Shown in pieces: positions 1-64,000 of a DNA stretch of 64,000 nt. The DNA lies in assembly GCF_004310425.1 (NCBI RefSeq), contig NZ_SIUB01000007.1:1-64000 (forward strand), written 5' to 3'. The notes beneath the pieces were generated by a model, which saw only the letters and a list, made by a program, of their open reading frames with translations, did no database searches and was not told the origin of the DNA. Both the position numbers and the translations under genes were made by a program. Every line of letters starts with the position of its first letter. The stretch's first letter is position 1. Source of the DNA: Hansschlegelia quercus (GTDB taxonomy: Bacteria; Pseudomonadota; Alphaproteobacteria; Rhizobiales; Methylopilaceae).

Positions 1-82
1 CAACGCACGCCGGCTCTTAACAGCGATTCAAAACCGCCTCAACGCACCGCAGCAAAACTGCGACGAGAAGCGCAGGGATGGT

Positions 83-877
83 TTACGCCAGAGCGATGGC
101 GGCGATGAGCCGTCCGTAATCCGGCTCGCCGCGATGCGTGGCGCGGCGGAAGCTGAAGAAGCGCGTCTCGTCCGCATAAGTGTCGAACCCGACGTCGTCG
201 GCCGCCCCGACGCCCGCCTGTTCGAGCCGCTTCATCACATAGCCCGCAAGGTCGAACAGCGCGTGGCCGGGCTTGGCGGAAGGCGCGAAGAAGCGGGCAT
301 GGCCCGGATCGACGGCGGTGAAGCGCGCGGAAAACTCCGGTCCGACCTCGTAGCTCTTCTGGCGGATGCAGGGGCCGAGCGCCGCGGTCACGTCCTTCCG
401 GCTGGCGCCGAGTGATTCCATGCGAAGAAGCGTCGCCTCCAGCACGCCGCCGAAGGCGCCCTTCCAGCCGGCATGCGCCGCCGCCACGACGCCGGCCTTG
501 GAGTCGGCGAACAGCACAGGACCGCAATCCGCGACCGTCACCGCGACGGCGACGCCCGGTCTGTTCGTCGCCACCGCGTCGACATGCGGCGCGTCCCCGC
601 GCGCCCAGGGACCGTCCGCGGCGACGCATTCGGCGGAATGAACCTGCCACGGCACGGTCAGGCGATCGGCGCTCAGCCCGAGCGCCAGCGTCATCCGCCG
701 CCGGTTCTCACGCACCGCGTCGGGGGCGTCGCTGGAGCCGAGGCCGCCGTTGAGGCTGGCGTAGATCCCGGTGGAAATGCCGCCCTCGCGGGTGAAGAAG
801 GCGTGGACGATCCCGGGAAGCGCCGCGAGCTTCGGCGCAGTCACAAAAGGCGGAATTGGCGATGCGGCGTCGGTCAT
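83..877 (-). CDS. pgeF: Peptidoglycan editing factor PgeF (YfiH, laccase-domain family)
   Basis: The 264-residue protein is full length for the YfiH/PgeF family, which removes mis-incorporated residues from peptidoglycan precursors; members are also annotated as polyphenol oxidase or purine nucleoside phosphorylase. The metal/active-site signatures are visible: VTVADCGPVLFAD and AAHAGWKGAFGGVLE carry the family Cys and His. It is the last gene of an lgt-midA-pgeF run, and its ATG overlaps the midA stop by four bases, so translation is probably coupled. The family assignment is firm; which of the reported activities matters here is not visible. Confidence 0.93.
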   Translation of the reverse strand: MTDAASPIPPFVTAPKLAALPGIVHAFFTREGGISTGIYASLNGGLGSSDAPDAVRENRRRMTLALGLSADRLTVPWQVHSAECVAADGPWARGDAPHVDAVATNRPGVAVAVTVADCGPVLFADSKAGVVAAAHAGWKGAFGGVLEATLLRMESLGASRKDVTAALGPCIRQKSYEVGPEFSARFTAVDPGHARFFAPSAKPGHALFDLAGYVMKRLEQAGVGAADDVGFDTYADETRFFSFRRATHRGEPDYGRLIAAIALA

Positions 878-1971
878 TCAGGTCTCCGACTGGCGAATCC
901 GGGGAGAGGGCCAAGGCGAGGATCGGCGAAGGCGAGCGCCTTGAACAGCGCTCCCATGCCGGTCGGCGATGGATCGGTCAGACGCGCTACGGCCGCGGCG
1001 ATGGCGTCGCGTTGCGCCTCGGTTGCATTCCCGGAGAGCCGTTCGGCGCGCGCGGAGAGGCCGAGCCGGGCGAGCAGTTCGCCCTGAGAGACGAGCGCCA
1101 TCACGTCCGCGCCGCCGCAGCGCGCTGCGGCGGCGAGCGTGCCGAAATCGACATGCGCGGTCAGGTCAGCCTCGCCGGGTTCGGCCAGCGGGTCGGCGAA
1201 GGCGTGAGCCTTCATCGCCTGCAGCGTGTCTCCCGCGGATTGCGCCGCGCCGTAATCGATCGCCAGCGCCGCGCCGCCATGAGCCGCGAGGTGCTTTGCG
1301 ATCTGTGAGACGATCGCGAGCGCTCCCGGGGAGATCTCAAGGACCGAGCCGACCGGACGCTCCGGCGGCTCGACGTCGGAGGGCGCGTCGGCCGACAGCC
1401 CAAAGGCGAGCGCGCCATCGTCGTCGAGGCCTATCAGCCGTTCACGCCAGCCGTCGGCTGTGCGCGCGAACTGGCGGATCGGCAATGCGTCGAAGAACTC
1501 GTTCGCGACGATGATCGCGGGCAGGGGATCGGGGCCGGAGGCAAGCGCCTCCTCGACGGTCGCCGCCCACCGAACATTCACGCCAGCCAGCGCGCGAGCC
1601 TGGACATCGCGCAGCGTCGGGCTCGTCTCGACCAGCGTCACCTCGACCGCCTCGCGAAAGCCGGGCGCGGCCTTGGCTGCGCGGAGCATGTCCGCCATCA
1701 GCGTTCCGCGGCCAGGGCCGAGCTCGATCAATGCCACCCGCTCAGGCGCGCCCATCTGCACCCACACCGCGGCGCACCACAGCCCGATAAGCTCCCCGAA
1801 CATCTGGCTGATTTCCGGCGCGGTGGTGAAGTCGCCGCGCGCGCCGAAAGGGTCGCGTGTGGCGTAATAGCCGTGAACGGGGTGCCCGAGGCAGAGCGCC
1901 ATGTAGCGCGCGACGTCGATCGGGCCTTCCTGCTCGATCAGGCCTGCGATCTCGCGGCCAAGCGGCGTCAT
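874..1971 (-). CDS. SAM-dependent methyltransferase, MidA/NDUFAF7 family
   Basis: The 365-residue product belongs to the MidA/NDUFAF7 family, which in mitochondria methylates an arginine of the NDUFS2 subunit of complex I. Its N-terminus (MTPLGREIAGLIEQEGPI) and the GHYYATRDPFG-like block near residue 35 are typical, and the SAM-binding loop ELGPGRGTLMADML lies near residue 90. The open frame runs further upstream, but that part lies antisense-free inside lgt in another frame. The ATG at 1971 is preferred because it sits in a TGATG junction with the lgt stop. It overlaps pgeF by four bases downstream. A role in NADH dehydrogenase assembly is inferred from the family. Confidence 0.92.
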   Translation of the reverse strand: MTPLGREIAGLIEQEGPIDVARYMALCLGHPVHGYYATRDPFGARGDFTTAPEISQMFGELIGLWCAAVWVQMGAPERVALIELGPGRGTLMADMLRAAKAAPGFREAVEVTLVETSPTLRDVQARALAGVNVRWAATVEEALASGPDPLPAIIVANEFFDALPIRQFARTADGWRERLIGLDDDGALAFGLSADAPSDVEPPERPVGSVLEISPGALAIVSQIAKHLAAHGGAALAIDYGAAQSAGDTLQAMKAHAFADPLAEPGEADLTAHVDFGTLAAAARCGGADVMALVSQGELLARLGLSARAERLSGNATEAQRDAIAAAVARLTDPSPTGMGALFKALAFADPRLGPLPGFASRRPE

Positions 1972-2783
1972 CAGGCTGGGCGGCGCGCCGCGTAGAGCGC
2001 GAGGCCGCCGCCGATCAGCACCATGGGAGCCGACAGGACCATGCCCATGGTCAGTCCGCCCGCGAGATAGCCGATCTGCGCGTCCGGCTCGCGGAAGAAC
2101 TCGCCGACGATCCGCGCCGCGCCGTAGCCCGCGACGAAGACGCCCGTCACCAAGCCCGGCCGCTTGAGCGCGCCGGCGCGCACCAGCAGCTGGACGAGGA
2201 TGAACAGGACGATGCCCTCCAACGCCGCTTGGTAAAGCTGGCTTGGGTGGCGCGGCTCGGGGCCGCCATAGGGGAAGACCATCGCCCAGGGCACGTCGCT
2301 CGGCCGGCCGAACAGCTCGCCATTGATGAAGTTGGCGATGCGGCCGAAGAACAGGCCGACCGGCGTCACGGCCGCGGCGACGTCGAAGACGGAAAAGACC
2401 GGCAGCGTCCGCGCCCGCGCGAACAGAGTGAGCGCCAGCGCCGCGCCCAGGAAGCCGCCGTGGAAGCTCATGCCGCCGTGCCAGAGCTTCAGCGCTTCGA
2501 GCGGCTCGTCGAGGTAGTGGGGCAGGTCGTAGAACAGGACGTAGCCGAGCCGGCCGCCCAGGATCAGGCCGAAGGCGACCCAGACGATCAGGTCGTCGAT
2601 GTCGGCCGGTCTCGGATGACGCGCTGCGCCCCACAGGCGATCGGCCGCGCAGATGCGCTTCGCCAGCCACCAGCCGAGCAGAAGGCCTGCGATATAGGCG
2701 AGCGCATACCAGCGGATCGCGAGCGGGCCGATCTCAAGCGCGATCGGGTCGATCGCGGGGAAGGCGATGGCGAATAAGGGCAT
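1971..2783 (-). CDS. lgt: Phosphatidylglycerol-prolipoprotein diacylglyceryl transferase
   Basis: Lgt transfers diacylglycerol from phosphatidylglycerol to the lipobox cysteine of prolipoproteins at the inner membrane. The 270-residue length is usual. Diagnostic motifs are present: GRIANFINGELFGRP, holding the essential Arg and Asn, and HPSQLYQA further on, along with the N-terminal IRWYALAYIAGLLLGWW membrane segment. About seven hydrophobic segments are predicted by eye. It is the first gene of the lgt-midA-pgeF run. The lipoprotein at 61879 is one likely substrate in this window. Confidence 0.96.
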   Translation of the reverse strand: MPLFAIAFPAIDPIALEIGPLAIRWYALAYIAGLLLGWWLAKRICAADRLWGAARHPRPADIDDLIVWVAFGLILGGRLGYVLFYDLPHYLDEPLEALKLWHGGMSFHGGFLGAALALTLFARARTLPVFSVFDVAAAVTPVGLFFGRIANFINGELFGRPSDVPWAMVFPYGGPEPRHPSQLYQAALEGIVLFILVQLLVRAGALKRPGLVTGVFVAGYGAARIVGEFFREPDAQIGYLAGGLTMGMVLSAPMVLIGGGLALYAARRPA

Positions 2784-2879
2784 GACGCGCTCAGCGGTAA
2801 GGCGAGCGCGTCATGGGCTTGAGGAGGTTGAGGTGTCAAGCCGCGGGGCGACGAGCGCTCCGCGGCCGGTCGGTCAGGC

Positions 2880-3131
2880 TCAGCGGCCTGGGAAGGCGCC
2901 GCGGCCAACGCCGCGCGACACGCTGTTCGCCCTGTCGACGTTCGCGCCGCCTGCGATGGCTGCGCTGTAAGGGCGGTCCTGCTCGACGCTCGGCCGCTGG
3001 TCGAGCGGCACGCCCCGCTGGACGGCGGAGGACGCAGAATAGCCGGTGATCGTGTATTTGTTGACGGGAGCGGCGGTAGCCGCGGTGGAAACCAGCGCAA
3101 GCGCGCCAATGGCTGCGATGATGGACTTCAT
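2880..3131 (-). CDS. Small exported hypothetical protein
   Basis: The 83-residue protein starts MKSIIAAIGALALVSTAATA, a clear Sec signal peptide with an AxA cleavage site, followed by a short Ser/Arg/Ala-rich tail without cysteine. The ATG at 3131 is preceded by GGGAGA at good spacing, so the longer upstream frame is unlikely. I do not recognise the mature part; small periplasmic proteins of this kind are common in Hyphomicrobiales. It stands alone, divergent from ubiK. Confidence 0.72.
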   Translation of the reverse strand: MKSIIAAIGALALVSTAATAAPVNKYTITGYSASSAVQRGVPLDQRPSVEQDRPYSAAIAGGANVDRANSVSRGVGRGAFPGR

Positions 3132-3350
3132 GACGGGTCTCCCTTGACCAAGGGCGTCGCGAAGGCGGCGTCCGATGGCAGCGAGATAAGAACTGCGCTG
3201 TCGCAATGAATATGCCGAGTGTGCATTGATCTTGATGCGTCAGTGCAATCGCATTAGCGCTCGCTGGCCCGCCTTGCCTCAGCTCTCTTGTCCGCCGGCC
3301 CGCGGCGGGCCACATCACCACTGCAATGTCAGACGGAAGGCGCGATCACC

Positions 3351-3686
3351 ATGACCGAGACCCGCGGCCGCGTATTCGACGAGATCGGCAAGCTGATGAC
3401 CGACGCCGCGGGCGCCGCCGCCGGCGTGCGTCGAGAGATCGAGACGGTGGTGCGTCAGCAGGCCTCGCGCATCCTCTCCGATCTCGACCTTGTCCGCCGC
3501 GACGAGTTCGAGGCGGTTCGCGCCATGGCGCAGAAGGCCCGCGAGGAGAACGAGACGCTCGCCGAGCGTCTCGCTGTGCTCGAAGCGGCAGCCGGCACGC
3601 ACCGCGACGACTTCCGCGGCGAGCCCGTCCCGGAGCCTGCGCCCCTCGGAGCGCCCAAGGGCTTCGACGATTCCGTCGGGGACTGA
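3351..3686 (+). CDS. ubiK: Ubiquinone biosynthesis accessory factor UbiK-like (BMFP family)
   Basis: The 111-residue protein matches the YqiC/BMFP (UbiK) family: an N-terminal amphipathic stretch (FDEIGKLMTDAAGAAAGVRR) followed by a C-terminal coiled coil (EEFEAVRAMAQKAREENETLAERLAVLE-like heptads). UbiK helps the aerobic ubiquinone complex in Enterobacteria and has membrane-fusogenic behaviour in vitro. The proline-rich tail is longer than in E. coli. The ATG at 3351 opens the conserved region; an upstream in-frame ATG at 3288 would add 21 unconserved residues. UbiK near lgt is a usual rhizobial arrangement, by my recollection. Confidence 0.82.
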   Translation: MTETRGRVFDEIGKLMTDAAGAAAGVRREIETVVRQQASRILSDLDLVRRDEFEAVRAMAQKAREENETLAERLAVLEAAAGTHRDDFRGEPVPEPAPLGAPKGFDDSVGD

Positions 3687-3892
3687 TCCCCGTTGGGATT
3701 TAAGTTCCGCTGTTGCCCCGCAGCCAGTGTGCAGCGCGGCAGGCGGCGCCATATACTGATACAGGCGGCTCGAATCGGGCGGCGTTCATCGCCTCTCCTC
3801 GGGGCCGCGGTTGGCGGGCCGCCCGGGCTCGTCCGTCACGCGTAACGTCGTTTCCCACGCCCGTTTGCCGGGCCTCACCCGGGGAGGAGCTC

Positions 3893-4393
3893 ATGGCTCT
3901 CATCGACGTGGACGCCGATCGCCAGGCCCATCCTGTCGACACGATCGAACGCATCGCGACGTTGAACGACTGGTCCTTCGACCGGTCGGGCGACGACGAG
4001 ATCACGATCTCTGTCGACGGTTCATGGTCCGACTACCACGTCTCGCTGACGTGGATGGGCGAACTGGAGTCCCTTCATCTCGCCTGCGCCTTCGATCTCA
4101 AGGTTCCCGATCGCCGGAAGACGGAGGTTCTTGAACTGCTGACTCTGATCAACGAGCAGATGTGGCTCGGCCATTTCGACCTGTGGAGCCAGGAGGGAGT
4201 GGTCGCCTATCGCCATTCGCTGCTGCTTTCGGGCGGGGCGGAGGCGAGCGCCGCGCAATGCGAGGCGCTTCTGGAAGCTGCATTGGAATCCTGCGAACGC
4301 CACTATCAGGCGTTCCAGTTCGTGATCTGGGCCGGGAAAAGCGCGAAGGAGGCCATGGAGGTGGTGGCCTTCGAAACGGCGGGGGAGGCGTGA
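3893..4393 (+). CDS. YbjN domain-containing protein
   Basis: The 166-residue protein starts at an ATG with a strong GGGGAGGAG ribosome site. The fold signature of the YbjN family (related to type III secretion chaperones) is seen in HPVDTIERIATLNDWSFDR near the N-terminus and NEQMWLGHFDLWSQEG near residue 85. YbjN proteins are linked to stress tolerance and surface properties, but their molecular function is unsettled. It lies directly upstream of proC, with 16 bases between them, so the two are likely co-transcribed. Confidence 0.85.
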   Translation: MALIDVDADRQAHPVDTIERIATLNDWSFDRSGDDEITISVDGSWSDYHVSLTWMGELESLHLACAFDLKVPDRRKTEVLELLTLINEQMWLGHFDLWSQEGVVAYRHSLLLSGGAEASAAQCEALLEAALESCERHYQAFQFVIWAGKSAKEAMEVVAFETAGEA

Positions 4394-4409
4394 CGACCGC
4401 GTATCCCAG

Positions 4410-5255
4410 TTGACCACGATTTCTGCCGGGCCGCTCAATCCGGGCGGCCCGGTCCTTCTCGTCGGCGCCGGCAAGCTGGGCGGCGCTCTGCTCGACGGAT
4501 GGCTCGAAGGCGGCCTCGATCCGAGGCTCGCCTACGTGCTCGATCCCGGTCTGTCCGAGCCCGCGGCCGAAAGGCTCTCCGCGCTCGGCGTCACGCTTCA
4601 GCCGCAAGCCCCGGAACTCTCGAACGCCGCCGCGATCGTCGTCGCCGTGAAGCCGCAGATGGCGGCTTCCGTGCTGCCGGCGGTCGCGAGCTATGCCGGG
4701 CCGTCCTCGGTGGTGATCTCGGTGATGGCGGGGCAGACGCTTGAGGTTATCGGCGCAGCGCTTCCGCAAGGCGGGGCGATCGTCCGGGCCATGCCGAACA
4801 CGCCGGCATCCGTCGGCCGCGGGATCACCGGCTGCTTCGCGGGTCCGGAGGTCAGCGCCACGCAGAAGGCGCTCGTCGACCGCCTGCTGAGCGCAGTCGG
4901 CGACGTGATCTGGGTCGACGACGAGGGACTGATCGACGCCGTCACGGGAGTCTCCGGCTCCGGTCCCGCTTACGTGTTCCTGCTGGTCGAAGCGCTGGCG
5001 AAGGCCGGGATCGCGGCCGGTCTTCCCGCCGACATCGCCGAAACGCTCGCACGCAGGACGGTCGAAGGGGCCGGCGAACTGCTCGCGCGCTCGCCCGAAC
5101 CCCCTGCCACCCTCCGGCGCAACGTCACATCGCCGAACGGCACGACCGCGGCGGCGCTCGACGTGCTGATGGCGGAGAACGGACTTGAGCCGCTGATGGA
5201 GCGCGCCGTCGCGGCGGCGACGAAGCGGGCGAAGGAGCTCGCGCGGCCGGGATGA
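4410..5255 (+). CDS. proC: Pyrroline-5-carboxylate reductase
   Basis: ProC catalyses the last step of proline synthesis, reducing 1-pyrroline-5-carboxylate with NAD(P)H. The 281-residue protein has the Rossmann loop VLLVGAGKLGGALLDGW near the N-terminus and the family signature around residues 170-230, including VTGVSGSGPAYVFLLVEAL and RRNVTSPNGTTAAAL. A TTG at 4410 is used as start because no ATG precedes the conserved region. The gene follows the YbjN gene closely. Confidence 0.94.
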   Translation: MTTISAGPLNPGGPVLLVGAGKLGGALLDGWLEGGLDPRLAYVLDPGLSEPAAERLSALGVTLQPQAPELSNAAAIVVAVKPQMAASVLPAVASYAGPSSVVISVMAGQTLEVIGAALPQGGAIVRAMPNTPASVGRGITGCFAGPEVSATQKALVDRLLSAVGDVIWVDDEGLIDAVTGVSGSGPAYVFLLVEALAKAGIAAGLPADIAETLARRTVEGAGELLARSPEPPATLRRNVTSPNGTTAAALDVLMAENGLEPLMERAVAAATKRAKELARPG

Positions 5256-5313
5256 CGGCTCGGCCCCGTCGGCCTATCTTTCTCCCGACGCACGGGACAC
5301 GAGGAGATCAGCG

Positions 5314-6003
5314 ATGAACGACCCGACCCCCGAACCGAAGGTGCTCGCCGATCCCCGCGAGCGCATCGTCGACGCGCTGTTCGCCCTGCTCTCGGACAAG
5401 TCGTGGGCCGATATCGGCCTCTATGAAATCGCCCTTCGCGCCGGCGTCTCTCTCTCGGAGCTGAGGATCCTGTTCCCCTCCAAGGGCGCGATCCTTTCCG
5501 GCTTCGTGCGCAAGATCGATCTCGAGGTCTTGAAGGTCGATGCCACGGACCTAGCCGGCGAGCCCGTTCGCGAACGGATCTTCGACGTGCTGATGCGCCG
5601 CTTTGAGGCGCTCGCGCCCTACCGCGACGCGCTGCGCAAGGTGCGCGATGGGCTGGTGACCGACCCGCTCGGCGCAGCCGCCATGAACCAGGTCGCCGTC
5701 TCCTCCATGCAGTGGATGCTGGCGGCTGCCAGCGTGCCGGAGAGCGGGCCGTTCGGGACCGCAAGAGCGCAGGCGCTGGTGCTTCTCACGGCTCGCGTGT
5801 TCCGGACGTTCCTGAACGATCCCGACGAAGACCTCGCGCGCACCATGAAGGCGCTCGACGAAGAGCTTCGAAAGGCCGAGCGCTGGGCCGAACGCGCCGA
5901 CGATCTCGGCCGGCTCGCCGCGCCTTTCCGTAGCGCTCTTGATCGCGTCCTGGGCCGTTCGACGCGCCCTAAGCCGGATGACGACGTGGCGTCCGCCGCG
6001 TGA
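5314..6003 (+). CDS. TetR/AcrR family transcriptional regulator
   Basis: The 229-residue protein has an N-terminal TetR-type helix-turn-helix: DALFALLSDKSWADIGLYEI followed by ALRAGVSLSELRILFPSKGA (residues about 25-65). The C-terminal ligand domain is divergent, with a helical VRDGLVTDPL and MQWMLAAA region reminiscent of COQ9-like TetR relatives. The ATG has a GAGGAG ribosome site. Its stop overlaps the next gene's GTG by four bases. The ligand and targets are not visible; the family normally represses neighbouring genes. Confidence 0.87.
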   Translation: MNDPTPEPKVLADPRERIVDALFALLSDKSWADIGLYEIALRAGVSLSELRILFPSKGAILSGFVRKIDLEVLKVDATDLAGEPVRERIFDVLMRRFEALAPYRDALRKVRDGLVTDPLGAAAMNQVAVSSMQWMLAAASVPESGPFGTARAQALVLLTARVFRTFLNDPDEDLARTMKALDEELRKAERWAERADDLGRLAAPFRSALDRVLGRSTRPKPDDDVASAA

Positions 6004-6353
6004 GCGACGGGCCTGCGCCTGAGATCAGCTTCGACGATTTCCTGAAGGTCGACATCCGCGTCGGCACCATCGTCGAGGCCGAGCCCTATCCGGAAGCGCG
6101 GAAGCCCGCGATCAAGCTCAGAATCGATTTCGGGTCGGAGATCGGGGTGAAGCGGTCTTCTGCGCAGATCACGAAGCACTACGAGCCGGCGGGACTAGTC
6201 GGGAAACAGGTCGTCGCGGTGGTGAACTTCCCGCCGAGGCAGATCGGCAAGTTCATGTCCGAAGTCCTGACGCTCGGCGTTCCGGATGCGGACGGGGAGG
6301 TGGTGCTGCTTGCGCCGACCACCGGCGTCCCAAATGGCGGGCGGATGTTCTGA
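6000..6353 (+). CDS. csaA: CsaA-like tRNA-binding domain protein
   Basis: The 117-residue protein is essentially one EMAP-II/Trbp111-type OB fold. Typical blocks are FDDFLKVDIRVGTIVEAE at the start, RSSAQITKHY in the middle and KQVVAVVNFPPRQIGKFMSE toward the end. CsaA was described as a secretion-related chaperone in Bacillus, and homologues bind the tRNA elbow. The GTG start lies in a GTGA overlap with the TetR gene, so the two are probably one transcription unit. Confidence 0.9.
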   Translation: MSDGPAPEISFDDFLKVDIRVGTIVEAEPYPEARKPAIKLRIDFGSEIGVKRSSAQITKHYEPAGLVGKQVVAVVNFPPRQIGKFMSEVLTLGVPDADGEVVLLAPTTGVPNGGRMF

Positions 6354-6398
6354 CCGCGGCGCTGCCCCTCTCTGCGTCTTTTTCAGTCCGGCGCGCCG

Positions 6399-7736
6399 CT
6401 AGGCCGGCACCCGCACGACCGCCCTCAGTCCGCCGAGCGGGCTCGACTCCAGCGTCACATCGCCGCCATGGCTCCGGGCGATGTCGCGCGTGATGGCGAG
6501 GCCGAGCCCCGAACCGCTGTTGTCCTGATTCCGCGCCTCGTCCAGCCTCAGGAAGGGGCGGAACGCATCCTCACGGTTTTCAGCTGGGATGCCTGGCCCG
6601 TCATCATCGATCCGGACTTCTAGCTTGCGCCCGTCGTGGACCGCGACGATCGCAATCTGGCGGGCGTAGCGCGCGGCGTTCGCGACGAGGTTCTGGAGGC
6701 AGCGACGGAAAGCGTCAGGACGCACGATCGCGAGCGGCTCGCCGTGGCTCTCCACGGTCGCGGTCGCGCCGGACGTCTCCGCGGCGCGCTTCAGCTCTGC
6801 CAGCAGGGTCGGAATGTCGGTCGGCGAGGCGGGTTCGCCGGCGTCGCCCTTCATGAAGGCGAGATAGCCCTCCAGCATGCGCGACATCTCCTCGACGTCG
6901 CGGTTCATGTCCTCGACCTCTGGCGTCTCGTCGAGCAGCGCGAGCTGTAGTCGGAAGCGGGTCAGGATGGTTCTCAGATCATGGCTGACGCCGGCCAGCA
7001 TCGTCGTGCGCTGCTCCATTGCGCGCTCGATGCGGTCGCGCATCGCGATGAAGCTTTCCGCCGCCAGCCGGATCTCGCGCGCACCGCGCGGGCGGAAATC
7101 CGGCGCCGCCGGCCGCCCCTTGCCGAACGCGTCTGCGGCCTCCGACAGCGCGAGGATCGGGCGAAGCTGGGCGCGCAGGAAATAGACCGCGATGCCGATG
7201 AGCACGAGCGAAGCCGCCGCCATCCAGATCAGGAAGATGTGGCTGTTGGATGCGTAGGTCTGATTGCGGCGAGCCAGCACCTTCATGACGCTGTCGCCGA
7301 GCTGGACCCGGATCTCGACGAAATTCGAGCGGCCGACCGTGTCGATCCAGAACGGCAGCTTGATGTCGTCGGCGATCTCGGAGGACAGCCGCTCGTCCAG
7401 AATTGAGAAGAATGGCCGGGGCAGGGGAGTGGGCAGCTCCTGGGGAGGCAGGAACTCCACCTGCAACGACAGCCGTTCGCGGGCTATGCGGACGATGTTG
7501 GCGTCCGTCTCGCCATTCGGCGTGGACTGATGAAGGTCGACCAGCGCCGCGATGTCCCGGCTCACCGCCGATGACAGGCGCTTGGTCACGAGTTCGTAGT
7601 GCCGCTCCATGAAGACGAAGGCGACCACGCCCTGCAGCAGCACCATCGGCGCGATGATCAGGATCAGCGACTGCGTATAGAGCCCGCGCGGCGCCCGCCT
7701 GCGGATCCATGCTGGAAGGGCGAGCTTCCGTCTCAT
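6399..7736 (-). CDS. EnvZ-type sensor histidine kinase
   Basis: The 445-residue kinase has two membrane segments, about residues 22-44 and 165-187, which flank a periplasmic sensor of about 120 residues. A HAMP segment and a DHp helix follow, with the phosphoacceptor His at residue 252 in GVSHDLRT. The HATPase part shows the N box (NLVANAARYA), the G1 box DDDGPGIP and the G2 box GSGLGLAI. The residue after LRT is Ile instead of the Pro usual in EnvZ. Its start overlaps the stop of the response regulator by four bases. The signal is unknown; EnvZ/OmpR-like pairs often control envelope or respiratory genes. Confidence 0.92.
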   Translation of the reverse strand: MRRKLALPAWIRRRAPRGLYTQSLILIIAPMVLLQGVVAFVFMERHYELVTKRLSSAVSRDIAALVDLHQSTPNGETDANIVRIARERLSLQVEFLPPQELPTPLPRPFFSILDERLSSEIADDIKLPFWIDTVGRSNFVEIRVQLGDSVMKVLARRNQTYASNSHIFLIWMAAASLVLIGIAVYFLRAQLRPILALSEAADAFGKGRPAAPDFRPRGAREIRLAAESFIAMRDRIERAMEQRTTMLAGVSHDLRTILTRFRLQLALLDETPEVEDMNRDVEEMSRMLEGYLAFMKGDAGEPASPTDIPTLLAELKRAAETSGATATVESHGEPLAIVRPDAFRRCLQNLVANAARYARQIAIVAVHDGRKLEVRIDDDGPGIPAENREDAFRPFLRLDEARNQDNSGSGLGLAITRDIARSHGGDVTLESSPLGGLRAVVRVPA

Positions 7737-8443
7737 TCGTCGACGAGCAGGCGGTAGCCGAGCCCCCGGACGGTGAGCAGCAGGATCGGATTTGCCGGGT
7801 CCTCCTCGACCTTGCGGCGGAGCCGCGTCACCACGACGTCGACCGCGCGGTCGCCCGGCGCTGCGTCGTCGCCGGCGATCGCGGAACGTGGCACGGTTTG
7901 GCCCGGCCGCTCGACGAGCGCCGCCAGCAGGTCGCGCTCCCGATCTGTCAGCCGCACGATCTCCTCGCCCTTCTTCAGTTCGCCGCGGCCGCGGTGGAAC
8001 GAGAACGGCCCGAACCGGACATCAGGGGCGGACGCCGTGAGCGAAGGCCCGGCGCGTCGGAGAATGCCGCCGACCCGCAGCAGCAGCTCGCGGGGGTTGA
8101 ATGGCTTCGAAAGATAGTCGTCGGCGCCGGTCTCAAGGCCTGCGATCCTGTCCTCGGTCTCAGTGCGTGCGGTCAGCATCAGGATCGGCACGGAGGAGCG
8201 CGCGCGGACCGCTCGGGCGAGGTCGAGGCCGTTCTCGCCCGGCATCATCACGTCGAGCACCAGCAGATCGAAGGTCAGCTGGTCGAGTTTGACGCGGGCA
8301 TCGGCAGCGGAGGCCGCGACCGTCACGCGATAGCCGTTCGACGTCAGGAACTTGTGCAGCAGGGACCTGATGCGCGAATCATCGTCGACGACGAGGAGAT
8401 GCGCGGCGTCGTCGAGGATCGCTTTGCGTTCGGCTGCGGCCAT
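7733..8443 (-). CDS. OmpR-family response regulator
   Basis: The 236-residue protein has an N-terminal receiver with acidic pocket VVDDDSRIR, phosphoacceptor Asp near residue 64 (LLVLDVMMPGENG) and conserved Lys near 113 (YLSKPFNPREL). The C-terminal winged helix (LTDRERDLLAALVERPGQ; DVVVTRLRRKVEEDP) is the OmpR type. The ATG at 8443 opens the conserved N-terminus and lies four bases after the MarR stop; an ATG at 8578 would read 45 residues inside the MarR gene in another frame. It is cognate to the overlapping kinase. Confidence 0.93.
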   Translation of the reverse strand: MAAAERKAILDDAAHLLVVDDDSRIRSLLHKFLTSNGYRVTVAASAADARVKLDQLTFDLLVLDVMMPGENGLDLARAVRARSSVPILMLTARTETEDRIAGLETGADDYLSKPFNPRELLLRVGGILRRAGPSLTASAPDVRFGPFSFHRGRGELKKGEEIVRLTDRERDLLAALVERPGQTVPRSAIAGDDAAPGDRAVDVVVTRLRRKVEEDPANPILLLTVRGLGYRLLVDE

Positions 8444-8447
8444 GGCG

Positions 8448-8987
8448 TCAGCGCCGCGCCGGCGGCGGCTCGACGCCGGTGAGTTCCGCAACCTGCGCGC
8501 GCTCTTGCGGATCGATGATCTCGAACAGGAAGCGGCGCACCGCGTCGCGCTCGGCGGCGCTGCATTGACCCAGCGCACGGGAGATGCGCCGGGTCTGCAG
8601 GCGATGAAGCTCCTTCACCAGCCGGTCCCCGCGTTCGGTGACGAACAACAGGCGCTGGCGCCGGTCGGCGGCTCCTTCACGTTGAGTGACGAAGCCCTTG
8701 TCAACGAGCTCGCGTAGCACGCGGCCGAGGCTCTGCTTGGTGATCTTCAGGATGTCGAGCAGTTCGGTGACGCGCAGCCCCGGATTGCGGTCGACGAAAT
8801 GCAGCACACGATGATGCGCGCGGCCGAAGCCGTAGGCGTCGAGCGCCTCGTCGGGATCGCGCACGAAATCTCGATAGGCGAAAAATAACAGCTCGATGAC
8901 GTCGAAGGCCGGCGTCTCGCCGCCCTCCGGCTCGGTTTGCGCCCGCGGACGCGCTTCCGGCTCGCCGGCCAAAATTACGTCAGTCAT
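8448..8987 (-). CDS. MarR family transcriptional regulator
   Basis: The 179-residue protein has a MarR winged helix: HHRVLHFVDRNPGLRVTELL, then KITKQSLGRVLRELVDKGFV and the wing ADRRQRLLFVTERGD. It heads a three-gene operon with the response regulator and kinase, and is transcribed divergently from the aminotransferase gene at 9188. The 200-base divergent region holds both promoters; I see no clear palindromic operator in it. MarR plus EnvZ/OmpR next to ilvE recurs in rhizobia by my recollection, so it may be a stable regulatory unit. Confidence 0.9.
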   Translation of the reverse strand: MTDVILAGEPEARPRAQTEPEGGETPAFDVIELLFFAYRDFVRDPDEALDAYGFGRAHHRVLHFVDRNPGLRVTELLDILKITKQSLGRVLRELVDKGFVTQREGAADRRQRLLFVTERGDRLVKELHRLQTRRISRALGQCSAAERDAVRRFLFEIIDPQERAQVAELTGVEPPPARR

Positions 8988-9187
8988 GTTGACTTAATTC
9001 GATCCTGTCGCCAGAGTGCCGACGAATTCGCGAGAGGCTCGTCGGTCATCGACGGCTTCCGCCTTCCGCGCCATAGTGGCGCAGCGGACGATACCGGGTC
9101 GACGGCGCAGACGCAAAACGACGCCGCTGACTGGGCGACGGATCGGCGCCGCCCGGCGGCCCGAATGAGACGTGAGGAGTTCGGACG

Positions 9188-10087
9188 ATGGCCGACGGCC
9201 AACCCTTCGACAACCGTCCCGGAGAGATCTGGTTCGACGGCGCCTTTGTTCCGTGGAATGACGCCAAGGTGCATGTGCTGACCCACGCGCTGCATTATGC
9301 GAGCGCCGTGTTCGAAGGCGAGCGGGCCTATGGCGGCCGCATCTTCAAGATGCGTGAGCATAACCAGCGCCTGATCGACAGCGGCAAGCTGCTCGGCTTC
9401 GACGTGCCTTACACGGTCGAGGAGATCGACCGCGCCTGCGAGGCGACGCTCGCCCGGCAGGGTTTTCAGGACGCCTATGTCCGTCCGATCGCTTGGCGCG
9501 GCAGCGAGATGATGGGCGTCGCGGCCCAGAACAACACGATCCACCTCGCGATCGCCGTCTGGCAGTGGCCGAGCTATTTCGACCCGGCCGAGCGCCTGAA
9601 GGGCATCCGCATCGACATGGCGGAATGGCGCCGTCCCGACCCGCGCACCGCGCCTTCAAAGGCCAAGGCCACCGGCCTCTACATGATCTGCACGCTCTCC
9701 AAGCACGCAGCGGAGCGGAAGGGCTACGCCGACGCGCTGATGCTCGACTGGCGCGGTCAGGTCGCCGAATGCACCGGCGCGAATGTCTTCTTCGTGAAGG
9801 ACGGCGCGCTGCACACGCCGACGCCGGACTGCTTCCTCGACGGCATCACCCGCCGCACGGTCATTGGCCTCGCCAAGGCGCGCGGCATCGAGGTGATCGA
9901 GCGCGCGATCATGCCTGAGGAACTGGCGAGCTTCGAGCAGTGCTTCATCTGCGGCACGGCGGCGGAGGTCACTCCGGTCTCCGAGATCGCGGACTACCGC
10001 TTCTCGGTGGGCGACATCACCAAGACGCTGATGACGGATTACGCCGACGCAGTGCGTCCGCAGCAGGAGGCGGTCGCCGCCGCCTGA
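9188..10087 (+). CDS. ilvE: Branched-chain amino acid aminotransferase (class IV PLP enzyme)
   Basis: The enzyme moves the amino group between glutamate and branched-chain 2-oxo acids using PLP. The 299-residue length fits the class IV family. Seen motifs are HALHYASAVFEGERAYGG, the KAKATGLYMICTLSKHAA block that includes the PLP lysine, LDWRGQVAECTGANVFFV and FICGTAAEVTPVSEI near the C-terminus. The ATG has a GAGGAG site eight bases upstream. D-amino-acid or 4-amino-4-deoxychorismate variants exist in the fold, but the motif set favours IlvE. Confidence 0.92.
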   Translation: MADGQPFDNRPGEIWFDGAFVPWNDAKVHVLTHALHYASAVFEGERAYGGRIFKMREHNQRLIDSGKLLGFDVPYTVEEIDRACEATLARQGFQDAYVRPIAWRGSEMMGVAAQNNTIHLAIAVWQWPSYFDPAERLKGIRIDMAEWRRPDPRTAPSKAKATGLYMICTLSKHAAERKGYADALMLDWRGQVAECTGANVFFVKDGALHTPTPDCFLDGITRRTVIGLAKARGIEVIERAIMPEELASFEQCFICGTAAEVTPVSEIADYRFSVGDITKTLMTDYADAVRPQQEAVAAA

Positions 10088-10097
10088 TAGAGCCGCA

Positions 10098-10197
10098 TCA
10101 TCCCGGACGGCGGCGAAGCCGTCGATCCGGGATCGTGCTCAGAATTGAGCGATATTCGGCTTGCGATCCCGGCTCTCGCTTCGCTCCGCCGGGATGA
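10098..10197. repeat. Intergenic palindromic repeat, family A copy 1
   Basis: A 100-base element bounded by TCATCCCGG and its inverted copy CCGGGATGA. The internal parts GATCCGGGATCGT and CGATCCCGGCTCTCGC are further inverted pairs. A related copy lies at 53253-53354. It fills the space between the ilvE stop and the convergent gene at 10202, as REP-like elements usually do. Confidence 0.75.
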
Positions 10198-10201
10198 CCA
10201 C

Positions 10202-10849
10202 TCAGGCCGTCTTCCGCAACCGCGTCATCCGGCGGGCGAGCTTCGCCTCGAGGCTGTCCGCTCCGCGCCGCTCCTCGGAGCGAGCGGCGAAGGCGCTGAG
10301 GGCCGCAGGCTCGCCCTCGACCGCAAGCACCACGAACACGCCGAGATCGTGCGCGACCAGTGCCGCCAGCCTCGACAGGATCGCCGCGCTCGGGATCAGC
10401 GTCGCGAACCACAGTCCCGGCATTGCCTGGATGCCCCCGCTCGGCATGTTGGCCGCAAGCGCGTGCATCAGGACCTCGGTGGTCTTACCCACCGCGTAGA
10501 GCAGCGCGAGGATCGTGGCGTAGCTCACCGCCTTGTCGAGTCCGAGTTCGGTCTCGCTCTTGAACAGCACGCCCCACGCGAATCCGCCCGCGGCGAGCGC
10601 CGCGATCAAACCGAGAGAGACCGCGGCCAGGAGCGCGTACATGCCGGCCGTTCCGAACGCGCCGTCGGCGCTGAGCGCGGCGGTCCGGACGGCAGTCGTG
10701 TTCGGAAACAGCCACGAGACTTGGGGCGTGTAATGCGAGACCGGGCGCCAGAGGTCGTGGCCGGCGCCGAACACGAGCACCGCCGCCAGCAGCGCATAGC
10801 CGCAGACGATTAGCGTGATCGCGGTGCGGAAGCTCATTCCCTGCGCCAT
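10202..10849 (-). CDS. Inner membrane protein of unknown function
   Basis: The 215-residue protein has about four hydrophobic segments: residues 8-27 (TAITLIVCGYALLAAVLVFG), 69-95, 105-130 and 145-170. A basic cytoplasmic tail ends LARRMTRLRKTA. I do not recognise a family. A second ATG five codons in is an equally good start. The promoter region holds a TTAA-N7-TTAA motif 38 bases upstream of the ATG, which suggests cell-cycle control by CtrA. It lies downstream of moaE on the same strand but appears to have its own promoter. Confidence 0.75.
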   Translation of the reverse strand: MAQGMSFRTAITLIVCGYALLAAVLVFGAGHDLWRPVSHYTPQVSWLFPNTTAVRTAALSADGAFGTAGMYALLAAVSLGLIAALAAGGFAWGVLFKSETELGLDKAVSYATILALLYAVGKTTEVLMHALAANMPSGGIQAMPGLWFATLIPSAAILSRLAALVAHDLGVFVVLAVEGEPAALSAFAARSEERRGADSLEAKLARRMTRLRKTA

Positions 10850-10886
10850 GGGCGGACACTAGAGCCGGGCCGCCGCCGCGACGACA

Positions 10887-10901
10887 TTAACCGTCGGTTA
10901 A
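10887..10901. promoter_or_regulatory. CtrA-like binding box (TTAA-N7-TTAA)
   Basis: TTAACCGTCGGTTAA is an exact match to the full CtrA consensus TTAA-N7-TTAA. It lies 38 bases before the start of the membrane-protein gene at 10849. A second TTAA pair (TTAA-N6-TTAA) follows at 10905-10918 with one base less spacing. TTAA is rare in this GC-rich DNA, so the cluster is unlikely to be random, but binding is inferred. Confidence 0.5.
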
Positions 10902-10926
10902 GGTTAACACGCGTTAACCGGGCGGG

Positions 10927-11382
10927 TCAGCTGCGCCAGCGGTCCGCCGCCGCGTCGTCGGTGGATTTCGACGCCACCCATGCCTCGCCTTCGTCCGTCT
11001 CTTCGCTCTTCCAGAACGGGGCGGAGGTCTTGAGGTAGTCCATCAAGAACTGCGCCGCCTCGAACGCGGCTGCGCGGTGAGGGGAGAGGGTGACCACCAG
11101 CACGATGGGTTCTCCCGGCAGGATGCGGCCGTAGCGGTGCAGGACCAGCGCGTCGACGATCGGCCAGCGCGAGCGGGCCTCGGCCTCGATGCGGGACAGC
11201 TCTTCCTCGGCCATGCCAGGATAGTGCTCGAGGGTGAGGGAGACGAGCCGCGCGCCGGAATCTGCCCGGTCGCGGCAGAGGCCGGAGAAGGTGACCACGG
11301 CGCCTGTGTCGGATCGGCCTTCGGTCAGCCGCGCAACTTCCGCGCCGAGATCGAACGGTTCGCGCTGGAGCCGAACAGCCAC
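10927..11382 (-). CDS. moaE: Molybdopterin synthase catalytic subunit MoaE
   Basis: MoaE makes molybdopterin from cyclic pyranopterin monophosphate using the sulfur carried by MoaD. The 151-residue protein shows LHRYGRILPGEPIVLVVTLS and the active-site stretch LMDYLKTSAPFWKSE, whose lysine is catalytic in the family. It follows moaD by seven bases, forming pgsA-moaD-moaE. The other molybdopterin genes are not in this window. Confidence 0.95.
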   Translation of the reverse strand: MAVRLQREPFDLGAEVARLTEGRSDTGAVVTFSGLCRDRADSGARLVSLTLEHYPGMAEEELSRIEAEARSRWPIVDALVLHRYGRILPGEPIVLVVTLSPHRAAAFEAAQFLMDYLKTSAPFWKSEETDEGEAWVASKSTDDAAADRWRS

Positions 11383-11389
11383 GGCCTGC

Positions 11390-11641
11390 TCAGCCGCCCG
11401 TCATCGGCGGGAAGAACGCAATCTCGCGCGCTCCCGCGATCGCGGCGTCCGGCTTTACGTGGCGGCGGTCGATCGCGGCGCGCACGACCGCGCCGGTCGC
11501 GAAGGCGCTCTCATATTCCGGCCCGCGCTTTCTGAGCCAGCCGACCAGATCGCCGACGGTCGCGACGTCGTCCGGCGCTTCCGTCTCCTCCTCGGCGCGG
11601 CCGATACGCTCCCGCACCCAGGCGAAATAGACCAGCTTCAT
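11390..11641 (-). CDS. moaD: Molybdopterin synthase sulfur carrier MoaD
   Basis: This 83-residue ubiquitin-like protein begins MKLVYFAWVRERIG and ends in FFPPMTGG. The terminal Gly-Gly is thiocarboxylated in the family to deliver sulfur to MoaE. Its ATG overlaps the pgsA stop by four bases, so the longer upstream frame is a shadow of pgsA. It works with the adjacent moaE. Confidence 0.94.
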   Translation of the reverse strand: MKLVYFAWVRERIGRAEEETEAPDDVATVGDLVGWLRKRGPEYESAFATGAVVRAAIDRRHVKPDAAIAGAREIAFFPPMTGG

Positions 11642-12279
11642 CCTTCGGGATCCTCGAACACGTGCCTTAGCCCGGCCCGGAGATAGTCGTAGCCCGTGTA
11701 GATGGTAAGGAGCGCCGAGATCCAGAGCAGGGTCAGCCCGATCATCACGTTGCCCGGCAGCACCGCTTCGCCGGCGGGGCCGACCAGCAGGAAGCCAAGC
11801 GAGATCATCTGCGCCGTCGTCTTGTATTTCGCGAGCTGAGTCGCCGGCACGCTGACGCGCAGCTCCGCGAGAAATTCGCGAAGACCCGAGACCAGCACCT
11901 CGCGCAGCAGGATGACGAACGCCGCCCATACCGACCAGCCGGTGATGGTGTTGTCCCAGGCGAGCATCAGCAGGCAGGCCGCGACCAGCACCTTGTCGGC
12001 GATCGAATCGAGCATCCGCCCGAGCGGCGATTGCTGCGCCCAGGCGCGGGCGAGATAGCCGTCGAAGAAATCGGTGATGGCGGCGAGCGCGAAGATCCCG
12101 AGCGCCGCCCAGCGGAACGGCGCGCCGCCGATGAAGATGCACGCGCCGACCATGGGAACCGCGGCGATGCGGCCGTAGGTCAGCATGTTCGGCAGGCTGA
12201 GCGCGTAGCGCCGCGACAGGTTCACGCCCCGTCTTGGCCGTTCGGCGCTTCGCAGATCGGCATGGATTTCGGACGTCAT
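11638..12279 (-). CDS. pgsA: CDP-diacylglycerol--glycerol-3-phosphate 3-phosphatidyltransferase
   Basis: PgsA makes phosphatidylglycerophosphate, the precursor of phosphatidylglycerol, at the inner membrane. The 213-residue protein carries the CDP-alcohol phosphotransferase motif D-G-x2-A-R-x8-G-x3-D-x3-D in DGYLARAWAQQSPLGRMLD and the following Asp. Several hydrophobic segments follow. A basic N-terminal extension precedes LSLPNMLTYGRI, so the start could also lie nearer residue 20. It is coupled to moaD by a four-base overlap. Confidence 0.93.
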   Translation of the reverse strand: MTSEIHADLRSAERPRRGVNLSRRYALSLPNMLTYGRIAAVPMVGACIFIGGAPFRWAALGIFALAAITDFFDGYLARAWAQQSPLGRMLDSIADKVLVAACLLMLAWDNTITGWSVWAAFVILLREVLVSGLREFLAELRVSVPATQLAKYKTTAQMISLGFLLVGPAGEAVLPGNVMIGLTLLWISALLTIYTGYDYLRAGLRHVFEDPEG

Positions 12280-12393
12280 CGCATTCGCCTAGACGGTGCC
12301 CGACGCGAGTCCGCGCCGGTCGTCGGGACACGATCACGCGAGGGCGCGGGCGTCAACGAAAGCCCGGTCCAGGACTTCGGCGAAGCTCGCGCC

Positions 12394-14379
12394 TCACTCT
12401 CGCTTGTCGTGGAAGAAATCATAGATCGACTGGGCCATGGCGCGGCTGACGCCGGGGGTCTTTTCGAGGTCCGCGACGCCCGCGCGGGCGACCGCCTTGC
12501 CGGTGCCGAAATGGCGCAGCAGCGCCCGCTTGCGGGTGGGGCCGACGCCGGGCACCTCGTCGAGCGGGTTCGCGACGAACTCCTTCGATCGCCGCGCGCG
12601 ATGCGTGCCAATCGCGAAGCGGTGCGCCTCGTCGCGCAGGCGCTGGACGTAATAGAGCACAGGGTCGCGCGGCGGCATGCGGAAGGGCGTGCGGCCGTCG
12701 ATGAAAAAGGTCTCGCGCCCGGCCTCGCGGTCGACGCCCTTGGCGACGCCGACCAGCGGCACGCCTGTCACGCCGAGCTCGGCCAGCGTCTCGCGCGCTG
12801 CGGTGAGCTGGCCCTGTCCGCCGTCGATCAGCACCAGGTCCGGCCACGGCGGCGCGTCGTCCGCCGCGCGGCCTTCGACGTCTCGCGGGGATTCCTTCTG
12901 CAGCCGCGCGAAGCGTCGGCGCAGCACTTGCCGCATCATGCCGGTGTCGTCGCCCGGCGTCAGGTCCTCGGGGCGGATGTTGAACTTGCGATAGCTGTTC
13001 TTCTGAAAGCCTTCGGGCCCTGCCACGATCATGCCGCCAACGGCGGCGGTCCCCATGATGTGGCTGTTGTCGTAGACCTCAATGCGCTTCGGAGGGGCGG
13101 GCAGCGCGAAGGCCGCGGCGACGCCCGCGAGCAGCTTCGTCTGCGTCGAAGTCTCAGCCAGCCTGCGGCCGAGCGCCTCCCTCGCGTTCGACAGCGCGCG
13201 CGCGACCAGCTCCTTCTTCTCGCCCCGGACCGGGACCGAGACCTCGACCTTGCGGCCGGAGCGCACGGAGAGCGCCTCGGCGAGCAGCGCCTGGTCCTCG
13301 ATCTCCTCGCTCAGCAGCACGAGACGCGGCGGCTCCTCCGCGTCGTAAAACTGCGCGAGGAACGAGCCGAAGACCTCGCTCGGCTCCTGGCCGCCCTCGG
13401 CCTTCGGGAAGTAGGCGCGTGCGCCCCAATTCTGGTAGGCGCGGAAGAAGAACGCCTCGACGCAGGTCTGCCCGCCCTCGGCGTGCAGCGCGAAGACGTC
13501 CGCCTCCTCGACGTCGCGAGGGTTCACGCCCTGATTAGACTGAATGGCGGCGAGCGCCGCGAGCCGGTCGCGATAGACGGCGGCGCGCTCGAAATCGAGC
13601 GCCTGGGACGCCTCGTCCATGGCGTGAGCGAGATCGTGCTTCACCCGGTCGCTCTTGCCCGAGAGGAAGTCGCGGGCCTCCTCGACGAGCCTCGCATAGT
13701 CGTTGAGCTCGATCTCGCGGGTGCAGGGGCCGGAGCAACGCTTGATCTGGAACAGCAGGCAGGGACGCGTCCGCCGCTCGTAATAGCTATCGGCGCAGGA
13801 GCGCAGCAGGAAGGCGCGCTCAAGCGCGTCGATCGTGCGACCGACGGCGCCGGCGGACGCGAAGGGTCCATAATAGTCGCCCTTGCGGGTGCGCGCGCCG
13901 CGATGCTTGGCGATTTGCGGAGCAGGGTGCTCCGAGGCGATCAGGATGTAGGGAAACGACTTGTCGTCGCGCATCAGCACGTTGAAACGCGGCCGCAGCC
14001 GCTTGATGAGGTTCGCCTCGAGCAGCAGCGCTTCGGTCTCGGTCTCTGTCGAGACAAACTCCATCGACCCGGTCTCGGCGATCATCCGGGATATGCGGGT
14101 GTTGTGGCCGACGCCGCGCGCGTAGTTCGCGACGCGCTTTCGGAGGCTCCGGGCCTTGCCGACGTAGAGCACGTCGCCGTTTGCGTCGAACATGCGATAG
14201 ACGCCCGGCCCATTGGGAAGATGCTTGAGTTGAGCGCGGATGACCTCGACGCCGCGCCTCAGGCTTTCCGGCGTGTCCGCGTCAGCTGTTTCCGGCGACG
14301 CGTATTCCTCGATCCCGTCGCCTTCGACTGAGGCCACATCCGGCGTCTCGATCATGTCTGGGCTGCGATTCCCGCTCAT
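12394..14379 (-). CDS. uvrC: Excinuclease ABC subunit C
   Basis: UvrC makes both incisions in nucleotide excision repair. The 661-residue protein has a GIY-YIG nuclease domain ([20 protein letters not shown], about residues 53-75), then a UVR motif near residue 250, the RNase H-like nuclease ([30 protein letters not shown]) and a C-terminal helix-hairpin-helix ([20 protein letters not shown]). The start at 14379 gives an Asp/Glu-rich lead of about 40 residues; the ATG at 14355 is an alternative. It precedes pgsA on the same strand with a 114-base gap. Confidence 0.95.
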
Positions 14380-14653
14380 CGCGTGAGACTTACACCTGCC
14401 CCCTCGGCCTCGGCGACCCCCGGGACGTGGGATCAGGCATGTGGCGTAGCTCACGCCAGTTTGAAGCGGCGGCCCCGAATTCGTCGCTCCTCCGCCATAT
14501 TGCTGCGCCCGATGGACCTTACTCCCGCGGCACGAAAACTCGTTCGTTGGGCGAATGGTCGGGAACCAATCCGCCGTCACGGCGTTCATGCAATGCCGAG
14601 ATTTGGGTCGCCCATCTCGGCTCAGGCGGTCGGGACGCCTTCGGGGAAATACT

Positions 14654-15334
14654 TTGACGAAACGGCTCGCCTTGCTCCTTGGAGCGATGATCGCAGGAGC
14701 GGCAGGAGACGTGGCGTTGGCCGCCGACATGCCGTCCTACGAGCCTGCGCCCGCAGTTTCAGTGCCGTCGTTCTCGTGGAGCGGGCCTTATGTCGGCCTG
14801 CAGGCCGGCTATGACTGGTTCGACGCCAAGAATCGCGCTAACGGCTTCTCGCCCGCGACGAAGCCGGATGGTTTCACCGTCGGCGCCTATCTCGGCTACA
14901 ACCATCAACTCGACAATTCGCCGCTTGTGATCGGAATCGAGGCCGACGCGAACTATTCTGACGCCGACGCCCATCGGGGAACGGCGGCGTTCGGCGGCGG
15001 TCGTATCTCGAATAGCTTCGACTTTACGGGCGCGGTGCGCGGCCGGGTCGGCTACGCGTTCAACCGTTTTCTCGTCTATGGCGCGGGCGGCGTCGCGTTC
15101 GCAGATCCACAAATAAAGGCCGGCGGAAGCTCCGATGACACGATCGCGGTCGGTTGGACGATCGGCGGCGGCGTGGAGGCTGCGTTGTCCGACAACGTCA
15201 CCGCTCGGGTTGAATACCGATATTCCGACTTCGGAACGGACTCCTTCAGCGTCGCGGGTAGCCGAGTGAAGTCAGATGTTAACGACAATCGTGTGCTCTT
15301 AGGCCTCGGTTACAAGTTCTCGACGGGATGGTGA
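14654..15334 (+). CDS. Outer-membrane beta-barrel protein (Omp31/porin family), copy 1
   Basis: A 226-residue barrel protein with a signal peptide ([17 protein letters not shown] up to ALA) and the mature start [65 protein letters not shown] and a terminal [13 protein letters not shown] with aromatic end are typical of the rhizobial Omp25/Omp31 family. TTG at 14654 with a GGGGAAA site is chosen as start, since the first ATG falls inside the signal peptide. It is first of four related genes. The 274 bases between it and uvrC hold no gene that I can support. Confidence 0.88.
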
Positions 15335-15559
15335 CCGAATTCTCTGGTCATCGACGTAATACGCGGCAGTAAAAGGTGTAATGGACGTCCACAGGGGGCG
15401 TCGGTCCGACCGCGGAATTGCGGTCTCGTCCTGACGGGGCGATGGGGAATCGGTAGTGTTGCCAAAGCGTCACGCGAAGTTTCATTTGGCGATCTCGACC
15501 TTCCGCTCCTCGCTTCTTTCGTTATAAATTGGTCACAGACCTAGACTCGAGGAGTTCTC

Positions 15560-16204
15560 ATGTTCCGCCATATGTTCCTTGGCGCTGCCTCGGCCGCTGC
15601 GCTGGCCGTCACAGCTTCTTCCGCCTACGCCGCAGACCTGCCGGCTTACGAGCCTGCTCCGGCCGTCGCGGTTCCGTCGTTCACCTGGACCGGCCCGTAT
15701 GTCGGCGTTCAGACCGGCTATAGCTGGGGCCACGCCGCCCGCACCAAGCCGGAAGGCTGGATGATCGGCGGCTACCTCGGCTACAACTACCAGATGGAAG
15801 GCTCGCCGGTCGTCGTCGGCATCGAGACCGACCTGAACTACGCCGACATCGACGACCGTCGCGGCGTGCGCCGCACCTCAACTGACTGGAACGGCGCGAC
15901 CCGCGGCCGTATCGGTTACGCGTTCGACCGCTTCCTCGTTTACGGCGCGGCCGGCGTGGCCTACTCGGATCGTGAAGTTCGTCGCAACGGCGCCGGCAAG
16001 GACAGCAAGACTGCGATCGGCTGGACCGTCGGCGGCGGCGTCGAATACGCCGCGAGCGACAACGTCGCTGTCCGCGCCGAATACCGCTACAGCGATTACG
16101 GCAAGGACAACTTCAACCTCGAAGGCGGAGCGGGCGGCAAGTCTTCCTACGACGATCATCGCGTGATGGTTGGCGTCGCCTACAAGTTCGACTCGCCGTT
16201 CTGA
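15560..16204 (+). CDS. Outer-membrane beta-barrel protein (Omp31/porin family), copy 2
   Basis: A 214-residue paralogue of the preceding gene. Signal peptide MFRHMFLGAASAAALAVTAS ends at AYA, and the mature start is ADLPAYEPAPA. GPYVGVQTGYSWG, IGGYLGYNYQMEGSP, IGYAFDRFLVYGAAGVAYSD and the end VMVGVAYKFDSPF follow. A GAGGAG site precedes the ATG, and a strong terminator follows the stop, so it can be its own transcription unit. Such barrels are abundant surface proteins and antigens in Brucella and Bartonella; pore function is uncertain. Confidence 0.92.
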   Translation: MFRHMFLGAASAAALAVTASSAYAADLPAYEPAPAVAVPSFTWTGPYVGVQTGYSWGHAARTKPEGWMIGGYLGYNYQMEGSPVVVGIETDLNYADIDDRRGVRRTSTDWNGATRGRIGYAFDRFLVYGAAGVAYSDREVRRNGAGKDSKTAIGWTVGGGVEYAASDNVAVRAEYRYSDYGKDNFNLEGGAGGKSSYDDHRVMVGVAYKFDSPF

Positions 16205-16242
16205 TCCTTTCCGCTCCTCGAGCGGATCTGAGACTGCCGGAA

Positions 16243-16272
16243 CCCCGCGACGAAAGTCGCGGGGTTTCTTTT
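16243..16272 (+). terminator. Rho-independent terminator after omp copy 2
   Basis: CCCCGCGAC, a GAAA tetraloop and GTCGCGGGG form a perfect 9-bp stem, followed by TTTCTTTT. It lies 39 bases after the stop. Confidence 0.92.
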
Positions 16273-16421
16273 ATGTTCCGATAACCTTCACGTCTCGATA
16301 ACGACTTGGACGATAGGGTGCAGGCAGTCCGGTCGACCACAGGGTCGACGGCGTTGTCACCCTTGTTCGTGTTCGCGTTCCGGATGTCCCCCAATCCGGC
16401 TGAGTATCGAGGTTTCCCCCC

Positions 16422-17075
16422 ATGTCGCGTATCGTTCGTTTCGCGGCGGTGTCCGCCGCTCTCGTCGTTTCCTCGGCGGCCATGGCCGCCGACCTGCCGG
16501 CTTACGAGCCGGCGCCCGCCTACGCCGCCCCCGCGGCTTCGAACTGGACCGGCGCCTATGTCGGCGCGCAGGCCGGCTACGGCTGGGGTCACTCCCGGAC
16601 CAATAAGGGTCGTCCCAACACCCGTCCGGACGGCGCGATCGTTGGCGGCTATGCCGGCTACGATCACCAGCTCGACAACTCGCCGATCGTCGTCGGCATC
16701 GACACCGACCTGAACTACAACACCGCCCATGATCGTCGCGGCTCGACCCGCAACGACCTGAACTGGTCGGGCGCGACCCGCGCTAAGGTCGGTTACGCCA
16801 TGGACCGCGTCATGGTCTACGGCGCCGGCGGCGTCGCCTATGGCGAGCACAAGCTCAAGGTTGCCGGCGCTGGTTCGGACAGCAAGACCGCTCTCGGCTG
16901 GACCGCCGGCGGTGGCGTGGAGGCGATCGTCGCCGAAAACGTCACGGCGCGTGTCGACTACCGCTACACCGATTACGGCGTGGATCGCATGCACCTCTCC
17001 GGCACGCAGCCGAAGACTGACATGACCGAAAACCGCGTCACGGCCGGCGTCGCTTATAAGTTCGGCGGCTTCTGA
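16422..17075 (+). CDS. Outer-membrane beta-barrel protein (Omp31/porin family), copy 3
   Basis: A 217-residue paralogue. The signal peptide MSRIVRFAAVSAALVVSSAA ends at AMA, and the mature protein starts [63 protein letters not shown] and the terminal VTAGVAYKFGGF match copies 1 and 2. LDNSP is shared with copy 1, while the DRRGSTR-like loop is shared with copy 2. It is flanked by terminators on both sides, so it is probably monocistronic. Confidence 0.92.
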   Translation: MSRIVRFAAVSAALVVSSAAMAADLPAYEPAPAYAAPAASNWTGAYVGAQAGYGWGHSRTNKGRPNTRPDGAIVGGYAGYDHQLDNSPIVVGIDTDLNYNTAHDRRGSTRNDLNWSGATRAKVGYAMDRVMVYGAGGVAYGEHKLKVAGAGSDSKTALGWTAGGGVEAIVAENVTARVDYRYTDYGVDRMHLSGTQPKTDMTENRVTAGVAYKFGGF

Positions 17076-17102
17076 TCTCGCCTTTCTCTTTCTTCCGAAC
17101 TG

Positions 17103-17132
17103 AAGGCCCCGCGGCGTAAGCTGCGGGGCCTT
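17103..17132 (+). terminator. Terminator hairpin after omp copy 3
   Basis: AAGGCCCCGC and GCGGGGCCTT form a perfect 10-bp stem around a 10-base loop, 27 bases after the stop. The T-tract is weak (TCGTCGTT). Confidence 0.8.
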
Positions 17133-17261
17133 CGTCGTTAAGGCTTTGTTGACCGTCTCGACTTTTAGCTTCGGCGGTGAGGATTCGTTAACCGGACCGC
17201 AGGACGGCAGCGTGAGAATGGCCCCGGCTCGCAACGACTTGTCCGGGCGAAGGATCGCTGC

Positions 17262-17813
17262 ATGACGTCGACGAAGCTCCTGATCATCGCCGCCACTCTG
17301 CTCACCCTGTCGGGCGAAGCGCAGGCTTTCGATCTGGCGCCGTCGACCGACACGGCGACCGCAAACGGCGGCGCCTGGGCGCCGCTACGCGCGCTCGGCT
17401 TCGGCGGCTCCGTGTCTCCTAGTGGAGAAAAGACCGCCTTCGACCGAATTATGCTGGGTCTGGACGGGGACGTCGGCGGCCTGGACGCGCGATTTGCAAG
17501 CGCCGAAAGCCGGAACAGCGTCCGCGGGATCAGCGCCCGAGTCGGCTTCGCTTTCGACGGTTTCGTCGCCTATGGATCGGCGGGCGTCGCTTTCGCCTCC
17601 GCGGCTTTCGCGCAGTCGCCCGGCGGGGCGCGGCCGACGACAGCGGGATATGTGGTCGGCGGCGGCGTTGAGACGGCGCTGTTCGCAGGCGTCGCGGCGC
17701 GCGTCGAATATCTTTATGTCGACCTCGACCGCAGCCGCATCGATCAGGCCGGCGACGTTGCGCTGACGCCTGCGGGCGGGCAGATCCGCGCGGGCTTCAA
17801 CTACCGCTTCTGA
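17262..17813 (+). CDS. Shortened, diverged Omp31-like beta-barrel protein, copy 4
   Basis: A 183-residue protein with a signal peptide (MTSTKLLIIAATLLTLSGEA, AQA cleavage). It keeps VRGISARVGFAFDGFVAYGSAGVAFA, YVVGGGVETALFAGVAARVEYLYVDLD and the final IRAGFNYRF of the family, but lacks the ADLPAYEPAP start and the GYLGYN strand region. It is about 30-40 residues shorter than copies 1-3. It may be a smaller barrel or a decaying duplicate; no frameshift or internal stop is seen. Confidence 0.8.
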   Translation: MTSTKLLIIAATLLTLSGEAQAFDLAPSTDTATANGGAWAPLRALGFGGSVSPSGEKTAFDRIMLGLDGDVGGLDARFASAESRNSVRGISARVGFAFDGFVAYGSAGVAFASAAFAQSPGGARPTTAGYVVGGGVETALFAGVAARVEYLYVDLDRSRIDQAGDVALTPAGGQIRAGFNYRF

Positions 17814-17820
17814 AATCGAG

Positions 17821-18447
17821 TCAGTGCGCGCGTGTCGCCCCGAAGGCGGGCGTCGTGGCGGCGAACGCGTCGAGCCATTGCACCAGCGTCGGATGATCTT
17901 TCCGCCAGGCGCCCTCGAAGCGCAGGTCGAGATAGCCGAGCGCGCAGGCGGTCGCGACCGAGAACACGTTCGGGACGGCCGGCGGCGGCGCGGCCTCGAG
18001 ATGGGCGAGCGCCCGCTTTACCTTGCCGGCCTGCAGCGCTAGCCATTTCGCCGAGCGCTCGCTTTCGTCGCGCATCCGGACCTCGTAGATCTGGAGCAGA
18101 GCCGCGTCCATCAGGCCGTCGGCCAGCGCCTGACCCGTGAGCGCGTCGAACCGCTCGACGGGGTCAACCGGGATCAACATCCCGCCGCCGGTCAAATGGT
18201 CGAGATATTCGATGATGACGCGGCTGTCGTAGAGCACGCGGCCGTCGTCGAGCTCGAGGGCAGGGATCTTGCCCAGCGGGTTCAGCCCGCGGATGGGATC
18301 GTCATCGGCCGTCGTGTCGGTGCGGACGATCTCGATCTGGTCGATGATCCCCAATAGATGCGCCGCGATTTTGACCTTGCGGCCAAAGGGGGAGGGCGGC
18401 GAGGAGCGGAGGATCATGTCTGCGAAGTCCATGCGCGGCGGGGCCAC
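17821..18447 (-). CDS. Glutathione S-transferase family protein
   Basis: The 208-residue protein has a thioredoxin-like N-terminal domain, with SSPPSPFGRKVKIAAHLLG near residue 14, the cis-Pro block NPLGKIPALELDDGRVLYDS and SRVIIEYLDHL. An all-helical C-terminal domain with ATACALGYLDLRFEG and a conserved Asp follows. An ATG five codons in (MDFADM) is an alternative start. The substrate is not predictable. It converges on omp copy 4 with only seven bases between the stops. Confidence 0.9.
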   Translation of the reverse strand: MAPPRMDFADMILRSSPPSPFGRKVKIAAHLLGIIDQIEIVRTDTTADDDPIRGLNPLGKIPALELDDGRVLYDSRVIIEYLDHLTGGGMLIPVDPVERFDALTGQALADGLMDAALLQIYEVRMRDESERSAKWLALQAGKVKRALAHLEAAPPPAVPNVFSVATACALGYLDLRFEGAWRKDHPTLVQWLDAFAATTPAFGATRAH

Positions 18448-18523
18448 TTCCTGCCACGCGCGGACGCGTGGCGAAAGCGAATATCCGGCCGGGGGCGCTA
18501 GACGCAGCCTCAGCCGCGGCGCC

Positions 18524-18553
18524 TAAAAATAAAGCCTGAGACCCTGACTCAGG
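18524..18553 (-). terminator. Terminator of the cold-shock gene
   Basis: On the minus strand CCTGAG and CTCAGG form a 6-bp stem around a 7-base loop directly after the csp stop codon, followed by CTTTATTTTTAGG. Confidence 0.75.
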
Positions 18554-18766
18554 TTAGTCGACGGAGATGTCGACCGCCTTGGGGCCCTTGCCCTTTCGAT
18601 CGGGTTCGACCTCGAACGACACGTGTTGTCCCTCGGACAGCGTCGTGAGGCCCGATCGCGTCACGGCGGAGACATGGACGAAGATGTCCGCTCCCCCGTC
18701 GTCGGGCTTGATGAAGCCGTATCCCTTTTCGCTGTTGAAGAACTTGACCGTCCCGCTCTGCGCCAT
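18554..18766 (-). CDS. Cold-shock domain protein (CspA family)
   Basis: A single 70-residue cold-shock domain. RNP1 is seen as [10 protein letters not shown] and RNP2 as DIFVHVSAV, after the start [13 protein letters not shown]. These proteins bind single-stranded RNA and DNA and act as RNA chaperones. AGGGG precedes the ATG. Longer frames upstream are not conserved. The tail [15 protein letters not shown] is typical of alphaproteobacterial members. Confidence 0.95.
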
Positions 18767-18957
18767 GAGCGCTGCCCCTGTACCCGATGCTCCGCGCTCC
18801 CGGCACGGCGACGCCTCGGCGCGCGCGAGAGGTCCGGCGCGTCCTGCTGCGGCGCGCAACCGCAGGCTTTGGATCGGCCGGGACGATATTTGGTAACGGC
18901 TTTGCCGCTGAGCTGGCAAGGCGAAATAGTGGCGGGAAAACGGTCGAAACCGCTGAA

Positions 18958-19803
18958 TTACTGAGCGGAAAGCGGCTCGACCACAGCCCGCGCTCCCGGG
19001 CCCTGGGACAACGCATGCGCGATATTGGGAAGCCCCGCCGCAAGTTCCTCGGCCAGCGTCCAGGGCGGATTGGCGAGCACGAGACCGGAACCCGCGAGCA
19101 TCTTCGGATCGCCGGGCTCGCGCGCTAGCAATTCGACGTTCAGGAGCTTCGAAACGCCGGATCCCGCCAGCGTCCTCAGGAAGGCGGCGTTCTCCGCCTT
19201 CGACTTGATCGGCCGCCACAGCGCGAAGATCCCGGTCGGCCAGACCTTGTGCGCGGCGAGAAAAGCCTCCGCCATGCGGGTCAACTCGCCCGTCTCTTCG
19301 AACGGCGGGTCGATCAGCACGAGGCCTCGCCGCTCGCGGGGAGGAAGCCAGCCGTTGAGCGCCGCCCAGCCGTCGATCTCGACCACTTTCACCCGCTTGT
19401 CGCGGCGCATGACGGCGGCGAGCGCCGCAGCGTCCCTCGGGTGCTTCTCACAGAGCCGCAGCCGGTCTTCACTGCGGGCGAGCCGCCGCACGATCTCCGG
19501 AGAGCCGGGATAAAGCGTCTCGCCCTCCGACTTGAGCGACGCCAGCGTCTCGCGCCACGGCGCAAGGACGGCCTCCGACGCTTCGCCCAGCGTCACGCCG
19601 CTGAGCCGTCCGACGCCGTTCCGCCACTCGCCCGTGCGTCCGGCCTCATCGCCCGCAAGATCGTAGATCCCGACGCCGGCATGGGTGTCGAGATAGCCCC
19701 ACGGCTTGTCCTTGCCGTTGAGGTGACGGACGACGAGCGCCAGCACGACGTGCTTGAGCACGTCCGCGAAGTTCCCGGCATGGAAGGCGTGGCGATAGTT
19801 CAT
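18958..19803 (-). CDS. rlmJ: 23S rRNA (adenine(2030)-N6)-methyltransferase RlmJ
   Basis: RlmJ methylates A2030 of 23S rRNA. The 281-residue protein begins [20 protein letters not shown], the family's characteristic start, then has [13 protein letters not shown] for SAM binding and the N6-adenine methyltransferase motif as [10 protein letters not shown] (DPPF). [14 protein letters not shown] block lies near the C-terminus. The start at 19803 is chosen because it opens the conserved block; an in-frame ATG eight codons upstream would add MACPPDSS. Confidence 0.94.
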
Positions 19804-19825
19804 GGAGCTGTCCGGCGGGCACGCC

Positions 19826-19942
19826 ATGCGTGCTTCGAGACGCCCGTCAAAGCGGGCTCTTCAGCATGAGGAACGTGCCGGTAAGTCAGAACGCAAAGTC
19901 TCCTCATGCTGAGGAGGCCAGAGGCCGTCTCGAAGCACGCAT
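19826..19942. repeat. Intergenic palindromic repeat, family B copy 1
   Basis: A 117-base element with perfect 17-base terminal inverted repeats (ATGCGTGCTTCGAGACG and its complement at 19926-19942). Inside are nested 12-base repeats TCAGCATGAGGA (19861-19872) and TCCTCATGCTGA (19901-19912). A related, more decayed copy is at 34184-34290. As RNA or single-stranded DNA it would form a long cruciform-like hairpin between rlmJ and the cupin gene. Confidence 0.85.
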
Positions 19943-19959
19943 TACACAGTTGCGCGAGA

Positions 19960-20352
19960 CTAGTCTTCGTCGGCCGGAGGCGACAGCAGCACCACAAAGT
20001 CCTTCGAGCACGCTTCGAGCACCCGCCATTCGCCTGAAAAGCCGGGCTCCAGCACCAGCGGGTCGCCGGGTCCGAGAGGCACCGGTTCGCCGCCGTCGGG
20101 CGTGACGACGCAGCGGCCGGAGCGCAGGCTGCACCATTCCCACTCGTCATAAGCCACGCGCCAAGCCCCCTCGCTCGCCTCCCAGACGCCGGCGAACAAG
20201 CGGCCGTCCGGCGCTTCGTAGTGCACGGCGGTGCGGAATTTCGGCGAGCCCTCGATCACGCGGTCTTCCGGAGGAGCGCTCTCCTCCCATTCGACCACGG
20301 CGCCCGCGAGCAAGTGCAGCCGCATCGCGGCCTCGACGGAGCTCGCGCTCAT
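19960..20352 (-). CDS. Cupin-domain protein
   Basis: The 130-residue protein looks like a single-domain cupin (DUF861-like): YDEWEWCSLRSGRCVVTPDGG followed by PLGPGDPLVLEPGFSGEWRVLE matches the second cupin motif pattern, with Trp and Glu in place of some metal His residues. Metal binding and activity are therefore uncertain. Its start overlaps the RNase T2 stop by four bases, placing it last in a three-gene coupled operon. Confidence 0.82.
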   Translation of the reverse strand: MSASSVEAAMRLHLLAGAVVEWEESAPPEDRVIEGSPKFRTAVHYEAPDGRLFAGVWEASEGAWRVAYDEWEWCSLRSGRCVVTPDGGEPVPLGPGDPLVLEPGFSGEWRVLEACSKDFVVLLSPPADED

Positions 20353-21071
20353 CGGCGGGCCGCCGGAAGCGAGACGCGCGAGGCGCGACAGGCGCTACGA
20401 TCCACCTCGGGGCACGGGCGGAAGGCCAGATCCTTGGACATGCAGATGCGAACCTCGCTCATCGCGCCGCCGTCGCACTGAACGGCGATCATGGAAGGCT
20501 TCAGCCGTGGGTTGGCCGCGATGAAGGCGCGCTCCACCTCGACCGGCGAACTCTCGACGTCCTCCGACACGCGTTCCAGCGAAGGCGGCGTGACGACCTT
20601 ACCTACGGCTTCACGAGCAAGCGCGAAATAAGAGACCGGATCGAGACCGGAGCAGGTCCCATGCGTGCGCCATTCGTGGCGGACGAGGCCGGGGCCCGGC
20701 CACAGATCGAGCACCCCCTCGACCTGCGCCCGCGTCGGCTGGCGACCGGTCGTCCTGCAGTTCTTAGGGAAGCCGCGTTCATATTGCGGCCAGAGACCGT
20801 GAAGCACGAACCCGCGCGGACCGTGGACGCCGCATTGCTCGGGGTCGGCGCGATCGCCGCTGCGTTCGCAGTAAGACGGCGACCAGGAGAGCGCGAGGAC
20901 GTAGAAATCGAAATCGCCGGTCGCCTGCGCTGGGCCTGCGCTTCTCGATCCCTGCCGCCCGCCGATTTCGAAGTTTCGCTGATAGTCCTGCACCCAGCCT
21001 TGAGCGAAGACCGGCGCGGCAAGAGTAACGGAAGCTGCGAGCGCGAGGCCGAGCCTCGCGCTCGCTTTCAC
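20349..21071 (-). CDS. Secreted ribonuclease T2 family protein
   Basis: RNase T2 enzymes cleave single-stranded RNA through a 2',3'-cyclic phosphate, usually in the periplasm or outside. Both active-site blocks are present: CAS1 as FVLHGLWPQYE and CAS2 as RHEWRTHGTCSG. The N-terminal signal peptide ends at VFA. A GTG at 21071 is used because it opens the signal peptide and lies in a GTGA overlap with the upstream gene. Length (240 residues) is typical, and paired cysteines fit an exported protein. Confidence 0.92.
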   Translation of the reverse strand: MKASARLGLALAASVTLAAPVFAQGWVQDYQRNFEIGGRQGSRSAGPAQATGDFDFYVLALSWSPSYCERSGDRADPEQCGVHGPRGFVLHGLWPQYERGFPKNCRTTGRQPTRAQVEGVLDLWPGPGLVRHEWRTHGTCSGLDPVSYFALAREAVGKVVTPPSLERVSEDVESSPVEVERAFIAANPRLKPSMIAVQCDGGAMSEVRICMSKDLAFRPCPEVDRSACRASRVSLPAARR

Positions 21072-21565
21072 GGCTGCGCCATCTTGCAATCGGGGGCGTA
21101 AGCGAAGTTGCGGTCGAGGCCTGTCACGCACCAGTCAATTCCCGGCGCGGTGCTGAACGCGCCCTGCTTCTCAGCGACCAGCCAATAGACCTTGCGCGTC
21201 ACACCGTCATTGGTCGCGGTCGTCGCCTCGCAGAAGCGGCGGGGGATGAAGGAGTGACCCCAGCTGCGATAGCCAAGCTCGACTGGATGGTAGAACGCGC
21301 TCGAGAGGACGAGGCCGGAATGCCAGTATTCCCGCTCGCGCGCCGCGAAGGACGATGCGATCCGGCTGTGGACGCTCGGGTCGTGACAAACCGGCAGCAC
21401 CCCGGAATAGGGCCGGACATAGGCCGGATCCTTGGAGTGGCTGCTGACGACCGCGCGTTCGTAGGTCTGCGTGCGGTAGCCATAGGCGGGGGCGTCGGCG
21501 GCGAGCGCCGGGGCGGCCGAACCCGCGATGGCGAGAACGAAAGCAAGGGACTTGAGCGGCGTCAT
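21068..21565 (-). CDS. Exported hypothetical protein, first gene of the RNase T2 operon
   Basis: A 165-residue protein with a signal peptide (MTPLKSLAFVLAIAGSAAPA, ALA). The mature part contains four cysteines (VCHDPS, RFCEATT, DWCVTG, PDCKMAQ) and many aromatic residues, suggesting a disulfide-bonded periplasmic protein. I do not recognise the family. It overlaps the RNase T2 start by four bases, so a partner role for that enzyme is possible but not shown. The upstream TTG at 21625 would add unconserved basic residues. Confidence 0.75.
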   Translation of the reverse strand: MTPLKSLAFVLAIAGSAAPALAADAPAYGYRTQTYERAVVSSHSKDPAYVRPYSGVLPVCHDPSVHSRIASSFAAREREYWHSGLVLSSAFYHPVELGYRSWGHSFIPRRFCEATTATNDGVTRKVYWLVAEKQGAFSTAPGIDWCVTGLDRNFAYAPDCKMAQP

Positions 21566-21696
21566 GGGGATGCAACTCTGGTGACGGCGTGATCTTCCCG
21601 ACATTGTCGCCCCCGAACGGGCCAAATCAAGCGATGCCCGGCGTTGTGGTTAGCCGCCGTCTTTCGATCGCCATGCGGACGGGGTAGCCTGACGCC

Positions 21697-22980
21697 ATGC
21701 ATGCTTCGCCAATGGGGTCCGCGGCCCTCGCCCCCGCGATCGCCCAAGCGCCGTCCATGCCGCGCTTCCAGACCGCCCGGGACGCAGCGCTGAAGCTTCG
21801 CCCCGATCGGCCGCTCTACGGCTTCCGTCCCGCGACGCTCGCTGAAGACGCCCGCAGCTTTCTCTCCGCCTTCCGCGGCGAAACCGCCTATGCGGTCAAG
21901 ACCAATGGCGAGCCGTTCGTGCTCGACGCGCTGGTCAAGGCAGGCGTCCGGTCGTTCGATGTGGCGAGCCCTGCGGAGTTCGCCGCCGCTCGCGCCGCCG
22001 ATCTGAACGCCCAGCTTCATTACATGCACCCCGTGAAGGCGCAGTCCGACATTCGCCTAGCGCTTGAAACCTATGGCGTGCGCTCGATCGCGCTCGATCA
22101 TGAAGACGAGGTGGCGAAGATCTTGCGCGTCGTGCGGGCGCTCGACATTCCGCCCTCCGACATCACGCTGTTCGTGCGGCTCGCAACCAAGGGACATGCC
22201 GCCTACGAGCTCTCGAAGAAGTTCGGAGCGGCCCCGGCGCATGCCGTCGAGCTCGTCCAGCGGATCGACCGGATCGGCTTCCGCGTCGGGCTCACCTTCC
22301 ACGTCGGCAGCCAGGTCGAAGACCTTGAATCCTACGAGCGTGCTATCGCGACGGCGGCATGGGTAAAGGGCCGCTCCGGCGTCGAGATCGCCGCGCTCGA
22401 CATCGGCGGCGGCTTCCCCGCCCGCTATGGCCGCGACCCGAAGAAGCACGTCGCTCCAGCGCCCGAGATCGGCGATCTCGTCGCCCGCATTCATCGCGAG
22501 ATCGACGAATGGGGCCTCGGCGACCTGCCGCTGATCGCAGAGCCCGGCCGCGTCATCGTCGCGCGCTGCCTGTCGGTCGTGGTGCGCGTGCTGCTGAAAA
22601 AGGGCCAGCGGCTCTACATCAATGACGGGATCTGGAGCTCGCTGTCGGACAGCTGGACCGGCAAGCTGCTGCTGCCCGCGCGGCTCATCCCCGACCCCGC
22701 CCATCGCCGCGCGAAGGAGGACGGCAAGCTCACGCCCTACCGCGTCTGCGGCGCGACCTGCGATTCCGTCGATATCCTGTCGCGCCCGTTCTGGCTTCCG
22801 GACACGGTCGCGACCGGCGACTGGATCGAGATCGGCCACATCGGCGCCTACAGCCTTGCGCTGCGGACGCGCTTCAACGGCTTCTATCCCGACGACTTCG
22901 TGGAGATCGCGACGCCGTTCGAAGAAGCCGAAGGCCCCGAAGGGTTTGCAACTGTGGAGTCGCGGGGCGGGATGGCGTGA
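21697..22980 (+). CDS. Fold-type III PLP decarboxylase, ornithine decarboxylase-like
   Basis: A 427-residue member of the alanine-racemase-fold decarboxylases (ODC/DAP/arginine decarboxylase group). The PLP lysine is in AYAVKTNGE, the phosphate-binding glycines in DIGGGFPARYG, EPGR appears as IAEPGRVIV, and the active-site cysteine block is CGATCDSVDIL. The latter resembles eukaryotic-type ODC and the rhizobial ornithine/lysine decarboxylases that feed putrescine or cadaverine synthesis. The exact substrate cannot be read from motifs. The 131-base divergent region upstream is too short for the speF RNA motif known upstream of some rhizobial ODC genes. Confidence 0.9.
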   Translation: MHASPMGSAALAPAIAQAPSMPRFQTARDAALKLRPDRPLYGFRPATLAEDARSFLSAFRGETAYAVKTNGEPFVLDALVKAGVRSFDVASPAEFAAARAADLNAQLHYMHPVKAQSDIRLALETYGVRSIALDHEDEVAKILRVVRALDIPPSDITLFVRLATKGHAAYELSKKFGAAPAHAVELVQRIDRIGFRVGLTFHVGSQVEDLESYERAIATAAWVKGRSGVEIAALDIGGGFPARYGRDPKKHVAPAPEIGDLVARIHREIDEWGLGDLPLIAEPGRVIVARCLSVVVRVLLKKGQRLYINDGIWSSLSDSWTGKLLLPARLIPDPAHRRAKEDGKLTPYRVCGATCDSVDILSRPFWLPDTVATGDWIEIGHIGAYSLALRTRFNGFYPDDFVEIATPFEEAEGPEGFATVESRGGMA

Positions 22981-23015
22981 TCGGCGGATGAAGGCCCAGT
23001 TGGCAGGCCCGGCTC

Positions 23016-24107
23016 TCAGCGATCTCCCCGGAACATGATCGGGAACTTCGACGGCTCGCCGACGCCGTCGCATTCTTCCTTCACGCGATATTCGATCATG
23101 CGGAAGGCCTCGCCGACCCACTCCCACGCGCCGTAGACGCCGCAATCGCCGGCTGCGCGACCTTTCTCGATCGCGGTGAGCCGGCGCTTTTCTGGCTCAT
23201 AGGAGACGTTCGACAGCGTTTCGACGCCGCTCCAGCCCAGCGATTCCGTAAAGGCTGCGAACAACTGGAGCTCGAAACGGCCGGCGACCTTCGAGGGGTC
23301 CTCGACGAAAAGCGCGAAGCCAACATTGGTGGCGCCGGACGAGCACACGATCGCCCAGAGCGTGCGGCCGGAGCCGAGATCGGCCGCGAAAGACTGTTCG
23401 GCCAGGAAGGAGGGGTTCGCCTCCGCCTCGTCCCAGACCGGGCAATCGCGCGCGACCATCAGCTTGCGCAGAGTTTCGGGAATGGCGCCGCGCGTGACGT
23501 CGCGGATCAGGCCGGCGCGCGCCGCCGCATTGGCACCGCCGATGAGCTCGGAAAGCGCGTCCGGCCTGTCGGTCCGCTTCTGGCGCCCGTCGACGGCTGC
23601 GGCGGCCGCGCCGAAGCCCGGCAGCGGAATCTCCGCCCCCACAGGAGCGACGCCCGCGGGATCCGCGCCTTCGGCCATGATCGTCGTCTGCAGCGCCTTG
23701 CCGCGCCTGAGGAACGGCAGCAGCCGACGGCTCGCTCCGTCGGAGAGCCTAAGATCGAGCGTGTCGGGCTCCGCGCCCGCCGCGACCGTCATATCCGCGC
23801 CGACGCCGAAACGGAGCGGCGGGCCGCCGTCGACCGCAAGCGCCAGCCGAGGCCGCGTCAGCGGCGCCCGCAGGCCGAGAAGCGTCAGCACAAGGTGCGG
23901 CGGAGCGTCCTTCTGAGGCGAGCGCTGCGCGGCGAGCCGCACGGCGCGCGCTCCGTCCTGCGCGGCGGCTTCCGTGACGATGCGGCAATCCGGCCCCACC
24001 TTGGTTTCGACGCAGGTCGACGTCCAGCCGTCGAATCGCTGCGCGGGTTCGGCCGCAAGCGCGGCGAACGGCGCAAGCGCCAAGAGTACCAACAGAATGA
24101 TGCGCAT
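23016..24107 (-). CDS. DUF1176 domain exported protein
   Basis: A 363-residue exported protein; signal peptide MRIILLVLLALAPFAALA. The mature part matches DUF1176: AEGADPAGVAPVGAEIPLPG-like middle, then RTLWAIVCSSGATN and AGDCGVYGAWEWVGEAFRM near the end, where the family has conserved Trp and Cys residues. The function of DUF1176 is unknown; it is common in Proteobacteria. It is transcribed alone. Confidence 0.88.
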   Translation of the reverse strand: MRIILLVLLALAPFAALAAEPAQRFDGWTSTCVETKVGPDCRIVTEAAAQDGARAVRLAAQRSPQKDAPPHLVLTLLGLRAPLTRPRLALAVDGGPPLRFGVGADMTVAAGAEPDTLDLRLSDGASRRLLPFLRRGKALQTTIMAEGADPAGVAPVGAEIPLPGFGAAAAAVDGRQKRTDRPDALSELIGGANAAARAGLIRDVTRGAIPETLRKLMVARDCPVWDEAEANPSFLAEQSFAADLGSGRTLWAIVCSSGATNVGFALFVEDPSKVAGRFELQLFAAFTESLGWSGVETLSNVSYEPEKRRLTAIEKGRAAGDCGVYGAWEWVGEAFRMIEYRVKEECDGVGEPSKFPIMFRGDR

Positions 24108-24295
24108 AGGGGAAGGCCGTCCGTCCGGCGAAATCGCCGGCAGGCTATCCCGCTCCGCCGCCGGTTTCGAGCCCCGCGCTCACGCGGGCTTGAGGCGATC
24201 TGTGGCTTCTCGCCGGAACCACATACGCTCTCAGCTATTTGTCTTTTGGGGACGCCGGGGCCAAGGCGCGAATTCGCGCGCCCATGGAGACGATA

Positions 24296-24817
24296 ATGAG
24301 AAAAAAACGCACCTTCGCTCTCGCGCTCGCCGCGGTTTTCGCGTTCGGTGGGCTCGCCGAGACCACTCCGCAGGCCGCCGCAGCCGAACAGTCGACCTCC
24401 TCTTCCAGCATCGACAAGGTGCGCGCCGACGCGATGGCGCGCCTTGCCGAGGGCGACATCCAGAACGTTCGCCATCGCGGGAATCGTTATCAGGGCGGCG
24501 GTTGGAGCAGCGGCAGCCGTTGGTCGGGACGGTCCTACCGCGGTGACCGAGGCTATTACCGCGGCGGGTCCTACGGACGTCACCGCTATTACGGCGGCCG
24601 TCGGTATTACGGTCGAGACCGCTACTATCGGCGCCACCGCGGACGCGACGTCGCTATTGGCGTCGGAGCCGCAGCATTGGCCATTGGCGCGATAGCGGCG
24701 GCGAACCAGAACAATCACGCCCGCGGCAGTGACTGGTGCGCGCGGCGCTACCGCACCTACGACTACCGCAGCGGAACCTACCTCGCCTCGGGCGGCGTGC
24801 GCCGCGCCTGCCCGTAA
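24296..24817 (+). CDS. BA14K family lectin-like protein
   Basis: A 173-residue protein: signal sequence MRKKRTFALALAAVFAFGG, a Gly/Tyr/Arg-rich low-complexity stretch (residues about 60-120), a membrane segment AIGVGAAALAIGAIAAANQ and the C-terminal BA14K domain SDWCARRYRTYDYRSGTYL ending RRACP. In Brucella the BA14K protein is an immunoreactive lectin-like surface protein. The ATG at 24296 with GGAGA upstream is chosen. A hairpin at 24834 ends the unit. Confidence 0.9.
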   Translation: MRKKRTFALALAAVFAFGGLAETTPQAAAAEQSTSSSSIDKVRADAMARLAEGDIQNVRHRGNRYQGGGWSSGSRWSGRSYRGDRGYYRGGSYGRHRYYGGRRYYGRDRYYRRHRGRDVAIGVGAAALAIGAIAAANQNNHARGSDWCARRYRTYDYRSGTYLASGGVRRACP

Positions 24818-24833
24818 GCAAGCCGACGATGTG

Positions 24834-24861
24834 GCGGGAGACGGAACTGACCGTCTCCCGC
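24834..24861 (+). terminator. Hairpin after the BA14K gene
   Basis: GCGGGAGACGG and CCGTCTCCCGC form a perfect 11-bp stem around AACTGA, 16 bases after the stop. No T-tract follows, so it may only protect the 3' end. Confidence 0.65.
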
Positions 24862-24904
24862 GGCGTTCTGATGAGAACGAACAAAGAACCAAGAGGGACA
24901 CGCC

Positions 24905-25216
24905 ATGCGCGACGCCAGCACTCCAGAAAGCCGTACCGACGCCCGCCGCGCGGCCGATCCTGACGCGCCCAAGCCCGGAACGCCTGCCGAGCACGTCGAC
25001 ACCAATCCGAAGACGGCGCCTGATCCTAATAGCAATGCGGAGAAGGACCCGGCGGATTGGGTCTCCGGCGACGAGCCCATGACCGGCGCCCAAGCGTCCT
25101 ATCTCAAGACGCTGTCCGAAGAGACTGGCTCGGAGGCCTATCGGGACGACCTGACGAAGGCGCAGGCCTCGATGCTCATCGACGAGCTCAAGACCGCGCG
25201 CAACGAGGCGCGCTGA
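24905..25216 (+). CDS. DUF3072 domain protein
   Basis: A 103-residue soluble protein. Its C-terminal half (DWVSGDEPMTGAQASYLKTL, then DDLTKAQASMLIDELK) is the DUF3072 domain. The N-terminal half is Pro/Asp/Ala-rich and probably disordered. AGAGGG precedes the ATG. No function is established; DUF3072 proteins are small and often strongly expressed in Hyphomicrobiales by my recollection. Confidence 0.88.
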   Translation: MRDASTPESRTDARRAADPDAPKPGTPAEHVDTNPKTAPDPNSNAEKDPADWVSGDEPMTGAQASYLKTLSEETGSEAYRDDLTKAQASMLIDELKTARNEAR

Positions 25217-25341
25217 GCGCTAACGCGCAAGCTTGAGGGAGCGAGCGGCGTCCGCTTTCTCAGGCGGAGGCCGCTGCTCGACATGCCGTCCATGCGCGTG
25301 CTCACGTTGCGCCCAAGTCAATTCCGGGCAGTCTGCACGCG

Positions 25342-26448
25342 ATGGATCAGAAGGCAACTGATGCGTTGCGGCTTCGTGGCTTGGCAGGCTGGACACGTGC
25401 TGCACAGTGGATCGCGCTGACGGCGCTTTCTTTCGCTTTCGTCATCACCTTGATGCTCGTGCGCCTGCCTGCGGCGCTGCTGATCGGGCCGATGGCGGCA
25501 GCGGTCATCCTGGCGCTGTCAGGCGCACGGCCCGGCGCGCCGAGAGGCGTGTTCGTTCTCGCGCAGGGGGTGATCGGCTGCATGATCGCGCGCGGCGTAC
25601 CCGTCGCGGTGGTCGGCGAGATTGCGAAGGACTGGCCACTGGCGTTGTTTTCAGTGGTCTCGGTCGTCATCGCCAGCAACATCTTGGGCTATGCGCTCGC
25701 CAAGCGCGGAGGCCTGCCGGGAACGACGGCGGTTTGGGGATCGTCGGCGGGCGCCGCCTCGGCGATGACGCTGATGTCGGAATCCTTCGGCGCGGACATC
25801 CGCCTCGTCGCCTTCATGCAATATGCCCGCGTCGTCGTGGTCGTGCTGGCGGCGTCGGTCGTTTCGCGGCTCTGGGCGACGCCCGGCGCGGAACTCGCGA
25901 TCGACTGGTGGCCGCCCGTCGACTGGCCCGCATTCGGCCTGACGCTCGTTGTCGCATGGGCTGGCGCGCTCGCGGGAAAGGCGCTGAAGATTCCCGCAGG
26001 CGCGCTGCTCACGCCGCTGGCGCTGACGATCGCGCTGCAATGGAGCGGCTTGCTAACGCCGGAGCTCCCCGAGTGGCTTCTTGCCGCCGCTTACGCGATC
26101 GTGGGCTGGAGCATCGGTCTTCGCTTCGACCGCGCGATCTTCCTGCATGCAGCCCGAGCGCTGCCGCGGATTATGAGTGGGATCGTCGCCCTCATCGCGC
26201 TCTGCGGCGGCATCGCCGCGGCGCTTCATTATTTCGCCGGCGTCGATCCGCTCACCGCGTATCTCGCGACGAGCCCCGGTGGAGCCGATTCCGTGGCGAT
26301 CATCGCGGCGTCGTCGAGCGCGATCGATCTTCCCTTCGTCATGGCGCTCCAGACGCTGCGGCTAATCGTGGTGATCCTCACAGGCCCCGCACTCGCGCGT
26401 TTCGTGGCGCGGCGCGTCGAAAGAGCCAGGCTTCCAGGGGTCGCTTGA
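25342..26448 (+). CDS. AbrB family membrane protein (PF05145)
   Basis: A 368-residue polytopic protein with about ten hydrophobic segments. [21 protein letters not shown] and [18 protein letters not shown] are the two repeated loop motifs of this family, which is often mis-annotated as ammonia monooxygenase or AbrB regulator. It is unrelated to the DNA-binding AbrB of Bacillus. A transporter-like fold with two homologous halves is likely; the substrate is unknown. It lies 49 bases before ade. Confidence 0.87.
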
Positions 26449-26497
26449 CCACCAGCGCGCGCCGTCCAAGATCGGGCCGCTTCTTGAAGGGGGAAAG

Positions 26498-28207
26498 ATG
26501 GACGGACCAGAGGCGCTGATCGCCCGCCGGATCGCGCAGGGGCGCGGGCTCGAGCCCGCTGACCTCGTCATCAAGGGGGCCCGGGTGCTCGATGTAGTGA
26601 CCGCGACGCTTTTCGAGAGCGACGTCGCGATCTGCGGCGACACGATCGTCGGCACTTTCGGGACGTATGAGGGCGTCGAGACGATCGATGGGCGCGGGCT
26701 GACCGTCGCGCCGGGCTTCATCGACACCCACCTCCACATCGAATCGTCCCTGCTGACGCCGCTCGAATTCGACCGGTGCGTTCTGCCGCACGGCGTGACG
26801 ACCGCGATCTGGGATCCGCACGAGATTTCCAACGTGCTGGGGACCGCGGGCATCGATTATGCGCTGGCGGCCGCGGCGGCCTCTATCATGGATATCCGCG
26901 TCAATCTCTCGTCCTGCGTGCCCGCGTCCCCGCTCGAGACCTCGGGCGCCCGGCTCGAGGTTGGCGACCTCACGCCCTATCGCGGGCGGGACAAGGTGAT
27001 CGGGCTCGCGGAGTTCATGAACTTTCCGGGCGTGCTGAACGCCGATCCCGGCTGCATCGCGAAGCTCGCGGCCTTCGGGGACGGCCATATTGACGGCCAC
27101 GCCCCGCTCGTCCGGGGCAAGGACCTCAACGGCTATCTCGCGGCAGGCATCCGCACCGACCATGAGGCCAACAATTACGACGAAGCCTTCGAGAAGCTGC
27201 GGAAGGGCATGAGCGTGCTGATCCGCGAAAGCTCGATCGCGAAGGATCTGCACGCGCTCTGGCCGCTGATCACGCCCGAAACCTCTGCATTCCTCGCCTT
27301 CTGCACCGACGACCGGAATCCCGTGGAGATCGCGGAGGAGGGCCACCTCGACCACATGATCCGCTGGACGATCGCGCAAGGCGTTGCGCCCGCTCACGCC
27401 TACCGCGTCGCAAGCTGGTCTGGAGCGAACGCCTTCGGCTTACGCGACCGCGGCTTGGTGGCGCCGGGAAAGCGCGCCGACCTCGTGCTGCTGTCGGACT
27501 ACGAAGGCTGCCGGGTGGAGCAGGTGATCGCGGGCGGTCGGCTTGTGACGGATGCGCTGTTCGACGCGCGCCCGGCGGTTGCCCCGGTCGGGCTGGACAG
27601 TATGAAGGTCGCCCCTGTCGCGGCCACGGACCTCCTCACGCGCGGAAACAGGGGCGAGCGGCCCGTCATCGGCGTCGTGCCGGACAAGATCGTCACCGAA
27701 CGGCTGACGCTTGAGCTCGGCGCCGAGGAGGGCGTCGTGCAGCCGGATCATGAGAAGGACGCGGCGGCGGTCGCCGTGATCTCGCGGCACGGCGTGAACG
27801 GCAATATCGGCCGCGGCTTCGTGAAGGGGTTTGGACTGAGGGCCGGCGCGATCGCCTCCTCGGTCGGGCATGACAGCCACAACATCTGCGTCGTCGGAAT
27901 GGATCACGCAGACATGGCTGTGGCGGTCAATCGTGTGATCGCGCTGGGCGGCGGCTTCGTGGTGGCCGAAGGCGGCGAAGTGCGCGCGGAACTGGCGCTA
28001 CCGGTCGCCGGACTTATCAGCCTTGAGCCGCACGAGGCGGTGCGCGAAAAGCTCGTCGCACTCCGAGCCGCCGCGTCGGCGCTCGGATGCCCTCTGTCCG
28101 AGCCGTTCTTGCAGGTCGCTTTCCTGCCGCTCGCCGTAATCCCGCACCTCAAGATCACCGACTTCGGCATGGTCGACGTGGACCGCTTCGAGGTCGTCGC
28201 CCAGTGA
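26498..28207 (+). CDS. ade: Adenine deaminase
   Basis: Ade converts adenine to hypoxanthine in purine salvage. The 569-residue protein belongs to the amidohydrolase superfamily: metal ligands in [25 protein letters not shown], a HAPLVRG block, and FCTDDRNP (metal Asp). The C-terminal domain contains [20 protein letters not shown] and [10 protein letters not shown], typical of bacterial Ade. GGGGGAAAG precedes the ATG. Its stop overlaps the first glycosyltransferase gene by four bases. Confidence 0.95.
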
Positions 28208-29571
28208 TCGCAGTTTTGCCGGATCTCCCGAAGCGGGAAATCCTTGTCGTCTCGGACCGCTATCCGCCTGATATCGCCGGCGGCGCGGAACTGAGCCTGC
28301 ACCTGATGCTTCGTGAGCCTGCGCTCCGCAAGCGCGTGCTGGTCGCGACCTTCGACCGCGCCGTGAGGAAGCCGACGCTCCGACGGTTCGAGGGCGTCCA
28401 CATCATCGCGCTTCCGGCCCCCGCCGCCTGGCCGCTGCACCGGCTGAGCCAGGCCAAGGTCGACGCAATGAAGAAGTGGCCGCTCGGATTCAAATGGGCC
28501 CCGTTCGTCCTCGAAGCCGCGATCGGCCTATTGCGTGCGCCGGTCTCCCAGGTCGGGGCGCTCGCGCTGTGGATCGCGGGGTCGCCGCCGGGCGGTCCGG
28601 CGATGGACAAGCGGGCGACCGCCGAAAGCGGCGCGCCCGCCGCGCTCCGCGCGATCATCGACCGTGTCGGACCCAAGCTCGTGCATGCCGACAACGCCCG
28701 CGCGATCGTCATGGCCGCCGCAGCCTTGAGCGACCGCGACACGCCGATGATGGCGGTCGTGCGCGACCATCGCTTCACCCGCGCCGCCTTCGATCAAACC
28801 CAAAACGCTGGCCTTGCCGTTGATTGGAAGGGGGCGACAGCCGACCGTCTTGCAAACGACGCCTTGTCGTATCGGCAGGACGCTCTCCGGCGCGCGCGCC
28901 TCGTCGTCGCCACCAGCCGTCATCTCGAACAGACGCTGACGGCGGTCGCCACCCCGGGAACGCTCAGTCGCGAAGCTTTGGTTCCCGCTCCGCCGACCCC
29001 GCCGCGACCCTCGCTCGTGCAGCCACACATTTTTTCAGTGCTGCTTGTCGGCAGCGTCAATCCAGGCAAGGGCCAAGCTCATCTTTTCGAGGCTCTGCCA
29101 CAGCTCCTTGCGATCGCGCCGAACGTGCAGATCGACGTCGCGGGCGACGGTCGAGACATCGCCAAGCTCAAAGAGCTCGCTGCGCAACATTCCGCGACGG
29201 ATCAGGTGCGCTTGCACGATCATGTCTCACGAGACCGCCTTTACGCTCTCTATGCGGCGTCGGACGCTGTCGCGCTGCCGACCCTGTGGGACGAGCCGTT
29301 CGGTCGTGCGCCGCTTGAAGCGGGATCGGTTGGTAAGCCCGTGGTGGCCTATGCCTCCGGAGGCTTGGTCGAAACGGTGACCGACGGCGACAACGGCTTC
29401 CTGATCCCGACGGGAGACCGTGACGCCTTCATCGGAGCGCTCGCGAAGCTCGCGGCCGACCCGGAGCTGCGGGCGCGGATGGGGGAAGCCGGGCGCGGCC
29501 GTGCGGTTGGGTATGAACCCGCGCGGATCGCCGAAGCTCTGTCCAATCTGTGGGCGAAGGCGATGGCCTGA
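28204..29571 (+). CDS. Glycosyltransferase family 4 protein
   Basis: A 455-residue GT-B enzyme. The N-terminal domain begins [20 protein letters not shown], the donor-recognition motif of GT4. The C-terminal domain has [31 protein letters not shown] and [20 protein letters not shown], containing the family E-x7-E-like pair. A GTG at 28204 in a GTGA overlap with ade is used as start. It opens the presumed surface-glycan island. Sugar donor and acceptor are unknown. Confidence 0.88.
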
Positions 29572-29599
29572 GCGCGCAGCGCCGTGGCATGAAGCTCCC

Positions 29600-30688
29600 A
29601 TGGACGCGCCCGACCTCTTTGTCGTTTCCTCGCCGCTGCAATATCTGAACGCGGCCGAGCTTGCCGTGGGCTCCGATCGGCCGCCGGATCTCGTGCTGAT
29701 CGGCGACCGGGCAGGGGCGGCCGACGGCGCGCTTATGCTGGCCAAACGCGACCGCAGGCTCTGGGGACGGCTGCTCAGCCATCCCGGCCGTCCGCAGCCG
29801 TCGCGCTGGCTGCCGCGGTTCGGGCGCGATCTATTGGACGCCGGCCATCGCATCAGTCTCGAGCGACTGGCTGCGAGCCTGGGATCTCGCGGCCGCGTCG
29901 TATTCGGGGACTACCGTCATGTCTCGCAGCGCGCGCTGATCGCAGGCGTGGAGTGCGACGAACTGGTGCTGCTCGACGACGGCTCCGTCGCGCCGCAGGT
30001 GGCGGCGTTTCGCGCTGGCGAGCATGTCGCCGATTTCGCCCGTTTCGCGCCAGGCTGGCTGCGAACCGAACTCGGCCGCGCGACGCTCGGCGAAAAGGCG
30101 CCGAAAGCGCCAGAGCGGCTCACCTACTTCACGATCTACGGGCGACTGATGCGGCGGCTGAAGGAGGCCGACGGAGTGTCGTCCCACGCCTATGAGCGGC
30201 TCCGCTCGCTCGGCCCGCGTGCGCCGCGCGGTGACGAGGTCTGGCTCATCGGCTCGAACCATGTCGACGCCGGCATCTGCGCGCCCGCGTCTTACAGGGC
30301 GCTGATCCGCGACGGCGCCGCGGCTCTTCGTGCGGAGGGTAAGACGCGGCTCGTCTATCGACCGCATCGCGGCGAGAGCCTGGACGCCGCACGCCGGCTG
30401 GCCGCCGAGATCGGCGCGGTTTTCGCGCCATCGCCGACGCCGGTTGAACTGGCTTATGTCGAGGCGCCTCTGCGCCCCGCGGGGATCGCAGTGGTGGCGT
30501 CGACCTCCGCCGACACGCTTTCAATCATCGATCCCGAGCTCGAGATCATCCGTTTTGCGCTGCCTGAAACTTATCTCGAGCGTCAACAGGGCCACATCGA
30601 GGCGGTGATCGCCGGCCATGACGCGTTCAATCCCCGGCTGCGCGTGCTGGACGTCTCGGCCGCGCCGCGGCACACCCAAGAGCGATGA
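29600..30688 (+). CDS. Sialyltransferase-like glycosyltransferase (GT52 / polysialyltransferase type)
   Basis: A 362-residue protein that starts LFVVSSPLQYLNAAELAVGS, close to the opening strand of GT52 sialyltransferases. Residues about 105-125 give DELVLLDDGSVAPQ, where the family has a D-D/E-G motif, and LVYRPHRGESLDA near residue 245 resembles the conserved HP-containing motif, here PHR. VASTSADTLSI matches the CMP-binding Ser region. The neighbourhood of neuB and neuA supports use of a CMP-nonulosonic acid. The overlap with the next gene is four bases. The family assignment is by motif and moderate in strength. Confidence 0.62.
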   Translation: MDAPDLFVVSSPLQYLNAAELAVGSDRPPDLVLIGDRAGAADGALMLAKRDRRLWGRLLSHPGRPQPSRWLPRFGRDLLDAGHRISLERLAASLGSRGRVVFGDYRHVSQRALIAGVECDELVLLDDGSVAPQVAAFRAGEHVADFARFAPGWLRTELGRATLGEKAPKAPERLTYFTIYGRLMRRLKEADGVSSHAYERLRSLGPRAPRGDEVWLIGSNHVDAGICAPASYRALIRDGAAALRAEGKTRLVYRPHRGESLDAARRLAAEIGAVFAPSPTPVELAYVEAPLRPAGIAVVASTSADTLSIIDPELEIIRFALPETYLERQQGHIEAVIAGHDAFNPRLRVLDVSAAPRHTQER

Positions 30689-31977
30689 CGCACAAAGCCG
30701 ATCTCCAGCCTGAAGGACGTTTCGCGGGTCGGAGGGCGCTCGCTCTCGGCACGTTCGACAGCTTCATGAAGACCGCGGCGACCGTCGGGCGGCTGTTCGT
30801 GGCGGAAGGCGCATCGCTCCGCCTCGCCGCGCTCTCGGCGGAGGCCGGGCAGCTCACCGCGCGCCAGTTGCGAGCCGGCGGCGTTGAGGAGAGCGTTCCA
30901 GTGCTCGCCGCCGAACAGCTGGTCGCGAGCCGGCTGTTCCGCGACGCCCATGTCGTGGTCGCGGTCGTCGACGGCGGGCGGGCGCGCGAGCTGTTCCTTG
31001 CGCTCTCTCGCGCCGACTTCTCGCGCGAGCCGACGCGGCCGATCGTCGTCGTGGCTTCGCCGGGTGTCGTCCTCACCGATCAGCTTGCAGGCTTCATGAG
31101 TCGCGCACCAGCCGACGTGCTCTGCTTCAACACGGCGAATGACCGCGCGCTCTATGAAGCGGCGGCGGCCGAGATCGGCCTCGACGCCACAAATGCGGTC
31201 GTCACGGGCCTGTTGGGACTGGACAGAGCGGCGCGATCCGGAACGCGCGGTCGTTCGGCGATCGTGTTCTTCGAGCAGCCCGTGATTCCGGCGCGGCGCA
31301 TGCAGCGCACGCATCTGCTGGCGGGCCTCATCGACCTCGCCCACCGCTTCCCGGACGCCGACGTGCTGGTGAAGCTGCGCCATGCCCGCGACGAGCGCGC
31401 CCATCATTCGACGCGGTTCCACCTCGATGACATCTCGCGGGAGCTGTTCGCGCGCGGCGGTCGGCCGACCAATCTGAGCTTCACGCATGAGCCGGCTGCG
31501 AACCTCATCAGCCGCGCCTCTCTCGTGGCGACGGTCAGCTCCACCGTCGCGCTTGAGGCGATGGCGCGCGGCGTGGCCACGCGCATCGTCTCAGATTTCG
31601 GTGTTTCGGAAATCCTGGGCACGAGCTATTTCGTCGGCTCGCGCTGCCTCGCGCCGCTCGGCGAGCTCAGCCCGGCCATGGACGTCGCGGTCGATCCGCA
31701 GTGGCTCGCGCGCTCGGGCGCGGTCGCGACGCCCGAGCCGCTGCTCGCGCAGTGCGCCGTGCTGATCTACGGACAGGAACTGCGCGGCTCGGCTCTGCCG
31801 CTACGGCCGCTGACGCCTGCCTATGGCTCGGACGGCTGGCTCGATTTTGCGCTCGGCCGGGGAGGACCGGTCGCCGTTCACGCGCCGCATTTGCTGGAAC
31901 GGCCGAAACGCCGCGCCTTCGTAGCCGCAGTTGCGGACAGGCTCAGGCAGATCCGTCGTTTCACGCCCCGGGGGTAA
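30685..31977 (+). CDS. DUF6716 putative glycosyltransferase, copy 1
   Basis: A 430-residue GT-B-like protein resembling the DUF6716 group. Seen are a Rossmann start RALALGTFDSFMKTAATVG, a mid-block IVVVASPGVVLTDQLAGF, then IVFFEQPVIPARRMQRTHLL, DVLVKLRHARDERAHH, and SLVATVSSTVALEAMARGVA followed by TRIVSDFGVSEILG. The last two blocks are shared in form with the gene at 34306-35658. In actinobacteria, by my recollection, such genes sit beside neuA/neuB-type genes, as here. The likely role is transfer or polymerisation of a nonulosonic acid; this is inference. Confidence 0.65.
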   Translation: MTHKADLQPEGRFAGRRALALGTFDSFMKTAATVGRLFVAEGASLRLAALSAEAGQLTARQLRAGGVEESVPVLAAEQLVASRLFRDAHVVVAVVDGGRARELFLALSRADFSREPTRPIVVVASPGVVLTDQLAGFMSRAPADVLCFNTANDRALYEAAAAEIGLDATNAVVTGLLGLDRAARSGTRGRSAIVFFEQPVIPARRMQRTHLLAGLIDLAHRFPDADVLVKLRHARDERAHHSTRFHLDDISRELFARGGRPTNLSFTHEPAANLISRASLVATVSSTVALEAMARGVATRIVSDFGVSEILGTSYFVGSRCLAPLGELSPAMDVAVDPQWLARSGAVATPEPLLAQCAVLIYGQELRGSALPLRPLTPAYGSDGWLDFALGRGGPVAVHAPHLLERPKRRAFVAAVADRLRQIRRFTPRG

Positions 31978-32052
31978 TGCTGGGGGTCGTCAGGCCGGCC
32001 GAAGCCGTTTATCTCAAGCGGACATCGAGACGTCGTCGGAGTTCAGCATCGC

Positions 32053-32928
32053 ATGGTCAGGATCATCGCCGAGATCGGCTGCAACCATATGGGCCAGCTC
32101 GAGATCGCCAAGCGGTTGATCTCGGTTGCGGCGTCGGAGTGCCGCGCTGACGTCGCCAAGTTCCAGAAGCGCAACAATCGCGAGCTGCTGTCGCCCAAGC
32201 AATATTCCGAACCGCATCCGAACCCCGGCAATTCCTACGGAGATTCCTACGGCGCCCATCGCGAGGCGCTGGAGTTCACCGTCGACCAGCACGCCGAGCT
32301 CAAGGCGTTCTGCGAAGACAAGGGCATCGTCTATTCGACCTCGGTGTGGGATCTGACGTCCGCCAAGGAGATCGCAGGGCTTGAGCCCGTCCTGATCAAG
32401 ATCCCGTCCGCGACCAACCTCAACTTCGAGCTGCAGGGCTGGCTTTGCGAGAATTATTCCGGCGAGATTCATGTCTCGACCGGCATGACGACGCGCGACG
32501 AAATTGGCTCGATCGTCGACTTCTACGACGAGCGCGGCCGGGCGAAGGACGTCGTGCTCTACGCCTGCACGTCAGGCTACCCCGTCGCCTTCGAGGATCT
32601 GTGCCTGCGCGAGGTCTCGCGGCTGAAGGAGGCCTATGGCGGCCGCGTCAAGCAGATCGGCTTTTCCGGCCATCATCTCGGCATCTCGGCCGACATCGCG
32701 GCGCTGACGCTCGGCGCGTCCTGGGTCGAGCGACACTTCACGCTCGACCGGACTTGGAAGGGGACCGATCACGCCGCCTCGCTCGAGCCTGACGGCCTGC
32801 GCCGGCTGTGCCGTGATCTGCGCAACGTCGAGACCGCTTTGACCTACAAGCGCAAGGATCTGCTCGACGTCGAGGAAGAGCAGCGCAAGAAGCTGAAATG
32901 GCGTCCGGGCTTGCGCGCTTCCGCCTGA
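32053..32928 (+). CDS. neuB: NeuB-family nonulosonate synthase lacking the SAF domain
   Basis: NeuB-type enzymes condense phosphoenolpyruvate with a six-carbon aldose to give a nine-carbon sialic-acid-like sugar. The TIM barrel is complete: RIIAEIGCNHMGQLEIAKRL, DVAKFQKRN, STSVWDLTSAKEIAGL, VLIKIPSATNLNFELQ, HVSTGMTT, and IGFSGHHLGISADIAAL with VERHFTLDRTWKGTDH. At 291 residues it stops after the barrel and lacks the roughly 60-residue C-terminal antifreeze/SAF domain found in Neu5Ac, Leg and Pse synthases. The gene is followed closely by neuA. Product identity is open; KDN is one candidate. Confidence 0.85.
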   Translation: MVRIIAEIGCNHMGQLEIAKRLISVAASECRADVAKFQKRNNRELLSPKQYSEPHPNPGNSYGDSYGAHREALEFTVDQHAELKAFCEDKGIVYSTSVWDLTSAKEIAGLEPVLIKIPSATNLNFELQGWLCENYSGEIHVSTGMTTRDEIGSIVDFYDERGRAKDVVLYACTSGYPVAFEDLCLREVSRLKEAYGGRVKQIGFSGHHLGISADIAALTLGASWVERHFTLDRTWKGTDHAASLEPDGLRRLCRDLRNVETALTYKRKDLLDVEEEQRKKLKWRPGLRASA

Positions 32929-33005
32929 TTCCGGGCCGCGGCTTGCCCGCCGCGAGCCTGCGTGCGAAACGCCCGAAGAACGGTCCAGTCGGAGCTTTGA
33001 CGTCG

Positions 33006-34166
33006 GTGCGTTGCGTCGCGATCATCCCCGCGCGGGGAGGCTCCAAGGGCCTTCCGCGCAAGAACCTCATGTCGCTCGGCGGCGCCCCGCTTGTGGTCCG
33101 CACCGTCAGGGCGGCGCTCGCGGCAAAGCGGGTCGACGCGGTTTATGTCTCCACGGATGACCCCGCGATCGCGGCGGCGGCGTCCGATGCCGGCGCCGAG
33201 ATCATCGACCGCCCGGCCGAAATCGCGACCGATCAGGCCTCCTCGGAGAGCGTCCTGATGCATGCGCTCGATCTCATCGCGGCGGAGGGCGATCCCGTCG
33301 ACGCGCTCGTCTTCCTGCAGTGCACCTCGCCCTTCACGACCCCCGACGAGATCGACGCCTGCATCGACGCGCTCGGCCGCGACGGCGCGTCCTGCGCGTT
33401 TACCGCGATCGAAGACCACGGCTTCCTCTGGGGCGTTAGCGAAGACGGCTCGGCGTTCGGCGTGAACCACGACCACACGGCGTCCCGCCGGCGCCGGCAG
33501 GACCGCGCGCCCGAATACCGGGAAACCGGCGCCGTCTACGCGATGGACGCAGCCGCCTTCCAGGCGGCTGGCTCCCGCTTCTGCGGCAAGGCGGTGATCG
33601 TGCCCGTCGCAGGGCCGGCGATCGAGATCGACGACGCCAGGGACATGGCGGTCGCCGAGGCTTTGGCGGGAACGGCGCCGCGTGCGGCCATCCCGGCCAA
33701 CCTCAAGGCGCTGATCATGGATTTCGACGGCGTCTTCACCGACGACCGCGTGCTGGTCGACGAGACCGGCCGCGAGGCGGTGTTCGCGAGCCGCTCCGAC
33801 GGCATGGGCCTCAACCGGCTTCAGAAGATGACGGACCTCAAGCTGCTGATCTTGTCGAAGGAGCCAAACCCCGTGGTCTCGGCGCGGGCGCGCAAGCTCA
33901 AGATCGAGGCGATCCAGGGCATCGACGACAAGCTTCCGGAGCTCGACCGGTGGCTCGCTCGCCACGGGGTCTCGCGGGCCGAGGCCGCCTATATCGGCAA
34001 CGACGTGAACGACCTCGAATGCATGTCCGCGGTCGGCTTTCCGATCGCTCCCGGCGACGCGCGGCCTGAGGCGCTTCGCGTCGCGGCTTACGTGACGAAG
34101 GCCGAGGGCGGACGCGGCGCGCTGCGGGAATTGTGCGAAGCGCTGATCGTGGCGCTGCGACGGTAG
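33006..34166 (+). CDS. neuA: CMP-nonulosonate cytidylyltransferase fused to HAD (KdsC-like) phosphatase
   Basis: A two-domain protein of 386 residues. Residues 1-225 are a CMP-sialic acid synthetase: VAIIPARGGSKGLPRKNL, VYVSTDDPAIA, LVFLQCTSPFTTPDEID, and RETGAVYAMD. Residues 235-380 are a HAD phosphatase of the KdsC type: LIMDFDGVFTDDRVLVDETG (nucleophile Asp), LLILSKEPN and AYIGNDVNDLECM. Animal CMAS and some Bacteroides proteins show the same order. GTG at 33006 is chosen because GGAG lies upstream and the protein then starts RCVAIIPARGG; TTG at 32997 or an ATG at 32898 inside neuB are alternatives. The HAD part could remove a 9-phosphate from the newly made sugar. Confidence 0.88.
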   Translation: MRCVAIIPARGGSKGLPRKNLMSLGGAPLVVRTVRAALAAKRVDAVYVSTDDPAIAAAASDAGAEIIDRPAEIATDQASSESVLMHALDLIAAEGDPVDALVFLQCTSPFTTPDEIDACIDALGRDGASCAFTAIEDHGFLWGVSEDGSAFGVNHDHTASRRRRQDRAPEYRETGAVYAMDAAAFQAAGSRFCGKAVIVPVAGPAIEIDDARDMAVAEALAGTAPRAAIPANLKALIMDFDGVFTDDRVLVDETGREAVFASRSDGMGLNRLQKMTDLKLLILSKEPNPVVSARARKLKIEAIQGIDDKLPELDRWLARHGVSRAEAAYIGNDVNDLECMSAVGFPIAPGDARPEALRVAAYVTKAEGGRGALRELCEALIVALRR

Positions 34167-34183
34167 GACGCTTCAAGGCGCCG

Positions 34184-34290
34184 CGTGCTTCGAGACGCGC
34201 GCCGGAGCGCACTCGTCAGCATGAGGACGGTTGGGAAACCTCGCGGCCTCTTCATGCTGAGCAGGCTCAAAGCGCCGTATTGAAGCACAT
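34184..34290. repeat. Intergenic palindromic repeat, family B copy 2
   Basis: About 107 bases that share with the copy at 19826 the left end CGTGCTTCGAGACG, the internal TCAGCATGAGGA (34218-34229 region), CTCTTCATGCTGA and a decayed right end (TTGAAGCACATGA). It separates the neuA gene from the convergent DUF6716 gene. Confidence 0.78.
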
Positions 34291-34305
34291 GACGGCTGAG
34301 CGGCG

Positions 34306-35658
34306 TTACTCCCGCGGCGTCTCGCCGACCAGCCGCCGCCTCACCGCCTTGTAAGGTCGGTAGACCTTCAGCCGTCTCGCAAGCTTCGCCAATCCGCCTT
34401 CGCTCGTGCGCCAGGCCTCGTCGATCGCGCGCTGGCGGTCGGAGCGCTCGATCGCAACGCGGAGATCTTCCTGGGCCGCGGCAGCGTTGGCGCCCGCGCT
34501 GAGCGCGGCTTCGGTCTCGTCCCTCGCCGCGAGGATGGTGTTGGCCATGGTGGCCGAAGGGGCGGCGCCGAACGCCGCAGTCTCGAAAGAGTGCAACGAG
34601 GGCGGCGGGGTAAAGTCGCCGTCAAAGCCGTCGAGCGCGGTCAGCAGCGCATCGGGCGAAAAGGCGTCGTCATAGCCGACATCGCGCAACCATTCCGATG
34701 CAGGCGCCCGGCGCGGCGCAGCGTCCAGCGAAGCGAGGTCGGCGAGTCTCACGCCGAGCCCCGAGCCCGCCATCGCCTCCGAGCCGTCGGCTGCGCCGAG
34801 CCCGAGGTCGGTCGCGAGCAGGCTCGGGACGCGATGATCGAGGGCGTCGAACAGGGCCGTTGACGACACCGTTCCGAACAGGGCGGCGCGGGAGAGCAGC
34901 CGCTCGAGCGGCTCGTAGGACACCGTCAGGTTTTTCGGGCGGCGGGGCAGGGCCGCGACGATGCTCGCCACATGAGCAGTCTGATTCCAGAAGGTCTGCC
35001 GCTTCGGCGGGACGCGCGCCTTGATCACGACCTCCCAGTCCGGGCTTCGCGACGCGAGGCCGGCGATCGCTTGAAACAGCGCCCGGCGACGTTCGGGCTC
35101 GGCCGGGACCGCCACCTGCTCGGCAAAGACGAAAAGCTTTTCTCTTGAAGCTGACGTGGGCGTCTGAGCGTCCCAGCGGCGGCGCAGGCCGGTCAGCGCG
35201 ACCGGTTGTCGTGCGAAGGGCCCGCCGCCGACGATCGCCCCGAAGGCCTCGCTGTCGCGCAGGCCGTTCAGGCAGATCACGTCGCAGCCGAGCCGCCAAT
35301 TCACGCCCTCCTCGAACCGCTCGTAGACGAAGCCGTTGAAGCCTGCGAACAGAGCGGGACGCGGCTGCCGCAGCGCGCGCGCGGTGAGCGCGAGCGTATG
35401 ACGGAAGAGCGCTATGCGGCTGCCCGTCGCGAACACGCCAATCGCGTCGAAGCCGAAGGCGTCTTGCGAGGCGGCGAGCGCGCCGAGCGAGCGGCGCTGC
35501 GTCTCGAACGCGCCAGACACCGCCTCCGGAACAGGCCGACCTGCGTCGATCGCGAACGACACGTCGACGCCCCGCGCGCCGAGACGTCGGGCGAAAGGCA
35601 AGGCGCCGAAGACCTGGCTGTCGAGATCGCAGGCGAAAGCGACGCGTTTGATCGTCAT
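34306..35658 (-). CDS. DUF6716-like putative glycosyltransferase, copy 2
   Basis: A 450-residue protein convergent with neuA. Its layout matches the copy at 30685: RVAFACDLDSQVFGALPFAR start, PALFAGFNGFVYERFEEG mid-block, KLFVFAEQVAVPAEPERRRA, WEVVIKARVPPKRQTF, then SRAALFGTVSSTALFDALDH and VPSLLATDLGLG. A Glu/Ala/Arg-rich C-terminal extension of about 100 residues ends in the basic YRPYKAVRRRLVG, often seen in membrane-associated glycosyltransferases. The two copies are clearly diverged, so they probably act on different acceptors or linkages. Confidence 0.62.
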   Translation of the reverse strand: MTIKRVAFACDLDSQVFGALPFARRLGARGVDVSFAIDAGRPVPEAVSGAFETQRRSLGALAASQDAFGFDAIGVFATGSRIALFRHTLALTARALRQPRPALFAGFNGFVYERFEEGVNWRLGCDVICLNGLRDSEAFGAIVGGGPFARQPVALTGLRRRWDAQTPTSASREKLFVFAEQVAVPAEPERRRALFQAIAGLASRSPDWEVVIKARVPPKRQTFWNQTAHVASIVAALPRRPKNLTVSYEPLERLLSRAALFGTVSSTALFDALDHRVPSLLATDLGLGAADGSEAMAGSGLGVRLADLASLDAAPRRAPASEWLRDVGYDDAFSPDALLTALDGFDGDFTPPPSLHSFETAAFGAAPSATMANTILAARDETEAALSAGANAAAAQEDLRVAIERSDRQRAIDEAWRTSEGGLAKLARRLKVYRPYKAVRRRLVGETPRE

Positions 35659-35717
35659 GCGGATGGCGAAGCTCGCACGCGGCTCGACAATTGCTTTGGA
35701 TGAAGAGCAACGAACCT

Positions 35718-35742
35718 CCGGTCGCGCGCGTTGCGCGACCGG
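35718..35742. promoter_or_regulatory. Perfect 10-bp hairpin in a divergent promoter region
   Basis: CCGGTCGCGC and GCGCGACCGG flank a 5-base loop, in the 173 bases between the divergent DUF6716 and transglutaminase genes. No T-tract follows, so a terminator is unlikely. It could be an operator or a 5'-leader structure. Confidence 0.35.
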
Positions 35743-35831
35743 TCCCGAGCCGCCGCGCTCACGTCCGCATAAGGCGTTCCCATGATGCTCCTCGCATACG
35801 TCGCCGCATTGTCCGTCATGCGGGGCCGGCC

Positions 35832-36641
35832 ATGAAGATCCGCGTCGGGTTTGAGATCACCCATACCTTCCAGCAGCCCACCCCGATGCTTGCGATGCTG
35901 AACGTGCATCCGAGCCGTGAAAAGGACCTGCTCACCTCCGACATCATCTCGGCTTCTCCATATGCGCCGATCTCCGTCTACACCGACGGCTTCGGGAATC
36001 TGTGCAGCCGGATGACGGCGCCGGCCGGCGATTTTACGTTGCGGGCGGACGCCGTCGTCGCCGATAGCGGCGAACCCGATGTCTACGCTCCCGACGCCAT
36101 CCAGATTCCCGCCGAGAACCTCCCCGACGACACGCTCGTCTATCTCCTGGGCAGCCGGTACTGCGAGACTGACCGGTTGAGCGGCCTTGCCTGGAGCCTG
36201 TTCGGCGGCGTCGCGCCCGGCTGGGGCCGCGTTCAGGCGATCGTGGACTACGTCCACCATCACATCCGCTTCGGCTACGGCTTCGCCCGCGCCACGAAAT
36301 CGGCCTATGAGGCCCATGAGGAAGGCCAGGGCGTCTGCCGCGATTTTGCGCATCTCGCCGTCACGCTCTGCCGCTGCATGAACATTCCGGCGCGCTACGC
36401 CACCGGCTATCTCGGCGACATCGGCGTGCCAAAGGATCCCGCGCCGATGGATTTCTCGGCCTGGATGGAAGTCTATCTCGGAGGCCGCTGGTATACGTTC
36501 GACGCCCGACACAACAAGCCGCGCATCGGCCGCATCGTGATGGGCCGCGGGCGGGACGCCGCCGACGTCGCGCTCACCAACGTGTTCGGACCGAGCTTCC
36601 TGAAGACCTTCAACGTGTGGACGGACGAGGTCACCGAATAG
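35832..36641 (+). CDS. Transglutaminase-like protein with altered catalytic His
   Basis: A 269-residue protein of the bacterial transglutaminase-like family. The nucleophile Cys is in EGQGVCRDFAHLAVTLCR (about residue 175). The position of the catalytic His is PMDFSAWMEVYLGGRWYTFD, where other families have HAW; here it is Ser-Ala-Trp, while the following Asp (TFDAR) is kept. By memory this SAW form is a recurrent subgroup, so it may not mean inactivity. ATG at 35832 opens the conserved MKIRVGFEITH; the upstream frame is not conserved. Confidence 0.87.
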   Translation: MKIRVGFEITHTFQQPTPMLAMLNVHPSREKDLLTSDIISASPYAPISVYTDGFGNLCSRMTAPAGDFTLRADAVVADSGEPDVYAPDAIQIPAENLPDDTLVYLLGSRYCETDRLSGLAWSLFGGVAPGWGRVQAIVDYVHHHIRFGYGFARATKSAYEAHEEGQGVCRDFAHLAVTLCRCMNIPARYATGYLGDIGVPKDPAPMDFSAWMEVYLGGRWYTFDARHNKPRIGRIVMGRGRDAADVALTNVFGPSFLKTFNVWTDEVTE

Positions 36642-36725
36642 CCTGGTGACAGGTCGCGCAGTCGTGGCGCTTTGTTCGAGCGCGCGCCCGCGCTTATAAG
36701 AGCGTGCCTTAACGGACACGCATCT

Positions 36726-37739
36726 TTGAACACGCTCTCCGCGCACCGCTTTTCCATCGCGCCGATGATGGACTGGACCGACCGGAACTGCCGGCTATTT
36801 CATCGCGCGCTGACGGGCCGGGCGCTGCTCTACACCGAGATGGTGACGACCGGCGCCGTGCGGTTCGGGCCGCGCGAGCGGCTGCTCGGCTTCTCGGCCG
36901 AAGAACATCCGGTCGCGCTGCAGCTCGGCGGGTCGGAGCCGGCGGAGCTCGCCGAGGCCGCGTCCATCGCGGAAGGCTTCGGCTATGACGAGGTCAACCT
37001 CAACGTCGGCTGCCCTTCGGGTCGCGTGCAGGACGGCCGGTTCGGCGCGTGCCTGATGGCGGAGCCTGCGCGCGTCGCCGAGTGCGTGGCAGCGATGAAA
37101 GCGGCGGTGACGATCCCCGTCACCGTGAAATGCCGCATCGGCATCGACGAGCAGGACCCCGAGGAGGCGCTCGACGCTTTGGCTGACGCGGTTGTCGCCG
37201 CTGGCTGCGACGCGCTCATCGTGCATGCCCGCAAGGCGTGGCTGAAAGGATTGAGTCCGAAGGAAAATCGCGATGTGCCGCCGCTCGATTACGGCCGCGT
37301 GTTTCGGCTGAAGGCGCGGTTTCCTCAAGTGCCGATCTCGATCAATGGCGGGATCGGCTCGCTGGACGAGGCGCTCGCGCTGCTCGAGCCCCGCGACGGC
37401 GTGAAGCTCGACGGCGTCATGCTCGGCCGCGCCGCCTACCAAAATCCGGAACTGCTGCTCGGCGTCGACGAGGCCGTCTTTCGCGGGACTCCACGGTATG
37501 CCAGCGCCCGCGAAGCGGTGGAGAGCCTTTTTCCCGCGATCGAGGCGCATCTGGCGAAAGGCGGTCGTCTCTCGAACTTCACCCGCCACATGATGGGCCT
37601 GTTCCCAGGCCAGCCTGGCGCGCGCGCCTTCCGCCGGCTTCTGAGCGAGGAAGGCCCCAAAGCCGGCGCCGATCTCGCTCTGCTCAGCCGCGCGCTCGAC
37701 CTCGTCCGGGAGCGCCCGGGCGAGCGTGAAGCCGCGTGA
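36726..37739 (+). CDS. dusA: tRNA-dihydrouridine synthase A
   Basis: DusA reduces uridines in the tRNA D-loop with FMN and NADPH. The 337-residue product begins with the family block HRFSIAPMMDWTDRNCR and has the catalytic Cys in NVGCPSGRVQDGRFGACLM, then VTVKCRIGID, LIVHARKAWL and ISINGGIGSL. TTG at 36726 is the likely start; an ATG at 36672 adds 18 unconserved residues. The stop overlaps the next gene by four bases. Confidence 0.93.
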   Translation: MNTLSAHRFSIAPMMDWTDRNCRLFHRALTGRALLYTEMVTTGAVRFGPRERLLGFSAEEHPVALQLGGSEPAELAEAASIAEGFGYDEVNLNVGCPSGRVQDGRFGACLMAEPARVAECVAAMKAAVTIPVTVKCRIGIDEQDPEEALDALADAVVAAGCDALIVHARKAWLKGLSPKENRDVPPLDYGRVFRLKARFPQVPISINGGIGSLDEALALLEPRDGVKLDGVMLGRAAYQNPELLLGVDEAVFRGTPRYASAREAVESLFPAIEAHLAKGGRLSNFTRHMMGLFPGQPGARAFRRLLSEEGPKAGADLALLSRALDLVRERPGEREAA

Positions 37740-38578
37740 CCGGTCTTCTCGGCGCGACGCCGCTCAGCGAAATCGTCGAACTCGCTCTCGCGCTGCTCGC
37801 GGCGGGCGTGGTGACCGGCGTGCTGGCCGGGCTGTTCGGCGTCGGCGGCGGGGCTGTGATCGTGCCGGTGCTGGCCGAGCTCTTCGACCACATCGGCGTT
37901 CGCGACGACGTCGAGATGCAACTCGCCGTCGGCACTTCGCTCGCGATCATCATCCCGACTTCGATCCGCTCGTTCCGGTCGCACCAAGCCCGCGGCTCGG
38001 TCGACGAAGTTGCGCTGAAAGCCTGGATCGTGCCCGTCATGGCGGGCGCGGTTCTGGGCGCTGGCGTCGCCGGCTATGTGACCTCAGACACGCTCAAGTG
38101 GGTCTTCGCTGTCTTCGCGGCGGCGATGTCCGCCAACCTGATCTTCGGTCGCGAGGATCGGCGGCTGGCGAATGAACTGCCGAGCCGCGCCGTCATCGGC
38201 CTATGGGGGTTCGTGATCGCGGTGCTCTCGGCGCTGATCGGGATCGGCGGCGGCACGCTCGGCACCCTGTTCCTGACGCTCTATGGGCGACCGATCCACA
38301 AGGCGATCGGCACGTCCGCGGGCCTGGGCGCCCTGATCTCGATCCCCGCGGCGCTCGCCTATGTCGCCGCGGGCTGGCCGCATATGGCGGCGCTGCCGCC
38401 GCTCTCGCTCGGCTTCGTCTCGCTGATCGGAGTGGCGCTCATGGCACCCGTCTCTGTGCTGTGCGCGCCGATCGGCGTGCGGATCGCGCACGGTCTCTCC
38501 AAACGCAAGCTGACGATCGCCTTCGGGATCTTCCTGGCGCTGGTCTCAGCCCGGTTCGTGCAGGACATCCTGACCTGA
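37736..38578 (+). CDS. TauE/SafE family sulfite exporter-like permease
   Basis: A 280-residue polytopic protein of the TauE/SafE (DUF81) family. The two repeat motifs are LAGLFGVGGGAVIVPVL and SALIGIGGGTLGTLF, each preceding a run of hydrophobic segments (about eight in total). Members export sulfite, sulfoacetate or other organosulfur anions; the substrate is not predictable. GTG at 37736 overlaps the dusA stop in GTGA. Confidence 0.9.
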   Translation: MTGLLGATPLSEIVELALALLAAGVVTGVLAGLFGVGGGAVIVPVLAELFDHIGVRDDVEMQLAVGTSLAIIIPTSIRSFRSHQARGSVDEVALKAWIVPVMAGAVLGAGVAGYVTSDTLKWVFAVFAAAMSANLIFGREDRRLANELPSRAVIGLWGFVIAVLSALIGIGGGTLGTLFLTLYGRPIHKAIGTSAGLGALISIPAALAYVAAGWPHMAALPPLSLGFVSLIGVALMAPVSVLCAPIGVRIAHGLSKRKLTIAFGIFLALVSARFVQDILT

Positions 38579-38591
38579 GCGACTTCTGCGG

Positions 38592-38879
38592 TCAGTAGGT
38601 CCCGCGGAAATTGTCGCCGAACCAGGCGTAGCCGAGCGCGGCCACGCAGGCGATGGCGAGCCAGATGACAATGGCCTTCAATGCGCCGCCGGCGTTCCCG
38701 CTGTAGCGGCGCAGCAATCCGGGGCCGATCCATATGGCGAGGCAGAGCGCCGCGATCAGCGACGCCCAGCGCGCGTCCGGAAAGGAGCCCCAGCCGCCCG
38801 CGAGATCGGCGACGATGAAGGTCACCATCGCGGCGAGCACCACCGCGACCAGGATCTGCGACACGCCGCGCTTGTTCAT
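38592..38879 (-). CDS. Small three-helix membrane protein, possible protease remnant
   Basis: A 95-residue protein with three hydrophobic segments (about 8-27, 38-58 and 66-86) separated by GLLRRYSGNAGGALKA. This resembles, by memory, the N-terminal membrane part of TIGR02281 clan AA aspartic proteases, which often follow a DUF1289 gene near cob genes. No DTG protease motif follows: the frame stops after NFRGTY and the convergent TauE gene begins at once. It overlaps the DUF1289 stop by four bases. Confidence 0.7.
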   Translation of the reverse strand: MNKRGVSQILVAVVLAAMVTFIVADLAGGWGSFPDARWASLIAALCLAIWIGPGLLRRYSGNAGGALKAIVIWLAIACVAALGYAWFGDNFRGTY

Positions 38880-39076
38880 TGCGCGGCCTCGCGAGCCTTG
38901 AAGAGCTTTCGACGGGCGGGGAGATCGGCCATCACACGGTCGCGGTCGTCATGCGACATGCGCGCCCAGGCGCCAATCTCGGCAATCGTGCGGAAGCAGC
39001 CCTCGCACCAGCCCGTGCCGGGATCCATGACGCAGACGGAGATGCAGGGCGACTTGATCGGGCGGCGGTCGAGCAT
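38876..39076 (-). CDS. DUF1289 domain protein
   Basis: A 66-residue protein with the four-cysteine DUF1289 motif: KSPCISVCVMDPGTGWCEGC, then RTIAEIGAWARMSHDDR. The cysteines suggest a small metal- or Fe-S-binding site. ATG at 39076 opens the conserved MLDRRPIKSPC. It overlaps the following membrane-protein gene by four bases. The biochemical role is unknown. Confidence 0.9.
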   Translation of the reverse strand: MLDRRPIKSPCISVCVMDPGTGWCEGCFRTIAEIGAWARMSHDDRDRVMADLPARRKLFKAREAAQ

Positions 39077-39133
39077 GACGCGATGCTTGAGGCAGGCCGG
39101 GCGCCCGCGCAAGGCGCCAATTCGTGTGATCGA

Positions 39134-39922
39134 TCAGCCCGCGGCGAGCGCCGCCAGCGCCGCGATCTCGGCGATCTCGGCGCAAGCGCCGCAGACGTCG
39201 CCGGTGTAGCCGCCGATCTGTCGGCGGGCGAGCGCGCTCACGGCCGCGGCTGCGGCAAGCGCGACCACGATCGCCGCGGCGCCGGCGAACTGGCCGAGGG
39301 CAAGAGCGGCGAGCGCGCCGAGCGCGACGCCGATGGAGACCGAAAGCGCCTTTGGCCGGGCCGCCGCTCCCGCGCCGTCGACCCTCGCCGGCGGCAGAAG
39401 CTGGGTGGGGAACAGCGCCAACGGCCGCGCGAGAGTGGCCGCCGCAATCACGCTGAGCGCCGCAGGACCCATGCCCGCCTTCTCCGCAATGCCGGCGACA
39501 AGGCCGACCCGCGCGACGAGCGCAAGCGTCAGCGCGCTCGCGCCATAGGCCCCTATCCCGCTGTCGCGCATGATCGCGAGCTTCCGCTCCAGCGTCTTGC
39601 CGCCGCCAAACCCGTCGGCGACGTCCGCCAGTCCGTCCTGGTGCAACGCGCCGGAGAGGGCGACCCCGACAGCCGTGGCGATCGCCGCCGCGCCGAGCGG
39701 CGGCAGACCGAGCGCGAGCGTCACGAGCAGGATCGCAGCCGAGCCGCAGCCGATGACCAGTCCGGCCAGCGGCGCCATCGCGGCCACGCCGTCGAAGATC
39801 CGCGCGGGATCGCGCGAGCCCCAGCTCGCCGGGACCGGCAGTCGCGTAAAGAAGCGCAGCGCATCGCCGACCGCATCAAACGGGCGTGATGGCGATGCCG
39901 GGTCGGTTCGTTCGTCGCTCAT
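39134..39922 (-). CDS. cobS: Adenosylcobinamide-GDP ribazoletransferase
   Basis: CobS joins adenosylcobinamide-GDP and alpha-ribazole to give adenosylcobalamin at the inner membrane. The 262-residue protein shows ALRFFTRLPVPASWG near the start, and the metal-binding block GALHQDGLADVADGFGGGKT followed by KLAIMRDSGIGAYGASAL. Many hydrophobic segments follow. It is divergent from cobT, so the two nucleotide-loop assembly steps are paired here. No cobalamin riboswitch was recognised in the 157-base space between them. Confidence 0.95.
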   Translation of the reverse strand: MSDERTDPASPSRPFDAVGDALRFFTRLPVPASWGSRDPARIFDGVAAMAPLAGLVIGCGSAAILLVTLALGLPPLGAAAIATAVGVALSGALHQDGLADVADGFGGGKTLERKLAIMRDSGIGAYGASALTLALVARVGLVAGIAEKAGMGPAALSVIAAATLARPLALFPTQLLPPARVDGAGAAARPKALSVSIGVALGALAALALGQFAGAAAIVVALAAAAAVSALARRQIGGYTGDVCGACAEIAEIAALAALAAG

Positions 39923-40079
39923 CGCGGGTCTCGAGCACGCCGCCTGGCGAAGACCGGGCAGGCAGGGGGATGTAGCATGCCAAGCTCAATTCAGGCGCCG
40001 TTCCGCCCGACGTAAGGCCCTTGGCGGTCGGGCGCCCTTCCGCTAAGCCCCATGTCCTTCGCAACGTCACGAGACCGTC

Positions 40080-41129
40080 ATGACGCAGACGCCCAAGGCC
40101 GTCCCCGCGCCGAGCAACTCGGGCCTGCCCTTCGACGACATTCGGGCGCTTCTCACGCGGATCGGCGGGCCGGACGAAGCGGCGGTCGCGGCGGTCCGGG
40201 CCCGTGAAGCGCAGCTCGTGAAGCCGGCGGGCGCACTGGGCCGTCTGGAAGAGATCACCGAATGGCTCGCGGGCTGGCAGCGCAAGCCGACCCCGACCGT
40301 GGCCCGCCCGCTGGTCGCGATCTTCGCCGGCAGCCACGGCATCGCGGCGCGCGGCGTCTCGGCCTATCCGGCTTCCGTCACCCGACAGATGCTCGACGCC
40401 TTCGGCGCGGGCCACGCCGCGATCAACCAGATTTGCTCCGCCTTCGACATCGGCCTCAAGGTCTTCGATCTCGCGAGCGACCATCCTACGCCTGACTTCA
40501 CGTCCGGCGACGCGATGAGCGAGCAGGAATGCGCGGCGACCATGGCCTATGGCATGGAGGCGATCGCCGGCGGGATCGACCTGCTGGTCGTGGGCGAGAT
40601 GGGCATCGGCAACACGACGGTGGCCTCGACGCTTTCGGCGGCCTTGTTCGGCGGCGAAGCGGCCGACTGGGTCGGCCGCGGCACGGGCGTCGATGACGAG
40701 GGAATCGCCCGCAAGGTCGAGACTGTCGAGGCCGCGCTCGCCCACCACGGCGCGGCGCTGGACGATCCGCTAGAGGCGCTACGCCGCGTCGGCGGCCGCG
40801 AACTAGCGGCGATCTGCGGCGCGATTCTCGCGGCGCGGCTGGAGCGCGTGCCTGTCGTGATCGATGGTTTCGTCGCCACCGCCGCGGCGGCGGTCCTCCA
40901 CGCCCTCGACGCCAGCGCGCTTGCGCACTGCATCGCCGGCCACCAATCTGCCGAGGCCGCGCATAAGCGGCTGCTCAAGCGGCTGGAGCTCGCTCCGATA
41001 CTCAAGCTCGACATGCGGCTCGGCGAAGGCTCCGGCGGAGCGCTCGCGGTCGCGACCATCAAGGCGGCCGTCGCCTGCCATACCGGCATGGCGACTTTCG
41101 CGGAGGCGGCCGTCTCCGGAAAGGGATGA
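40080..41129 (+). CDS. cobT: Nicotinate-nucleotide--dimethylbenzimidazole phosphoribosyltransferase
   Basis: CobT makes alpha-ribazole 5'-phosphate from nicotinate mononucleotide and 5,6-dimethylbenzimidazole. The 349-residue protein has KPAGALGRLEEITEWLAGWQ, IFAGSHGIAARGVSAYP, VGEMGIGNTTVASTL and PVVIDGFVATAAA, with MRLGEGSGGALA near the C-terminus, where the family has the catalytic Glu. The neighbouring cobS supplies the next step. Confidence 0.95.
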   Translation: MTQTPKAVPAPSNSGLPFDDIRALLTRIGGPDEAAVAAVRAREAQLVKPAGALGRLEEITEWLAGWQRKPTPTVARPLVAIFAGSHGIAARGVSAYPASVTRQMLDAFGAGHAAINQICSAFDIGLKVFDLASDHPTPDFTSGDAMSEQECAATMAYGMEAIAGGIDLLVVGEMGIGNTTVASTLSAALFGGEAADWVGRGTGVDDEGIARKVETVEAALAHHGAALDDPLEALRRVGGRELAAICGAILAARLERVPVVIDGFVATAAAAVLHALDASALAHCIAGHQSAEAAHKRLLKRLELAPILKLDMRLGEGSGGALAVATIKAAVACHTGMATFAEAAVSGKG

Positions 41130-41135
41130 GCCGTC

Positions 41136-41372
41136 TCAGGCGGTCCGGCGCGCCGGGTCGTTCTTGATCGCGGAACGGACGAACTTCGTCACGGCCCAGA
41201 TGCCGACGACGAGGCCCGCGGCTTCGAGCGCATAGGCGCCGTAATCGCCAAGGCCGAGGAAGCCCGCGATCGCCCAGCCGCCGGCCACGGAGGCCGCGAT
41301 GGTCTGCATCGCGATCAGCACGGTCGCGCCGCCGAGCGTGGCTGCGCGGGCGATGGGCGATTGCTGCGACAT
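41136..41372 (-). CDS. Small membrane protein of unknown function
   Basis: A 78-residue protein with two hydrophobic segments (residues 13-35 and 43-62) and a basic tail (SAIKNDPARRTA). No family is recognised. It ends six bases from the cobT stop on the opposite strand and is transcribed divergently from the gamma-glutamyltransferase gene. Confidence 0.65.
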   Translation of the reverse strand: MSQQSPIARAATLGGATVLIAMQTIAASVAGGWAIAGFLGLGDYGAYALEAAGLVVGIWAVTKFVRSAIKNDPARRTA

Positions 41373-41498
41373 GGGACGTCAGGCTCCGGCGTTCGACGGC
41401 GCTCTTTTAACACGGCGCTCGCCGCAGTCGAGCCGGGTTGCCGTGAGAGGCCCCCGGCTATACGCCTTGGCGCCCTGTCAGGCCGTCGAGGGGTATCG

Positions 41499-43091
41499 AT
41501 GTCAGCAGCCGTCTCAGATCGTGGCGTCGTCGCCGCCCCGCACGCTATCGCAGCGGAAAGCGGACGCGCGATTCTCGCCGAAGGCGGCAACGCCTATGAG
41601 GCGATGATCGCGATGGCCGCGACCATCGCGGTCGTCTACCCCCACATGAACGCCATCGGCGGCGACGGCTTCTGGCTGGTGCGCGAGCCCTCGGGCGAGG
41701 TGCGCTATATCGAGGCGTGCTGCCGCGCGGGCTCGCGCGCGACGCCGGCTTTCTACCGCGACCGCGGCTACGACGCGATCCCCGCACGCGGCCCGCTCTC
41801 GGCGCTCACCGTCCCCGGCGCGATCAACGGCTGGCGGCTGGCGCTGGAGCTGGCCGAGCGCGCGGGCGGGCGGCTGCCGCTCGACATGCTGCTTGGCCGC
41901 GCGATCGCTCACGCGCGCGAAGGCTTCTCCGTTTCTGCCTGTCAGGGGCGCACCGTTCCGAAACTGTTCGACGAGATCGTCACCGCGCCGGGCTTCGCCG
42001 AGACCTTCATGCGGGACGGCAAGATGCTCGCCGCAGGCGACCCGCTCGTCCAGACTAGGCTTGCGGACACGCTGGAGCATCTCGTCCGGGCGGGGCTCGG
42101 CGATTTCTACGACGGCGACATCTCGCGCGAGCTCGCTTCCGATCTCGACCGCATCGGCGCGCCCGTTTCGCGGGACGATTTCTCCTCTCATCGCGCCAGA
42201 TTGCTCCCGCCGCTCAGGATGACGATCCGCGGCGGGGTGCTGCATAACGCCCCGCCGCCGACCCAGGGGCTCGCCTCGCTCATCATCCTCGGCGTGATGG
42301 AGAGGCTGGGGATCAAGGACGACCAGGGGCCGGACTATCTCCACGTCCTCGTCGAGGCGACCAAGCGCGCCTTCGCGATCCGCGACCGCGCTTGCGTGGA
42401 TTACGACCGCATGGGCGCGGACCCGCAGCGCTGGCTGACGCCGGAGCGGCTGGACCGGGAGGCTGCGTCGGTCGACCGCTCTCGGGCGGCTTCCTTCCCG
42501 GCGCCGGCCTTCGACGAGGGCGACACTGTGTGGATGGGCGCGATCGACGCCGAGGGCAGGGCGGTCAGCTACATCCAGAGCATCTTCTGGGAATACGGCT
42601 CCGGCTGCATTTCGCCCTCGACCGGCGTGCTGTTCCAGAACCGGGGGGCCGCCTTTTCGCTCGATCCCGCGGACGCCAATCCGCTCGCGCCCGGCCGCCA
42701 GCCGTTCCACACGCTGAACCCGCCGATCGCGGTGATGGATGACGGGCGGGTCATCGCCTACGGCACGATGGGCGGGGAAGGCCAGCCGCAGACGCAGGCG
42801 ATGGTGCTGTCGCGCTACCTCTGGCTCGGCCAGGACGTCGAGCAGGCGGTAACGGCCCCCCGCGTGCGCCTCGGCCGCTCATGGGGCGAGGACGACGCCT
42901 CGCTGAAATACGAGACGCGGTTCGATCCCGAGACGCTCGACCGTCTGGCCTCGATGGGGCACGAGCTGTCCTCGTTCGGCGAAGACTTCACGGACGAGGC
43001 CGGCCATGCCGGCATCATCGTCCGCGACGCGCGCGGGCGGATCGAGGGCGCACACGATCCGCGCTCGGACGGAGGGGCGCTCGGCGTCTGA
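41499..43091 (+). CDS. Gamma-glutamyltransferase family protein (Ntn hydrolase)
   Basis: A 530-residue member of the GGT family. Seen are GVVAAPHAIAAESGRAILAE, the block VYPHMNAIGGDGFWLV, and the autocleavage/nucleophile Thr in DEGDTVWMGAIDAEGRAVSY. GTMGGEGQPQTQAMVL near residue 435 matches the small-subunit glycine loop. No signal peptide is seen, so it is probably cytoplasmic, like YwrD-type homologues acting on unusual substrates. It lies two bases before phnM, in an apparent three-gene operon. Confidence 0.88.
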   Translation: MSAAVSDRGVVAAPHAIAAESGRAILAEGGNAYEAMIAMAATIAVVYPHMNAIGGDGFWLVREPSGEVRYIEACCRAGSRATPAFYRDRGYDAIPARGPLSALTVPGAINGWRLALELAERAGGRLPLDMLLGRAIAHAREGFSVSACQGRTVPKLFDEIVTAPGFAETFMRDGKMLAAGDPLVQTRLADTLEHLVRAGLGDFYDGDISRELASDLDRIGAPVSRDDFSSHRARLLPPLRMTIRGGVLHNAPPPTQGLASLIILGVMERLGIKDDQGPDYLHVLVEATKRAFAIRDRACVDYDRMGADPQRWLTPERLDREAASVDRSRAASFPAPAFDEGDTVWMGAIDAEGRAVSYIQSIFWEYGSGCISPSTGVLFQNRGAAFSLDPADANPLAPGRQPFHTLNPPIAVMDDGRVIAYGTMGGEGQPQTQAMVLSRYLWLGQDVEQAVTAPRVRLGRSWGEDDASLKYETRFDPETLDRLASMGHELSSFGEDFTDEAGHAGIIVRDARGRIEGAHDPRSDGGALGV

Positions 43092-43093
43092 GT

Positions 43094-44236
43094 ATGGAGA
43101 CGATCCTCACCAACGCCCGTCTCGTGCTGGAGGACCGGGTCCTCGACGGCACGCTGACCCATGAGGGCGGCGTCATCCGCGAGATCGTAGCAGGACGCTC
43201 GCACGCAGCTGGCGCGATCGACTGCGAGGGGGACGTCGTCGCCGCCGGCCTGATCGAGGTCCACACCGACAATCTCGAAAAGCATTTTGTGCCGCGGCCG
43301 GGCGTCATCTGGCCGAACCCATTGGCGGCGGCGCTCGTGCATGACGTGCAGATGGCGGCGGCTGGCGTCACGACGGTGTGCGACGCCGTCTGCGCGGGAG
43401 GCTACGACGCCGACAACGATTATCGCCGCGCGATCTTCCACGACATGGTCGCGGCGATCGAGGCCGGCGTCGCGCAGAACGTTTTTCGCATCGACCACCG
43501 GCTGCATCTTCGCTGCGAGCTGAGCGACCCGCAGTTTCCCGAGGACGTCGCGCCGCATGTTGACCGGCCGCTGATCGCGCTCGCTTCGCTGATGGACCAC
43601 ACGCCGGGCCAGCGGCAATGGCGCGACGTCGCGCATCTCAAGCGCTTCATGTCGGGCGAGGGGCTTTCGGCGGCGGACGCCGACGCGCTGCTCGCCAAGC
43701 GGATGCGCAACGGCGCTGACGCGGCGGCGGTCAATCGCCCGCTCGCGGTGAAACTGTTCCGCGAGCGCGGGCTGCCGATCGCGAGCCACGACGACACCAC
43801 TCTTGATCATGTTGCGGAAGCCGCGGGGGAGGGCTGCGCGATTTCCGAGTTCCCGACCACGCTCGAGGCCGCGCGCGCGGCCCATGCGGCCGGCCTTTCC
43901 ACAGTGGGCGGCGCGCCGAACGTGGTGCGCGGCGGCTCGCATTCCGGCGGCGTCGCGATCGCGGAGCTCGCGCGAGAAGGCGTGCTCGACTGCCTGTCGT
44001 CGGATTATGTGCCGGCGAGCCTGCTGCAGGCCGTCAAGACGCTGACGACAGTTGCGGGCCTCGCGCTCGAGCGCGCCTTCGCGCTCGTCACCGCGCGTCC
44101 GGCGGCAATGCTCGGCATGGACGACCGCGGAAGGCTTGCGGCGGGCCTGAGAGCCGATCTCGTCCGCGTCCGCTTCCTCGGCGACGGGACGCCGATCGTG
44201 CGGGGGCTCACGGTCGCAGGGCGGTCGGCGCTATGA
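43094..44236 (+). CDS. phnM: Alpha-D-ribose 1-methylphosphonate 5-triphosphate diphosphatase PhnM
   Basis: PhnM is the amidohydrolase that removes pyrophosphate from the C-P lyase intermediate. The 380-residue protein shows ILTNARLVLEDRVLDGTLT, VVAAGLIEVHTDNLEKHF (metal ligands), RIDHRLHLRCE, SHDDTTLDHV and LSSDYVPASLLQA. The length matches. The C-P lyase core (phnGHIJKL) is absent from the window, so this copy either serves a distant operon or acts on another substrate. The next gene overlaps by four bases. Confidence 0.92.
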   Translation: METILTNARLVLEDRVLDGTLTHEGGVIREIVAGRSHAAGAIDCEGDVVAAGLIEVHTDNLEKHFVPRPGVIWPNPLAAALVHDVQMAAAGVTTVCDAVCAGGYDADNDYRRAIFHDMVAAIEAGVAQNVFRIDHRLHLRCELSDPQFPEDVAPHVDRPLIALASLMDHTPGQRQWRDVAHLKRFMSGEGLSAADADALLAKRMRNGADAAAVNRPLAVKLFRERGLPIASHDDTTLDHVAEAAGEGCAISEFPTTLEAARAAHAAGLSTVGGAPNVVRGGSHSGGVAIAELAREGVLDCLSSDYVPASLLQAVKTLTTVAGLALERAFALVTARPAAMLGMDDRGRLAAGLRADLVRVRFLGDGTPIVRGLTVAGRSAL

Positions 44237-44928
44237 CGCCGCGCTACGCGATCTATTACGCGCCCGCTCCCGAAAGCCCGCTCTGGGCGTTCGGCTCGGC
44301 CGTCCTCGGCTATGACGCCGCTACCGGCGCGCGCCGTCCGCCGATGGCGCCGGAAGGCTTTACGCAGGAGGAATGGACGGCAATTACCGCCCAGCCCCGC
44401 CGCTACGGCTTCCACGCCACGCTGAAGGCGCCGTTCCGGCTCGCGAACGGCGCGACCGAGGACGACCTCGTCTCGGCAGGCCGGGTCTTCGCGCGCGGCC
44501 GCAAGCGCTTTCCACTGCCCCAACTGACGATCTCGACCATCGAGGGATTTGTCGCGCTGACGCCGGTGGAGCGCTCGCGGGAGCTGGAGGCGCTTGGCGC
44601 CGGCTGCGTGGAGGCGTTTGAGCCGCTGCGCGCGCCGCTGACCGACGAAGAGTTCGCCCGCCGTCTGAAGGCTCCGCTCGACGACCGCCAGCGCGCGGCT
44701 CTGGAGCGCTGGGGCTATCCTCACGTCTTCGAGGATTTCCGCTTTCATATGACGCTGACCGGACCGCTCGCCCCTGACCAAGCGCGGATGGCGGCGGAAG
44801 GGCTGGCCCCGCTCTACGCCGAGCGCGCGGCGCCGATCGCGACCACGGTCGACGCGGTGACGCTCTATGTCGAGGAGCGCGCGGCCGACGGCTTCAGGAT
44901 CGTCGACCGCTTCGTATTCGGGGGCTGA
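44233..44928 (+). CDS. DUF1045 protein (2H phosphodiesterase-like, phosphonate-associated)
   Basis: A 231-residue protein with two H-x-T motifs, RYGFHATLKAPF near residue 58 and FRFHMTLTGPL near 172, as expected for a 2H phosphoesterase fold. DUF1045 genes are typical of phosphonate operons next to phnM or phnN, and a ribosyl cyclic-phosphate substrate has been suggested for such proteins. Here it is coupled to phnM by a four-base overlap. Confidence 0.9.
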   Translation: MTPRYAIYYAPAPESPLWAFGSAVLGYDAATGARRPPMAPEGFTQEEWTAITAQPRRYGFHATLKAPFRLANGATEDDLVSAGRVFARGRKRFPLPQLTISTIEGFVALTPVERSRELEALGAGCVEAFEPLRAPLTDEEFARRLKAPLDDRQRAALERWGYPHVFEDFRFHMTLTGPLAPDQARMAAEGLAPLYAERAAPIATTVDAVTLYVEERAADGFRIVDRFVFGG

Positions 44929-45104
44929 GAGCCGCGCCGGCGAACTCGTCCGCGCTATATCGCTTGAGCCGGGTTCGCCACCGCTTCGTGGGGGGCGACG
45001 TTTCCTCCGCAATCCTACCACGCCTCTCGCGCGTAGCAGAGGCGGTCGCCGTGACACCGGCGGCGGCGAGGCCTATCTACGCCTCCGTAACCAGAGAGCT
45101 TCTA

Positions 45105-46163
45105 ATGAACGCGCCTTTCCCGTCCGGCGACAGCCGCGCCGTCCGACTGCCCGTCGATCATCCCCGCGTGAAGACGGGCAAGATAGGCGTGCTGCTGGTT
45201 AATCTCGGCACGCCGGACGGCACCGACTATTGGTCGATGCGGCGCTACCTCAAGGAGTTCCTTTCCGACCGCCGGGTGATCGAAACGCCGCGGATCATCT
45301 GGTGGCCGCTGCTGAACGGCATCATCCTGACCACGCGGCCCGGCCGGAAGGGCAAGGATTACGCCTCGATCTGGAACAAGGAGCGCGACGAGAGCCCGCT
45401 CCGCACCATCACGCGCAGCCAGTCCGAGAAGCTCGCGGCGTCGCTCGCCTCCGCCGCGCCGAACCTCGTCGTCGATTGGGCGATGCGCTACGGCAACCCG
45501 TCGATGGCCTCACGGATAGACGCGCTTCAGAAAGAAGGCTGCGACCGGCTGCTTCTGGTGCCGCTCTATCCGCAATACGCCGCGGCGACCTCGGCGACCG
45601 TCTGCGACAAGGCGTTCGACGCGCTAAAAACCATGCGCTGGCAGCCCGTGCTGCGTGTCGCGCCGCCCTGGGCCGACGACCCGGTCTATATCGAGGCGGT
45701 CACGGGATCGATGAAGAAGGAGCTCGCCAAGCTCGCCTTCGAGCCGGAGGTCATCCTCGCTTCGTTCCACGGCGTGCCGCAGTCCTATCTCGCCAAGGGC
45801 GACCCTTATCACTGCCAGTGCCAGAAGACGGCGCGGCTGATGCGCGAGGCGCTCGGCCTCGACAAAACTCGTTTCCGGATCACCTTCCAGTCCCGCTTCG
45901 GGCCGGAGGAATGGCTGCAGCCTTACACCGACAAGACGGTGGAGGCGCTCGCGAAGGAGGGCGTGAAGAACCTCGCGGTCTGCATGCCTGGCTTCACCGC
46001 GGACTGCTTGGAGACGCTGGAGGAGATCGCCGGCGAGAACGCCGAGATCTTCCACCACAATGGCGGCGAGAACTTCGCGGCTATCCCCTGCCTCAACGAT
46101 TCCGAAGAGGGCATGCGCGTAATCGAGCATGTCGTGCGGCGGGAACTGATGGGCTGGATTTGA
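45105..46163 (+). CDS. hemH: Ferrochelatase
   Basis: HemH inserts Fe(II) into protoporphyrin IX, the last step of heme b synthesis. The 352-residue protein has KIGVLLVNLGTPDGTDYWSM, FLSDRRVIETPR, the catalytic His in ILASFHGVPQSYLAKGDPY, and CMPGFTADCLETLEEIA near the C-terminus. ATG at 45105 is preceded by AGAGAG; upstream frames are unconserved. It stands alone between the phn-type operon and the SPFH/NfeD pair. Confidence 0.95.
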   Translation: MNAPFPSGDSRAVRLPVDHPRVKTGKIGVLLVNLGTPDGTDYWSMRRYLKEFLSDRRVIETPRIIWWPLLNGIILTTRPGRKGKDYASIWNKERDESPLRTITRSQSEKLAASLASAAPNLVVDWAMRYGNPSMASRIDALQKEGCDRLLLVPLYPQYAAATSATVCDKAFDALKTMRWQPVLRVAPPWADDPVYIEAVTGSMKKELAKLAFEPEVILASFHGVPQSYLAKGDPYHCQCQKTARLMREALGLDKTRFRITFQSRFGPEEWLQPYTDKTVEALAKEGVKNLAVCMPGFTADCLETLEEIAGENAEIFHHNGGENFAAIPCLNDSEEGMRVIEHVVRRELMGWI

Positions 46164-46293
46164 GGACGAAGGCATAAAGCATCGTCCCCGCTCGCCGGAT
46201 CTGCCCGTCGGGTGACGCTTTGGTCCGTCTTGCCATTGCTCTCTTGCTCGGGCCTGATGCCGGTCGCTGACCTGCGCTCAAAGGACCATTTCC

Positions 46294-47274
46294 ATGCCGC
46301 TTTCCGGCTTCGACATCGCCGCGATCGTCGTCGCCTTGCTAATCATCTTCGTGATTTTCGCCGGCGTGAAGACGGTGCCGCAGGGCTATAATTTCACTGT
46401 CGAGCGCTTCCAGAAATACACACGCACGCTTCATCCAGGGCTGACGCTGATCGTGCCGTTCATCGACCAGATCGGCAGGCGCATCAACGTGATGGAGCAG
46501 GTCCTCGAGATTCCGCGGCAGGACGTCATCAGCAAAGACAACGCCATCGTGCAAGTCGACGGCGTCGCCTTCTTCCAGGTCGTGGACGCGGCGCAAGCGT
46601 CCTACGAGGTGACGGACCTCCAGCGCGCCATCCTAGCGCTGACGATGACCAACATCCGCTCGGTCCTGGGCTCGATGGACCTCGACCACATGCTGAGCCA
46701 GCGCGACGAGATCAATACGCGCCTGCTCCACGTCGTCGACGCGGCGGCGGGGCCCTGGGGCGTGAAGGTCACGCGCATCGAGATCAAGGACATCACGCCG
46801 CCGACCGACATCGTCACCGCGATGGGCCGGCAGATGAAGGCCGAGCGGGAGAAGCGGGCGTCGATCCTCGTCGCCGAAGGCGCCAAGCAGGCGCAGATCC
46901 TTGAAGCCGAGGGGCGCAAGGAAGCCGCGTTCCGCGACGCCGAGGCGCGCGAACGTTCGGCCCAGGCCGAAGCGACGGCGACGGCGCTGGTCAGCGACGC
47001 CGTCGCCAAGGGCGACACGGCGGCGCTGAACTATTTCATCGCGCAGAAATACGTCGACGCGCTGAAGGCCATGGCGGCCTCGCCCAACCAGAAGACCTTC
47101 GTGCTGCCCTATGAGGCGACGGCGCTTCTGGGCTCGCTCGGCGGCATCGCCGAGATCGCCCGCGACAGCTTCGGCTCGGGCGCGCCGGCCGCCGCCCCTC
47201 GACAGACCGCCCAGCGCCCTCGCGGCTCCGTGCCTTCGACGCAGGCGTCGCCGCCGGAATCCGGCTTGGCGTGA
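46294..47274 (+). CDS. SPFH/stomatin-family membrane protein (QmcA-like)
   Basis: A 326-residue protein with an N-terminal membrane anchor ([20 protein letters not shown]) and an SPFH/band-7 domain: [40 protein letters not shown] and [16 protein letters not shown] helical coiled coil rich in [18 protein letters not shown]-type repeats follows. Such proteins form oligomeric rings in functional membrane microdomains. The partner NfeD gene begins five bases later. Confidence 0.93.
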
Positions 47275-47278
47275 CGCG

Positions 47279-47731
47279 ATGATCGAAAGCTTGCTTGTCG
47301 CGCTCGGTCCTTGGCGCTGGTTCGTCTTCGGCCTCGTTCTGCTCGGCGTGGAGCTCGTCGCGCCGGGCACGGTGCTGCTCTGGCTTGGCATCGCGGCCAT
47401 CATTGTCGGGCTCGTAGCGCTGCTGTTCGATCCCGGCTGGCAGGTCGAGGTGGTCGGCTTCGCCGTCTTAGCGCTCGCGGCGGCGGTGCTGTGGTGGCGC
47501 ATCGGGCGGCCCGACAACGCCGCGACAAGCGACCGCCCGATGCTGAACCGACGGGCCGAGCGACATATCGGCAGGGTGTTCGTGCTCGACGCGCCGATCG
47601 TCAACGGCGAAGGACGGCTGCGCGTCGACGATACGGTTTGGCGTATGACAGGGCCGGATTTGATGGCAGGCGCACGCGTGCGCGTCGTTGCCGCAGACGG
47701 ATCGACGCTGCAGGTCGCGGCTGAGGCCTAG
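47279..47731 (+). CDS. NfeD family membrane protein
   Basis: A 150-residue protein with three N-terminal hydrophobic segments (VELVAPGTVLLWLGIAAI among them) and a C-terminal OB-fold domain (IGRVFVLDAPIVNGEGRLRV, then AGARVRVVAADGSTLQV). NfeD1b-type proteins pair with SPFH proteins in membrane microdomain assembly. It is directly downstream of the SPFH gene and converges on the aldehyde dehydrogenase gene with three bases between stops. Confidence 0.93.
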   Translation: MIESLLVALGPWRWFVFGLVLLGVELVAPGTVLLWLGIAAIIVGLVALLFDPGWQVEVVGFAVLALAAAVLWWRIGRPDNAATSDRPMLNRRAERHIGRVFVLDAPIVNGEGRLRVDDTVWRMTGPDLMAGARVRVVAADGSTLQVAAEA

Positions 47732-47734
47732 CCG

Positions 47735-49249
47735 CTAGATGTCGAACTTCACGCCTTGCGCCAGCGGCAGCGCGCGCCCGTAGTTCACGGTGTTGGTGGC
47801 GCGCCGCATATAGGCCTTCCACGAATCCGACCCGGACTCACGACCACCGCCGGTCTCTTTCTCGCCACCAAAAGCGCCGCCGATCTCGGCGCCGGACGAG
47901 CCGATATTGACGTTTGCGATACCGCAATCCGAACCGCGCTCGGAGAGGAACAGCTCCGCCTCGCGCAGGTCGTTGGTGAAGATCGATGAGGACAGCCCCT
48001 GCGCGACCGCGTTGTTCAATTCGATTGCCGCGTCGAGCTCGGAGAAGCGGACGACATAAAGGATCGGCGCAAAGGTCTCGCGGATCATCGGGCCGGACTG
48101 TGCGGATGCCTCCACCAGCGCGGGGCGTACGTAGAAGCCGCCCGCAACGCCCGGAACGCGCGCCCCGCCATGGACAGGCCAGCCCAGCGCGCGAGCCTCG
48201 TCGAGGGCTTCCTGCATCGCCTGAAAGGCGTCGCCGTCGATCAACGGGCCGATCAGGGTCGCTTCGTGTCGCGGATCGCCGATCGCGACATTGGTGTAGG
48301 CCACTTTCAGGCGCGGGATCAGTTCGTTGTAGACGGCGTCGTGCACGAACAGGCGCCGCAGCGTCGTGCAACGCTGTCCCGCGGTGCCCATGGCCGAAAA
48401 GGCGACGGCGCGCAGCGTCAGGTCGATATCCGCGGTTGGGCAGACGATCGCGGCGTTGTTGCCTCCGAGCTCAAGCAAGGCCCGAGCGAAACGGCGGGCG
48501 AGGCGGGCTCCGACCGCCCGACCCATCGCCGTGGAGCCGGTCGCCGACACCAGCGGAACAAGCGGATTGTCGACCAGCGCCTCGCCGATTTCGGCGCTGC
48601 CGACGATGATCTGGGACAATTTTCGCGGCGCTTCCGGAACCCTTGCGGCGGCTGTCTCGAAAAGCGCCTGAACGGCGAGCGCGGTCAGCGGGGTCTTCTC
48701 GGATGGCTTCCAAACCACCGCATTGCCGCAGACCAAAGCGAGCGCGGCGTTCCACGCCCAGACCGCGACGGGGAAGTTGAAGGCGGAGATGATTCCGACC
48801 ACGCCAAGCGGCCGCCAGATCTCCATCATGCGGTGTTCCGGGCGTTCGCTCGCAATCGTCAGGCCGTAAAGCTGGCGCGAGAGGCCGACCGCGAAGTCGC
48901 AGACATCGATCATCTCCTGCACCTCGCCGAGACCTTCGGAGACGATCTTTCCGGTTTCGATCGCAACCAGCCGGCCGAGCTCGGCCTTCGCCCGTCGCAG
49001 CTCTTCGCCAAACAAACGAACGAGTTCGCCGCGGCGCGGCGCGGGGATCGAGCGCCATGCAACGAAGGCGTCATGCGCAGCCTCAACGGCTTCTGCGACG
49101 TCGCCCCGCGTATTCGACGCGACCGTCCCGATCAGGGCGCCGTCGATCGGAGAGCGCGACTCCAAGTCTCCACCGGTGAAGCGTTCTGCGGGAACGCCCA
49201 AGGCTTCGAGCAAGGCGCGGACTTCAACTACGGGCGGTGGCTGCGTCAT
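47735..49249 (-). CDS. Aldehyde dehydrogenase, ALDH7 / piperideine-6-carboxylate dehydrogenase type
   Basis: The 504-residue protein fits the ALDH7 group, which oxidises alpha-aminoadipate semialdehyde in lysine breakdown. FNFPVAVWAWNAALALVCGN and VWKPSEKTPLTA bind NAD; the general base Glu is in LLELGGNNAAIV and the nucleophile Cys in GTAGQRCTTLRR. The C-terminal block IGGAFGGEKETGGGRESGSD is characteristic of the group. ATG at 49249 starts the conserved protein. No other lysine-degradation gene is adjacent, so the substrate is inferred only. Confidence 0.88.
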   Translation of the reverse strand: MTQPPPVVEVRALLEALGVPAERFTGGDLESRSPIDGALIGTVASNTRGDVAEAVEAAHDAFVAWRSIPAPRRGELVRLFGEELRRAKAELGRLVAIETGKIVSEGLGEVQEMIDVCDFAVGLSRQLYGLTIASERPEHRMMEIWRPLGVVGIISAFNFPVAVWAWNAALALVCGNAVVWKPSEKTPLTALAVQALFETAAARVPEAPRKLSQIIVGSAEIGEALVDNPLVPLVSATGSTAMGRAVGARLARRFARALLELGGNNAAIVCPTADIDLTLRAVAFSAMGTAGQRCTTLRRLFVHDAVYNELIPRLKVAYTNVAIGDPRHEATLIGPLIDGDAFQAMQEALDEARALGWPVHGGARVPGVAGGFYVRPALVEASAQSGPMIRETFAPILYVVRFSELDAAIELNNAVAQGLSSSIFTNDLREAELFLSERGSDCGIANVNIGSSGAEIGGAFGGEKETGGGRESGSDSWKAYMRRATNTVNYGRALPLAQGVKFDI

Positions 49250-49289
49250 GCGCCATCCATAGCAAGCCGCCCGACGAAGGAAAAAGCGT

Positions 49290-50168
49290 TCAGGCGCTCG
49301 CGCGCCGCGCCAGCGCGTCGATCGTCTGCCGGGCGTCGCCGAGGTCGAGGGCTTCGATGCGGCGCCAGCGGGCTTGCGCAAAACCGAAGGCCCCGAAAGC
49401 CGCGAGGCCCGCCGCGACGACGGCGAGGAGCGCCCAGCCGACCGGCTGTTCGCGCAGCGCCTCAAGAGCGCCGCCGAGGCCCCTGGCTTCCGAAGAATCA
49501 CTGTGCAGCGCGGCGATGAGCAGAAAACCGCCGATGATCAGGAAGGTGAGGCCGCGGGCGGCGTAGCCGATGCGCCCGAGCGTCAGCGCGAGGTGACGGC
49601 GCTCGGGCGGAACCGACAGCCGCTTCAGCATGTCGCCGCGCCAGACCTTCCAGAAGTGAAACAGGCCGGCGCCGACAATTCCCGCTCCCACGATCGCGAC
49701 GAGCCAGCGGCCGAAAGGCTGCGTCAGCAGCCACGCCGTCCAATCCTGCGCCGCGTCATTGTCTCCGCCCCTGCGCCCGACGCCGAAAGCGAGACTGAAG
49801 GCGGTGACCGCCAGGCCGCCGTTCACGATTCCCGACAGCACATGGACCGCGCGTGTCCCGAGCCCCTTGGGCGAAGCGCCGTGCCGGTCGCCGTCAAAGG
49901 CCGCGTTGGTCAGCCGCCAGGCGGAGAACGCGACGAGGCCGAGCCCGATCGCGGCGAGCGGCAGGGCGCCGAGCGGATGTCCGAGCAGGCTCCGCAACGC
50001 GCTTCCGCCGCCGCCCACCCCGCCCCCGGAACCGACGGCCGCCAGCACCGCAAGGCCGCCGACCATGAGATAGACGGCGCCGCGAGCGGCGAGCCCGGCG
50101 CGGGCGAGATGTTCAAGGCCGATGGCGGACAGCTTCATGAAGCGATCATCGGGCGCTGCAGTCGGCAT
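49290..50168 (-). CDS. DUF1206 membrane protein
   Basis: A 292-residue polytopic protein with three internal repeats of about 80 residues, each with two hydrophobic segments; the repeat cores are LARAGLAARGAVYLMVGGLA, TRAVHVLSGIVNGGLAVTAF and LGRIGYAARGLTFLIIGGFL. This is the DUF1206 arrangement, usually six membrane helices. Function unknown. It lies 40 bases upstream of the aldehyde dehydrogenase on the same strand. Confidence 0.88.
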   Translation of the reverse strand: MPTAAPDDRFMKLSAIGLEHLARAGLAARGAVYLMVGGLAVLAAVGSGGGVGGGGSALRSLLGHPLGALPLAAIGLGLVAFSAWRLTNAAFDGDRHGASPKGLGTRAVHVLSGIVNGGLAVTAFSLAFGVGRRGGDNDAAQDWTAWLLTQPFGRWLVAIVGAGIVGAGLFHFWKVWRGDMLKRLSVPPERRHLALTLGRIGYAARGLTFLIIGGFLLIAALHSDSSEARGLGGALEALREQPVGWALLAVVAAGLAAFGAFGFAQARWRRIEALDLGDARQTIDALARRASA

Positions 50169-50251
50169 TCAAGCCGCCGCTTCGAGGCCAGTGCGCTCCG
50201 CTATTGCGCGCCGCAAAAAACCGCCCCATGTTTTGGATGTCGTCAACAACC

Positions 50252-50267
50252 GAAAGGAGGTGATCCA
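50252..50267 (+). promoter_or_regulatory. Exceptionally long Shine-Dalgarno sequence
   Basis: GAAAGGAGGTGATCCA is the reverse complement of the conserved 16S rRNA 3' end (UGGAUCACCUCCUUUC). Nearly the whole 3' tail of the small ribosomal RNA could pair here, far beyond the usual 4-6 bases. It ends directly at the GTG codon at 50268, so ordinary SD spacing from the GGAGG core is kept (eight bases). Confidence 0.75.
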
Positions 50268-50339
50268 GTGTCTCTTTGCAGCCTTACGCGATCCGCGGAT
50301 GCGGCCTGGATCCTTGCTTCCAGCGAGGTTCGCGCCTGA
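50268..50339 (+). CDS. Putative 23-residue leader or small protein with extreme ribosome site
   Basis: A GTG-initiated frame of 23 codons and a TGA, coding for a peptide that starts SLCSLTRSADAAWILASSEV. It follows the 16-base 16S-complementary stretch. The DNA of codons 13-18 (CTGGATC at 50306-50312 and CTTCC at 50317-50321) resembles the 16S 3' end, and can pair with GATCCAG and GGAGG of its own ribosome site. It is too short to appear in usual gene calls. With the hairpin at 50385 it forms a complete mini-unit in the 293-base gap between DUF1206 and the EAL gene. Whether the peptide or the RNA matters is unknown. Confidence 0.45.
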   Translation: MSLCSLTRSADAAWILASSEVRA

Positions 50340-50384
50340 AAAGGCGACAGGTCCAACGTCCGTAAAGGACCGTGATCTGCAATG

Positions 50385-50412
50385 GGAGGGCCGTCCGCAA
50401 GGGCGGCCCTCC
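50385..50412 (+). terminator. Hairpin ending the mini-gene
   Basis: GGAGGGCCGTCC, a GCAA loop and GGGCGGCCCTCC form a 12-bp stem with one G-U pair. The following GTCATT is only weakly T-rich, and the inverted sequence could also serve the convergent EAL gene. Confidence 0.7.
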
Positions 50413-50461
50413 GTCATTCCAGGCGGCGACTTCGACGCCTCAGGCGAGAGACTTAGACGCC

Positions 50462-51265
50462 TCAGGCGGCCCGGCGACGGCGCGGCGCAGCTTCCGCGAC
50501 GGCCGGAAACGTAATTTGCGGAAGCGCCTCGAAGGCGGGCTTGGCGAGCAGGTAGCCCTGCATCAGCTTCACGCCGAGCCCCTTCAGCATGAGGAATTCG
50601 GCTTCCGTCTCGATGCCCTCGGCGATCAGGCGGATCTTCAGGTCGCGCGCAAGCCGCACGCAATTCACGACGATCGATTGCCGCACCCGGTCGTGGTCGA
50701 TCCCACGGATCAGCTCCATGTCGAGCTTGATGACGTCCGGCACGAACTCGGCCAGCAGGTTGAGCCCGGAATGCCCGGCGCCGAAATCGTCGATCGCGGT
50801 CGTGAAGCCTTGCCGCTTATACTCGTTGAGCACGTTGGTGAGATGCGGCCGATCTTCGATTTGCTCGCCTTCGGTCACCTCGAACATGATGCGCTCGATG
50901 GGAAAATCGTGGCGCCGGGCTGCGGCGAGCGTGGTGCCGAGGCAGAGCGCCGGCTGGTAGACCGCATTCGGCATGAAGTTGATGCTGACGCGCGACGTGA
51001 TTCCAAGCTTGGCGGCGAGCTCGACGCCGCGCCGGCGACAGAGCTGGTCGAAGGCGAAGCGGTTATCCGGGGTGACCTGGGAGATGACGGAGCCCGCGCC
51101 CGACCCGTCCAGCCCGCGCACGAGCGCTTCATAAGCGAAGACGGAGCCGTCAGAGATGTCGACGATGGGCTGAAACGCCATCGTCAGCTCCATCACGAAG
51201 GGAACACGGCAGCCGGGGCATCCGGCGTCGGCCAATAGATTGAGAGATTCGTTCCCGAGCGTCAT
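50462..51265 (-). CDS. EAL-domain cyclic-di-GMP phosphodiesterase
   Basis: A 267-residue stand-alone EAL protein. The metal and catalytic residues are intact: YEALVRG (E-A-L), RVSINFMPNAV (Asn), IMFEVTEGEQIED (Glu), TTAIDDFGAGHSGLNLL (DDFG loop 6), VIKLDMELIRGI (Lys) and IAEGIET. LMQGYLLAKP closes the barrel. It is therefore probably active against c-di-GMP. The N-terminus has CPGC, possibly a metal or redox site. No sensor domain is fused. Confidence 0.92.
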   Translation of the reverse strand: MTLGNESLNLLADAGCPGCRVPFVMELTMAFQPIVDISDGSVFAYEALVRGLDGSGAGSVISQVTPDNRFAFDQLCRRRGVELAAKLGITSRVSINFMPNAVYQPALCLGTTLAAARRHDFPIERIMFEVTEGEQIEDRPHLTNVLNEYKRQGFTTAIDDFGAGHSGLNLLAEFVPDVIKLDMELIRGIDHDRVRQSIVVNCVRLARDLKIRLIAEGIETEAEFLMLKGLGVKLMQGYLLAKPAFEALPQITFPAVAEAAPRRRRAA

Positions 51266-51351
51266 GGCATCCTCTGGGGGCGCGGGGGTAAACCCTAGTC
51301 TGGCGCCGCCAAGATTGCCGCCCGGTTAAGCGCGAGACGACGAAGAGAACC

Positions 51352-53250
51352 ATGATCGCGGATTATCATTCGACCTATCAATTCTCGCTGACCGATCCCA
51401 AACACTTCTGGCTCGACGCCGCCGAGGCCATCGACTGGACGAAAAAGCCGGAGACGGCGTTCGACCCGGCGCTGGGCGTCTATGGCCGCTGGTTTTCCGA
51501 CGGCGCGCTGAACGCTTGCGCCAATCTGCTTGACCGTCATGTCGCCGGCGGTCGGGGGGAGCAGGCGGCGCTGATCTACGACAGCCCCGTCACGGGCGTG
51601 AAGAGGACCTACAGCTACGAAGAGCTGCTCCGGGAGGTTGCGCGCTTCGCCGCGATCCTGAGCGATTTGGGGGTAGGGAGGGGCGACCGCGTCGTGATCT
51701 ACATGCCGATGGTCCCGGAGGCCGTGATCGGCATGCTGGCGTCCGCCCGGTTGGGCGCGATCCATTCCGTGGTGTTCGGCGGCTTCGCGGCGAACGAACT
51801 CGCCAAGCGCATCGACGACGCCCGGCCGAAGGTGATCCTCACCGCCTCGTGCGGCATTGAGCCGACGCGCAAGGTCGCCTACAAGCCGCTGCTCGACCAG
51901 GCCATGGCGATGGCGAGCCACGCGCCGGACGCCGTCATTCTGCTGCAGCGGCCGGAGCTCGAAGCGGAGATGACGCCCGGCCGCGACCACGACTGGGCTT
52001 CGCTGGTCCTGGCCGCGGACGGACGCAGCGCGCCGTGCGCCGAGATGGAGGCGACCGATCCGCTCTACATCCTCTATACCTCCGGCACCACGGGCGCGCC
52101 CAAGGGCGTGGTGCGCGACACCGGCGGCTACCTCGTCGCGCTCGCCTGGACCATGGGCGCAGTCTACGGCGTGAAGCCGGGCGAGACCTTCTTCTGCGCT
52201 TCCGACATCGGCTGGGTCGTCGGCCATTCCTACATCGTCTATGCGCCGCTGCTGATCGGCGCGACCACCATCCTCTACGAGGGCAAGCCGGTCGCGACGC
52301 CGGACGCCGGCGCGCTCTGGAGGGTGATGGAGGAGCACAAGGCGGTCGCCCTGTTCACAGCGCCGACCGCGATCCGCGCGGTGAAGAAGGAGGATTCGAA
52401 GGGCGACAAGCTCGCCGGCCGCGACCTCTCGCATTTTCGCGCGCTCTATCTCGCCGGCGAGCGCGCCGACCCCGCGACGATCCAATGGGCGGCGGACCTG
52501 CTGAAGGTCCCGGTCATCGACAATTGCTGGCAGACCGAGACCGGCTGGCCGATCGTCGCGAACCCGGTGGGTCTCGGCGCGCTGCCGTTCAAGCCGGGTT
52601 CGCCGACAGTGCCGATGCCAGGCTACGACGTGCGCGTGCTGGACGATGCCGGCCATGAAACGCCAGTCGGAATGCTCGGTAACATCGTCATCCGGCTGCC
52701 GCTTCCGCCGGGCTGCCTGCCGACCCTTTGGAACGATGAGGCGCGGTTCCGGAAGAGCTACCTCGACGGTTTCCCAGGCTTCTACCAGACCTCCGACGCC
52801 GGCTTCATCGACGAGGACGGCTACGTCTTCTTCATGGCCCGCACCGACGACATCATCAACGTCGCCGGCCACCGCCTCTCGACCGGCGGCATGGAGGAGG
52901 CGATCGCCGCCCATCCGGACGTCGCTGAATGCGCGGTGGTCGGCGTCGCCGACGCGCTGAAAGGGCAGACCCCGGTCGGCTTTGTGGTGCTGAAGTCGGG
53001 CGTCTCGCGCGACGGCGCCGAGATTGGCCGCGAGATCGTGGCGTTGGTGCGCGACCGCATCGGCCCAGTCGCCGCCTTCCGCGAGACGCTGACCGTCGCG
53101 CGCCTGCCCAAGACCCGCTCCGGCAAGATCCTGCGCGGCACGATCCAGAAGATCGCCGACGGCGAGGACTGGACCATGCCCGCGACGATCGAGGATGCGG
53201 CCGTGCTCGACGAAATCGGCGAGGCGCTGAAGGGGCGGGGGACGACGTAG
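51352..53250 (+). CDS. prpE: Propionate--CoA ligase
   Basis: PrpE activates propionate to propionyl-CoA through an acyl-adenylate. The 632-residue protein begins with the acyl-CoA synthetase N-domain (FWLDAAEAIDWTKKPETAFD) and has the P-loop YTSGTTGAPKG, GWVVGHSYIVYAPL, and NCWQTETGWPI. The C-terminal catalytic lysine is in PKTRSGKILRGT. WTKKPE and GRWFSDGALNACANLLDRHV favour PrpE over acetyl-CoA synthetase. ATG at 51352 gives the full N-domain. It is divergent from the EAL gene. Confidence 0.93.
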   Translation: MIADYHSTYQFSLTDPKHFWLDAAEAIDWTKKPETAFDPALGVYGRWFSDGALNACANLLDRHVAGGRGEQAALIYDSPVTGVKRTYSYEELLREVARFAAILSDLGVGRGDRVVIYMPMVPEAVIGMLASARLGAIHSVVFGGFAANELAKRIDDARPKVILTASCGIEPTRKVAYKPLLDQAMAMASHAPDAVILLQRPELEAEMTPGRDHDWASLVLAADGRSAPCAEMEATDPLYILYTSGTTGAPKGVVRDTGGYLVALAWTMGAVYGVKPGETFFCASDIGWVVGHSYIVYAPLLIGATTILYEGKPVATPDAGALWRVMEEHKAVALFTAPTAIRAVKKEDSKGDKLAGRDLSHFRALYLAGERADPATIQWAADLLKVPVIDNCWQTETGWPIVANPVGLGALPFKPGSPTVPMPGYDVRVLDDAGHETPVGMLGNIVIRLPLPPGCLPTLWNDEARFRKSYLDGFPGFYQTSDAGFIDEDGYVFFMARTDDIINVAGHRLSTGGMEEAIAAHPDVAECAVVGVADALKGQTPVGFVVLKSGVSRDGAEIGREIVALVRDRIGPVAAFRETLTVARLPKTRSGKILRGTIQKIADGEDWTMPATIEDAAVLDEIGEALKGRGTT

Positions 53251-53252
53251 CC

Positions 53253-53354
53253 GTCACCCGGACGCGGGCCAAGACCGCGATCCGGGACCGTCGTCAGGAT
53301 GAGCGACGTTCCGAGGACGATCCCGGCTCTGCGCTGACGCTTGGCCGGGATGAC
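53253..53354. repeat. Intergenic palindromic repeat, family A copy 2
   Basis: About 102 bases bounded by GTCACCCGG and CCGGGATGAC, with internal GATCCGGGACCGT and CGATCCCGGCTCTGCGC. It matches the copy at 10098 in order and sequence and again lies between two convergent genes (prpE and trcR). Confidence 0.75.
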
Positions 53355-53373
53355 AATCTACGTCGCGCGCGCC

Positions 53374-54066
53374 TTAGCGCCGGTCGTCGTCCTCGTCGTC
53401 CGTGTCGTCGCGCTTGAGCTGCTTCAGCTTGGCGAAGACGCTGTCGACGTCGAGTTCGGCGTCTGAGGAATCGCCCGTGGTGACCTCGGTCGGCAGCAGC
53501 GTGTCCTCGACCTCTTCCTTGTGGAGAACGGCGTCGGGGTTCGCCTTGGCGGCCTTCGAGACTTCGAGGTCGAGATCGATCTGCGTGCAGAGGCCGAGCG
53601 TCACGGGGTCGGCGGGCGTCAGGTTCTGCGCGTTCCAGTGCGTGCGGTCGCGGATCGCGGCGATCGTGGTCTTCGTCGTGCCGACGAGACGCATGATCTG
53701 GCTATCCTTGAGCTCGGGATGGTTGCGGACCAGCCAGAGGATCGCATTCGGCCGGTCCTGGCGGCGCGACACAGGCGTATAGCGCGGGCCCTTGCGGGGC
53801 TTCACAGGCGGCAGGCGCACCTTCGAGACGGCAAGCTTGAGCTGGTAGTTCTCGTTGCTCTGGCCCTTCTCGATCTCCTCGCGGGTGATCTGTCCGGACG
53901 TGATCGGGTCGAGGCCGCGGATGCCCTGGTCGGCCTCGCCGTCGGCGATGGCTTTGACCTCGAGCTCATGCAGTTTGCAGAAATCGGCGACCTGCGCGAA
54001 CGACAGCGAGGTGTTCTCGACGAGCCAGACCGCGGTCGCTTTCGGCATCAGCGGCGCGTTAGACAT
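53374..54066 (-). CDS. trcR: Cell-cycle transcriptional regulator TrcR (DUF1013)
   Basis: A 230-residue DUF1013 protein. Seen are LMPKATAVWLVENTSLSFAQ, VADFCKLHELEVKAIADGE, and the helix-turn-helix-like block PNAILWLVRNHPELKDSQIM followed by RLVGTTKTTIAAIRDRTHWN. The tail is Asp-rich (DDTDDEDDD). In Caulobacter and Brucella the DUF1013 protein TrcR associates with RNA polymerase and affects cell-cycle genes. ATG at 54066 opens the conserved MSNAPLMPK. It is 205 bases from the divergent DUF1192 gene and close to rcdA. Confidence 0.9.
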   Translation of the reverse strand: MSNAPLMPKATAVWLVENTSLSFAQVADFCKLHELEVKAIADGEADQGIRGLDPITSGQITREEIEKGQSNENYQLKLAVSKVRLPPVKPRKGPRYTPVSRRQDRPNAILWLVRNHPELKDSQIMRLVGTTKTTIAAIRDRTHWNAQNLTPADPVTLGLCTQIDLDLEVSKAAKANPDAVLHKEEVEDTLLPTEVTTGDSSDAELDVDSVFAKLKQLKRDDTDDEDDDRR

Positions 54067-54271
54067 GGGATACGACTCCTCTCGCTCCGGCCGCCGTTTT
54101 CCGGCGGAGCCCTGGACCGAAATCTCGATGACGGGATGTCGAGAGCTATAACGCCGCATGCCGCCGGGCGCAAACCTCCCGCGCAACCCGTCCCGCATCA
54201 GGACGGGCGATGGGTCTTACGGGTCCTCGTCCCGCCGCGGCACGCTTGGAACGAGCCATGGAGGAACGGCG

Positions 54272-54472
54272 ATGACGGCATTCGACGACGAACAGCCGCT
54301 CAAGCTTACGCGAGAGGTCGCGCACAAGGTCGGGCAGGATCTCTCCGCGCTGTCGGTTGACGAGTTGCGTGGGCGGGTCGAGGCGCTTCAGGCCGAGGTC
54401 GCGCGGTTGAACCGCGAGATCGAGGCCAAGTCGGCCCACCGAGGCGCCGCCGATCTGCTTTTCAAACGCTGA
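54272..54472 (+). CDS. DUF1192 domain protein
   Basis: A 66-residue protein that matches DUF1192: SALSVDELRGRVEALQAEVA, then RLNREIEAKSAHRGAADLLF. It is a short coiled coil with a conserved Phe near the end. GGAGG precedes the ATG. The longer upstream frame is unconserved. The family is found next to trcR and rcdA in many alphaproteobacteria by my recollection; function unknown. Confidence 0.9.
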   Translation: MTAFDDEQPLKLTREVAHKVGQDLSALSVDELRGRVEALQAEVARLNREIEAKSAHRGAADLLFKR

Positions 54473-54504
54473 ACGCGGTCGAAACGGAGCGATATGAGCG
54501 AGTG

Positions 54505-54519
54505 TTTACCAGTGATTAA
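54505..54519. promoter_or_regulatory. CtrA-like binding box, one mismatch
   Basis: TTTACCAGTGATTAA fits TTAA-N7-TTAA with one mismatch in the first half. It overlaps the -35 position (TTTACC) of a possible promoter with -10 TCTATG at 54529-54534, as is usual for CtrA-activated promoters. Binding is inferred. Confidence 0.45.
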
Positions 54520-54537
54520 CCTTTCCGGTCTATGAAT

Positions 54538-54637
54538 GATGACGTTCAGGTTTCTGGACTTGAGTGGTTCCTGTCCCACTCCGTTTGACGACTCCCTGTC
54601 ATCGACCCTTGGCCGCCCTGTTCGGGCGGCCTTTTTT
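54538..54637 (+). ncRNA. Candidate structured small RNA between DUF1192 and rcdA
   Basis: The 313 bases from 54473 to 54785 hold no convincing coding frame but do hold a terminator with a structured stretch before it. GATGACG (54538-54544) can pair with TGTCATC (54597-54603). Inside it GAGTGG/CCACTC forms a 6-bp hairpin with loop TTCCTGTC, and CU-rich single strands (ACTCCC, CCCTT) remain free. A promoter-like -35/-10 with a CtrA box lies just upstream. It could instead be the 3' UTR of DUF1192. I match it to no named RNA family. Confidence 0.35.
54611..54637 (+). terminator. Rho-independent terminator upstream of rcdA
   Basis: GGCCGCCC and GGGCGGCC form an 8-bp stem around TGTTC, followed by six T. 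It is strong enough to separate DUF1192 or the candidate RNA from rcdA. Confidence 0.93.
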
Positions 54638-54785
54638 CGGTCGGCGTACGGTAACCTTGTTCGCAGGGACAGTGGGGACAAGTGAGCCGATGGTCCGGCA
54701 TTTGCCGTATACCCCTCATTGATGCGACGCTATGGGACCGGTAACGGTGCGGGAACTCGCGTCGCGTTCCGGAGGTTGGCAAGAC

Positions 54786-55310
54786 ATGACGGACACCAAC
54801 GTTAAGTCGGAAGTCGAGGCCGTGTCGTTCGGCGCCCGCCTCGTCGGCTCGGCAGGCTTCGGCTCGCTGTTCCGCGAAGGCATGGGCTTAGTCGAGGAGA
54901 CCGCCGCCTATCTCGACGGCGACGGGCGCTCCGAATCGCGCGAGCTCGGCCGTCCCGAGTCGATCGCCTACGCGACCGAAAGCATGCGCCTCACCACCCG
55001 CCTTATGCAGATCGCCTCCTGGCTGCTCGTGCAGCGCGCGGTGAACGAAGGCGAGATGTCGGCGTCCGAAGCGCGCGACGAAAAGCAGAAGGTGAAGCTG
55101 ACGCCGATCTCCTCCACGCTGTCGCATGACGTTTTCGGCCGGCTGCCGGAGCGCCTGCAGGAGCTCGTCGGGCGCACCGCGCGGCTTCAGGAGCGCGTTC
55201 AGGTTCTCGACGCGCAACTCGACGGCCGGGTTCCGGAGGAGGACCGTCCCGCCGGCAACCCGCTCGAGGGGCAGATGGCGCTGCTGCGGCAGGCCTTCGG
55301 AGGACGCTGA
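54786..55310 (+). CDS. rcdA: Protease adaptor RcdA (DUF1465)
   Basis: RcdA is a ClpXP adaptor that, with CpdR and PopA, directs degradation of CtrA and other cell-cycle proteins in Caulobacter. The 174-residue length equals that of the Caulobacter protein as I recall it. Conserved blocks are SLFREGMGLVEETAAYLDG, AYATESMRLTTRLMQIASWL and LVQRAVNEGEMSASEARDEK, then the helical LQELVGRTARLQERVQVLDA. GGAGG lies ten bases upstream of the ATG at 54786. It is preceded by a terminator, so its promoter must lie at about 54640-54770, where no CtrA box is visible. Confidence 0.93.
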   Translation: MTDTNVKSEVEAVSFGARLVGSAGFGSLFREGMGLVEETAAYLDGDGRSESRELGRPESIAYATESMRLTTRLMQIASWLLVQRAVNEGEMSASEARDEKQKVKLTPISSTLSHDVFGRLPERLQELVGRTARLQERVQVLDAQLDGRVPEEDRPAGNPLEGQMALLRQAFGGR

Positions 55311-55370
55311 CCGCGTCCTGACTGCGCTTCAGCCCTTCCGCCAACTCCGCGGCGATAGGTTCTTCAACGA

Positions 55371-55399
55371 GAAACCCCGGCCGCAAGGACCGGGGTTTC
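55371..55399. terminator. Bidirectional terminator between rcdA and rpmE
   Basis: GAAACCCCGG and CCGGGGTTTC form a perfect 10-bp stem around a 9-base loop. A and T tracts lie within the stem ends, so it can serve both convergent genes. Confidence 0.85.
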
Positions 55400-55435
55400 G
55401 TATGTCTGGCCTCAGGGGTATTCGCCCGCGGCAGG

Positions 55436-55666
55436 TTACTGCTTCGTGACGCCAAGGCCCGCAAAGCGCTTGTTGAAGCGCGACAGGCGGCCGCCGCGGT
55501 CGGTTAGCTGGGCCGAGCCGCCGGTCCATGCCGGATGGGTCTTGGGGTCGATGTCGAGCTGGAGGGTGTCGCCTTCCTTGCCCCAGGTGGAGCGGCTCTC
55601 GTAGGTGGTGCCGTCGGTCATGACGACCTTGATCAGGTGATAGTCGGGATGGATGTCGGCCTTCAT
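55436..55666 (-). CDS. rpmE: 50S ribosomal protein L31
   Basis: A 76-residue L31 of the zinc-free type: [20 protein letters not shown], then [19 protein letters not shown] and [10 protein letters not shown], ending [13 protein letters not shown]. The CxxC zinc motif of zinc-binding L31 is absent. It is a single gene, divergent from the ABC exporter. Confidence 0.96.
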
Positions 55667-55879
55667 CGGTCGTCTCTCGAACAGGCGCCGGCGGCGCGGA
55701 GAACGCGCGGGCGTTCAAAAACTGGGTGATGCTGGGCGCGCCGTATAACCCAAAGCATCCGCGCAGACAACCGCCGGGCCGTCGTCGCGACCGCTGAAGC
55801 CCCTCAGGCTTGCGCCGCCCCGTCGCGGCCCATAAACCACCCGCCATGCTGTCTGGAACGACACCAAAAAAGGTCGCCA

Positions 55880-57706
55880 ATGGCGCGCCGGCGTAAACTC
55901 CCCGAGACGGACGCGGATGCGGCCGCACGACGTTCGCTGAAACCGCTGGCGGCGCTCCGGCCATACGCGCTCGCGTACAAGGGCAAGCTCGCCGGCGCCT
56001 TCGTGGCGCTGGTGGTCGCGGCGGGCGCGACGCTCGCGATACCGATCGCCGTTCGCCGCCTCGTCGATTTCGGCCTGCTCGCCGACCATACCGGCATGGT
56101 GAACTCCTATTTCGCGGCGGTGCTGGCCGTCGTCACCGTGCTCGCGCTCGCCAGCGCCTGCCGCTACTGGTTCGTCACCACCCTCGGCGAACGCGTCGTG
56201 GCGGACCTTCGTAAGGCGGTCTTCGCACATCTGACCACGCTGACGCCGGCCTTCTACGACGCCTCGCGGGCGGGCGAACTGATTTCGCGGCTCACCGCCG
56301 ACACCACCCAGATCAAGTCCGCCTTCGGGGTGGCCGCCAGCCAAGCGCTGCGCAACCTGTTTATGTTCGTGGGCGCCGCGATCATGATGGCGGTGTCGAG
56401 TCCAAAACTGTTCTCGCTGGTGATCGTCGCGATCCCCGTCATCGTGCTGCCGCTGGTGGCTTTCGGCCGCTCGGTGCGCCGCCGCTCGCGAACGGCGCAG
56501 GATACGCTCGCCGGCGCCTCGGCGCTCGCCGGCGAGGCGCTGGGCGCGATGCGCGGCGTGCAGGCGTTCAACGGGGAGCGGGCGATCACGCGGCGCTTCT
56601 CCGCCCTCGTCGAAGGCTCATACGAGGCCGCGGCGCAGGCCATCAACGCGCGCGCGATCCTGACGGGCGTCGGCATCTTCCTGGTTTTCGCCAGCGTCGT
56701 GGCCGTGCTCTGGTGGGGCGCGAACGACGTGCTCGCCGGCCGGATGACCCCCGGCACGCTCGGCCAGTTCGTGCTCTATGCCGTGTTCGCGGCGGCCGCG
56801 ATCGGCGAGCTCTCGAACGTTTGGGGTGAGATCAGCCAAGCTGCGGGCTCGGCGGAGCGGCTTCAGGAATTACTCGACACCAAGGCCGCCGTTCCCGAAC
56901 CTGTCTCGCCGAAGAGTCTGCCGCGACCGGCATTGGGTGCGCTCGCCTTTGAGAACGTGTCGTTCTCCTACCACGCCGATCCCCTGTCCCGAACGCTCGA
57001 CCGCATCACACTGTCCGTCGCCCCGGGCGAGACTGTCGCGATCGTCGGCCCGTCGGGCGGCGGCAAGAGCACGCTGTTCCACCTCGCGCTACGCTTCTAC
57101 GACCCGCAAGCGGGCCGCGTGACGATCGACGGGGTAGATCTGCGCGAGACTTCCGTCGCAGAAGCCCGTTCGCGCGTCGCGCTCGTGCCCCAGGACCCCG
57201 TCGTATTCGCGGCCACGGTCAGGGACAACATCCGCCTTGGACGCGAGGATGCGAGCGACGCCGAGGTCGAGGCCGCGGCGCGGCTCGCCGGCGCCGACCG
57301 CTTCGTAGCGTCGCTTCCGCAAGGTTATGAGACGCCCGTCGGCGAGCGCGGCGTCACGCTTTCGGGCGGGCAGCGCCAGCGCGTAGCGCTCGCTCGCGCG
57401 CTGTTGCGTGACGCCTCCGTTCTGCTGCTCGACGAGGCGACTTCCGCGCTCGACGCCGAAAGCGAGACGCTGGTGCAGGAGGCGCTCGCCACCACGCGGC
57501 GGGGCCGCACGACGCTCGTCATCGCCCATCGCCTAGCAACCGTGCTCGCGGCCGACCGCATCGTGGTCGTCGACGCCGGCCGCATCGTGGAGGAGGGGAC
57601 GCACGCTGAGCTGGTCGCGCGGCGCGGCCTCTACGCCCGCTTGGCCGAGCTTCAGTTCGGACCCGCCGGGGAGACGCCGAGGCGGCTTGGAGCGGTGCTG
57701 GGCTGA
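55880..57706 (+). CDS. MsbA-related ABC exporter (membrane and ATPase half-transporter)
   Basis: A 608-residue half-transporter: six membrane segments in residues 25-310, with the exporter loop RAGELISRLTADTTQIKS. The ATPase has Walker A as GPSGGGKST (near 393), the signature LSGGQRQRVALARALL, Walker B VLLLDEATSALD and the switch IAHRLAT. It fits the MsbA-related group common in Alphaproteobacteria beside rpmE. It acts as a homodimer; substrate (lipid, drug or polysaccharide precursor) is unknown. Confidence 0.93.
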   Translation: MARRRKLPETDADAAARRSLKPLAALRPYALAYKGKLAGAFVALVVAAGATLAIPIAVRRLVDFGLLADHTGMVNSYFAAVLAVVTVLALASACRYWFVTTLGERVVADLRKAVFAHLTTLTPAFYDASRAGELISRLTADTTQIKSAFGVAASQALRNLFMFVGAAIMMAVSSPKLFSLVIVAIPVIVLPLVAFGRSVRRRSRTAQDTLAGASALAGEALGAMRGVQAFNGERAITRRFSALVEGSYEAAAQAINARAILTGVGIFLVFASVVAVLWWGANDVLAGRMTPGTLGQFVLYAVFAAAAIGELSNVWGEISQAAGSAERLQELLDTKAAVPEPVSPKSLPRPALGALAFENVSFSYHADPLSRTLDRITLSVAPGETVAIVGPSGGGKSTLFHLALRFYDPQAGRVTIDGVDLRETSVAEARSRVALVPQDPVVFAATVRDNIRLGREDASDAEVEAAARLAGADRFVASLPQGYETPVGERGVTLSGGQRQRVALARALLRDASVLLLDEATSALDAESETLVQEALATTRRGRTTLVIAHRLATVLAADRIVVVDAGRIVEEGTHAELVARRGLYARLAELQFGPAGETPRRLGAVLG

Positions 57707-57711
57707 ACGGC

Positions 57712-58122
57712 GTGGAGATCCTCGTCGTCGATCCTCCTTCTCAGTCCGATCGTGACGCCATCGTCCGGCCGCTCGTGGCCTTCAACGAAGCGACCGTCGG
57801 ACCCTCGGGCTTTCGGCAGATCGCCATCCTTCTACGCGACGCCGGGGAGACGCAGGGCGGCCTGTGGGCGAAGGCGAGCTTCGGCTGGCTCTATGTCGAG
57901 CTGCTGGTGGTCCCGGAGGAGGCGCGGGGGCAGGGGCTGGGCGCCAAACTGATGGCGCGGGCCGAGGACGAAGCCCGCAAGCTCGGCTGTCGCGGCCTGT
58001 GGGTCGATTGCTTCACGCCGATGCGCGGCTTCTACGAAAAGCTCGGCTACGAGGCCTTCGGCGCGATCCCCGACCATCCGGAAGGGGTGGAGCGGGTGTT
58101 CTTGAGGAAGACGCTGTCCTAG
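57712..58122 (+). CDS. GNAT family N-acetyltransferase
   Basis: A 136-residue GNAT protein. The acetyl-CoA loop is LLVVPEEARGQGLGAKLMAR (motif V-x-x-x-x-R-G-x-G), followed by GLWVDCFTPMRGFYEKLGYE. GTG at 57712 gives the start of the conserved domain, five bases after the ABC transporter stop, so the genes are co-transcribed. The acceptor is unknown. Confidence 0.9.
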   Translation: MEILVVDPPSQSDRDAIVRPLVAFNEATVGPSGFRQIAILLRDAGETQGGLWAKASFGWLYVELLVVPEEARGQGLGAKLMARAEDEARKLGCRGLWVDCFTPMRGFYEKLGYEAFGAIPDHPEGVERVFLRKTLS

Positions 58123-58153
58123 CTGCCTCGGCCCGAGCCGATGCTTCGTCAGC

Positions 58154-59176
58154 TCAACGCTCGGTGAGCTTCAGCTCGATCCGGCGGTTGCGGCGGAAGG
58201 CGTCCTCGGTCTGGGCGGTGTCGAGCGGCTGGAATTCGCCGAAGCCTGCTGCGACGAGGCGGTTCGGCGGTATGCCCTTGGTGATCAGATACTGCACCAC
58301 CGCAATGGCGCGGGCCGATGACAGCGCCCAGTTCGACGGGAAGGCGTTTCGCGTCGGGCGGATGTCAGTGTGGCCGTCGACGCGCATCACCCAATTGATG
58401 TCCGGCGGGATCTCCGCCGCGAGTTCGTTGAGGGCGGCGGCGATCTTGTCGAGCTCGGGCTTAGCGGCGTCGTTGAGTTCGCCTTGGCCGGCAGCGAACA
58501 GCACTTCGGACTGGAACACGAAGCGGTCGCCGACGACACGGACGTCCGGCCGATCGGCTAGGATCTCGCGCAAGCGGCCGAAGAAGTCGGAGCGATAGCG
58601 GGAAAGCTCTTGCACGCGCTGGGCAAGGGCCACGTTGAGACGGGATCCGAGGTCGGCGATCTTGGCTTGGCTCTCGCGGTCGCGGCTTTCGGAGGCATTC
58701 AGCGCGTCCTCAAGCGCGCCGATCTGGCGGCGCAGCGCAGCGATCTGCTGGTTGAGCAATTCTACCTGAGTCAGCGCCCGGCCGGTCGCCTCCTTCTCCT
58801 GGTCGAGCTGGGCGGTCAGCGCCTCCGCGCGGCCGCCTTCGGCGCGCGCCCGATCGGCGCCGCTCGCGGCGTCGCTGCGCAGCCGGTCGCGTTCGCGTTC
58901 GGCGGCGGTCAGGCTCGCCTGCAGGCCGGCGAGTTCGTCCTTCGACGAGCGCGAGCCCGCGCGCTCAAGGGCCAGAAGTTCCGTCAGCTGCGAGATCTGG
59001 GCGTTCAGCCGTTCGAGCGCGGTGTCCTTGCCGGTGACCTCGCGGCCGAGCAGGAACTGCGCGATCATGAAGACCGTGAGCAGGAAGATGATGACCAGCA
59101 GCAGCGTCGACAGCGCGTCGACGAAGCCCGGCCAATAGTCGACCGGGCGGTAGCGCCTGCGAGCGCTCAGCGCCAT
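58154..59176 (-). CDS. MotB/OmpA-like peptidoglycan-binding protein with membrane anchor
   Basis: A 340-residue protein. Residues 18-45 (FVDALSTLLLVIIFLLTVFM) form one membrane helix whose Asp at residue 20 lies where MotB has its proton-carrying Asp. A long coiled coil follows (residues 50-200). The C-terminal OmpA domain, with ADRPDVRVVGDRFVFQSEVL, VDGHTDIRPT and ALSSARAIAVVQYL, binds peptidoglycan. It forms a pair with the MotA/ExbB-like gene immediately upstream. Confidence 0.88.
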   Translation of the reverse strand: MALSARRRYRPVDYWPGFVDALSTLLLVIIFLLTVFMIAQFLLGREVTGKDTALERLNAQISQLTELLALERAGSRSSKDELAGLQASLTAAERERDRLRSDAASGADRARAEGGRAEALTAQLDQEKEATGRALTQVELLNQQIAALRRQIGALEDALNASESRDRESQAKIADLGSRLNVALAQRVQELSRYRSDFFGRLREILADRPDVRVVGDRFVFQSEVLFAAGQGELNDAAKPELDKIAAALNELAAEIPPDINWVMRVDGHTDIRPTRNAFPSNWALSSARAIAVVQYLITKGIPPNRLVAAGFGEFQPLDTAQTEDAFRRNRRIELKLTER

Positions 59177-59192
59177 AGCGCGCGCTCCGCTC

Positions 59193-60197
59193 TCACGAGG
59201 TCCTCTCGCGGCTCTCCAGCACGCGTTCGAGCAGGGCCCTCATCTCAGCCTGCTGGCTCGCCTGCGCCTCGACCCAGTCCCGGATCATCTGCTGCTCGGA
59301 GCGCATGTGCTTCACGAGACCCTGGATGCCTTCCGCAAGATGGGAGGTGGCCTGGTTCGCGGTCTTTGTGCCGGAATCCGACATGACGGTCGCGAGCCGG
59401 TCCATCGCCGCCGCAAGCTGCGGCGTGGCCTCGCCGCGGAAGCTCCGCGACGGCGAGACCTCGTCGAGATCGGAGCTCGCGGCCGCGACCGCCGCCAACC
59501 AGTCCTCGAGCTCGTTGTGAAAGCGGTTCTGCGCCTGCCCGGCCTGAAGGTCGAGGAAGCCGAGGATCAGCGAGCCCGCGAGGCCGAACAGCGATGCGGA
59601 GAACGAGGTGCCCATGCCGGCCAGCGGCCCTGCAAGGCCCGACTTCAACTCCTCGAACAGAACGGAGGTGTCCTGGCTGCCGCCGCCTCCGAGCGAGGAG
59701 ATAACGTTCGAGATTGACCCGACCGTCTCCAGCAGGCCCCAGAAGGTGCCGAGCAGGCCGAGAAAGACGAGCAGGCCGGTGAGATAGCGGCCGATCTCGC
59801 GCGCCTCGTCGAGGCGGGTGCCGATCGAATCAAGGATCGAGCTCATTAGCGCCGGCCCGATCGGCGCGACGCCGATGCGGTCGCCGAGCAGCGAGGCCAT
59901 GGGCGCGAGGAGCTTCGGTTGTTCGCGCAGCGCGAGGCCGGGTTCCGACATGCGGAAGGCGTTGACCCAACGCACCTCGGGGAAGAGACGGATCACCTGC
60001 CGGAACGTCAGCAGCACGCCGATGACGAGAACGGCGAAGATCAGCCCGTTGAGGCCGGGATTGGAGACGAAGGCGCGCGCGATTTGTTGATTGAGGATCA
60101 GCGCCACGAAGCCGGCGAGCGCGAGAAAGATCAGCATCCGCAGCAGGAACACCCGCGGCGACGACATCTTGTAGGGATCGAGCTCGGAAAGTGACAT
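59193..60197 (-). CDS. MotA/TolQ/ExbB-type proton-channel protein
   Basis: A 334-residue protein with about four hydrophobic segments: two near the N-terminus (VFLLRMLIFLALAGFVALIL) and the MotA/ExbB pair GLLVFLGLLGTFWGLLETVG and SFSASLFGLAGSLILGFLDL. A helical tail of about 100 residues follows. ATG at 60197 opens the conserved MSLSELDPYKMSSP. With the OmpA protein it could form a proton-driven complex that anchors to peptidoglycan. No flagellar or Tol gene is adjacent. Confidence 0.87.
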   Translation of the reverse strand: MSLSELDPYKMSSPRVFLLRMLIFLALAGFVALILNQQIARAFVSNPGLNGLIFAVLVIGVLLTFRQVIRLFPEVRWVNAFRMSEPGLALREQPKLLAPMASLLGDRIGVAPIGPALMSSILDSIGTRLDEAREIGRYLTGLLVFLGLLGTFWGLLETVGSISNVISSLGGGGSQDTSVLFEELKSGLAGPLAGMGTSFSASLFGLAGSLILGFLDLQAGQAQNRFHNELEDWLAAVAAASSDLDEVSPSRSFRGEATPQLAAAMDRLATVMSDSGTKTANQATSHLAEGIQGLVKHMRSEQQMIRDWVEAQASQQAEMRALLERVLESRERTS

Positions 60198-60305
60198 TGC
60201 GCCGGCCGGTTCGAAAGCGTGTCTGACGGAAGATACACCACGCTTTCGAGGCCTGAGAAAGTGCCTCACTGCGACACCAAGGACCGATACTGAGCCGCTC
60301 GAGCT

Positions 60306-61421
60306 TCAGCTGCGCTGCTGGCCTTCGTTGGGCTTCGCGAAGACCCTGCGCGTGCGGTTTACGGCTCGGGCTGCGCCGCCACGCTCCTTCACACCCATCG
60401 GCTCGAAGAGCGGCTGGTGTCGAGGCGTCGTAACGGCCGGCGCCTCGGCGCCGACCAGCGCGGCCACGATGTCGGCTGCAACGGCGCGCGGCGTCGCCTC
60501 GGCGATCTCGACGAGGTCGAAGAAGCGCGGCACGGAGCGCGCGATCTCGGGCTGGCAGACGAGGATCGCACGAGCGATCGCTTCGCTCTGGAGGCCGGCC
60601 GCCCTGAGCAGCATGACGAAAGCTTCACCGCTCGGCTCGGTCGCAAGCCAGCCGGCGTCGGCGGGCCGAAGGCCGAGCGCTTCGGCCAGCGCATCGGCGA
60701 CAGCTTTGCCGCTGCCGCTCGCAGCGGCGATCTCGACTGCGCTCGCGTCTACGAAATCGTGCGAGCGGGAGACGCCGGCGCGATGGCGAGCGCCGAGCGC
60801 CTCCCGGATCGCCGCACGGCGTTCCCGAACCGCGTGAAGATAAAGAGGGGCGAGCGCCGCGTAGTCGATGTCCTCGCGGCCCAGCAACGCGACCGCAAGC
60901 GTCGGCGACCGTAAGGAACGGGTGACGAGCGCGGGCAGCGTCGTCTCTCCAAGCGCCGCCGCAGGGTTTGCGACGAGCGTCTCAGCCACGATGTCTTCAT
61001 CGTGGCTGGCGAGGATGCGGGAAAGATCGGCGTCGATGTCGGGCCGGGACGCGACCGCGACGACGGCCGCGGTGGAGCCATCGAGAGCGATGTTCATCGC
61101 GGTCTTGCGCGAGAGGCCGGGATAGCGCGCGATCACGGGCGCGCTGACCGAGATCATGTCGGAGAGCAGGCGCTCGATGATCGAAGGCGGCGTGCGCATG
61201 TCGCCGGCGAGCTTCGTCGCGACGATTTCACGGGTCTCGGCGTCGACGACGTCGAGCAATTGGAGAGTCAGCTCCTCGTAACGAACGATTTCCTCCGGCG
61301 CGTGGTGCGCTTTCTGGATGAACAGGTCGGTCAGTACGCGCAGCAGGATCGGCCGGACATCGACGCCTTCCTGACGGGATAGGCTCTCGAGCGTCTCGAC
61401 CGGCAGCAGATCCTCACTCAT
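60306..61421 (-). CDS. DUF2336 domain protein
   Basis: A 371-residue soluble protein of the DUF2336 family, built of helical repeats: DMRTPPSIIERLLSDMISVS, then PVIARYPGLSRKTAMNIALD and DIDADLSRILASHDEDIVAE. A basic C-terminal tail ends the protein. The molecular function is unknown; the family is restricted mostly to Alphaproteobacteria. A CtrA-like box lies 73-87 bases upstream of its start, so cell-cycle control is possible. Confidence 0.86.
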   Translation of the reverse strand: MSEDLLPVETLESLSRQEGVDVRPILLRVLTDLFIQKAHHAPEEIVRYEELTLQLLDVVDAETREIVATKLAGDMRTPPSIIERLLSDMISVSAPVIARYPGLSRKTAMNIALDGSTAAVVAVASRPDIDADLSRILASHDEDIVAETLVANPAAALGETTLPALVTRSLRSPTLAVALLGREDIDYAALAPLYLHAVRERRAAIREALGARHRAGVSRSHDFVDASAVEIAAASGSGKAVADALAEALGLRPADAGWLATEPSGEAFVMLLRAAGLQSEAIARAILVCQPEIARSVPRFFDLVEIAEATPRAVAADIVAALVGAEAPAVTTPRHQPLFEPMGVKERGGAARAVNRTRRVFAKPNEGQQRS

Positions 61422-61493
61422 CGCATGTCCGATGCTGGCGTGACGGGGCGACCGGAGACGCCATCGAGTTGCGCGACGGTAGGAAGATCATGG

Positions 61494-61508
61494 TTAGCGA
61501 AGCGTTAA
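61494..61508. promoter_or_regulatory. CtrA-like box upstream of the DUF2336 gene
   Basis: TTAGCGAAGCGTTAA matches TTAA-N7-TTAA with one mismatch. It lies about 73 bases before the DUF2336 ATG on the minus strand. Confidence 0.4.
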
Positions 61509-61583
61509 TTCAGAGCTTTCGGCCCGTGCGTCGTGTGGCTCAGCCGCAACGAAATGGCTTCCCAGGCGGCCAACCTGCAGTCG

Positions 61584-61598
61584 GTAACTCCTCGTTAA
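61584..61598. promoter_or_regulatory. CtrA-like box upstream of the small-protein gene
   Basis: GTAACTCCTCGTTAA matches TTAA-N7-TTAA with one mismatch. It lies about 93 bases before the ATG at 61691, in the same 269-base divergent region as the box at 61494. A TGGGCG/CGCCCA hairpin at 61633-61648 sits between this box and the start codon. Confidence 0.35.
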
Positions 61599-61690
61599 CC
61601 AAGGGGACCCTTCAATCTGAACAGAAGGCCCGCTTGGGCGACGACGCCCAGGGCCATAGGCGAACCTGACCCTTCGAGGGGGAGGACGAC

Positions 61691-61882
61691 ATGGGCCTTG
61701 TGCTCGCATTCCAGACCGCGCCGCGTCCGGCGTCGCGTCAGCCGCAACGGCGGCCGGCCGCCGACCGTCCGCAAAGCGCCGACATCCTGTTCTTCACCGG
61801 CGTGCGCTATGAGCGCCCCGCCGGAGAAGGCTCATCGCGTGGCGCTGGCTTGGCGCCGGGTGGCGTTCCGAGCTCATCGTGA
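61691..61882 (+). CDS. Small conserved-looking hypothetical protein
   Basis: A 63-residue protein with GGGGGAGGA before its ATG. The start GLVLAFQTAPRPASRQPQRR and the core SADILFFTGVRYERP resemble small rhizobial proteins of similar form that I recall but cannot name. The final 20 residues are Gly/Ser-rich. It overlaps the lipoprotein gene by four bases. Confidence 0.65.
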   Translation: MGLVLAFQTAPRPASRQPQRRPAADRPQSADILFFTGVRYERPAGEGSSRGAGLAPGGVPSSS

Positions 61883-62664
61883 GCGAAGCCTCCGCGCGGG
61901 CGGCGTCTTCGCCGCCTAGCGGAGGTGAAGGTCGTGATGGCAGAGCGGCGGCCATTTTCGCGGTGGCGGTGCTTGCGCTTCTAACGGGCTGCATCCCCCA
62001 GACGGGCGATTTCGGCCGACCGAAGCCGAACGTGATCGACGACCTCGCGCTCCCCGTCGCCGGCGATGCGGCGGCGCGAGCGCGGAGCGAGCCGGTCTCG
62101 ACCTACCGCATGACGGACGACGAGGTCGCGATGCGCGATCTCGCCTGGGGCGTGGTGATGCCGCCGCTCGACGAGCAACGGCGCGGTCGCGTGCTGGCCG
62201 AGCTCAAGCGCACCCGCATCCTGCCTGTCAACCGGTTGCGTCTCGACAAGGCGAACTACGTCCGCACCCTTATTTCGATCGACTACGCCTCCAGTCGGTC
62301 GCGCTACGAGCGGCTGATCGACGACGTGGTCGACGACACCCGGCGCGTCGAGCCGTTCTTCCGGGCGGCGGCCAAGGTCGCCGAAGGGGACCGCGTGCGG
62401 GGCAGGGCGCTCGATCTGATGCCGGATGTCAGGCCGGACGAGCGCGGCAAGGGCGAGCAGCGCATCGCGGAGAACGGTCTGTTCATCGCCTGGGTCCGCG
62501 ACAGCTTCGAGGAGCGGCTGGCGGCCTACCGCTACGCGCTCGAACGACTGACGCTGGAGACGCCGGACCGGCTCGCGCTGGAGGCGGGGGCCGCGATCGA
62601 CCAATTCGCCGCGGTGCTTGGCAGCCTTCGCCCGCTCGCCCCCCGCGGCGTCTTCAAAGGCTGA
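61879..62664 (+). CDS. Putative lipoprotein of unknown function
   Basis: A 261-residue protein with a long basic N-region, a hydrophobic segment AAAIFAVAVLALLTGC and a lipobox LLTGC (Cys near residue 38), so it is probably an Lgt substrate. The mature part is mostly helical and charged: MRDLAWGVVMPPLDEQRRGR and FIAWVRDSFEERLAAYRYAL. No family is recognised. GTG at 61879 sits in a GTGA overlap with the small-protein gene; no other in-frame start precedes the lipobox. Confidence 0.78.
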   Translation: MSEASARAASSPPSGGEGRDGRAAAIFAVAVLALLTGCIPQTGDFGRPKPNVIDDLALPVAGDAAARARSEPVSTYRMTDDEVAMRDLAWGVVMPPLDEQRRGRVLAELKRTRILPVNRLRLDKANYVRTLISIDYASSRSRYERLIDDVVDDTRRVEPFFRAAAKVAEGDRVRGRALDLMPDVRPDERGKGEQRIAENGLFIAWVRDSFEERLAAYRYALERLTLETPDRLALEAGAAIDQFAAVLGSLRPLAPRGVFKG

Positions 62665-62670
62665 GGACGA

Positions 62671-63234
62671 TCAGGGGCTGAGCGTCCGGCTCGCGGCGCG
62701 CGCGCAGCTCGCCGTCGCGGCGGCCTCCCGCAGGCCCGGCCGTGCGCTCTCCGCGGTTGCGAACAGGCGAACGAGCACGAAACCGGTCTTGGTCGGCGAG
62801 ACGATGCGCAGCGCCGGCCGCCCCTCTGGCGCGTCCTCGACTTCGGCAGCTGCGACGTCCTCGGCGCTGAGCACGGTGACCTCGACCGCCCCACTCGCCG
62901 CCGCCTTATCGGTGAGCGCATAGAAGGGCTGGCCGTAACGGTCGTGGACGGAGAGCGCGCCATAGGTTCCGGGCAGCGCGGCCTTGATCGTGACCGCTCC
63001 GGCCGAGAGATCATAGCGGCAGGCGGCCGTGACGAAGGCCGGGTCGCGGAAGGGCAAGATGTCCGCGTCGGGCGCTTCATCCGGAAGCACGACGAAGCGC
63101 CCGTCGGCGGACAAGGAGCCCAGCCTGTCGTAGGCGCCCTCGCGCGCGAGCTGCGGTACGGCGAGCAAAGTCGAGACATGCGTCAGGCCGCCGAGCGCGA
63201 GAGCAAGCGCGAGGCCGTAGATAAGCTGCATCAT
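62671..63234 (-). CDS. DUF1254 domain protein
   Basis: A 187-residue protein: an N-terminal membrane or signal segment (MMQLIYGLALALALGGLTHV), then DUF1254 features such as DADILPFRDPAFVTAACRYD, GALSVHDRYGQPFYALTDKA and PTKTGFVLVRLFA. It is the short, membrane-anchored form that partners DUF1214 in Hyphomicrobiales. ATG at 63234 overlaps the DUF1214 stop by four bases. Confidence 0.88.
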   Translation of the reverse strand: MMQLIYGLALALALGGLTHVSTLLAVPQLAREGAYDRLGSLSADGRFVVLPDEAPDADILPFRDPAFVTAACRYDLSAGAVTIKAALPGTYGALSVHDRYGQPFYALTDKAAASGAVEVTVLSAEDVAAAEVEDAPEGRPALRIVSPTKTGFVLVRLFATAESARPGLREAAATASCARAASRTLSP

Positions 63235-63809
63235 CGGCAGAGCCCTCGTTTGATCGAGAGCAGAACGCCCGGAATCTCCCGTTGGAGAGCGGAGCCGAGC
63301 GCAGTGTCGTAGAACGTGAGGCGAAGCCGGAACGCGCCTGCGCCGTGAAGCTGCATCCAATTTCCCGGGGCCGGCTCGCGCGACAGGGTGAGCGCCAGAG
63401 GCGCTCCCACCGTGCGTGCGGCGTTTGCGCTGGTGAGCGCCGGCTCCTCGCCTGGCTTCGAGAGCCGCCGTCCCTGCGGATCGAACGCGGCGATTGTCCA
63501 GAGCCGCGCCGGGGGGAGGGCGCCTTCAAGCGCATAGTCGCAGGCGGCCTCGAGCGGGCGACCCTCATCGTCGGTCGCGGCCATGAAGGCGAGGCCATCG
63601 CCGATCGAAAGCGGCGCCTCGCCGCGTCGCGCGGCCCCGGCGCGCTCATAGGGATCGGCGGAGAGCGTGCCAACGTCCGGCTCGCTCCGCCACGGTCCGA
63701 TGACGAGGCCCGTGGCCGGCAGGCCGTTCGCGACGGTCCACCACGTCGCGCCAAGGCCGATCGACGCCGCAAGCGCGAATACCGCGAGGACCCAGAGAAC
63801 CAGACGCAT
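63231..63809 (-). CDS. DUF1214 domain protein
   Basis: A 192-residue exported or anchored protein with an N-terminal hydrophobic segment (VLWVLAVFALAASIGLGATW). The DUF1214 core is seen in DVGTLSADPYERAGAARRGE, YALEGALPPARLWTIAAFDP, and GNWMQLHGAGAFRLRLTFYD. The pair of DUF1214 and DUF1254 is found together in many genomes; function unknown. It overlaps the partial gene upstream by one base (TGATG). Confidence 0.9.
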   Translation of the reverse strand: MRLVLWVLAVFALAASIGLGATWWTVANGLPATGLVIGPWRSEPDVGTLSADPYERAGAARRGEAPLSIGDGLAFMAATDDEGRPLEAACDYALEGALPPARLWTIAAFDPQGRRLSKPGEEPALTSANAARTVGAPLALTLSREPAPGNWMQLHGAGAFRLRLTFYDTALGSALQREIPGVLLSIKRGLCR

Positions 63810-64000
63810 CAGCGCGCCGCGACCGATCCGCTGGAGGCGTTGAGCGACGCCCGGCCGGGGGCTGCCGCGGCGGCGACGTCGGAGACGATCGCGCCGAGCA
63901 CGCGCGCGCCGCCATCGGTGAGGTTGCGCGACTGAAACACGCCGGTTCCCCCGTCATCCGTCGGCGCCGCGGCTGCCGCGACGTCGCCCCCGCCAGGACG
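63809..64000 (-). CDS. C-terminal end of an unidentified gene, cut by the window edge
   Basis: An open frame of 63 codons runs from the edge to a TGA at 63809-63811 that overlaps the DUF1214 ATG in a TGATG junction. The visible end contains GVFQSRNLTDGGARVLGAIV followed by an Ala/Gly-rich tail. The junction suggests it is the upstream gene of the DUF1214-DUF1254 operon. Too little is visible to name it. Confidence 0.5.
   Translation of the reverse strand, partial: RPGGGDVAAAAAPTDDGGTGVFQSRNLTDGGARVLGAIVSDVAAAAAPGRASLNASSGSVAAR

Follow-up and report, generated by a model that had tools for sequence, protein, structure and literature searches.

The island of six genes at 28204-35658 of the window (the whole analysed stretch, 64,000 nucleotides of the Hansschlegelia quercus genome) raises the question of which sialic-acid-like sugar is made there, from which precursor, and where it ends up. 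Our answer, held with a probability of roughly 0.7, is that the precursor is mannose 6-phosphate, the activated sugar CMP-KDN and the destination a surface glycan; at a more general level, the six genes very probably make and link up a sialic-acid-like sugar, which is most likely KDN. All six open reading frames were found in the layout given by the original prediction (Table 1): a GT4 gene, the gene of the GT52-like transferase P0002, a DUF6716 gene, neuB and a neuA-HAD fusion on the forward strand, with a second DUF6716 gene convergent on the reverse strand. Pfam and NCBIfam searches support the GT4 assignment, both DUF6716 proteins (199.7 bits for P0003 and 162.8 bits for P0006 against PF20471, gathering score 27), NeuB, and a cytidylyltransferase joined to a KdsC-like HAD domain. 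P0001, a probable hexosyltransferase, starts at a GTG codon and overlaps the end of the adenine deaminase gene; the ATG at 29600 is the more likely start of P0002, and that of P0005 is uncertain, the frame running from 32898 and conservation beginning at about 33009.

Table 1. Features of the island, in window coordinates.
Feature	Position	Strand	Length	Family or domain evidence
P0001, GT4 glycosyltransferase	28204..29571	+	455 aa	PF00534 (Glycos_transf_1) 4.1e-37; syntenic in L002-L007
P0002, orphan glycosyltransferase, predicted GT-B fold, polysialyltransferase-like	29600..30688	+	362 aa from ATG	
P0003, DUF6716 putative glycosyltransferase, predicted GT-B fold	30685..31977	+	430 aa	PF20471 8.2e-59
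P0004, SAF-less NeuB, proposed KDN-9-phosphate synthase	32053..32928	+	291 aa	PF03102 3e-66
P0005, NeuA-HAD fusion, proposed CMP-KDN synthetase and KDN-9-P phosphatase	32898..34166	+	422 aa from first ATG	
P0005, cytidylyltransferase (NeuA) domain	33009..33662	+		TIGR03584 at residues 40-255, below cut-off; PDB NeuA matches
P0005, C0-type HAD phosphatase domain, E/R/K set	33699..34154	+		TIGR01670 and NF058599, both below cut-off; marker residues
P0006, second DUF6716 putative glycosyltransferase, convergent	34306..35658	-	450 aa	PF20471 1.4e-47

The same six genes, in identical order and orientation and with the convergent DUF6716 copy retained, are seen in all six named close relatives (L002-L007; several frames are split in L007), and the arrangement is therefore not due to chance. 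In five of these relatives the island lies between an adenine deaminase gene and a transglutaminase or dusA gene; in L004 a distance of 3.7 kb separates it from adenine deaminase, and in L005 none of the three flanking genes was found within the fetched stretch. Since the neighbours are conserved in five of six relatives and the GC content of the island (66-70%) equals that of its surroundings, the evidence suggests that the island has long resided in the genus, and a recent horizontal insertion was rejected on the same two grounds. A SAF-less NeuB of the island type occurs in 10 of 13 genus genomes and is absent from the other three. Scanning for promoters and terminators gave one promoter-like site against 0.5 expected and no terminators, and a repeat search returned nothing convincing. 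The host is a soil-type bacterium.

P0004, the single NeuB of the genome, is a shortened form that lacks the C-terminal SAF (antifreeze-like) domain PF08666. Pfam detected this domain in none of the 90 close NeuBs (P0004 and 89 others, from several phyla) versus 39 of 42 distant ones; omitted beforehand were rows cut at a locus end or too short (L125, L126, L148, L150, L151 and L152), rows that repeat the window or another locus (L001, L082-L085, L087-L089, L108 and L111-L114) and a single weak match (L110). One set of 80 loci consists of the best kept of 573 relatives, so that any count made on this set speaks for close relatives alone. The absence of SAF was counted in favour of KDN because it removes the domain whose Arg314, in Neisseria NeuB, positions the N-acetyl group of ManNAc (according to a passage of PMC6795526). 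By itself it is no KDN marker, since the synthases of the Bacteroides thetaiotaomicron (B. theta) type carry SAF and are only 30-35% identical to P0004; together with their position in a separate clade, this led us to reject orthology between the two. P0004 scores 194.1 bits with the N-acetylneuraminate synthase model TIGR03569 (cut-off 399.65) and 132.7 bits with the pseudaminic acid synthase model TIGR03586 (cut-off 340.25), and in general it presumably resembles the human synthase. Such proteins are currently annotated as 'N-acetylneuraminate synthase family protein'.

In a tree built from the 42 distant NeuBs and 38 of the 90 close ones, P0004 shares one side of a 100/93 branch with 19 of the 20 NeuBs encoded beside KDN-9-P phosphatases, the exception being that of L139, which falls on the other side (20 of the 26 loci with a phosphatase above cut-off, L139 included, supplied a usable NeuB of their own). 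Opposite P0004 across this branch lie three Neu5Ac synthases and one Pse synthase above their cut-offs, the type labels being NCBIfam scores of 10 proteins rather than characterised sequences. The SAF-less and the B. theta-type NeuBs form separate 100/100 clades, and the branch uniting them reaches only 81/81, with long branches present. The tree thus places P0004 outside the Neu5Ac- and Pse-scored branches, as the KDN proposal would have it, and apart from the B. theta type. That no biochemistry was found for any member of the SAF-less subfamily counts against KDN, as do the lack of orthology to a proven enzyme and the long branches and 81/81 support in the tree; P0004 is proposed to use mannose 6-phosphate.

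The original prediction had seen no NeuC in the island, and the search of the whole genome (listed as 100% complete; controls matched) agrees: PF02350 (NeuC/WecB), NanE and AGE gave no match. A protein with a mannose-6-phosphate isomerase domain is encoded, and this, together with the lack of the three ManNAc-making families and the single NeuB, favours a NeuC-free route from mannose 6-phosphate. A Neu5Ac, Leg or Pse locus was rejected on the lack of a PF02350 match, on the scores of P0004 below both the Neu5Ac and the Pse equivalog cut-offs, and on its position outside the tree branches that hold labelled proteins (Neu5Ac- and Pse-scored). Synthesis of Neu5Ac or another N-acetylated nonulosonate from ManNAc-6-phosphate would call for an unrecognised epimerase, possibly a DUF6716 protein; the fold search with DUF6716 singled out no transferase family and came closest to UDP-GlcNAc 2-epimerases. 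We judge this scenario improbable. A literature search found no paper on DUF6716.

The fusion P0005 contains a cytidylyltransferase half (Pfam match 1e-22) and a HAD half that reaches 100.9 bits (6e-29) with the KdsC-like model TIGR01670, just below its cut-off of 106.95, and 82.6 bits with the KDN-9-P phosphatase model NF058599, whose cut-off of 180 is not reached. The somewhat higher scores with KdsC models (100.9 and 99.4 bits, likewise below cut-off) count against KDN. The best PDB match of this half is 3mmz, which we take to be a Streptomyces protein, and NeuA proteins of this kind are currently annotated as 'acylneuraminate cytidylyltransferase'. The HAD half aligns Glu, Arg and Lys at Glu56, Arg64 and Lys67 of BT1713, presumably the gene number of the B. 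theta KDN-9-P phosphatase. The role of these residues was reportedly described by Lu et al. in 2009; our own check confirmed which residues they are and how they are numbered, and a literature search on them found nothing useful. The same set recurs in each of the 72 distinct frames whose length suits a fusion, the window's copy among them (picked by a length of 370-500 aa, so that one or two are perhaps not true fusions), and in 25 of the 26 loci above the KDN-9-P phosphatase cut-off, L147 lacking the Lys. Altogether 6 of 119 HAD rows lack the full set (L064, L115, L116, L117, L118 and L147), among them the stand-alone KdsC-like protein of L116, which shares the Lys and not the Glu. In a Bacteroidales locus (L148) the fused HAD exceeds the phosphatase cut-off (183.9 versus 180), and the NeuB next to it, which shares 63% identity with P0004, belongs to the close SAF-less group.

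The KdsC-like scores also bear on another ulosonic acid as the product, either another C9 sugar, derived from some unusual hexose phosphate, or a Kdo-type C8 sugar, the HAD domain being in the latter case the cell's missing KdsC. Besides having its top family-model scores with KdsC types, the island HAD has just one, weak companion (20.9 bits) among the genome's matches to the KdsC model. However, Glu56 and Lys67, which it shares with the KDN-9-P phosphatase, are both absent from all five KdsC-type PDB sequences examined; the Caulobacter control likewise has no KdsC match; and Kdo synthesis is unlikely to depend on the island, because three genomes of the same genus lack this NeuB. We consider such a product improbable. 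The Glu/Arg/Lys set separates nine-carbon from eight-carbon phosphates, not KDN-9-P from Neu5Ac-9-P. The core of the predicted phosphorylated KDN-type pathway survived these tests (HAD residues, NeuB placement, no NeuC), with KDN over another nonulosonate being what we infer.

At E 0.01, neither Pfam nor NCBIfam returns a family for P0002. Its predicted fold best matches the GT38 bacterial polysialyltransferase of Mannheimia haemolytica (5WC6), clear of the rest, at 12% identity over the aligned part, and Foldseek matches to NST, a GT52 sialyltransferase acting on LOS, come as the second group, which supports the earlier GT52 hunch. Like these GT-B enzymes it has a D/E-D/E-G motif (D126-D127-G128 in 10 of 10 rows); unlike them it shows no profile match and has P255-H256-R257 in place of the His-Pro motif, with an invariant His and the Pro before it. 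Its Gln, His and Ser-Thr residues follow the order of the GT38/GT52 motifs with similar spacing (motif residues as given in a passage of PMC5517516). A profile search found a remote homologue in a Nonomuraea locus (L121), tblastn of P0002 against plasmids gave no match, and a PHROGs search with P0002 and P0003 gave nothing useful. Both folds (pLDDT 88.3 for the P0003 model) are predicted ones, and P0002 is a candidate CMP-KDN transferase or polymerase.

A Kps-type capsule locus is found on another contig (C9), with ABC2_membrane, two Capsule_synth and Poly_export matches, and with KpsE- and KpsT-like genes named by reading, without a Pfam match. Because no export gene was seen in the island, the polymerisation that the original prediction assigned to the flanking transferases rests on the fold match of P0002 and on these capsule genes elsewhere. 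Outside the genus, the stretch around this type of NeuB holds a Kps homologue at 22 of 73 relative loci, and the same holds for 4 of the 6 close plasmid loci that were fetched. Within the genus, Capsule_synth is present in 13 of 13 genomes versus 10 of 13 for the NeuB, the three without this NeuB included; the capsule genes do not co-vary with the island, and co-inheritance of the two was rejected. NST adds single residues, and activated KDN might in the same manner cap an LPS core, a glycolipid or flagellin singly, with no capsule polymer, as the lack of an island export gene, the presence of Capsule_synth irrespective of this NeuB and the NST group among the fold matches would allow. The clear lead of the GT38 polysialyltransferase, and at least two of the KpsE/T/M homologues near NeuB in 13 of the 73 non-genus loci, argue against it, and we regard this destination as somewhat unlikely.

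A capsule-like glycan with KDN is the best reading, and we infer the following route to it, in which each substrate, the linkage and the exit are presumed. The SAF-less NeuB would join mannose 6-phosphate and PEP into KDN-9-phosphate, the HAD half of the fusion would take off the 9-phosphate, and the NeuA half would activate KDN using CTP. P0002 would then use CMP-KDN as its donor of KDN, with GT4 and the two DUF6716 enzymes acting either in turn with it or after it, and the glycan would exit via the Kps-type ABC capsule system.

The KDN pathway of B. theta (BT1714 synthase, CMP-KDN synthetase) is likewise a phosphorylated, NeuC-free route, with a KDN-9-P phosphatase of the same type and the same Glu/Arg/Lys as the island HAD; unlike the island, loci of that type mostly encode the phosphatase as a separate protein. 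Closer are the NulO loci of Sinorhizobium meliloti ml28 (pSymB) and S. fredii CCBAU 25509 (pSF25509b), which share the SAF-less NeuB (67-68% identity), NeuA-HAD (53-54%) and DUF6716 (32-33%). They lie near KpsM- and KpsC-like genes, whereas the island's Kps genes are on another contig, and the S. meliloti locus adjoins an annotated alpha-2,3-sialyltransferase where the island has GT4 and P0002. Since these plasmids carry the NeuB/NeuA-HAD/DUF6716 set and a passage of PMC7845648 cites a Kdn polysaccharide from S. fredii (1998), the statement that such polymers are little described in free-living Hyphomicrobiales was too strong: Kdn polysaccharide has already been reported from Sinorhizobium, and the island is a variant of that kind.

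For the actinobacterial KDN (teichulosonic acid) producers, the nearest locus seen is that of a Nonomuraea strain, a putative KDN maker, where NeuA-HAD, a SAF-less NeuB, DUF6716 and the P0002 homologue lie within about 7 kb; unlike in the island, NeuA, HAD and NeuB form one 742-aa open frame. Walls of Streptomyces bear a Kdn teichulosonic acid (in a passage of PMC11481543), a wall polymer of a monoderm, whereas the island's product would be a Gram-negative surface glycan. The KDN capsule of Serratia marcescens KL1/KL2 needs neuB and, as in the island, no neuC is mentioned with it in the relevant passage of PMC9000132; its neuB, unlike that of the island, is 2241 bp long and additionally encodes a sugar isomerase/epimerase domain.

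Taken jointly, the SAF-less NeuB and NeuA-HAD may represent an undescribed KDN branch that crosses phyla and whose synthase became committed to mannose 6-phosphate when the acetyl-reading SAF domain was lost, with P0002 founding a new KDN-polymerising glycosyltransferase family, DUF6716 proteins as partner transferases, and free-living Alphaproteobacteria bearing capsules of poly-KDN or KDN-hexose; as a whole this is possible, and we put it forward tentatively. If true, the pairing of a SAF-less NeuB with an adjacent NeuA that is fused to an E/R/K HAD would be a signature separating KDN makers from other sialic-acid makers. It would suggest functions for the orphan glycosyltransferase P0002 and for DUF6716, and would make the number of free-living bacteria displaying KDN directly testable.

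All six genes of the island were found at the predicted place and as the original prediction had described them (see table), on contig C15 of the 3.58 Mb genome; species of Hansschlegelia, Methylopila and Chenggangzhangella are among the closest named relatives of this genome. Gene content and order were identical in 6/6 named close relatives (loci L002-L007), and the neighbours were unchanged in five of them, where the island lies downstream of adenine deaminase and upstream of transglutaminase or dusA. A NeuB orthologue (77-87% identity) is present in 9 of 12 other genomes of the genus; among 397 genomes drawn from the order, such a NeuB was detected at E 1e-60 in 16, ten from this genus (own genome included) and six elsewhere. 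Croceicoccus gelatinilyticus, from another alphaproteobacterial order, holds all six gene types, arranged differently. A second kind of NeuB, 25-30% identical, about 360 residues long and forming its own clade, was seen in same-genus genomes G009, G008, G010 and G012 (loci L102, L105, L106 and L107), and is the only NeuB of G009. Elsewhere in the window, each gene of an apparently paralogous trio encodes a W-S/T-G-x-YVG segment close to the mature N-terminus.

Coordinates of the island and of the other features discussed (L, loci in other genomes or, for L162, on contig C9 of the same genome)
Feature	Coordinates	Content
Six-gene island	28204-35658	GT4, P0002 (unclassified transferase), DUF6716, NeuB, NeuA-HAD fusion, convergent second DUF6716
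Island HAD	33699-34154	
Outer-membrane-type trio	14555-17075	three similar small genes in tandem
Croceicoccus gelatinilyticus	L021:4916-13406	P0002-like, GT4, two DUF6716, NeuB, NeuA-HAD
Bacteroidales genome G054	L148:1498-3452	NeuA-HAD fusion
Nonomuraea gerenzanensis	L121:8597-10825	NeuA, HAD and SAF-less NeuB in one 742-aa open frame
Maritalea	L155:7463-8551	AGE-family epimerase/isomerase gene (annotated)
Pseudoxanthobacter	L008:1872-3080	AGE-family epimerase/isomerase gene (by reading)
Contig C9	L162:493-19003	Kps-type genes in two blocks ~10 kb apart

The chain of the island NeuB (P0004) stops directly after the barrel. Pfam found the SAF domain in 0/90 close NeuB relatives versus 39/42 distant NeuBs; the relatives kept (best 80 of 573, all at least 65% identical) came from Alphaproteobacteria, Bacteroidota, Verrucomicrobiota, Anaerobacterium, Billgrantia and one Nitrospiraceae MAG. 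Arg314 of the Neisseria Neu5Ac synthase, which comes from the antifreeze-like (SAF) domain, is described as positioning the N-acetyl group of ManNAc (PMC6795526). By inference, a SAF-less synthase such as P0004 would be suited to a substrate without this group. Loss of the domain is no general mark of KDN synthesis, because synthases of the Bacteroides thetaiotaomicron (B. theta) type, unlike P0004, keep it. The source genome has one NeuB and one mannose-6-P isomerase domain protein, and gave no match to PF02350 (NeuC, WecB), NanE or AGE, all searches that gave matches in control genomes. As this removes the searched internal sources of ManNAc and ManNAc-6-P, mannose-6-P is left as the likely substrate predicted for P0004; strict mannose-6-P enzymes exist, as reported for the Prymnesium parvum KDN-9-P synthase (PMC6200933). 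The AGE-family genes near SAF-less NeuB in Maritalea and Pseudoxanthobacter are possibly mannose-supplying genes, which the window genome is without.

In a NeuB tree of 80 rows, where type labels denote proteins over the NCBIfam Neu5Ac or Pse cut-offs, the SAF-less clade is supported at 100/100. A 100/93 branch groups this clade with 19/20 B. theta-type synthases, one Streptomyces NeuB and two distant proteins that are also SAF-less; across it lie three proteins that exceed the Neu5Ac cut-off and one that exceeds the Pse cut-off. Support is weak (81/81) for uniting the SAF-less clade with the B. theta type, with long branches as a caveat.

A homologue of the fusion protein (P0005) occurs in 71/80 loci (best 80 of 573 relatives), with NeuA and HAD in a single frame in 60. 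The HAD catalytic motif positions are conserved in 72 distinct fusion-length frames, except for Cys at the last Asp in two. In the island HAD, the residues aligned with Glu56, Arg64 and Lys67 of BT1713, the B. theta KDN-9-P phosphatase (numbering checked on PDB chain 3e81, which we take to be BT1713), are likewise Glu, Arg and Lys; in BT1713 they reportedly determine KDN-9-P versus Kdo-8-P specificity. The set recurs in all 72 frames and in 25/26 loci over the KDN-9-P phosphatase cut-off; neither Glu56 nor Lys67 was found in the five KdsC-type PDB sequences read (4um5, 2p9j, 4hgn, 7t35, 3n07). Over the whole domain, the island HAD scores 100.9 and 99.4 bits with KdsC models versus 82.6 with the KDN-9-P phosphatase model (cut-off 180), below the cut-off of all three; among solved chains it is closest to 3mmz, a putative HAD hydrolase by name. 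Bar one weak hit, it is the sole KdsC-model match in its genome; a Caulobacter control gave no match. The Bacteroidales fusion at L148 is a bridge between the KDN-9-P phosphatase model, whose cut-off its HAD exceeds (183.9 bits), and the SAF-less type, to which the adjoining NeuB belongs (63% identical to P0004). Loci L150-L152 resemble it, with HAD scores of 175-179 bits.

The original prediction of a NeuC-free island making CMP-KDN or a similar sugar is thus well supported, short of proof, while polymerisation by the flanking transferases and export are what we infer. Contig C9 encodes an ABC2 permease, two Capsule_synth proteins and a Poly_export protein (Pfam), together with KpsE- and KpsT-like genes assigned by reading. 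A response regulator and ftsE/ftsX-like genes, unrelated by reading, lie between its two Kps blocks. In 22/73 non-genus loci (L009-L081), the stretch fetched around this type of NeuB contains a homologue of one or more of these Kps proteins, and in 13/73 it contains two or more of KpsE/T/M; four of the six close plasmid loci fetched from 10 such records also have a Kps homologue. General ABC or export proteins may account for some of these matches. On Sinorhizobium meliloti pSymB, genes for a permease, a capsular protein, NeuB, NeuA, DUF6716 and an annotated sialyltransferase are consecutive. These neighbourhoods make export of a KDN glycan via a Kps-type capsule route plausible, but short of demonstrated, since Capsule_synth genes occur in 13/13 genus genomes searched, including three without this NeuB.

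The occurrence of KDN in bacteria is already established: PMC7845648 cites Streptomyces, Sinorhizobium fredii, Klebsiella and B. theta, the last with a pathway that has been characterised according to work cited in PMC6200933, and reports describe a neuB-dependent KDN capsule in Serratia (PMC9000132) and Kdn teichulosonic acid in Streptomyces walls (PMC11481543). Nonomuraea gerenzanensis resembles the island in having NeuA-HAD, NeuB, DUF6716 and a P0002 homologue, but differs in the single frame of the first two, apparently an all-in-one CMP-KDN enzyme; its DUF6716 gene lies ~2 kb and its P0002 homologue ~3.4 kb from this frame. The island is a variant on these known pathways, with a SAF-less synthase, a phosphatase-cytidylyltransferase fusion and an orphan polysialyltransferase-like enzyme.
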